This document shows positions 1 to 27,033 of a stretch of 27,033 nucleotides of DNA, in pieces. The stretch's first letter is position 1. The number at the start of each line of letters is the position of its first letter. Source of the stretch: Streptomyces chattanoogensis (GTDB lineage: Bacteria > Actinomycetota > Actinomycetes > Streptomycetales > Streptomycetaceae); the NCBI RefSeq assembly GCF_001294335.1, contig NZ_LGKG01000194.1, forward strand, positions 1-27,033. The letters are read 5' to 3'. Both the position numbers and the translations under genes were made by a program. Below the pieces are notes generated by a model, which did no database searches, was not told where the DNA came from, and saw nothing but the letters and a program-made list of their open reading frames with translations.

Positions 1-1
1 C

Positions 2-499
2 CTCTACCAGGGCGAGGAACTGGGCCTTCCCGAAGTCACCGACCTGCCCGACGACGTCCGCCAGGACCCCTCCTTCTTCCGCGCCAACGGCCAGGACGGC
101 TTCCGCGACGGCTGCCGGGTGCCGCTCCCCTGGTCCGGCGATCTGCCCCCGTACGGCTTCGGGCCCGGCGGCAGCTGGCTGCCGCAGCCCGCCGGCTGGC
201 GGCGGCTGACCGTCGAGGCACAGACCGGCGACCCCGACTCCACCCTGGAGCTCTACCGCACCGCCCTCGAGCTGCGCCGCCGCCTGCCGGGCCTGGGCGA
301 CGGGGAGATCAGCTGGCAGCCGGCGCCCGAGGGGCTGCTGGCCTTCCGCCGCCCCGGTGTGCTCTGTACGGTCAACACCCTCGGCCGCGCGGCCGAACTG
401 CCGCTGCCCGGAAAACCGCTGCTCTCCAGCGCCCCGGTGACCATCGACGGCGCCTCGGCCGTCGTCCCCGGTGACAGCTGCACCTGGTGGGCAATCTGA
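2..499 (+). CDS. Alpha-glucosidase (GH13 family), C-terminal part; gene begins before the window
   Basis: The open frame enters from the left edge and stops with TGA at 497-499, giving about 165 C-terminal residues. It begins LYQGEELGLPEV, the conserved end of the GH13 catalytic barrel in oligo-1,6-glucosidase/alpha-glucosidase enzymes. It continues through a DP-F-RANGQDGFRDGCRVPLPW segment (the region that lines the substrate pocket and ends in the usual 'R-PMPW'-like motif) and a short beta-rich C-terminal domain that closes with CTWWAI. Such enzymes hydrolyse alpha-1,4 or alpha-1,6 glucosidic bonds of maltodextrins in the cytoplasm. A MalR-type repressor follows immediately in the same direction, which fits an aglA-like gene of the maltose system. 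Catalytic Asp/Glu residues lie outside the window, so exact specificity cannot be read. Confidence 0.88.
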   Translation, partial: LYQGEELGLPEVTDLPDDVRQDPSFFRANGQDGFRDGCRVPLPWSGDLPPYGFGPGGSWLPQPAGWRRLTVEAQTGDPDSTLELYRTALELRRRLPGLGDGEISWQPAPEGLLAFRRPGVLCTVNTLGRAAELPLPGKPLLSSAPVTIDGASAVVPGDSCTWWAI

Positions 500-516
500 C
501 ATGCGCCCGGTACAGT
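488..516 (+). promoter_or_regulatory. Candidate promoter of the malR-like gene, inside the end of the glucosidase gene
   Basis: TGGGCA at 488-493 and TACAGT at 511-516 are separated by 17 bp, a reasonable -35/-10 pair for the housekeeping sigma factor. The -10 lies 8 bp before the ATG at 525, so transcription would begin within one or two bases of the start codon. No Shine-Dalgarno sequence precedes that ATG, which agrees with a leaderless or nearly leaderless mRNA. This is sequence inspection only. Confidence 0.4.
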
Positions 517-524
517 CCCATCCC

Positions 525-1586
525 ATGACCGCCCGGCTCTCCGATATCGCAGCACAGGCGGGTGTCAGCGAGGCCACCGTCAGCCGGGTTCTCAACGGAA
601 AGCCCGGTGTCTCCGCCACCACCCGCCAGTCGGTGCTCGCCGCCCTCGACGTGCTGGGCTACGAACGCCCGGTGCGGCTGCGGCAGCGCAGCGCGGGCCT
701 GGTCGGACTGATCACGCCCGAGCTCGAGAACCCCATCTTCCCGGCGTTCGCCCAGGTCATCGGGCAGGCACTGACCCGCCAGGGCTATACGCCGATCCTG
801 GCGACCCAGACGCCGGGCGGCTCCACCGAGGACGAGCTGACCGAGATGCTGGTGGAGCGCGGCGTCGCCGGCATCATCTTCGTCTCCGGGCTGCACGCCG
901 ACACCTCCGCCGATATGCAGCGCTATGCGCAGCTGCGCGGCCGGGGGGTGCCGTTCGTCCTCATCAACGGCTTCTCCGACCAGGTGCAGGCGCCGTTCGT
1001 CTCCCCCGACGACCGGGCCGCGGTGGACCTGGCGGTCACCCACCTCAGCGCGCTCGGCCACCGGCGGATCGGGCTGGCGCTCGGGCCCGAGCGGTTCGTC
1101 CCCGTACAGCGGAAGATCGAGGGCTTTGTCCGCAGTATGCGGGAGCGGCTGGACCTGGGCCCGGACGAGGTGGCGCCGCTCATCCAGCACTCGCTCTTCA
1201 CCCTGGAGGGCGGCCAGGCCGCGGCCAATGCGCTGATCGACCTCGGGGTGACGGCCATTGTCTGCGCCAGCGACATGATGGCGCTGGGCGCGATCCGCGC
1301 GGCGCGGCAGCGGCGGCTGGACGTGCCGGGCCAGATGTCCGTCGTCGGCTTCGACGACTCCCCGCTGATCGCGTTCACCGATCCGCCGCTGACCACGATC
1401 CGGCAGCCGGTGACGGCGATGGGGCAGGCGGCCGTGCGGGCGCTGCTGGAGGAGATCGGGGGGACGCCGGCCCCGCACAGCGAGTTCGTGTTCCTTCCCG
1501 AACTGGTGGTGCGCGGTTCGACCGCTTCGGCTCCCAAGGCGGCGCCGAGGGCGGCCCGGGTTCCGCATCCCGCCCGTACGAGCTGA
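525..1586 (+). CDS. malR: LacI/GalR-family transcriptional repressor, MalR-like (maltose regulator)
   Basis: The protein has 353 aa, usual for LacI regulators. Residues 1-50 form the lac-type helix-turn-helix and hinge (LSDIAAQAGVSEATVSRVLNG). The rest is the periplasmic-binding-like effector domain (GLITPELENPIFPAFAQ, CASDMMALGAIRAARQ, VVGFDDSPLIAFTDPPLTTIRQP). The whole chain closely resembles, from memory, MalR/Reg1 of Streptomyces coelicolor and S. lividans, which represses maltose transport and amylase genes. The preceding alpha-glucosidase gene supports this. ATG 525 is chosen because the HTH begins directly after it. An in-frame ATG at 501 would add eight residues without homology. The last ~20 residues (Ala/Pro/Arg-rich) are probably a disordered tail. 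Confidence 0.86.
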   Translation: MTARLSDIAAQAGVSEATVSRVLNGKPGVSATTRQSVLAALDVLGYERPVRLRQRSAGLVGLITPELENPIFPAFAQVIGQALTRQGYTPILATQTPGGSTEDELTEMLVERGVAGIIFVSGLHADTSADMQRYAQLRGRGVPFVLINGFSDQVQAPFVSPDDRAAVDLAVTHLSALGHRRIGLALGPERFVPVQRKIEGFVRSMRERLDLGPDEVAPLIQHSLFTLEGGQAAANALIDLGVTAIVCASDMMALGAIRAARQRRLDVPGQMSVVGFDDSPLIAFTDPPLTTIRQPVTAMGQAAVRALLEEIGGTPAPHSEFVFLPELVVRGSTASAPKAAPRAARVPHPARTS

Positions 1587-1695
1587 AGCCTTTCCGTACG
1601 CCCTGAGTCTTTCCGTACGTCCCGAGGCTTGCGTACGCCCTGAGTCTTTCCGTACGCCCTGCGGGTTGCGTACGCCCTGATTTCCTTTCCGTACA
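1575..1695. repeat. Degenerate tandem repeat, about seven units of ~19 bp with a CGTACG core
   Basis: CGTACG (last copy CGTACA) occurs at 1575, 1595, 1614, 1632, 1651, 1669 and 1690, a spacing of 18-21 bp. Most units read (TTTC or TTG)CGTACGCCCTGAGTC with small changes. The array starts in the last codons of the malR-like gene and continues downstream, so it could act as a terminator-like or protein-binding array, or be a slippage product. Confidence 0.8.
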
Positions 1696-1924
1696 CCACG
1701 AGACGGGTATCGAGGTGCGGGGTGTCCCGGCATCGAGGTATCCGGGTATCGGCGATTCTCCTGTCCCTACCCCTGTCCCTGTCCCTGAGTTTCCCCCGGG
1801 ACTTTCCCCTGCTTTCTCTCAGGGTTGTGGGGGTCCGCCGTCCGTCCTGAGAGGGATACGGATCTTCGAATACCCGACCGAAGAATGATCGGCGACATGC
1901 CCGTTTCTGGCAGACTGTCTGCCT
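1587..1924. other. 338-bp intergenic region, repeat-rich, no gene seen
   Basis: No convincing coding sequence is present between the malR-like gene and the PAP2 gene. The left half holds about seven CGTACG-centred units of ~19 bp (1575-1695). Next comes a stretch where ATCGAGGT recurs (1709-1716 and 1732-1739), and then CTGTCC-type hexamers (1761-1785). The right end carries a 15-bp palindrome abutting the next start codon. The promoter of the PAP2 gene should lie in the last ~100 bp, but no clear -35/-10 pair was found. Confidence 0.6.
1909..1923. promoter_or_regulatory. 15-bp perfect inverted repeat directly before the PAP2 start codon
   Basis: GGCAGAC and GTCTGCC flank a single T, ending one base before ATG 1925. 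The site occupies the place where a ribosome-binding sequence would be expected, and no Shine-Dalgarno motif is visible there. It may be an operator, or a hairpin affecting translation, or chance. Confidence 0.45.
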
Positions 1925-2785
1925 ATGGGCGATGCGAATGTGAGGACTTTGGACGGTCGGCCCGCCACCCCGCCGGCCCCTGGGGGGAGCGCGGACCGCC
2001 CGTCGGGCGGCCGCCGGTGGGCCCGGTTGCGGACACCGCGGACGCCCCGTCTCTGGTTCGAGATCCTGCTGATCGCGGTCAGTTACTGGACGTACTCGCT
2101 CATCCGGAATGCCGTGCCCGAGCAGAAGGCGAAGGCGCTCAGAAACGCCGACTGGATCTGGCAGGCGGAGCATGCGCTGGGTATCGCCGTGGAGCACACC
2201 GTCAACCACGCGGTGAATTCGGTGACGTGGCTGATCGTGTCGATGAACTACTACTACGCGACCCTGCACTTCATCGTGACGATCGGCGTTCTGATCTGGC
2301 TCTACCACTGGCATCCGGGGCGCTATGCCGCGGCCAGAATGGCGCTCTTCGCGACGACCGGAGTCGCGCTGCTCGGCTACTACTTCTACCCGTTGGCGCC
2401 GCCGCGGCTGATGACCGGCGGCGGCTTTGTCGACACGGTGGTGCAGCACGACACGTGGGGCTCGATGGCGTCCGGCAATCTCGCCTCGATGTCCAACCAG
2501 TACGCCGCGATGCCGTCCATGCACATCGGGTGGTCGCTGTGGTGCGGCATCACCATCGCCATGCTGGCCAAACCGCTGTGGGCGCGGCTCCTCGGCCTGC
2601 TCTACCCCACCGTGACACTGTTCGTCATCGTCTCCACCGCCAACCACTTCTGGCTGGACGCGGTCGGCGGGATCCTGTGTCTGGCCTTCGGGTTCACGGT
2701 GGCGCTGGGCTGGTACGGGATGCTGCCGCACCGGCTGACCCGTTATGTGGCGGCGCCGGGGGTGAATCTCGCCAAGGCCGGGTGA
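1925..2785 (+). CDS. PAP2-superfamily integral membrane phosphatase/phosphotransferase
   Basis: This is a 286-aa membrane protein with about six hydrophobic segments after a ~40-residue Pro/Arg-rich cytoplasmic N-terminus. The PAP2/inositolphosphotransferase-type signature is complete: YPLAPPRL at 155-162, PSMH at 197-200 and NHFWLDAVGG at 240-249, where H200, H241 and D245 would form the catalytic set. Proteins of this branch (PAP2_3, Aur1/Ipt1-like) act on lipid phosphates or transfer phospho-head-groups at the membrane, and the substrate cannot be told from sequence. The start at ATG 1925 is uncertain because no ribosome-binding site precedes it. A GTG at 1940 is an alternative, and the conserved part begins near residue 40. 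The gene stands alone and is convergent with glnE. Confidence 0.85.
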   Translation: MGDANVRTLDGRPATPPAPGGSADRPSGGRRWARLRTPRTPRLWFEILLIAVSYWTYSLIRNAVPEQKAKALRNADWIWQAEHALGIAVEHTVNHAVNSVTWLIVSMNYYYATLHFIVTIGVLIWLYHWHPGRYAAARMALFATTGVALLGYYFYPLAPPRLMTGGGFVDTVVQHDTWGSMASGNLASMSNQYAAMPSMHIGWSLWCGITIAMLAKPLWARLLGLLYPTVTLFVIVSTANHFWLDAVGGILCLAFGFTVALGWYGMLPHRLTRYVAAPGVNLAKAG

Positions 2786-2844
2786 GGCCGCCGGGCGGAA
2801 CAGGGCAACACCACCCATCACCCATCACCCGAATGGCCTAACGC

Positions 2845-2866
2845 ACGCCGTATACGTATACGGCGT
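2845..2866. terminator. 22-bp perfect palindrome between convergent PAP2 and glnE genes
   Basis: The left arm ACGCCGTAT (2845-2853) and right arm ATACGGCGT (2858-2866) pair perfectly around ACGT, giving a 9-bp stem with a 4-nt loop. It is midway between the two convergent stop codons (2785 and 2900). The position fits a bidirectional terminator, although no U-tract follows on either strand. Streptomyces terminators often lack one. Confidence 0.55.
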
Positions 2867-2899
2867 CGGACGGCCGGGGTGGTGACCGGGTGCCGCGCC

Positions 2900-5800
2900 T
2901 CACCCCTCGTAGAACAGTTCCTCCACGACCGCCCGCGCCCGCCGGGTGATCCGGCGGTAGTCGTCGAGCATGTCGCCGACGTGGCCCTCTTCGTAGCCGA
3001 GGTAGCGGCCGACCGCGGCCAGCTCCCGGCCGTCCACCGGGAAGGTGTCGCCGGGGCGGCCGCGGACCAGCATCACGGCGTTGCGTACCCGGGCCGCCAG
3101 CACCCAGGCCTCGTCCAGGATCTGGGCGTCCTCGGTGCCGATCAGTCCGGCGGCGTGGGCGGCGGCCAGTGCCTCGCGGGTGCGGGTCGTGCGCAGTCCG
3201 GGGATCTCCCAGCCGTAGCGCATCTGGAGCAGCTGGACGGTCCACTCGACGTCGCTCAGGCCGCCGCGGCCCAGTTTGGCGTGGGTGGTCGGGTCGGCGC
3301 CGCGCGGCAGCCGTTCGGATTCCATCCGGGCCTTGAGCCTGCGGATCTCCCGGACCGCGTCCTCGCCCAGCCCTTCGGCGGGGTAGCGGAGAGGGTCGAT
3401 GAGGTCGACGAAGCGGCGGCCGAGGTCGTCGTCGCCGGCGACCGGTTCGGCGCGGAGCAGGGCCTGCGCCTCCCACACCAGCGACCAGCGGCGGTAGTAG
3501 GCCGCGTACGAGGCGAGGGTGCGGACGAGGGGGCCGGAGCGGCCTTCCGGGCGCAGATCCGCGTCGATGGGCAACGGCGGGTCGGCGGAGGGGAGTTGGA
3601 GCAGCCGGCGCATTTCGTTGGCGATGGCGTGGGCGGCCTTGGCGGCCTCCTGTTCGTCGGCGTCCTCGCGGGGTTCGTGGACGAACAGGACGTCGGCGTC
3701 GGAGCCGTAGCCCATCTCGCGGCCGCCGAAGCGGCCCATGCCGATGACGGCGAAGCGGGTGGGCAGGGTGTCGCCCCACTGTTCGCGGACCGCGGCGCGC
3801 AGCGCGCCGGCGAGGGTGGCGGCGTTGAGATCGGAGACCGCGGAGCCGACGGCGTCGATGGCGTGGCCGTGGTCCTGTTCGGCTGGTTTGCCTTCGGTGC
3901 CGTACGCGCCGATCACATCGGCGGCGGCGGTACGGAACAGTTCCCGGCGGCGTACCCCGCGGGCCACCGCGACCGCCGCCTCGGCGTCCTCCGCGCGGCC
4001 GACCGCGGCCAGTACTTCCTGTTCCAGGGCGGACCGGCCGCGCGGCTTGAGGCCGTCGGTGGCGCCGAGGAGCGCGACCGCCTCGGGGGCGCGGAGCAGC
4101 AGGTCGGGGGCGAGCCGCCCGGCGGACAGCACCCGGGCGAGGTTCTCGGCGGCGGCGCCCTCGTCGCGCAGCAGCCGCAGATACCAGGGTGTCTTGCCCA
4201 GCGCGTCCGAAACCTTGCGGAAGTTGAGCAGTCCGGCGTCCGGGTCGGCGGAATCCGCGAACCATGCGAGCAGGACGGGCAGCAGCGTCCGCTGGATCGC
4301 GGCCTTGCGGGTCACCCCGGACGCCAGCGCCTCCAAGTGACGCAGCGCGGCGACCGGATCGGCGTATCCGAGGGCCTCCAGGCGGTGTCCGGCGGCCTTT
4401 GCGGACAGTCTCGTCTCACCGGGCTCCAGATGGGCGACGGCATCGAGCAGGGGGCGGTAGAAGAGCTTCTCATGCAGTCGGCGCACTTCTCTAGCGTGCC
4501 ACTTCCACTCCTTGCGGAGGGTGTCAACGGGCTCCGTAAACAAGCCCAATGAGCGGGCGAGGCGCCGCAGATCCGTTTCTTCTTCGGGCATCAGGTGGGT
4601 GCGGCGCATCCGGAAGAGCTGGATGCGGTGTTCCAGTGCGCGCAGGAAGCGGTACGCGGTGTCCAGGGCGGCGGCGTCCTGCCGTCCGACGTAGCCGCCG
4701 GCGGCCAGGGCGGCGAGGGCGTCCAGGGTGCTGGCGCCGCGCAGGGTGTGGTCGCTGCGGCCGTGTACCAACTGCAGGAGCTGGACGGCGAATTCGACGT
4801 CGCGCAGTCCGCCGGGGCCGAGTTTCAGTTCGCGTTCGACGCGGTCGGCGGGGATGTTGTCGATGACGCGGCGGCGCATCTGGCGTACGTCCGCGACGAA
4901 GTTCTCCCGTTCGGCGGCCTGCCAGACCATCGGTGACAGCGCGTCCACGTACGCCTGTCCCAGGTCGAGGTCGCCGGCCATCGGGCGGGCCTTGAGCAGG
5001 GCCTGGAACTCCCAGGTCTTGGCCCAGCGCTGGTAGTAGGCGAGGTGGCTGCTGAGGGTGCGCACCAGGGGGCCGTTGCGGCCTTCGGGACGGAGGTTGG
5101 CGTCCACCGGCCAGATGGTGCCCTCGATGGTGACGTCCGAGCAGACCCGCATCATGCGGGAGGCGATCCGGGTGGCGGCCTGCAGTGCCTTGGCCTCGTC
5201 GACGCCTTCCTTGCCCTCGGCGACGAAGATGACGTCCACGTCGGAGACGTAGTTCAGCTCGCGGGCGCCGCATTTGCCCATGCCGATGACGGCGAGCCGG
5301 CAGACCGCGGCGTCGCCGGGGGCCTCCTCGTAGCTGATCTCGAGGGCGGCCCGGACGGTGGCGGTGGCCAGGTCGGCCAGTTCCGCGGCGGCCTCGGCGA
5401 CGTCGGTCGTACCGCAGACGTCGCGCGCCACGATGCCCAGCAGGGAGCGGCGGTAGGCGACCCGCAGCGCATCCGCGCGTGAGCGGCCCTCGCCCCGTTC
5501 GCCCCAGATGCCCTCGGCGAGGGCCTGCTCGAACTCGGGGGTGGTGGGGTGCAGGTCGACGGACTCGTAGGTGACCAGCGAGCGCCAGTCGGCCGGGTGG
5601 CGGGCCAGGTGGTCGGCGAGCGCCTCGGACGCGCCCATCACCCCCAGCAGCCGGTCGCGCAGTGGTTTGGCGGCCACCAGCGTGCTCAGCAGCTCCTGCT
5701 GTTCGTCGGGGCCGACGGCCTCCACGAGGCGGGCCAGGCCCAGGAGTGCGAGGTCGGGGTCGGCGGTGCCGCCGAGCGCCTCGAGGAGTACCGAGTCGTC

Positions 5801-5923
5801 GCGTACGGGCGAGAACTCGGGGGTGTCGAGGAGCCGGGCGGCGGCGGAGGGGTCGGTGAACCCGTGGCGCAGCAGCCGGGTGAAGGTGCTGCTCCGCCGT
5901 CCCTGCGGAGCGGGTAGTGCCAT
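2900..5923 (-). CDS. glnE: Bifunctional [glutamine synthetase] adenylyltransferase/adenylyl-removing enzyme GlnE
   Basis: GlnE modifies the nitrogen-assimilating glutamine synthetase GlnA by attaching AMP to a tyrosine (inactivation) and removing it by phosphorolysis. The 1007-aa chain has the two-domain layout of the family. The N-terminal nucleotidyltransferase has GMGKCGARELNYVSDVD at 214-230 followed by DANLRPEGRNGPLVRT. The C-terminal one has GMGRFGGREMGYGSDAD at 728-744 followed by DADLRPEGRSGPLVRT. Both metal-binding S-D-x-D motifs are intact. ATG 5921-5923 is chosen because GAGAGG lies 8 nt upstream and homology begins just after it. The open frame extends 53 codons further upstream but that part looks non-coding. 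glnA2 lies 95 bp upstream on the same strand, and the two may be co-transcribed. In M. tuberculosis glnE is likewise adjacent to glnA2. Confidence 0.96.
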   Translation of the reverse strand: MALPAPQGRRSSTFTRLLRHGFTDPSAAARLLDTPEFSPVRDDSVLLEALGGTADPDLALLGLARLVEAVGPDEQQELLSTLVAAKPLRDRLLGVMGASEALADHLARHPADWRSLVTYESVDLHPTTPEFEQALAEGIWGERGEGRSRADALRVAYRRSLLGIVARDVCGTTDVAEAAAELADLATATVRAALEISYEEAPGDAAVCRLAVIGMGKCGARELNYVSDVDVIFVAEGKEGVDEAKALQAATRIASRMMRVCSDVTIEGTIWPVDANLRPEGRNGPLVRTLSSHLAYYQRWAKTWEFQALLKARPMAGDLDLGQAYVDALSPMVWQAAERENFVADVRQMRRRVIDNIPADRVERELKLGPGGLRDVEFAVQLLQLVHGRSDHTLRGASTLDALAALAAGGYVGRQDAAALDTAYRFLRALEHRIQLFRMRRTHLMPEEETDLRRLARSLGLFTEPVDTLRKEWKWHAREVRRLHEKLFYRPLLDAVAHLEPGETRLSAKAAGHRLEALGYADPVAALRHLEALASGVTRKAAIQRTLLPVLLAWFADSADPDAGLLNFRKVSDALGKTPWYLRLLRDEGAAAENLARVLSAGRLAPDLLLRAPEAVALLGATDGLKPRGRSALEQEVLAAVGRAEDAEAAVAVARGVRRRELFRTAAADVIGAYGTEGKPAEQDHGHAIDAVGSAVSDLNAATLAGALRAAVREQWGDTLPTRFAVIGMGRFGGREMGYGSDADVLFVHEPREDADEQEAAKAAHAIANEMRRLLQLPSADPPLPIDADLRPEGRSGPLVRTLASYAAYYRRWSLVWEAQALLRAEPVAGDDDLGRRFVDLIDPLRYPAEGLGEDAVREIRRLKARMESERLPRGADPTTHAKLGRGGLSDVEWTVQLLQMRYGWEIPGLRTTRTREALAAAHAAGLIGTEDAQILDEAWVLAARVRNAVMLVRGRPGDTFPVDGRELAAVGRYLGYEEGHVGDMLDDYRRITRRARAVVEELFYEG

Positions 5924-6018
5924 GGTCGGCCTCTCGGTGCTCGTCCTGCCCGTGTGCCCGTCTGCGCTCGTGTGGCCTCTCGGTGCCCGCCCGTGCTCGG
6001 TGCCGCCGGCTGCGCGTG

Positions 6019-7380
6019 TCAGAGCACCGGCAGCATCTTGCGCAGCTCGAAGGCGGTGACCTCGGAGCGGTACTCCTCCCATTCCTGCTTCTTGTTGCGC
6101 AGGAAGAAGTCGAAGACGTGCTCACCGAGGGTCTCGGCGACCAGTTCACTGCGCTCCATCAGCTCGATGGCCTCGCCGAGGTTCTGCGGCAGCGGTTCGA
6201 TGCCCATGGCGCGGCGCTCGGAGTCGGACAGCGCCCAGACGTCGTCGTCGGCGCCGGCCGGGAGCTCGTAGCCCTCCTCGATGCCCTTGAGGCCCGCGGC
6301 GAGCAGCACCGCGTAGGTCAGGTAGGGGTTGGCGCCGGAGTCGATGGAGCGGACCTCGACCCGGGTGGAGCCCATCTTGCCGGGCTTGTACATCGGGACG
6401 CGGATCAGCGCGGAGCGGTTGTTGTGGCCCCAGCAGATGTACGAGGGGGCCTCGCCGCCGGCGCCGGCGGTGCGGTTGGCGCCGCCCCAGATGCGCTTGT
6501 AGGAGTTGACCCACTGGTTGGTGACGGCGGAGATCTCGCCCGCGTGCTTGAGCAGGCCGGCGATGAAGGAACGTCCCACCTTGGAGAGTTGGTACTCCGA
6601 GCCCGACTCGTGGAAGGCGTTGCGGTCGCCCTCGAAGAGGGAGAGGTGGGTGTGCATGCCGGAGCCCGGGTACTCGGAGAACGGCTTGGGCATGAAGGTG
6701 GCCTGGACGCCCTGCTCGAGGGCCACCTGCTTCATGACCAGGCGGAAGGTCATGATGTTGTCGGCGGTCGAGAGCGCGTCGGCGTAGCGCAGGTCGATCT
6801 CCTGCTGGCCGGGGGCGCCCTCGTGGTGGCTGAACTCCACCGAGATGCCCATCGACTCCAGCATCGTGATCGCCTGGCGGCGGAAGTCCATGCCGACGTT
6901 CTGCGGGGTGTGGTCGAAGTAGCCGGAGGAGTCGCCGGGGATCGGCCGGGTGCCGTCGACGGGCTTGTCCTTGAGCAGGAAGAACTCGATCTCGGGGTGG
7001 GTGTAGAAGGTGAAGCCGAGGTCGGAGGTCTTGGCCAGGATGCGCTTGAGGACGTAGCGCGGGTCGGCGTACGAGGGGGAACCGTCCGGCATCAGGATGT
7101 CGCAGAACATCCGGGCGGTGCCGGGGGCCTCGGCGCGCCAGGGAAGGATCTGGAAGGTCCCGGGATCCGGCTTGGCGATCATGTCCGACTCGTAAACCCG
7201 GGCGAATCCTTCGATGGCCGAGCCGTCGAATCCGATGCCTTCGTCGAAGGCCTGCTCAAGCTCCGCGGGGGCCACCGCGACGGACTTCAGGAAGCCCAGC
7301 ACGTCGGTGAACCACAGCCGGACGAAGCGAATGTCGCGCTCTTCCAGAGTCCGGAGCACAAACTCCTGCTGCTTGTCCAT
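6019..7380 (-). CDS. glnA2: GlnA2-type glutamine synthetase-like enzyme (probable gamma-glutamylpolyamine synthetase)
   Basis: The protein is 453 aa, typical of class I GS. The beta-grasp domain is followed by the catalytic barrel: GFDGSAIEGF (Asp/Ser of the ammonium site), the metal ligands in HPEIEFF, PGSGMHTHLSLF, and GGEAPSYICWGHNNRSALIRVP with the Glu-loop residue retained. In E. coli GS the adenylylated tyrosine sits in NLYDLPPEE. Here the aligned stretch is DVWALSDSE with Trp382 in that place, so GlnE should not modify it. In Streptomyces coelicolor and M. tuberculosis the glnA2 paralogue is separate from the main ammonium-assimilating GlnA, and the S. coelicolor enzyme has been reported to glutamylate polyamines. 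That function is inferred here from family placement. ATG 7378-7380 gives the canonical start (MDKQQEFVLRTLEERDIRFVRLWF). Confidence 0.93.
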   Translation of the reverse strand: MDKQQEFVLRTLEERDIRFVRLWFTDVLGFLKSVAVAPAELEQAFDEGIGFDGSAIEGFARVYESDMIAKPDPGTFQILPWRAEAPGTARMFCDILMPDGSPSYADPRYVLKRILAKTSDLGFTFYTHPEIEFFLLKDKPVDGTRPIPGDSSGYFDHTPQNVGMDFRRQAITMLESMGISVEFSHHEGAPGQQEIDLRYADALSTADNIMTFRLVMKQVALEQGVQATFMPKPFSEYPGSGMHTHLSLFEGDRNAFHESGSEYQLSKVGRSFIAGLLKHAGEISAVTNQWVNSYKRIWGGANRTAGAGGEAPSYICWGHNNRSALIRVPMYKPGKMGSTRVEVRSIDSGANPYLTYAVLLAAGLKGIEEGYELPAGADDDVWALSDSERRAMGIEPLPQNLGEAIELMERSELVAETLGEHVFDFFLRNKKQEWEEYRSEVTAFELRKMLPVL

Positions 7381-7712
7381 GGCTCACCAATCCTTGCAGG
7401 TCAATCGGCCTGTCCACGCGCGTGGATCACGCGCATGGGCCACCAGTATCACGTGAGGGGGTTACCGTCACATTACGCACCCTTGGCCTGAAGCAGAACC
7501 GCCGGGCCGTGACCCTCGCCCCGATCCTTCCCGCAGGAGGAAGAGTCAGCGCGGCAGGGGGCGGCAATCGGGGGGCTTGGCGCAGTCTTGGTCCTTCACT
7601 GGGGCGGTGTTGACCCGTCGTTGGAGGGTCCATGCCATGGCATGCCTGCGCTGCCGGGAATGCGGCCGATGTCTTCTCCGGCTTCCGGCGGCTGTGGCTG
7701 CCGAGCAGGGGC
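7381..7712. other. 332-bp intergenic region between glnA2 and the hydrolase gene; no gene seen
   Basis: The right part of glnA2's upstream region holds a perfect 12-bp palindrome CCACGCGCGTGG (7414-7425) overlapping a related GATCACGCGCATGG. Read on the minus strand, GATACT (plus 7445-7450) with a GTGAC-like element about 16 bp before it is a weak promoter candidate for glnA2, leaving a ~55-nt leader. A 14-bp perfect palindrome CATGCCATGGCATG is at 7631-7644. Short open frames exist on both strands but lack ribosome-binding sites and recognisable content. Confidence 0.5.
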
Positions 7713-8597
7713 TCAGCGGTCCCTCGGCTCGGGGTTGACGGGGGCGAGGTCCAGTACGGCGCGGGCCACCGCCTCCGGGGCGTCGGCCATGACCAGGTGG
7801 CCGGCCGGCGCCGCGACGGTGAAACGGCCGCCCAGCGCGGTGGCGAGCGCCCGCTGGCGCTCCAGCCAGCGCAGTCCGCGGGCGGTCTCGCCGCCGTCGT
7901 ACGCCGCCAGGACCGCGACCGGTACGGCCGGGAGGGGGTGGCCGGGGCGCAGGACGGCGAGTTCGGCGGCCTGGTAGGGGTAGGTCGCGTTCTCCAGGAC
8001 GCAGGCGCGCAGCACCCGGCCGGTGCGGTATCCGGCGCGCTCCCACGGGTGCGGCGGATGGCTGCCGACGGTGCCGGCGCGGACGGTCAGCCGGCGGGCG
8101 GCGGGGCCGAGGGCGCACGGCACACCGGCGGCGGACAGGGTGGCAGCGAGGCCGGCGGCCCAGGCCGTGCGGACCGCGCGGGGCAGCCGCGGGTGCGGGT
8201 CCTCCTCGATGCTGGCGTCGACCAGGACGAGACCGGCGCAGCGGCGCGGGTGCAGCCGGGCGAAGGCCTCGGCGTGGAAGCCGGCGAGGGAGTGGCCGAC
8301 GACGGTGGCCGGGCCCCGGTGGCCGACCGCGTCCAGGACGCGGGCGATGCGGTCGGCCTCGGTGGTGAGGGCGGGCGGGACCGGTGAGGGGGCGCTCAGG
8401 CCCAGGCCGGGGCGGTCGAAGCGGATGACGGTGCGGTACGGGGCGAGCAGGGCGGCGACCGCGTCCCAGTCGAACCAGGCCATGCCGAGGCCGCCGCTGA
8501 GGACGCAGGCCGGGCCGCTGCCTTCGGCGAGGATGTGCAGGGGGATGCCGTCGACGGTGCGGATGCGGCCGGGAGGGCGTATCGGGCGTCGGGTCAT
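7713..8597 (-). CDS. Alpha/beta-hydrolase fold protein
   Basis: The 294-aa protein has the alpha/beta-hydrolase signature. There is an oxyanion-side SGGLGM loop at 34-39, an RFDRPGLGLS segment at 59-68, the nucleophile elbow GHSLAG at 101-106 (Ser103), and a C-terminal GHLVMADAPEAV with His267 as catalytic base. The acidic member is probably the Asp in AAYDGGE before it. No signal peptide is visible, so it is cytoplasmic and could be an esterase, lipase-like or haloperoxidase-like enzyme; the substrate is unknown. Its ATG overlaps the stop of the DUF998 gene (ATGA) and GGGAGG stands ~8 nt upstream, inside that gene. The two proteins are therefore translationally coupled and probably made in fixed proportion. 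Confidence 0.9.
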   Translation of the reverse strand: MTRRPIRPPGRIRTVDGIPLHILAEGSGPACVLSGGLGMAWFDWDAVAALLAPYRTVIRFDRPGLGLSAPSPVPPALTTEADRIARVLDAVGHRGPATVVGHSLAGFHAEAFARLHPRRCAGLVLVDASIEEDPHPRLPRAVRTAWAAGLAATLSAAGVPCALGPAARRLTVRAGTVGSHPPHPWERAGYRTGRVLRACVLENATYPYQAAELAVLRPGHPLPAVPVAVLAAYDGGETARGLRWLERQRALATALGGRFTVAAPAGHLVMADAPEAVARAVLDLAPVNPEPRDR

Positions 8598-9331
8598 GGG
8601 CGGGCCTCCCGCTTCGGTTTCCTGGATTCGTTATGCCCGGCCGTCCGCGCCACGCACCAGGCCAGCAGCGCGAGGTAGAGGGCGACCAGCAGGATCTGGA
8701 GGCGCTGGCCGATGCCGAGCGCCCAGGTGCCCCGGCCCGCGGTGAACGCCGCGGCCGAGGCCAGCGTCCAGAGCGTGGCGGCGAGTTCGGCCAGGACGAG
8801 CGGCGGGCCGAAGCGGGCGAGCGCCGACCAGCCCCCCTGACGGTCGTGGCGGCGGGCGGCGAAGGTCAGCAGGAGCAGGGCGGCCAGCGCGCCCGTCAGG
8901 GCGAGCGAGCTGCTGACGGCGTGCGCCGTGTGGGTGGCCGGGACCAGGCCCGCGGTCTCCCGGGCCGCGCAGGCCGGATCGCTGGTGGGTGCGCAGCTGA
9001 GCGGGAGCCGGGAATCGAGGACGGTGGCGGCGCCGAAGAGGGCGAGCGCGGCCCAGCCCGCCGTCGTCCAGGGCCTGCGTTCCAGGGCGAGCAGCGCGAC
9101 CAGCGCACCGGCGGTCACCAGCAGTCCGGCCGCCAGGTCGGTGGCGCGGAAAAGCCCGCCGAGCGGCTGGTCGGCGGCGGCGAGCTCACTGACGTATGCC
9201 TGCACGGGGTCGATGCCGGTGGCGAGGACCACCTCCAGCACCCAGGCCGTGTACGCCAGGGCGCCGAGCAGCAGCAGGACGGCGGCCGTCCGGTGGCGGA
9301 CGGGGGCGGAGCGGGTCGGCGGCACGGACAT
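8594..9331 (-). CDS. DUF998-family integral membrane protein
   Basis: This is a 245-aa protein with six or so hydrophobic helices. After TM1 comes the DUF998 hallmark IDPVQAYVSELAAADQPLGGLFRATDLAAGLLV. The first periplasmic-side loop between helices 3 and 4 carries two cysteines (LPLSCAPTSDPACAARE) that could form a disulfide, and the C-terminus is a short basic tail. The molecular function of DUF998 proteins is not established. It is the first gene of a two-gene unit with the alpha/beta hydrolase (4-bp ATGA overlap). The start is uncertain: ATG 9329-9331 has AGG almost touching it, while GTG 9323-9325 two codons later has AGGA at a better distance. The open frame upstream of this point is low-complexity and probably untranslated. 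Confidence 0.82.
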   Translation of the reverse strand: MSVPPTRSAPVRHRTAAVLLLLGALAYTAWVLEVVLATGIDPVQAYVSELAAADQPLGGLFRATDLAAGLLVTAGALVALLALERRPWTTAGWAALALFGAATVLDSRLPLSCAPTSDPACAARETAGLVPATHTAHAVSSSLALTGALAALLLLTFAARRHDRQGGWSALARFGPPLVLAELAATLWTLASAAAFTAGRGTWALGIGQRLQILLVALYLALLAWCVARTAGHNESRKPKREARP

Positions 9332-9767
9332 CCTGGTGATCGGATCGGGTGGACCCGGCCGGTCGGACGGAGCGCCGGGCCCGCCGGAAGCGGGGGAAGG
9401 CCAAGGATAGGGGGATGGTCTACGGCAATGCGGTGATACCGGCGCATAGCGCGACGGACGGACCGGCCCGCCGGGTAAGGGCGGACCGGTCCGTGGGCTC
9501 GATACCCCGTAGGGGCATGGCGCGGGGGCTTGGCCTCCGACGTCCGACGTCCGACGTCTGACGTCCCTGACGGCGCACCCTGCGGCCGGTCCCGCCAACG
9601 CCCCGTCACGCACTCCTCGCCCAACTGTCGGTGCCGCGCGTGCAGAAGGAGCGCGCCCGGGCGCCGACGCCTGCCCGCGTTCGCGCCGCTGCGCTCCTTG
9701 ATCCACCCCTTCGGCCGGCCACGCCGGCCGACTTCACCACTTCGACACCGACACGAGGTGCTCACCC
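9332..9767. other. 436-bp divergent intergenic region between the DUF998 and multicopper oxidase genes
   Basis: No gene is convincing here. It must hold the promoters of both divergent units. Visible structure includes inverted copies of ACGGACCGG (9458-9466) and CCGGTCCGT (9486-9494). The second copy lies inside the perfect palindrome CGGACCGGTCCG (9482-9493). There is also a tandem GACGTC repeat at 9539-9567. Open frames running through it are long only because of high GC. Confidence 0.55.
9539..9567. repeat. Four tandem 7-bp units containing GACGTC
   Basis: The sequence CGACGTC is repeated three times and followed by TGACGTC and a partial unit, so the GACGTC palindrome recurs every 7 bp. 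It lies about 200 bp upstream of the multicopper oxidase start. Confidence 0.8.
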
Positions 9768-11384
9768 ATGCGTACGCAGTCCCCTCAGCCCCCGTCCCGC
9801 TCCCGCCGCGAGGCGCTCGGCGTCGGCGCCGCCGTCGCGGGCGGCAGCCTGCTGGCCGCCTGTTCCGGCGGCCGCTCCGCCGCGCAGGACGGCCTGCGCG
9901 GTACGGACGACGGCAAGAACGGCATGCCCCACGACGGCGCGCCCGACGACTACATCAGCCCCGACGGCCCGGAGGTCATCGAGGCCGAGAAGGAGCGCGG
10001 CACGGACGGCACCGTGCGGCAGTTCCGGGTCACCGCCACCTCGAGCATGCTGGACCTGGGCGGCGTGACCGTCGGCACCTGGTCGTACGACGGCGAACTG
10101 CCCGGCAAGGAAGTCCGGGTCACCGCGGGCGACATCCTCCAGCTGACCCTCGACAACCACCTCCCGAAGTCGACGACCGTGCACTGGCACGGACTGACAC
10201 TGCGCAACGACATGGACGGCGTCCCCGCCGTGACCCAGCGCCCGATCCAGCCCGGCGGGTCCTTCACCTACAAGTTCGCCACCACCCATCCCGGCACGTA
10301 CTGGATGCATCCGCACATCGGCGTGCAGATCGACCGCGGACTGTACGCACCGGTCATCGTCGACGACCCGAGGGAACCGCTCCGCTACGACCACGAGTGG
10401 ATCGTCATGATCGACGACTGGCTCGACGGGGTGGACGGCAGCACCCCGGACGCGGTGCTGAACGAGCTGAACCACGGCAGAGGCAGCTCTTCGGGGCACA
10501 GCATGGAGCGAAGAGACGGGGGCGGCGATGACGGGCACACGACCCGGATCGGACCGTCCCGGGTGCTGGTGGGTGCCAGGAGCAGGCTGCTGGGCGGAAC
10601 GGCCGGCATGGTGGACTACCCCTACCACCTGATCAACGGCTGCACCCCCGAGAACCCGCGGATCTTCCGGGCCAAGCCCGGCGACCGGATCCGCATCCGG
10701 TTCATCAACGCGAGCGGCGAGACCGGCTACCGCGTCGCCCTGGGCGGCCACACCATGACCGTCACGCACACCGACGGCCACCCCGTCGAGCACGCCGAGA
10801 CGGATGCGCTGCTGCTCGGCATGTCCGAGCGCTACGACGTCCTGGTCACCGCCAAGGACGGCGTCTTCCCGCTCACCGCGCTCGCCGAGGGCAAGAACCG
10901 CACCGCGATGGCCGTCCTGCGCACCAGCGGCGGCGAGGCGCCGGGCCCGGGCACCCGCCCCAAGGAACTCGACGGCACGCTGCTGACCGCCTACGAGATG
11001 AAGGCCGAGGAGTCCGACCGGGCGGCACGCCGGGACGTCGACCGCACCATCCAGGTCAATCTCACCGGGAACATGCGCAAGTTCAACTGGGCGATCAACG
11101 GGAAGCCGTACACGCCGTCCCAGCGGTACCCGATCGCGGGCGGTGAGCGGGTGCGGCTCGCCATCCACAACCGCACCAAGATGTGGCATCCGGTGCATCT
11201 GCACGGGCACACCTTCGCGCTGCCCGACGGCGGGCCCCTCAAGGACACCACCATCGTGCTGCCCCACACCAGCGTGAACGTCGACTTCGACGCCGACAAC
11301 CCGGGCCTGTGGATGCTGCACTGCCACAACATCTACCACTCGGATTCGGGGATGATGACGATCCTGGGGTACCTGAAGCAGTAG
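9768..11384 (+). CDS. Multicopper oxidase, Tat-exported lipoprotein
   Basis: The 538-aa protein starts with a twin-arginine signal (SRSRREALG at 10-18) and a lipobox LLAAC, so Cys32 should be lipidated and the enzyme displayed outside the membrane. All four copper-binding blocks are present: HWHG at 139-142, HPH at 181-183, HPVHLH at 474-479, and HCHNIYHSDSGM at 518-529. This supplies the type 2/3 trinuclear cluster and a type 1 copper with Met529 as axial ligand. The length and three-cupredoxin layout match laccase or CueO-like oxidases, which oxidise phenols, Cu(I) or other metals using O2. A loop at about residues 225-280 (Gly/Ser/His-rich) is a likely domain-2 insertion. GAGGTG upstream of ATG 9768 supports the start. 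No copper chaperone or regulator is adjacent, so the substrate is open. Confidence 0.93.
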   Translation: MRTQSPQPPSRSRREALGVGAAVAGGSLLAACSGGRSAAQDGLRGTDDGKNGMPHDGAPDDYISPDGPEVIEAEKERGTDGTVRQFRVTATSSMLDLGGVTVGTWSYDGELPGKEVRVTAGDILQLTLDNHLPKSTTVHWHGLTLRNDMDGVPAVTQRPIQPGGSFTYKFATTHPGTYWMHPHIGVQIDRGLYAPVIVDDPREPLRYDHEWIVMIDDWLDGVDGSTPDAVLNELNHGRGSSSGHSMERRDGGGDDGHTTRIGPSRVLVGARSRLLGGTAGMVDYPYHLINGCTPENPRIFRAKPGDRIRIRFINASGETGYRVALGGHTMTVTHTDGHPVEHAETDALLLGMSERYDVLVTAKDGVFPLTALAEGKNRTAMAVLRTSGGEAPGPGTRPKELDGTLLTAYEMKAEESDRAARRDVDRTIQVNLTGNMRKFNWAINGKPYTPSQRYPIAGGERVRLAIHNRTKMWHPVHLHGHTFALPDGGPLKDTTIVLPHTSVNVDFDADNPGLWMLHCHNIYHSDSGMMTILGYLKQ

Positions 11385-11394
11385 GACGGGCGGC

Positions 11395-11418
11395 GGGAGG
11401 AGGGACGTCCCTCCTCCC
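11395..11418. terminator. 24-bp perfect palindrome after the multicopper oxidase gene
   Basis: GGGAGGAGGG (11395-11404) pairs perfectly with CCCTCCTCCC (11409-11418) around ACGT, a 10-bp all-purine/all-pyrimidine stem ten bases after the stop codon. A pyrimidine-rich run ending in CTTT follows. It probably ends the oxidase transcript and insulates nadE. Confidence 0.75.
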
Positions 11419-11466
11419 ACCTCCTCACCCCTCCCCCTTTACGTCACTCAGACGATTAGGGTCCAC

Positions 11467-11472
11467 TACACT
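11467..11472 (+). promoter_or_regulatory. -10 element of a probable leaderless nadE promoter
   Basis: TACACT lies six bases before the GTG start of nadE, so transcription would start at or next to the start codon. No Shine-Dalgarno motif is present in this short interval. A good -35 hexamer at 16-18 bp spacing was not found. Confidence 0.5.
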
Positions 11473-11478
11473 GATCCC

Positions 11479-13230
11479 GTGGCCCAACTTCGTCTCGCCC
11501 TCAACCAGATCGACTCCTGCGTCGGCGATATCGCGGGGAACGCCGAAACGATCGTGCACTGGACGCGGCACGCCGCCGACCAGGGCGCGCATCTCGTCGC
11601 CTTCCCCGAAATGGCGCTGACCGGCTACCCCGTCGAGGACCTCGCGCTGCGCCCGTCCTTCGTCGAGGCCAGCCGCACGGCACTGCGCACCCTGGCCGCC
11701 CGCCTGGCCGACGAGGGACTGGGCGAACTGCCGGTGGTCGTCGGCTATCTCGACCGCGGCGAACAGGAGGAGCGGCGCTACGGACGCCCGGCCGGCGCCC
11801 CCCAGAACGCCGCCGCCGTCCTCCACCGCGGCGCCATCGCCCTCTCCTTCGCGAAACACCACCTTCCCAACTACGGCGTCTTCGACGAGTTCCGCTACTT
11901 CGTCCCCGGCGACACGCTGCCCGTCGTACGGGTGCACGGCGTCGATGTCGCCCTCGCCGTCTGCGAGGACCTGTGGCAGGAAGGCGGCCGGGTCCCGGCG
12001 GCGCGCAGCGCGGGCGCCGGGCTGCTGCTGTCCATCAACGCCTCGCCCTACGAGCGGGACAAGGACGACACCCGGCTGGAGCTGGTCCGCAAGCGGGCCC
12101 AGGAAGCCGGCTGCACCACCGCCTATCTGGCGATGATCGGCGGGCAGGACGAGCTGGTCTTCGACGGCGACTCCATCGTCGTCGGCAAGGACGGCGAAGT
12201 GATCGCGCGGGCGCCGCAGTTCGCGGAGGGCTGTGTGCTGATCGATCTCGACCTGCCGGACGCCGCGCCCGAGGCGCCCTCCGGCGTCCTGGACGACGGT
12301 CTGCGCGTCGACCATGCCGTCCTGACCCCCGATCCGCTGCCGCGGTACGCCCCCGAGACGCTCGGCGGTGAGGCCGAACGGCTCGGCGACCTCGAGGAGA
12401 TCTACACCGCGCTCGTCGTCGGCCTGCGCGCGTACGTCGCCAAGAACGGCTTCAACAGCGTCGTCATCGGGCTCTCCGGCGGCATCGACTCCGCGCTGGT
12501 CGCCGCGATCGCCTGTGACGCGCTGGGCCCGGCGCACGTCCACGCCGTGGCCATGCCCTCGCGCTATTCCTCGGACCACTCCCTCACCGACGCCGCCGAG
12601 CTGGCGCGCCGCACCGGCCTCGCCTTCCGTACGGTGCCGATCGCCCCGATGTTCGACGCGTACATGGAGTCGCTGGGCCTGTCGGGCCTGGCCGAGGAGA
12701 ACCTCCAGTCACGGCTGCGCGGTACGGCCCTGATGGCCATCTCCAACCAGGAGGGCCACCTGGTCCTGGCACCCGGCAACAAGTCCGAGCTGGCCTGCGG
12801 CTATTCGACGCTCTACGGCGACTCCGTCGGCGCGTACGGCCCCATCAAGGACGTCTACAAGACCGCCATCTTCCAGCTCGCCCGCTGGCGCAACCAGGCG
12901 GCGGCCGACCGCGGGCAGACCCCGCCGATCCCGGAGAACATCCTCACCAAGCCGCCGAGCGCCGAACTCCGCCCCGGCCAGATGGACACCGACTCGCTGC
13001 CCGAGTACGACGTCCTCGACCGCGTCCTGGAGCTGTACGTGGACCGCGACCAGGGCCGCGAGGAGATCGTGGCGCAGGGCTTCGACGAGGAGCTGGTGAC
13101 CCGGGTGCTGCGGATGGTCGACCACGCCGAGTACAAGCGCCGCCAGTACCCGCCGGGCACCAAGATCTCCGCCAAGGGCTTCGGGAAGGACCGGCGGCTG
13201 CCGATCACCAATCACTGGCGCGAACCGTGA
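11479..13230 (+). CDS. nadE: Glutamine-dependent NAD+ synthetase
   Basis: NadE makes NAD+ from nicotinic acid adenine dinucleotide with ATP and glutamine. The 583-aa chain is the two-domain glutamine-using form. The N-terminal nitrilase/CN-hydrolase glutaminase domain has the catalytic triad Glu44 (FPEMALTGYP), Lys126 (FAKHHLPNYGVFDE) and Cys162 (LAVCEDLW). The C-terminal synthetase domain has the PP-loop GLSGGIDSALV at about 330-340, MPSRYSSDHS, NKSELACGYSTLYGD and NILTKPPSAELRPGQ. GTG 11479 is taken as the start because MAQLRLALNQID is the usual N-terminus and a -10 element sits just before it. The gene stands alone and ends at the repeat-rich region at 13.25 kb. Confidence 0.96.
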   Translation: MAQLRLALNQIDSCVGDIAGNAETIVHWTRHAADQGAHLVAFPEMALTGYPVEDLALRPSFVEASRTALRTLAARLADEGLGELPVVVGYLDRGEQEERRYGRPAGAPQNAAAVLHRGAIALSFAKHHLPNYGVFDEFRYFVPGDTLPVVRVHGVDVALAVCEDLWQEGGRVPAARSAGAGLLLSINASPYERDKDDTRLELVRKRAQEAGCTTAYLAMIGGQDELVFDGDSIVVGKDGEVIARAPQFAEGCVLIDLDLPDAAPEAPSGVLDDGLRVDHAVLTPDPLPRYAPETLGGEAERLGDLEEIYTALVVGLRAYVAKNGFNSVVIGLSGGIDSALVAAIACDALGPAHVHAVAMPSRYSSDHSLTDAAELARRTGLAFRTVPIAPMFDAYMESLGLSGLAEENLQSRLRGTALMAISNQEGHLVLAPGNKSELACGYSTLYGDSVGAYGPIKDVYKTAIFQLARWRNQAAADRGQTPPIPENILTKPPSAELRPGQMDTDSLPEYDVLDRVLELYVDRDQGREEIVAQGFDEELVTRVLRMVDHAEYKRRQYPPGTKISAKGFGKDRRLPITNHWREP

Positions 13231-13247
13231 CGCGGCGCTTGGCTTGG

Positions 13248-13382
13248 TCCCACGTCGTCGGCTTTCCCGCCGTGGAGGTTTCTCTGGGTTCGCCTGCGGC
13301 CGGTCCGCTGCGCTTTGCCTGGGCCCCACGTTGTCGTCTGCGGCGCCGCGGTTGGTTTCTCACCGTTGCGCCTGCGGCGGGC
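13248..13382 (+). repeat. Interspersed repeat cluster, copy 1
   Basis: It shares blocks with the copies at 13581-13653 and 26813-27033. Block a is GTCGGCTTTCCCGCCGT (13257-13273). Block c is a 23-bp block of the form GTCCGCTGCG...GCCTGGGCC (13303-13325). Block d starts TCTGCGGCGCCGCGG (13337-13351). Block b reads CCGTTGCGCCTGCGGCGGG (13363-13381). Block c is identical to two blocks in the last copy. Confidence 0.9.
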
Positions 13383-13440
13383 GTGGGTGTGTACGGGTGC
13401 GGTGCCCCTCCTCCGGACTCCGTCCTGCGGAGTGACCCCT

Positions 13441-13540
13441 CCCGTGGGTGGGGGGAAGGGGTCGGTGGGGGCGCGCGTCGAGTGTGCAGTTCCCTGTGGG
13501 CGTACGGACACCCCCACCGCTTTTCCCCACCCCCACGGGG
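13441..13540. repeat. Large imperfect inverted repeat, ~33-bp arms, G-rich
   Basis: The left arm (13441-13473) is G-rich and the right arm (13508-13540) is its approximate reverse complement, with a loop of ~34 bp. Both arms contain CCCGTGGG and GGTGGGGG when read in the same sense. The element lies between two oppositely oriented interspersed repeats. Confidence 0.7.
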
Positions 13541-13580
13541 AGGTGCCGGGCTGTAGCGGCGGAGCCGTGTAAGCCCGGTG

Positions 13581-13653
13581 CCGCTGCCGAACAGCCCCGC
13601 GCAGCGGCAACCAGCCCGCCGCAGGCGCAACGGCCCACGGCGGGAAAGCCGAA
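13581..13653 (-). repeat. Interspersed repeat, copy 2 (inverted orientation)
   Basis: Read on the minus strand it has block a (CGGCTTTCCCGCCGTGG, 13635-13651), block b (CCGTTGCGCCTGCGGCGGGC, 13614-13633) and block e (TGGTTGCCGCTGCG onward, 13582-13612), in the same order as the right end of the copy at the window end. CCCGCCG and CGGCGGG within it can form a stem, so it may also end the DHA1 transporter mRNA. Confidence 0.9.
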
Positions 13654-13663
13654 AACGGAGGGA

Positions 13664-14863
13664 CTAGACGGCGGCCTTCTCCGCGGACGCGGCCCGGCTG
13701 CGGGCCACCACCCGGGACGGGTCCCGGCGGTCCAGAAGACCGGCCGCCACGGCGATGGCGAGGCCGACGGCGGCCAGGGCGGCGCCCACCAGGGTGGGGG
13801 ACGTCCAGCCCCAGCCGGCCGAGAGGGCCAGGCCGCCGGTCCAGGCGCCACCCGCGTTGGCGAGGTTGAAGGCGGACTGGTTGGAGGCGGCGGCCAGGGT
13901 GGGGGCCTGGTGGGCCTTGTTCATGACCAGCATCTGGAGGGGGGTGGTGGTCAGGAAGCCGATGGCGCCGATGAGGACGACGGTGACCAGGGCGGCCCAT
14001 TTCACCTGGGCGGTGAAGTGGAAGGCGGCGAGGGTGAGGGCGAGCGCGGCGAGGGAGCCGTAGAGGGTGGGGCGCAGGGCGCGGTCGGTGAGGGGGCCCG
14101 CGGCGAGGGCGCCGAGGGTCATGCCGGTGCCGAAGAGGGCGAGGATGAGGGGGACCGTGGTCTCGGCGAAGCCGGTGGTCCTGGTCATCATCGAGGCGAG
14201 ATAGCTGTAGACGGCGAAGATGCCGGCGAAGCCGAAGGTGGTGGTGAGGAGGCCGAGGAGGACCTGGCGGTGGCCGAGGGCGCGGAGTTCGCGAGCCAGG
14301 CCGGTGCGTTCCCCGGCGGGCAGCGGGGGGACGAGGCGGGCGAGGGCGGCCATCGCGGCGAGGCCGATGGCGGCCACGACGAGGAAGGTGGCGCGCCAGC
14401 CGAGGTGCTGGCCGAGGAGGGTGGCCGCGGGGACGCCGACGATGTTGGCGATGGTCAGGCCGAGGAACATCGTGGCGACGGCGCGGGCCTGGCGGCCCTC
14501 GCGTACCAGCCGGGCGGCGACCACCGCGCCGACGCCGAAGAACGCGCCGTGCGGAAGGCCGGCCAGCAGCCGGCCGGCGATCAGCAGGCCGAAGGTGGGG
14601 GCGAGGGCGGAGGCGAGGTTGCCGGCCGTGAAGACCGCCATCAGGAGGACCAGCATGCGCTTGCGCGGGATGCGGGAGCCGAGGGCGGTCAGCAGCGGGG
14701 CGCCGATGACGACGCCGAGGGCGTAGGCGGAGACGAGGTGGCCGGCGGTGGGCACCGAGGTGCCCAGATCGTCCGCGACATTGGGCAGCAGGCCCATCAT
14801 CACGAATTCCGTGGTGCCGATTCCGAAGGCCGAGATCGCGAGCGCGAGCAGAGCCAAGGGCAT
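13664..14863 (-). CDS. MFS transporter, DHA1 family (AraJ/YdhP-like efflux permease)
   Basis: The 399-aa protein has twelve predicted helices. The N-terminus MPLALLALAISAFGIGTTEFVMMGLLPNVA is typical of the DHA1 subgroup that includes arabinose-efflux-like and chloramphenicol-resistance-like permeases. The motif-A loop is replaced by TALGSRIPRKRMLV (55-72 region), and RLLAGLPHGAFFGVGAVVAARLV marks helix 4/5. It should export small molecules in exchange for protons; the substrate is not deducible. ATG 14863 has only a weak AAAGG about 12 nt upstream. Alone in its orientation block, it ends next to an interspersed repeat. Confidence 0.9.
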   Translation of the reverse strand: MPLALLALAISAFGIGTTEFVMMGLLPNVADDLGTSVPTAGHLVSAYALGVVIGAPLLTALGSRIPRKRMLVLLMAVFTAGNLASALAPTFGLLIAGRLLAGLPHGAFFGVGAVVAARLVREGRQARAVATMFLGLTIANIVGVPAATLLGQHLGWRATFLVVAAIGLAAMAALARLVPPLPAGERTGLARELRALGHRQVLLGLLTTTFGFAGIFAVYSYLASMMTRTTGFAETTVPLILALFGTGMTLGALAAGPLTDRALRPTLYGSLAALALTLAAFHFTAQVKWAALVTVVLIGAIGFLTTTPLQMLVMNKAHQAPTLAAASNQSAFNLANAGGAWTGGLALSAGWGWTSPTLVGAALAAVGLAIAVAAGLLDRRDPSRVVARSRAASAEKAAV

Positions 14864-15113
14864 GGGGGCCTGGACCTTTCCGGGGAGAGGGGGAAGCGGA
14901 GACGAGCGGTCGTTTCGGTACGTGTGTGCCGGCCGGGCGGTTCGGCTGCGTGTTCGTGTGCGTAGTGGTGTGCACAGTGCGTTTACGCAGCGCGTTGGCG
15001 CAGGCCGCCGGCGCGGTTCGTTTACGTACGGAACAAAGTGTCTCAGGTCCAGTGTTCCGGCGTGGGAACGGGATGTGACGAGCCCGTGTCGGGCGCCCCC
15101 TGCCGGTACCGCG

Positions 15114-16133
15114 TCAGATCTTGACCGAGGCCGCGAGCGGCAGATGGTCGCTGCCGGTGGCCTCCAGCGACCAGGCCGCGACGGGGTCGATGCCCTTCAT
15201 CATGATCTGGTCGATGCGGGCCATCGGGAAGGCGGCCGGCCAGCTGAAGCCGAAGCCGTCGCCGGCGGCGCCCTGCGCGGAGCGCATCTGGGAGGTGACC
15301 GGGGCCAGCGAGCGGTCGTTCATGGTGCCGTTGAGGTCGCCGAGCAGGATCACCTTCTTCACCGGGTCGGCGGCGATCGCCTCGCCCAGCGCCTTGGCGC
15401 TGCCGTCGCGCTGGCCCGCGGTGAAGCCCGCCTCGACCTTGACCCGTACGGACGGCAGATGCGCGACGAAGACGGCGACCTTCTGGCCGTCGGCGGCGGT
15501 GACGGTGGCGCGCAGCGCGCGGGTCCAGCCCATCTTGATGTCCACCGGCCCGGCGTCGGTCAGGGGCCGCTTGCTCCAGAGGCCGACGGTGCCCTGGACG
15601 GTGTGGTACGGGTACGCCTTCGCGAGTTCCTGCTTGTAGGTGGGCAGGGCGGTGCCGGTCAGTTCCTCCAGGGCGACCACGTCGGCCTTGGAGTTGACGA
15701 TGTCGTGGGCGGTGGCCGCCGGATCGGGGTTGTCGGCGTTGACGTTGTGGGTGACGACGGTGAGATTGCCGCCGGCGCCCGCCTTGTCGGTGACCTGTCC
15801 GCCGAAGAGGTTGAGCCAGACGGCGGCCGGCAGGACCAGCGCGACCAGGGCGGTTGCCGAGCGGCGCAGCACCGCCAGAACCAGCAGGAGCAGGACGCCG
15901 AGCCCGAGCCAGGGCAGGAAGGTTTCGAGCAGACTGCCCAGGTTTCCCACGTCGTTGGGGATCCGTGCGTGCAGGAACATCACCAGCCCGAGCAGCAGGG
16001 CGAGCACCGCGAGGACGATGCCGCGGCGCCACATCCCTTCGGGGCGCCACCAGTTCCGCAGGCGTCCGGCCCGGGAACCGGCCCGCTGGGAGCCCCGCCC
16101 CTGTCCCGGCTCCGTCATATATGCCTGCGCCAT
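15114..16133 (-). CDS. Membrane-anchored endonuclease/exonuclease/phosphatase (EEP) family protein
   Basis: The 339-aa protein has a basic N-terminus (1-38), three hydrophobic helices (about 38-55, 72-90 and 93-111), then an EEP/DNase I-like domain that should face outside. Catalytic-type residues are in order: N130 (VVTHNVNADN), E156/E157 (VVALEEL), H225 (FVAHLPS), D266 and N268 (LLGDLNGT), D308 (ARIDQIM) and H330 (GSDHLPL). Family members cleave phosphodiesters in nucleic acids, phosphoinositides or sphingomyelin, and which one applies here is unknown. ATG 16131-16133 is preferred over the ATG five codons later because GTGAGGGCAG stands ~8 nt upstream. No obvious operon partner. Confidence 0.88.
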   Translation of the reverse strand: MAQAYMTEPGQGRGSQRAGSRAGRLRNWWRPEGMWRRGIVLAVLALLLGLVMFLHARIPNDVGNLGSLLETFLPWLGLGVLLLLVLAVLRRSATALVALVLPAAVWLNLFGGQVTDKAGAGGNLTVVTHNVNADNPDPAATAHDIVNSKADVVALEELTGTALPTYKQELAKAYPYHTVQGTVGLWSKRPLTDAGPVDIKMGWTRALRATVTAADGQKVAVFVAHLPSVRVKVEAGFTAGQRDGSAKALGEAIAADPVKKVILLGDLNGTMNDRSLAPVTSQMRSAQGAAGDGFGFSWPAAFPMARIDQIMMKGIDPVAAWSLEATGSDHLPLAASVKI

Positions 16134-16187
16134 GTAGCTGCCCTCACTGCCGTGCTCTGGTGCGCCTCGCCTGTGGTCCCCGACCCT

Positions 16188-16199
16188 AGGCGATCGCCT
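16188..16199. promoter_or_regulatory. 12-bp perfect palindrome upstream of the EEP gene
   Basis: AGGCGATCGCCT is a perfect palindrome about 55 bp upstream of the EEP start codon. It could be a protein-binding site for that promoter; nothing identifies the protein. Confidence 0.3.
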
Positions 16200-16222
16200 T
16201 AATCCGCTTTCTTAGATCCGCG

Positions 16223-16244
16223 CCGCCGTGGACCACCACGGCGG
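16223..16244. terminator. Hairpin after the tetR-like gene
   Basis: CCGCCGTGG (16223-16231) pairs perfectly with CCACGGCGG (16236-16244) around ACCA. A TTT run follows on the plus strand. It lies between the tetR-like stop and the next minus-strand gene, where the transporter-regulator mRNA should end. Confidence 0.6.
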
Positions 16245-16402
16245 TGCTTTCCCGATGGTGAGGACGGGGTGGCGGCGGCTCGGGGTTCCGGCGTACGGGT
16301 ACGTGACGGCGGCTGTGACAGAACGGGCATGATCCGGTCATCTGGGAGGCGACATTCCGGGCGTCCGGGGCGATGCTCAACGGGGCGGAGCGGCGGCCGG
16401 TT

Positions 16403-17071
16403 TCAGCCCGCGGCCGCCGGCGCGGGCCGTACGCCTTCCAGCACCATGTCGACGATGTCCTCCGCGAGCCCCTCGGGCAGTTCCTTCCAGTCGTGGAGCA
16501 TGGCGCGGGCCAGCATCGGCCCGACGAAGAGGTCGGCGATGGTCTCGATGGCGCGGTCGGCGCGGATCTCGCCGCGGGCCACACCGCGCCGGAGCACGGT
16601 GAGCAGCGCCTCGTGACGGGCCCGTACGACCGTCTCGTGATACTCCGCCCACAGCTCCGGCTGTGCCTGGACGTGGCTGACGATGGTGCGCAGCAGCGCG
16701 GAGCTGCGCTTGGCGAGTCCGCGGCGGCGCAGGAATTCCAGCAGGGCGACCAGGTCGTCGCGGACCGAGTCGCCCTTCAGCTGCGGGGGCGGTATGTCCA
16801 GCGACCGCATGACGTCCAGCATCAGGGCGCTCTTGCCGGGCCAGCGGCGGTAGACGGTGGCCTTGCCCACGCCCGCCTCCCGGGCGATGCGCTCCATCGA
16901 CAGGTCGCCTATCGAGGCGCCCTCCTCCAGCAGGCGCAGTACCGCCTCGATGATGGCGGAGTCGGCGGCGGCGCTGCGCGGCCGGCCGCGGCGCTCGGGG
17001 ACCGCCTTTCCCGGCTGCCCCGGTCGCGCAGCGGCTGCCGCCGCCTCGGGCTGTTCCGCCGTCCGGCTCAT
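16403..17071 (-). CDS. TetR/AcrR-family transcriptional regulator of the adjacent DHA2 transporter
   Basis: The 222-aa protein has a 28-residue Ala/Pro-rich N-tail, then RRGRPRS and the TetR DNA-binding domain with helix-turn-helix at about 58-77 ([22 protein letters not shown]). A ligand-binding helical domain follows ([41 protein letters not shown]). TetR proteins dissociate from DNA on binding small ligands. Its ATG overlaps the stop codon of the upstream DHA2 transporter gene (ATGA), so the two are translated together. A perfect inverted repeat in the transporter promoter (18709-18731) is the likely operator, giving autoregulation of the whole unit. Confidence 0.92.
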
Positions 17072-18687
17072 CCCTGTACGCCTGCCTTCCGCTGTTCACG
17101 AGGCTCCGCAGGGCGCGGCGCCGGGCCCGTCCTGCCGGGGAGGAAGGCGGCGACGACCACGGCACCCACCACTGCGACGACGGCCGAGCCGAGGGCGGTG
17201 ACATGCATGGCGTGCACGAACGCGGTTTCGGCGGAGGCCACCAGATCCCGGCCCGCCGGGCCGAGGTGCCGGGCGAGGCCGAGGGTGGCCTCGATGGATT
17301 CGCCGGCCGCGTGGCGCGCGGCGGCCGGTACGCCGGGCAGCGCGCCGAGCTTGTCCTCGATGCCGTCACGGTAGGTGGTGGACAGCAGCGAGCCCAGGAC
17401 GGCGACGCCGAGGGTGCCGCCGACCTGCCGGAAGACGTTGTTGAGCGCGGAGCCGGAGCCGGCCTTCTCACGGGGCAGCGACTGCATGATCGCGACGGTG
17501 ACCGGCGGCATGATGTGGGCCATTCCGGTGCCCTGGAGGAAGAAGAGCACCTCCAGGACCCAGATCGGGGTGCCGGTGTCCAGGAGCAGCATGCCGGACA
17601 TGGTGACGGCGATGGTCAGCATGCCGGCGGTGCACACCGCGCGGGCGCCGAAGCGGTCCACGGCGTGCCGGGCCCGGGGCGAGAAGGTCAGCTGGGCGGC
17701 GGCCAGCGGCAGGAGCAGCAGACCGGCCTCCAGCGGGCTGTAGCCGCGGACGCTCTGCACGTAGAAGACGATGAAGAAGGCGACGCCCATCAGCGCGAAG
17801 AAGACCAGCGCGACGGCGGCGACGGCGGCCGAGAAGGCGGGCTTGCGGAAGTAGCCGATGTCGATGGACGGGTGGTCGCTGCGCTTCTGGTGCAGGACGA
17901 ACCCGGTCAGGACCGCGAGGCCGCCGGCGATGGTGCCGAGCACCTGCGGGTCGGTGAAGTCGGCGAGCTGGCCGCCCTTGATGATGCCGTAGACCAGCAG
18001 GACCAGGCCGATGACGGAGAGCAGCACGCCGAACGGGTCCAGCCTGCCGGGGCTGGGGTCCTTGGAGTCGGGCACCAGGAGCAGCATCGCGGTCAGCGCG
18101 ATCAGCACGATCGGGACGTTGACGAGGAAGACCGAGCCCCACCAGAAGTGGTCGAGCAGCAGGCCGCCGGTGATCGGGCCGATGGCGATGGCCAGGCCCA
18201 CGCCGCCTGCCCAGACACCGATCGCCCGGGGCTGCTCCTCGCGCTCGAAGACGTTCATCAGGATGGCGAGCGTGGAGGGCATGACGAAGGCGCCGCCCAG
18301 GCCCATCACCGCGCGGAAGACGACCAGCTCGGCGGGTGAGGCGGCCATCCCGGCGAGCACCGACCCGGCGCCGAAGACCACCAGGCCGAAGAGCAGCACC
18401 TTCTTGCGGCCCAGCCGGTCGCCGAGCAGCCCGGAGGTGAACAGCAGCCCGGCGAAGACGAGCGTGTAGGAGTTGATCGCCCACTCCAGCTCGCTCTGGG
18501 TGGCGCCGAGGCCGGTGGGGGCCGGGGTCGCGATGGTCTTCATCGCGACGTTGAGGATGGAGTTGTCCAGCACCACTATCAGCAGGCTGAGCATGAGGAC
18601 GGACAGGATCACCCAGCGGCGCCGGTGGATCCGGTCGGGGACCTGGCGGGCGGGTGGCGCGCCGGGTGCGGTGGAAGAGAGGGCCAT
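17068..18687 (-). CDS. MFS multidrug transporter, DHA2 family (EmrB/QacA type, 14 helices)
   Basis: The 539-aa length and about fourteen hydrophobic segments match drug:H+ antiporters of the DHA2 family. Motifs seen: [12 protein letters not shown] in TM1 (motif D1), [16 protein letters not shown] (motif A, about 85-100), and [21 protein letters not shown] (motif C, the antiporter motif, about 164-184). It should pump a lipophilic drug or metabolite out of the cell in exchange for protons. It is the first gene of a two-gene operon with its TetR regulator (4-bp overlap). ATG 18687 is chosen by homology (MALSST...[13 protein letters not shown]); TGGTGG precedes it. Confidence 0.93.
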
Positions 18688-18708
18688 GGGACCACCATAC
18701 GCCTTTTA

Positions 18709-18731
18709 CGATACGGACCCGTTCCGTATCG
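18709..18731. promoter_or_regulatory. Probable TetR operator upstream of the DHA2 transporter gene
   Basis: CGATACGGA (18709-18717) and TCCGTATCG (18723-18731) form a perfect 9-bp inverted repeat with a 5-bp spacer, 21 bp upstream of the transporter start. It overlaps a TATCGT -10 candidate on the minus strand, so binding there would block transcription of the transporter-regulator operon. Confidence 0.8.
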
Positions 18732-18972
18732 ATGAAACCAGTGGATTCGATGTGTCCGGTGAATCGGGCTTGCACTGCCGTCGACCGGTGTCGTCCTCGC
18801 CGTCGTCGCTCGGTGTCGTCGCCCGTGTAGTTTCCGTCGTCTTCTCCGTCGTCGCCTCTTGTGGCGCCGCCGTTCCGCCCCCCTTTCGCTGTGCGTACCA
18901 CGCATGCCAGCATGGTGAGGAGTCCGGGGACACCGTCAGGGTGCCTCGAGATGATGAACAGGAGCCGTCACC

Positions 18973-19833
18973 ATGACGCAGCTTTCGCCTGCCCAGAAGC
19001 CGGTCGACAAGTCCCTGTACGGGGGAACCAGCTCGCGCCGCATCACGGTCCGCGACATCGCCGCCGCCAAGGAGCGCGGCGAGAAGTGGCCGATGCTCAC
19101 CGCGTACGACGCGATGACCGCCTCCGTTTTCGACGAGGCCGGCATCCCGGTCCTGCTCGTCGGCGATTCCATGGGCAACTGTCACCTCGGCTACGAGTCC
19201 ACCGTGCCGGTCACGATGGACGAGATCACCCTGCTGTCCGCCGCGGTCGTCCGCGGCACCAAGCGCGCCCTCGTCGTCGGCGATCTGCCGTTCGGCTCCT
19301 ACCAGGAAGGCCCGGTGCAGGCGCTGCGCAACGCCACCCGGCTGGTCAAGGAAGCCGGGGTGGGCGCCGTCAAGCTGGAGGGCGGCGAGCGCTCCGCGCA
19401 CCAGGTGGAGCTGCTGGTCAGCGCCGGTATTCCGGTGATGGCCCATGTGGGGCTCACCCCGCAGTCCGTCAACGCCTTCGGCGGCTACCCGGTCCAGGGC
19501 CGCGGCGAGGAGGCGGCCCAGCAGCTGCTGCGGGACGCCAAGGCGGTGCAGTCCGCGGGCGCCTTCGCCGTCGTCCTGGAGGCCGTACCGGCGGAACTGG
19601 CCGCCGAGGTCACCCGTTCCCTGCACATCCCGACCGTCGGCATCGGCGCCGGCCTGGACTGCGACGCCCAGGTGCTGGTGTGGACCGACATGGCGGGAAT
19701 GACGGCGGGGCGGATGCCGAAGTTCGTGAAGAAGTACCTCGAGATGCGTGAGCTGCTGGGCGGGGCGGCCAAGGCGTTCGCGGAGGACGTGGTCGGGGGC
19801 ACGTTCCCCGCGGAGGAGCACACCTTCCACTGA
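18973..19833 (+). CDS. panB: 3-methyl-2-oxobutanoate hydroxymethyltransferase (ketopantoate hydroxymethyltransferase)
   Basis: PanB transfers a hydroxymethyl group from 5,10-methylene-tetrahydrofolate to alpha-ketoisovalerate, the first committed step to pantothenate and coenzyme A. The 286-aa TIM-barrel protein has the family blocks ITVRDIAAAKERGEKWPMLTAYDA (24-47), the metal-binding VGDSMGNCHLGYEST (63-77), VKLEGGE, AHVGLTPQSVNAFGGY and IPTVGIGAG. AGGAG lies nine bases before ATG 18973. No other pantothenate gene is beside it. The 241-bp upstream region shared with the divergent DHA2 unit contains a GTC-rich stretch. Confidence 0.96.
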   Translation: MTQLSPAQKPVDKSLYGGTSSRRITVRDIAAAKERGEKWPMLTAYDAMTASVFDEAGIPVLLVGDSMGNCHLGYESTVPVTMDEITLLSAAVVRGTKRALVVGDLPFGSYQEGPVQALRNATRLVKEAGVGAVKLEGGERSAHQVELLVSAGIPVMAHVGLTPQSVNAFGGYPVQGRGEEAAQQLLRDAKAVQSAGAFAVVLEAVPAELAAEVTRSLHIPTVGIGAGLDCDAQVLVWTDMAGMTAGRMPKFVKKYLEMRELLGGAAKAFAEDVVGGTFPAEEHTFH

Positions 19834-19842
19834 CGCCCGGCA

Positions 19843-19865
19843 CGTGGGACGCCGGACGTCCCACG
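19843..19865. terminator. Hairpin terminator after panB
   Basis: CGTGGGACG (19843-19851) and CGTCCCACG (19857-19865) pair perfectly around CCGGA, starting ten bases after the panB stop. A second GC hairpin (GGGGCG-GCCA-CGCCCC) follows within ~50 bp. Together they separate panB from the convergent small membrane gene. Confidence 0.7.
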
Positions 19866-19984
19866 CCGGACCGCTCAACGCCGCCGGCGGGGCTCCGGGG
19901 CGGCCACGCCCCGGGGCACGTCCGGCGGGCCCGGTGCCGGACCCGCCTGCCGGGCGTCCGCCGCCCGGTCACGGTGACACCCGG

Positions 19985-20101
19985 TCACAGCAACACAAAC
20001 ACCAGGCCGAACACGAGGACCGACAGCACGGCGAGCGCGGCGACCACGCCGAGCCCGGCGATTCCAATGACAACGGCCTTTGCTCCTGCAGTATTTGCCA
20101 T
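19985..20101 (-). CDS. 38-residue single-pass membrane peptide
   Basis: The frame starting at ATG 20099-20101 gives a short polar N-terminus (MANTAGAK) followed by one continuous hydrophobic stretch to the C-terminus (AVVIGIAGLGVVAALAVLS...), a single membrane helix. GGAGGAGG lies 11 nt upstream, a strong though somewhat distant ribosome-binding site. The composition is quite unlike random high-GC translation, which would be Arg/Pro-rich. The family is not recognised. It is divergent from the DrrAB-like operon and shares with it the 158-bp region containing the 11-bp repeat array, so the two may be co-regulated. An upstream-extended frame to 20278 is spelled by the repeats and is not believed. 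Confidence 0.65.
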   Translation of the reverse strand: MANTAGAKAVVIGIAGLGVVAALAVLSVLVFGLVFVLL

Positions 20102-20173
20102 GGCCCCATGATCCTCCTCCCCGTCTCCGGCCTGTCCGGCGGGGGCCGGTGCGGCCGGCGCGCCCGCAGACGG

Positions 20174-20239
20174 CCCGTCGGTACGGTGCCGGCCCGCTGT
20201 CGGTACGCTGTCGGCCTGCTGTCGGCCTGCTGTCGGTGC
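20174..20239. repeat. 11-bp direct repeat array, SARP-site-like, before the ABC operon
   Basis: Units start at 20196, 20207, 20218 and 20229 and read GCTGTCGGTAC, GCTGTCGGCCT, GCTGTCGGCCT and GCTGTCGGTGC. Two degenerate units in the same register are CCCGTCGGTAC (20174) and GGTGCCGGCCC (20185). The heptamer CTGTCGG recurs with 4-bp spacers, and the last heptamer ends at 20236, exactly 8 bp before GACACT (20245-20250). SARP activators bind such 11-bp-spaced heptamers 8 bp upstream of the -10. Confidence 0.7.
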
Positions 20240-20244
20240 CCCCT

Positions 20245-20250
20245 GACACT
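20245..20250 (+). promoter_or_regulatory. Candidate -10 element of the ABC transporter operon
   Basis: GACACT lies 8 bp downstream of the last repeat heptamer and nine bases before ATG 20260. Transcription would then start within about 3 nt of the start codon, which agrees with the lack of a ribosome-binding site there. No -35 hexamer is needed at promoters activated by this geometry. Confidence 0.4.
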
Positions 20251-20259
20251 GTTGACGGC

Positions 20260-21288
20260 ATGACGCGACAGACGACAACCACCAAGGGCGGCAACGCCGT
20301 CGAGGTGCGCGGTCTGGTCAAGCACTTCGGCGAGGTGAAGGCCGTCGACGGTGTGGACCTGGACGTGCGGGAAGGCACCGTGCTCGGCGTGCTCGGCCCC
20401 AACGGCGCCGGCAAGACGACCCTCGTACGGTGCCTGTCCACCCTCCTGGTGCCGGACGCCGGCCGCGCCGTGGTGGCCGGCTTCGACGTGGTGCGCCAGC
20501 CCCGCGCGCTGCGCCGCACGATCGGCCTGACCGGCCAGTACGCCTCGGTCGACGAGAAGCTCTCCGGCTGGGAGAACCTCTACATGATCGGGCGGCTGCT
20601 CGATCTGTCCCGCAAGGACGCCCGCAGGCGCGCCGACGAGCTGCTGGAGCGGTTCTCCCTCACCGAGGCCGCCAGGCGCCCCGCCGCGAAGTACTCCGGC
20701 GGCATGCGCCGCCGCCTGGACCTGGCCGCCTCGATGATCGGCCGCCCCGCGGTGCTCTATCTGGACGAGCCGACGACCGGGCTCGATCCCCGCACCCGTA
20801 ACGAGGTGTGGGAGGAGGTCCGGCGGATGGTGTCCGACGGCGCGACGGTGCTGCTCACCACCCAGTACATGGAAGAGGCCGAGCAGCTGGCCGATGAGCT
20901 GACGGTGATCGACCGCGGCCGGGTGATCGCCGAGGGCCGGGTCGACGAACTCAAGGCCAAGACCGGCGGTCGGACGCTGCAGATCCGGCCTGCCGTGCCC
21001 GGCGACCTGGACCGGATGGCGGACGCCATCGCCCAGGCCGGTCTCGACGGCATCGCGGGGGCGACGGCTGACCACGACGGGGGTGTGGTCAACGTCCCGA
21101 TCATCAGCGACGAGCAGCTGACCGCGGTGGTCGGGGTGCTCGGGCAGCGCGGCTTCGCGCTCTCCGGGATATCGACCCATCTGCCCAGCCTGGACGAGGT
21201 GTTCCTGGCCATCACGGGCCAGAAGACCTCGGAGAGCACGGACTCCGGCGAGGTGCCGGACCAGAGTTTTGCGGAGGTGTCGGCATGA
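20260..21288 (+). CDS. ABC transporter ATP-binding protein, DrrA-like (daunorubicin-resistance family)
   Basis: This is a 342-aa cytoplasmic ATPase that powers the permease encoded next. Walker A GPNGAGKTT at 46-54, Q-loop Gln93 (TGQYASVDEKLSGWENL), signature YSGGMRRR at 145-152, Walker B VLYLDEP at 165-171 with Glu170, D-loop GLDP. The switch position reads LLTTQYMEEAEQL, with Gln202 instead of His, which is usual in the DrrA subfamily. A ~100-residue C-terminal extension follows (GRTLQIRPAVPGDLDRM... LPSLDEVFLAITG), also DrrA-like. ATG 20260 gives the typical start. Its stop overlaps the permease ATG (ATGA). Family members export antibiotics or lipids; no substrate is indicated here. Confidence 0.92.
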   Translation: MTRQTTTTKGGNAVEVRGLVKHFGEVKAVDGVDLDVREGTVLGVLGPNGAGKTTLVRCLSTLLVPDAGRAVVAGFDVVRQPRALRRTIGLTGQYASVDEKLSGWENLYMIGRLLDLSRKDARRRADELLERFSLTEAARRPAAKYSGGMRRRLDLAASMIGRPAVLYLDEPTTGLDPRTRNEVWEEVRRMVSDGATVLLTTQYMEEAEQLADELTVIDRGRVIAEGRVDELKAKTGGRTLQIRPAVPGDLDRMADAIAQAGLDGIAGATADHDGGVVNVPIISDEQLTAVVGVLGQRGFALSGISTHLPSLDEVFLAITGQKTSESTDSGEVPDQSFAEVSA

Positions 21289-22115
21289 GTGCCGCGACAG
21301 TGACGGCGCCGGCTGTGAAGCCGGGCTCCGACGACGGACGGATCGGCCTGCGCGCCAATCTGCGGCACATCGGCGCGCTGGCGCGGCGCAACGCCCTGCA
21401 GATCAAGCAGGACCCGCAGTCGATGATGGACGTTCTACTGGCGCCCGTCATCTTCATCCTGCTGTTCGTCTACGTCTTCGGCGGCGCGATCTTCGGCAAG
21501 GGCCACCAGGACCTCTCCGTCCAGTACATGGTGCCCGGCATCATGGCGATGATGGGCATGAACATCGCCATGGCGGTGGGCAGCGGCGTCAACGAGGACT
21601 TCCGCAAGGGGGTCATGGACCGCTTCCGGACCATGCCGATAGCCCGGTCGTCGGTCCTGATAGCCAAGATCGTCGTCGAGATCGGCCGGATGCTGATCGC
21701 CACCGCGATCCTGCTCGGCATGGGCTTCGTGCTGGGCCTGGAGATCAAGGGCGGCGTCCTCGCCCTGCTCGGCGCGGTCGCGCTCGCCACGGCCTTCGGC
21801 GCCGCCCTGATGTGGATCTTCATCCTGCTGGGGCTGAGCGTGCAGACCCCGCAGGCGGTGCAGGGCATGGCGATGCTGGTGCTGATGCCGCTGCAGTTCG
21901 GCTCGTCGATCTTCGCCCCGCCGGCCTCGATGCCGGGCTGGCTGGAGGGCTTCACCAAGGTCAATCCGCTCTCCAACCTGGCGGACGCCTCCCGGGCCCT
22001 GGTCAACGGCCAGGGTGCGGTGGCGCACCCGGTACTGATCACCCTCGGCTGGACGGTCGTCATCACGGCCGTCACCATGCCGCTCGCGGTCGCCAAGTTC
22101 CGTAAGAAGACATGA
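21285..22115 (+). CDS. ABC-2 type permease, DrrB-like
   Basis: The 276-aa protein has a ~45-residue cytoplasmic N-terminus and six membrane helices. The ABC-2 features include RNALQIKQDPQSMMDVLLAPVIFILLFVYVFGGAI, a VNEDFRKGVMDRFRTMPIARSSVLIAKI coupling segment, and the late SIFAPPASMPGWLEGFTKVNPLSNLADASRAL. It should form a homodimeric pore with the ATPase encoded just before it. ATG 21285 overlaps the ATPase stop, so translation is coupled. The 3' end lies inside a 20-bp repeat that reproduces the stop codon twice more (22098-22158). Confidence 0.92.
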   Translation: MSAATVTAPAVKPGSDDGRIGLRANLRHIGALARRNALQIKQDPQSMMDVLLAPVIFILLFVYVFGGAIFGKGHQDLSVQYMVPGIMAMMGMNIAMAVGSGVNEDFRKGVMDRFRTMPIARSSVLIAKIVVEIGRMLIATAILLGMGFVLGLEIKGGVLALLGAVALATAFGAALMWIFILLGLSVQTPQAVQGMAMLVLMPLQFGSSIFAPPASMPGWLEGFTKVNPLSNLADASRALVNGQGAVAHPVLITLGWTVVITAVTMPLAVAKFRKKT

Positions 22116-22158
22116 CGTTGCGCGAGAAAGCCTGACGTTCCGCGAGAAGAGCCTGACG
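22098..22158. repeat. Three tandem ~20-bp units spanning the stop codon of the ABC permease
   Basis: Units are 22098-22117 (TTCCGTAAGAAGACATGACG), 22118-22137 (TTGCGCGAGAAAGCCTGACG) and 22138-22158 (TTCCGCGAGAAGAGCCTGACG). The first contains the last codons F-R-K-K-T and the TGA. The other two carry the same TGACG at the same place. Confidence 0.85.
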
Positions 22159-22161
22159 CGG

Positions 22162-22188
22162 GTCCCGCAGGGGACTTCCCTGCGGGAC
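22162..22188. terminator. Strong hairpin terminator between convergent ABC and regulator genes
   Basis: GTCCCGCAGGG (22162-22172) and CCCTGCGGGAC (22178-22188) form a perfect 11-bp stem around GACTT, followed by GGCCTTTCG. The hairpin is 46 bp after the permease stop and 20 bp before the regulator's stop, so it may work in both directions. Confidence 0.85.
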
Positions 22189-22208
22189 GGCCTTTCGCCC
22201 GGCTCGCG

Positions 22209-25200
22209 TCAGACGAGGGCGGTGGCCTCCTCCAGAGAGAGGCCACCGCCTTCGGCGTACGCCCGCTCGTACGCCGTGTCGCCCAGCAGCGCCCGCGCCG
22301 CCTCCTCCGTGCGTCTGCGGTCCTCGCGCACGAGCTGCGGCGGCATGTGCGAGGACGACCTCAGTGCGTCGTATGCCCCCACCAGGCGGGCCGCGTCCGC
22401 GCCGCCGCGCTCGCCGCGGACGGCCATCAACACCCTCGCCCCGGTGAGCAGTTGCATCACCGCCAGGTCCGGAGCGATGATCTGCGCCAGCTGGTCCTGC
22501 ATCAGCGCCAGCGCCGCCCGGAACCTCGGCAGCAGGTCCCCGCCGCGGCCCTCGTCGGCATCGAGCGAGACCAGCGCCGCCTCCAGGACCCCCAGGAACA
22601 CCTCCGGGGCACGCGAGCCGAACAGCTCGCGCACCGCCTCCAGTTCCGCGCGGGCCTCCGCCGTGCGCCGCTGGGCGGCCAGGTGCATCGCCAGCGTCAT
22701 CCGCGCGAACGGCACCGCGTCGCGGCCGCCGCTGACCTCCTTGCCCTGCGCTATCACCTCGCGCAGCAGCCGCTCCCCCGCCTCCTCCTGGCCGTCCTCG
22801 AGCAGTACGCCGCCGAGCCGGCCGCGCAGCAGCATCGTCTGGCCGTGCGCGCCCAGGTCCTCGGCGTGCACCATCGCCGCCCGGTAGTCCTTCGCCGCCG
22901 GCGCGTACTCACCGCGCTTCTCCCAGGACTCGCCGCGCCCGGACAGCGCCTCGGCGGCGCCCCAGGCATCGCCGATCCGGAGGAAGATCCGCAGCGCCTC
23001 GTCGGCGTCCGCCAACGCCCCTTCCAGGCTGCCGGGCCGGTCGTTGAGGATCTTGGAGCGCAGCTGCAGGACGTAGGCGAGCTCCCACTCGTAACCCAGG
23101 TCGCGGCAGGCGCGCACCGCACCGTCGATCCGCTCCGCCAGCTCCTCGACCCGGCCGGTGATCAGTACCGCGTAGTACCACAGGACGCCCGGCATCCGGC
23201 AGGTCTGCGGCATCCCGCTGCGGTAGGCGTCGATGATCGCCGCCAGCTCCTCCTGCATCTCCGGTCTGCGCAGCGACTCGATGTCGCTGTCCAGGCAGGA
23301 CAGCGCCACCAGCCGGACCCCGCGGCGGGCCTCGACGAGCTGCTCGGGGTCCATCGGCGGCGGTTTGTCGATGGACCGCTCGAAGAGGTCGGGGGCGGCG
23401 GCGACCGGTGCGGTGAAGGGGTTGGGGCCGAGCGTGCCGGCCGCCCCCGCCCAGTGGCGGGCGTCGCTGAGGTGGTCGCGCAGCAGCCAGAACCAGTGCA
23501 GGGACAGGACCAGGCACAGCGCCTCGTGTTCGTCGCGGGCGGCCACGGCGCGGCGCAGCGCGGTGCGCAGGTTGTCGTGCTCGAGCTCCAGACGGTCCAT
23601 CGCGGTGCGCTGGCCGGGGCCGCGCAGCAACGGGTCGGTGGTACGGGCCAGTTCGCGGTAGGCGACCAGATGGCGGCGCTCGGTCCGGGCCCGTTCACCG
23701 GCCTCGTCCAGCCGCTCGCCGGCGTACTCCCCCACCGTCTCCAGCAGCCGGTAGCGCATCGCCCCGTCGGGCGCGGGCGCGGCCACCACCAGCGATTTGT
23801 CGATCAGCGAGCCGAGCAGTGCGGCGACATCGCGGCCGTCGACGCCCTCGCCCGCGCAGACCTCTTCGGCGGCGGCCAGGTCGCAGCCGCCGGCGAAGAC
23901 GGACAGCCGGCGCAGCACCGCGCGTTCGGGCTCGCCGGTCAGCTCCCAGGACCAGTCCACGACGGCGCGCAGGGTCTGCTGGCGGGGCAGGAGCGTACGG
24001 CTGCCGCTGGTCAGCAGCCGGAAGCGGTCGTCGAGGCGGTCGGCGATCCCCCGCGGGGAGAGCAGCCGCAGCCGGGCGGCGGCGAGTTCGATGGCCAGCG
24101 GCAGTCCGTCCAGGCGGCGGCAGATCTCGGCGCAGGCCGCTGCGGTGTCCTCGTCGGCCTCGATCCGGAAGCCGGGCCGGACGGCGGCCCCGCGATCGGC
24201 GAGGAGGCGCAGCGCCACCGGGTCGGGCAGCGGCTCGACGGGCCGCAGCACCTCGCCCGGTACGGCCAGCGGTTCGCGGCTGGTGGCCAGCACCGTGACG
24301 CCGGGGCATTCGGCCAGCAGCCGCTCGGCGAGCTCGGCGGCGGCGCCGATCACATGCTCGCAGTTGTCGAGGACGAGCAGCATCCGGCGGCCTGCGCACT
24401 GCTCGGCGAGGCGGGCGAGCGGGTCCAGCGCGGTGGGGTCGCCGGCCGCGCGCAGCCCGTCGGCGGCGGTGCCGCGCACCACGGTCTCGCGGGCGCCGAG
24501 GGCGGTGAGCACCGCCTCGGGGACGGTCGCCGGGTCGTCGAGGGGGGCCAGCTCCGCCAGCCATACGCCGTGCGGCCAGGCGTCCGGCGCGGCGGCCGCG
24601 GCGCTCTCGGCGCCCTCCTGCGACAGCCGGGTCTTGCCGGCGCCGCCCGGCCCCAGCAGGGTCACCAGGCGGTGGGCGGCCAGGTCGTCGCGGAGGGCCG
24701 CGATATCGGCGTCGCGGCCGACGAAGGAGGTGAGGCGGGCGCGGAGATTGCCGGGGCGGCGACCGGCGCGCTCGGAACCAGCAGGCCACTCAGCGCAACC
24801 CACTTCGGCTCCTGCCCCGGGCTGCCACGGTGCGGGACCCCGCTGCGGGCTCAGCAGCTCGGCGTGCAGGGCGCGCAGCTCGGGGCCGGGGTCGGTGCCC
24901 AGGCGGTCGTCGAGGCCGGTGCGTATGCCCTCGTACGCGGCGAGCGCCTCGGCGCTGCGGCCGGCGGCCCGCAGGGCGCGCAGCCGCAGGGCCTGGAGGG
25001 GCTCGTCCAGGGGGTGGTCCTGGCAGAGCGCGGTCAGGGTGGGCAGCGCCCGGTCCGGCCGGCCCAGGGCGAGGTCGGCGGCGAGGCGGCTGCGCCGGGC
25101 GTCCAGGCGGCGGCTCTCGGCGCGGGCCGCCTCGGGGCCCGCATCGGGCAGATCGTCGAGCGCCGGGCCGCGCCAGAGCGCCAGCGCCTCGTCGAGCAGG

Positions 25201-25562
25201 GCGGCGGCGCGGGCCGGGTCGGCCTCGTCGAGCGCCCGGCCGCCCTCCGTGGCGAGCCGCTCGAAACGGTGCAGATCGACGTCGTCGGGCCCGGCGCACA
25301 GGCGGTAGCCGCCGTCGACGGAGGCGATGGCGGCGTGGCCGAGGGCCCGGCGCAGCCGGCCGACCAGCGCCTGGAGGGCACCGGCCGCGTCGGCCGGCGG
25401 TGCCGCGCCCCAGACCTCGTCGATCAGGACGTCCGGGGACAGCGCCCGGCCGGGGCGCAGCGCGAGGGCGGCGAGCAGGGCGCGCAGCCGTGCGCCACCG
25501 AGGGCGACGGGGGTTCCGTCGGCCCGGGCGGCCTGCGTGGTGCCGAGAATTCCGTAGCGCAC
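22209..25562 (-). CDS. SARP-family regulator with NB-ARC (STAND) ATPase and TPR-like C-terminus (AfsR-like)
   Basis: A 1117-aa regulator in three parts. Residues 1-75 form an OmpR-like winged DNA-binding domain (VALGGARLRALLAALAL, LIDEVWG, LQALVGRLRRAL), and about 80-240 the bacterial transcriptional activation domain (BTAD). Residues about 275-560 are an NB-ARC ATPase with P-loop GPGGAGKTRL (304-313), Walker B LLVLDNCEHV (395-404) and GLPLAIELAAARLRLLSP. The rest is helical, TPR-like. Such proteins activate secondary-metabolite or exporter genes in response to nucleotide or ligand binding. GTG 25562 is preferred: the usual N-terminus MRYGILGTT starts there and GACAAT stands six bases upstream, suggesting a leaderless mRNA. 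GTG 25670 would add 36 Ala/Pro-rich residues. It ends convergently with the DrrAB-like operon. Confidence 0.88.
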   Translation of the reverse strand: MRYGILGTTQAARADGTPVALGGARLRALLAALALRPGRALSPDVLIDEVWGAAPPADAAGALQALVGRLRRALGHAAIASVDGGYRLCAGPDDVDLHRFERLATEGGRALDEADPARAAALLDEALALWRGPALDDLPDAGPEAARAESRRLDARRSRLAADLALGRPDRALPTLTALCQDHPLDEPLQALRLRALRAAGRSAEALAAYEGIRTGLDDRLGTDPGPELRALHAELLSPQRGPAPWQPGAGAEVGCAEWPAGSERAGRRPGNLRARLTSFVGRDADIAALRDDLAAHRLVTLLGPGGAGKTRLSQEGAESAAAAAPDAWPHGVWLAELAPLDDPATVPEAVLTALGARETVVRGTAADGLRAAGDPTALDPLARLAEQCAGRRMLLVLDNCEHVIGAAAELAERLLAECPGVTVLATSREPLAVPGEVLRPVEPLPDPVALRLLADRGAAVRPGFRIEADEDTAAACAEICRRLDGLPLAIELAAARLRLLSPRGIADRLDDRFRLLTSGSRTLLPRQQTLRAVVDWSWELTGEPERAVLRRLSVFAGGCDLAAAEEVCAGEGVDGRDVAALLGSLIDKSLVVAAPAPDGAMRYRLLETVGEYAGERLDEAGERARTERRHLVAYRELARTTDPLLRGPGQRTAMDRLELEHDNLRTALRRAVAARDEHEALCLVLSLHWFWLLRDHLSDARHWAGAAGTLGPNPFTAPVAAAPDLFERSIDKPPPMDPEQLVEARRGVRLVALSCLDSDIESLRRPEMQEELAAIIDAYRSGMPQTCRMPGVLWYYAVLITGRVEELAERIDGAVRACRDLGYEWELAYVLQLRSKILNDRPGSLEGALADADEALRIFLRIGDAWGAAEALSGRGESWEKRGEYAPAAKDYRAAMVHAEDLGAHGQTMLLRGRLGGVLLEDGQEEAGERLLREVIAQGKEVSGGRDAVPFARMTLAMHLAAQRRTAEARAELEAVRELFGSRAPEVFLGVLEAALVSLDADEGRGGDLLPRFRAALALMQDQLAQIIAPDLAVMQLLTGARVLMAVRGERGGADAARLVGAYDALRSSSHMPPQLVREDRRRTEEAARALLGDTAYERAYAEGGGLSLEEATALV

Positions 25563-25568
25563 CGGGAC

Positions 25569-25574
25569 ATTGTC
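25569..25574 (-). promoter_or_regulatory. Candidate -10 element for leaderless SARP regulator mRNA
   Basis: On the minus strand GACAAT is followed by six bases and then the GTG at 25562. The spacing equals that of the nadE -10 element from its GTG. No -35 hexamer was recognised. Confidence 0.35.
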
Positions 25575-25684
25575 GTGCACGGACGCGTTGCCCGGGGCCC
25601 GGACGGGCAGGGCGCCCCGCGGCGCCTCGAGCGGGGCAGGGGCCGTTGCCGGTTGCTGCCGGTTGCTCACAGTGGTCGCGGGGA

Positions 25685-25706
25685 CCGTGCGGAAACAGCC
25701 GTGCGG
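25685..25706. repeat. Direct repeat CCGTGCGG x2 in the regulator/protease intergenic region
   Basis: CCGTGCGG occurs at 25685-25692 and 25699-25706, 14 bp apart, in the divergent region between the SARP regulator and the M50 protease. The spacing is not the 11 bp expected for SARP sites. Confidence 0.4.
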
Positions 25707-25756
25707 CGGTTACGGTCATGGCTGCGCACCACGACATCCGGGGAGAGCTCGACACC

Positions 25757-26563
25757 ATGGCCACAGCTATTCAGCGCGCCGACCGCCGCATCAGCCCGGT
25801 CTTCCTCGCGCTCGTCGCCGTCATGGCGGTATCGGGATGGGCGGTCTTCAGCCAGACCATCGCGGCCAGCACCGGCTTCGCGGTCTTCTTGTTCGTGGTG
25901 TCCGGCTGGGTGGTGTCGCTGTGCCTGCACGAGTACGCGCACGCCCGTACGGCGCTGCACGGCGGCGACATCTCGGTGGGCGCGAAGGGCTATCTGACGC
26001 TGAACCCGCTGAAGTACACCCACGCCCTGCTGAGCATCGTGCTGCCGGTGATCTTTGTGATCATGGGCGGGATCGGACTGCCGGGCGGCGCGGTGTTCAT
26101 CGAGCGGGGCCGCATCCGGGGCCGCTGGCGGCACAGCCTGATCTCGGCGGCCGGCCCGCTGACCAACGTCCTCTTCGCGGTGGTGTGCACCGCACCGTTC
26201 TGGCTGCACGCGCTGGACGGTGTGCCGGACCCGTTCCGCTACGCCCTGGCGTTCCTGGCGCTGCTCCAGGTCACCGCGGCGATCTTGAACTTCCTGCCGG
26301 TGCCGGGGCTGGACGGCTACGGCGTGATCGAGCCGTGGCTGTCGCTGAAGATCCGGCGGCAGGTGGAGCCGTTCGCGCCGTTCGGGCTGCTGGCGGTGTT
26401 CGGGCTGCTGTGGGTGCCGGAGATCAACCAGGTGTTCTTCCACCTGGTCGGCACGGTCCTGCATGCCCTGGGCGTGACGACCTGGGACGCGGGCATGGGC
26501 CAGGAGTACTTCCGGTTCTGGCAGGGCGAGCCGCAGGTGCAGCCGGCCGGCGGCGTGGCGTAG
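25757..26563 (+). CDS. M50-family intramembrane metalloprotease (site-2-protease-like)
   Basis: A 268-aa protein with about six hydrophobic segments. The zinc motif HEYAH (H58, E59, H62) lies in a membrane helix (WVVSLCLHEYAHARTALHGGD). The second conserved motif NFLPVPGLDG (178-187) supplies the third ligand Asp186. The SAAGPLTN segment (130-137) is the other family hallmark. Site-2 proteases cut membrane-embedded anti-sigma factors or other regulators; the minimal form here has no PDZ or CBS domain. GGGGAGAG about ten bases before ATG 25757 decides the start over an in-frame ATG at 25718. It is divergent from the SARP regulator and convergent with a small membrane protein gene. Confidence 0.92.
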   Translation: MATAIQRADRRISPVFLALVAVMAVSGWAVFSQTIAASTGFAVFLFVVSGWVVSLCLHEYAHARTALHGGDISVGAKGYLTLNPLKYTHALLSIVLPVIFVIMGGIGLPGGAVFIERGRIRGRWRHSLISAAGPLTNVLFAVVCTAPFWLHALDGVPDPFRYALAFLALLQVTAAILNFLPVPGLDGYGVIEPWLSLKIRRQVEPFAPFGLLAVFGLLWVPEINQVFFHLVGTVLHALGVTTWDAGMGQEYFRFWQGEPQVQPAGGVA

Positions 26564-26576
26564 CGCGCAGCCGGCC

Positions 26577-26759
26577 TCAGCCGGCCGCGGCCTCGCGCTC
26601 CAGCTTCGCCTTGCGCAGGTAGAACCACGCCATGTTGCTGGAGATACCGGCCATCAGAACCCAGACGATGCCGACGAAGCTGCCGTTCACGAAGGACACG
26701 ACGGCCGCGGCGACGGCAAGGACACACAGGGCGAGGGCCAGCAGGGCGAGGCGGGGCAT
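26577..26759 (-). CDS. 60-residue membrane protein of unknown function
   Basis: The chain has two hydrophobic segments (about 3-25 and 28-47: ALLALALCVLAVAAAVVSFV and GIVWVLMAGISSNMAWFYLR), then a charged tail RKAKLEREAAAG. AGGAG is placed nine bases before ATG 26757-26759, a clear ribosome-binding site, and the composition is that of a real membrane protein rather than a shadow frame. The family is not recognised by me. It is convergent with the M50 protease gene 13 bp away; a functional link is only a guess. Confidence 0.8.
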   Translation of the reverse strand: MPRLALLALALCVLAVAAAVVSFVNGSFVGIVWVLMAGISSNMAWFYLRKAKLEREAAAG

Positions 26760-26812
26760 GAGGTCGGCTCCTGGGTGATGCGGGCGGGGGTCGTACCGTG
26801 CCTAGTGTCCCC

Positions 26813-27033
26813 CATGTTGTCGGCTTTCCCGCCGTAGGGGTGTTTCGCCGTTGCGCCCGTCCGCTGCGCTTTGCCTGGGCCGTACTTTTTTGTCTGCGGC
26901 GCCGCGGTGTCTTCTCACCGTTGCGCCTGCGGCGGGCCCGTCCGCTGCGCTTTGCCTGGGCCGACGTGTCGGGCTTTCCCACCGTTGCGCCTGCGGCGGG
27001 CTGGTTGCCGCTGCGCGGGGCTGTCCGGCAGCG
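26813..27033 (+). repeat. Interspersed repeat cluster, copy 3 (runs off the window)
   Basis: It holds block a (26819-26835), the 23-bp block c twice (26859-26881 and 26940-26962, identical to 13303-13325), block d (from 26891), block b twice in full (26916-26937 and 26980-27001), and block e (27000-27033) as in the copy at 13581-13653. No gene is seen in it. The cluster fills the sequence upstream of the small membrane protein gene. Confidence 0.9.

Follow-up and report, generated by a model that had tools for sequence, protein, structure and literature searches.

SARPs have been described mainly as activators of antibiotic clusters (PMC10972967). AfsR binds two operator repeats that extend from -40 to -19, where its residue R92 touches T-38 and T-27, and the -10 element of the afsS promoter reads CACTGT (PMC10936776). 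AfsR and PafBC both act by sigma adaptation (PMC10936776, PMC11804915). The consensus of RecA-NDp/PafBC promoters is tTGTCRgtg, followed after 8 nt by TannnT (PMC5656591). In S. avermitilis, repair genes carry BTGTCV at -26, and 22.2% of mRNAs have leaders of <9 nt (PMC8780764). OtrC is reported to be a multidrug exporter (PMC3533511); a term search of the excerpted text of that paper found no study of the natural otrC promoter. We recognised no publication on the regulator-pump pair treated below in the literature searched, whose scope excludes most subscription journals.

The window, by which we mean the whole stretch of S. chattanoogensis DNA that was analysed (27,033 nucleotides), carries on its + strand drrA (20260..21288; TIGR01188, 377.8 bits against a cut-off of 312.45), the ATPase of a DrrAB/OtrC-type exporter, and drrB (21285..22115; PF01061, 98.8 bits), its ABC-2 membrane subunit. 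Upstream, four perfect CTGTCGG heptamers on the + strand (20197..20236) start at 20197, 20208, 20219 and 20230, a pitch of 11 bp; two degenerate units, CCGTCGG (20175-20181) and GTGCCGG (20186-20192), precede them in register. Genes and units lie where the preliminary description had put them. The final heptamer ends at 20236, ahead of the drrA ATG at 20260, and the last three heptamers (20208-20236) form the core that orthologue comparison defines as conserved. When up to two mismatches are allowed, the three-unit pattern has three overlapping matches in the window and none in 100 dinucleotide-preserving shuffles. A search of the 9.13-Mb genome, which had been proposed as a check, placed the exact pair CTGTCGG-N4-CTGTCGG solely at the drrA array (three overlapping places); the one-mismatch pair occurs at seven places elsewhere, vs nine for a reversed control pattern.

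Orthologous loci were compared in two sets. The named set comprises 79 loci with the SARP gene, 65 of which have drrA. The other set is anchored on panB (18973..19833, + strand; TIGR00222, 314.5 bits), which lies outside the system, and consists of 80 loci fetched out of 119 other genomes of the genus with a panB match; drrA lies within the fetched <=10 kb in 71 of the 80. Together with the window this gives 137 upstream regions, with 133 distinct sites and with some species in both sets. The three-unit core stands upstream of drrA in all 137, so that an absence of the repeats before orthologous operons, which by the preliminary description would have refuted its regulator-target pair, was not encountered. 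A 42-bp matrix scores the drrA sites at 11.1-61.9, and none of 2493 random 270-bp windows drawn from these loci exceeds 3.9; the matrix was trained and tested on identical sites, and the range is a measure of their uniformity, not an independent prediction. Further units in register upstream of the core occur in 29 of the 137 promoters, vs 10 of 822 off-register control positions. Judged by its sequence, the array is a strongly conserved, genus-wide control site of Streptomyces. A hairpin that is probably the terminator of panB carries TGTCG in its 3' arm, in or near the array, in 22 of 136 orthologous regions (L026, L027 and L016, for example), so that some bases may belong to both terminator and operator.

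All 137 drrA sites have T at position 44. Because of this invariance we place the predicted -10 element of the window at CACTGT (20247-20252, + strand), whose last T is the invariant base; the second base is A in 83 of the 137 sites, and 73 have the form [TC]A...T. The hexamer that had been proposed as the -10 element, GACACT, is present at 20245-20250, but conservation puts the element two bases further on, and GACACT was dropped. The distance of 8 bp from the last repeat, which had been counted to GACACT, needs a different footing: CACTGT lies 10 bp from the end of the heptamer or, counted from where the conserved nonamer ends (TGTCRGTG with the first base added), 8 bp, and a 3' repeat about 8 bp from the -10 element, as expected of a SARP operator, is retained. 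The other expected property, direct heptamer repeats at a spacing of 11 bp (or 22 bp), is present in the window and in the 137 orthologues. An in-frame drrA ATG lies 22-23 bp past the last heptamer in every one of the 137 regions: the first such ATG is at 23 bp in 77 and at 22 bp in 30, and the remaining 30, read from the sequences, have one at 14 or 17 bp and then another at 23 bp. If +1 is set at the A of the ATG, T bases of the window fall at -27 and -38. Because of this AfsR-contact register and the ATG spacing, the drrAB mRNA is probably leaderless, with its predicted start (20259..20260, + strand) at the ATG or one base before it and not at about 20257 as previously put forward.

Because position, identity and primers agree, the window exporter is, on sequence grounds, the orthologue of S. 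rimosus OtrC. The Otr(C) model NF000106 is the best-scoring model for the window DrrA, at 526.4 bits and under its cut-off of 750; the S. rimosus protein at L020 is likewise under it, at 647.5. The two DrrA proteins are 85% identical. Eight otrC primers in the excerpted text of PMC3533511, namely the orf1, orf2, CZ1 and CZ2 pairs (otrCf and otrCr were left out), align in the expected order, with 0-1 mismatches each, to the drrAB that is linked to panB in S. rimosus L020.

The gene convergent with the exporter operon (22209..25562, - strand, GTG start) encodes a SARP-STAND regulator, with coordinates as claimed: BTAD (139.2 bits), Trans_reg_C (33.4) and nSTAND1 (31.4) are all over the Pfam cut-offs, and Trans_reg_C, BTAD and a STAND NTPase are the combination that marks a large SARP. 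For a C-terminal TPR, Pfam gives no match at E 0.001, and NCBIfam gives only sub-cut-off matches to TPR proteins. The S. coelicolor counterpart is presumably SCO2259, on which a literature search gave no match. The first 238 residues align with AfsR chain 8hvr_I at 2.6e-32; the regulator is not AfsR itself, as the AfsR model NF053617 gives it 169.9 bits against a cut-off of 1430. By hand reading of the alignment, AfsR residues R92, R94, W74 and P79 are retained, and T88, R87, Q48 and S91 are A, Q, R and G in the window SARP; because these four differ, DNA specificity cannot be carried over from AfsR. Autoregulation was discarded: none of five non-drrA places with a core score >=12, in about 4.4 million strand positions, is at the SARP start.

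Pump, operator and convergent SARP-STAND gene largely move and decay together. In the 71 panB-anchored genomes with drrA and operator near panB, one locus (L116) has the SARP-drrAB block inverted with convergence retained. G007, G049, G067 and G104 carry the complete block with its operator at the opposite side of panB; G037, G043, G047 and G105 lack a DrrA of >58% identity and a SARP match at 1e-150, and their fetched flanks contain no operator; and G057 (L147) is a remnant with drrA lost and the SARP in two pieces. Among the 80 fetched loci, SARP coverage is >=1000 of 1117 residues in 67 and 847-848 in three; it is 955 in the remnant of G057 and zero in eight loci, of which four are moved blocks; at L145 (G045) the SARP is internally deleted (313 of 1117 residues), and operator and pump are intact. 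The SARP gene is convergent with the pump in all 65 named loci having drrA, as in the window, but the claim that it adjoins the pump does not extend to L058, L059 and L064, where 4-5.5 kb separate the two. In S. rimosus (L020) and two other genomes (L097, L098), about 1.8 kb lies between panB and drrA, and the operator stays with drrA; the L098 insert holds, by eye, two AzlC/AzlD-like genes and an Lrp-like regulator. With the array before every drrA compared and the block largely gained and lost as one, the proposed regulator-target pair is borne out as a conserved one, although the linkage argument is of limited power because the SARP is conserved genus-wide. The array had also been suggested to serve a divergent 38-aa peptide, whose ORF of 38 codons is found at 19985-20101 on the - strand as described. 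The peptide has no tblastn match (E<=0.01) in 159 loci, in a search run without a positive control and with a query so short as to be insensitive, and the panB-drrA gap is only about 95-140 bp in many loci with the operator intact; this second role is thus not supported.

The operator recurs elsewhere in the genus. We scanned 61 genomes with a sequence-only model built from 63 drrA sites and chose twenty secondary places among the matches listed. Eight stand before TetX-like monooxygenases and three before a confirmed SDR gene; by eye, one precedes a probable SDR (L214) and one a Rox-like flavoprotein (L205); two precede alpha/beta hydrolases, one a further drrA (L212), and four either other genes or none that is clear. 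L223 and L224 were set aside as apparent chance matches. Within the fetched 2.5-5 kb around these places, no match to this SARP was found except at L212. The monooxygenase family (FMO; FAD_binding_3 in Pfam) occurs in 57 of 121 genomes (95 rows), the SDR family in 26 of 121. With the drrA-only matrix, 27 of the 70 FMO upstream rows examined (22 of 30 with loci, 5 of 40 others) and 24 of the 26 SDR upstreams score above 3.9, in scanned regions of 420-590 bp that are longer than the 270-bp null windows; unit counts used whole loci. Genomes G061-G120, unused in finding the families, gave positives at 8 of the 13 best FMO loci and at all 10 SDR loci. T occupies position 44 in 26 of 27 FMO and 23 of 24 SDR sites; most FMO sites are separated from the ATG by about 70 bp that include a purine-rich stretch. 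That a single operator serves every FMO gene can be discarded, since eight of the top 30 loci, like 35 of the 40 lower-ranked upstreams, score below the null maximum. By eye, the FMO loci L247, L259, L260 and L263 have GGAACG/CGTTCC palindromes instead of the array, and our guess there would be TetR-type control. Unlinked targets occur in 3 of 17 SARP-negative vs 36 of 104 SARP-positive genomes, which is not significant (p 0.26); the negatives in this test are unreliable, as six SARP candidates were scored per genome and G031, called negative, has a 930-residue SARP match at locus L102.

The host genome has neither the FMO nor the SDR family at the thresholds used. A looser pattern, three TGTCRG at the same pitch, gave two further exact places there, one (C148) preceding an alpha/beta-hydrolase gene and one (C2) right before or within the start of a P450-like gene, as read by eye. 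By matrix score, C148:46271 before the alpha/beta-hydrolase gene (25.7) is the sole good secondary site besides drrA; the other ten secondary loci among the matches listed score <=3.1 or are repeats of one place. The C2 place (C2:88635-88662, L169) has three TGTCAG units at 11-bp pitch and a score of 3.1.

Related SARPs present a similar arrangement. Those at L053 and L070 face a siderophore-interacting-protein gene (Pfam SIP + FAD_binding_9), in front of which stand variants of the triple repeat (core scores 9.4 and 6.4). Downstream of second SARP copies, five of 39 regions hold a SIP gene and one (G029) a second drrAB; some of these regions were placed by a guessed gene end, so misses prove little. 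A triple repeat is found at each of the six, with full scores of 19.8, 22.9, 2.0, 5.6, 12.6 and 1.5, four above and two (2.0, 1.5) below the drrA-matrix null of 3.9, and a TGTAGG variant of the heptamer occurs at two of the six and at L053. The second drrAB of G029 (L369), with triple repeat and second SARP, is apparently a duplicate of the whole module.

With the array, its conservation at fixed spacing, the co-movement of the block and the enrichment of the site at two unlinked families observed, a SARP operator for the exporter, with predicted binding, is well supported. We consider it likely that the SARP concerned is the SARP-STAND protein of 22209-25562, and that the array drives a leaderless drrAB. 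SARP protomers would line up along the 11-bp repeats. Substituting for a -35 element, the downstream units would keep sigma region 4 of the HrdB polymerase in position above the weak -10 element CACTGT, in the sigma adaptation mode solved for AfsR. Transcription from the drrA ATG, or from one base before it, would yield a drrAB mRNA that has no leader and encodes a multidrug exporter of the OtrC type. Through its STAND part the activator may be gated by a signal, which could be a drug or a stress cue. The same operator before TetX-like monooxygenases and an SDR enzyme suggests a detoxification regulon of exporter, monooxygenase and SDR. We infer binding by this SARP, activation, the start site, the signal and the control of unlinked targets.

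The last unit of the core leads to an extended reading, which adds to the SARP operator and does not exclude it: the SARP would bind the repeats, the last unit would double as a PafBC/RecA-NDp -26 element, and the pump would answer both the SARP signal and DNA damage. We hold this to be possible but rather less than probable. At drrA, unit 3 is TGTCRG in 137 of 137 sites, vs 112 for unit 1 and 120 for unit 2; it is TGTCAG in 40, TGTCRGTG in 112 and the full TTGTCRGTG in 80, its first base is T in 62%, and A is fifth in TGTCRG in 29%, vs 4% and 1% in units 1-2. In the 51 FMO and SDR sites, TGTCRG is present in 35, TGTCAG in 0 and TTGTCRGTG in 4. TGTCRGTG occurs in 108 of 133 distinct drrA sites vs 17 of 51 FMO and SDR sites (Fisher 1.4e-9, uncorrected for relatedness, so that close relatives count as independent). 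The published spacing (PMC5656591) equals that at drrA, and the host genome holds 21 leaderless promoters of the form TTGTCRGTG-N9-ANNNT-N7-ATG (L330-L350) vs 0 for the reversed control. The genes behind them include uvrB (L344), an AlkZ-like DNA glycosylase (L337), an MGMT-type DNA-binding protein (L330), a large helicase (L340, partial) and a TnpB gene (L335); L345 and L349 have, by eye, the same TnpB. This class resembles the PafBC/RecA-NDp form, in contrast to the excerpted account of S. venezuelae, in which the M. smegmatis PafBC motif is not apparently conserved (PMC9380542), a report that also counts against the extended reading. The resemblance of the last unit nevertheless means that DNA damage may be a second input. 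The window itself departs from the consensus, with unit 3 CTGTCGGTG in place of TTGTCRGTG and CACTGT in place of TANNNT, and the constraint on unit 3 could stem from the SARP itself, seated against sigma region 4. The resemblance of unit 3 and the -10 to the element would also fit a plain PafBC-type promoter whose upstream repeats have no role, but that is very improbable: units 1 and 2 keep TGTCRG, in register, in the numbers given, and the single-unit promoters of the host lack upstream units (20 of the 21 inspected; best core score 1.9 vs a threshold of 12).

It is more of a question which protein reads the heptamers. They could be bound in trans by another SARP-like or OmpR-type winged-helix activator, with the neighbouring SARP-STAND protein controlling something else. 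Streptomyces genomes each hold many SARPs (tens of first-look candidates), the FMO and SDR genes carry the operator with no SARP match in the fetched 2.5-5 kb, and G045 keeps its operator despite a broken SARP; but the block is gained, moved and lost as one, and paralogous SARPs face triple-repeat targets of their own, and we find the trans activator doubtful. A neutral, functionless tandem duplication by slippage is barely credible. The window units are more numerous and more uniform than those of most orthologues (three identical 11-bp steps), and slippage is still possible for the extra upstream copies; for the three-unit core it is contradicted by a fixed distance in 137 of 137 orthologous promoters. 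The SARP operator is the reading we retain. Its widest form we consider unlikely: a core, non-cluster SARP-STAND sensor would run a xenobiotic-defence regulon, and at the exporter the last unit would be merged with the PafBC -26 element, so that two sigma-adaptor activators would meet at a single site and couple drug sensing with the response to DNA damage.

Four points go beyond the preliminary description: conservation across the genus, the pump's identity as OtrC, additional target families and the PafBC/RecA-NDp-like last unit. The SARP here seems to belong to the genome that Streptomyces share, with a link to a multidrug exporter and, through its operator, to families of antibiotic-modifying enzymes. 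If this is true, there is a testable switch for the drug tolerance intrinsic to antibiotic producers and OtrC gains a candidate activator, and the merged last unit would be a test case for two sigma-adaptation factors at one site.

Compared with AfsR and the afs box of S. coelicolor afsS (PMC10936776), the locus has the same kind of regulator, a large SARP with an NTPase part, the same 11-bp repeats and the same -10 letters, CACTGT, and, when the ATG is taken as +1, its T bases at -27 and -38 coincide with the AfsR contacts; it differs in its heptamer, in having at least three units, in having an exporter as target and in several DNA-contact residues. OtcR and other cluster-situated SARPs (PMC4393881, PMC10972967) also use two or three 11-bp repeats upstream of the -10 element and directly activate a neighbouring operon, as predicted for the window SARP; they sit in antibiotic clusters and read other words, such as CGGTCGAAG at oxyI, whereas the window SARP adjoins panB in most genomes compared. 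RecA-NDp/PafBC promoters (PMC5656591, PMC11804915) share with drrA the element tTGTCRgtg, the 8 nt and a -10 element placed as for unit 3, but have one unit where drrA has at least three in register, and the drrA -10 element is weak (A second in 83 of 137). The FMO targets have as their best solved relatives AbsH3 (6n04, 1.6e-75) and several Tet(X) chains, although Tet(X) proper is a different matter, with NF033111 giving 139.4 bits against a cut-off of 750. The pump itself is closest to OtrC: the S. rimosus otrC primers fit the panB-linked drrAB to which the window DrrA is orthologous, and the window gene belongs to another species.
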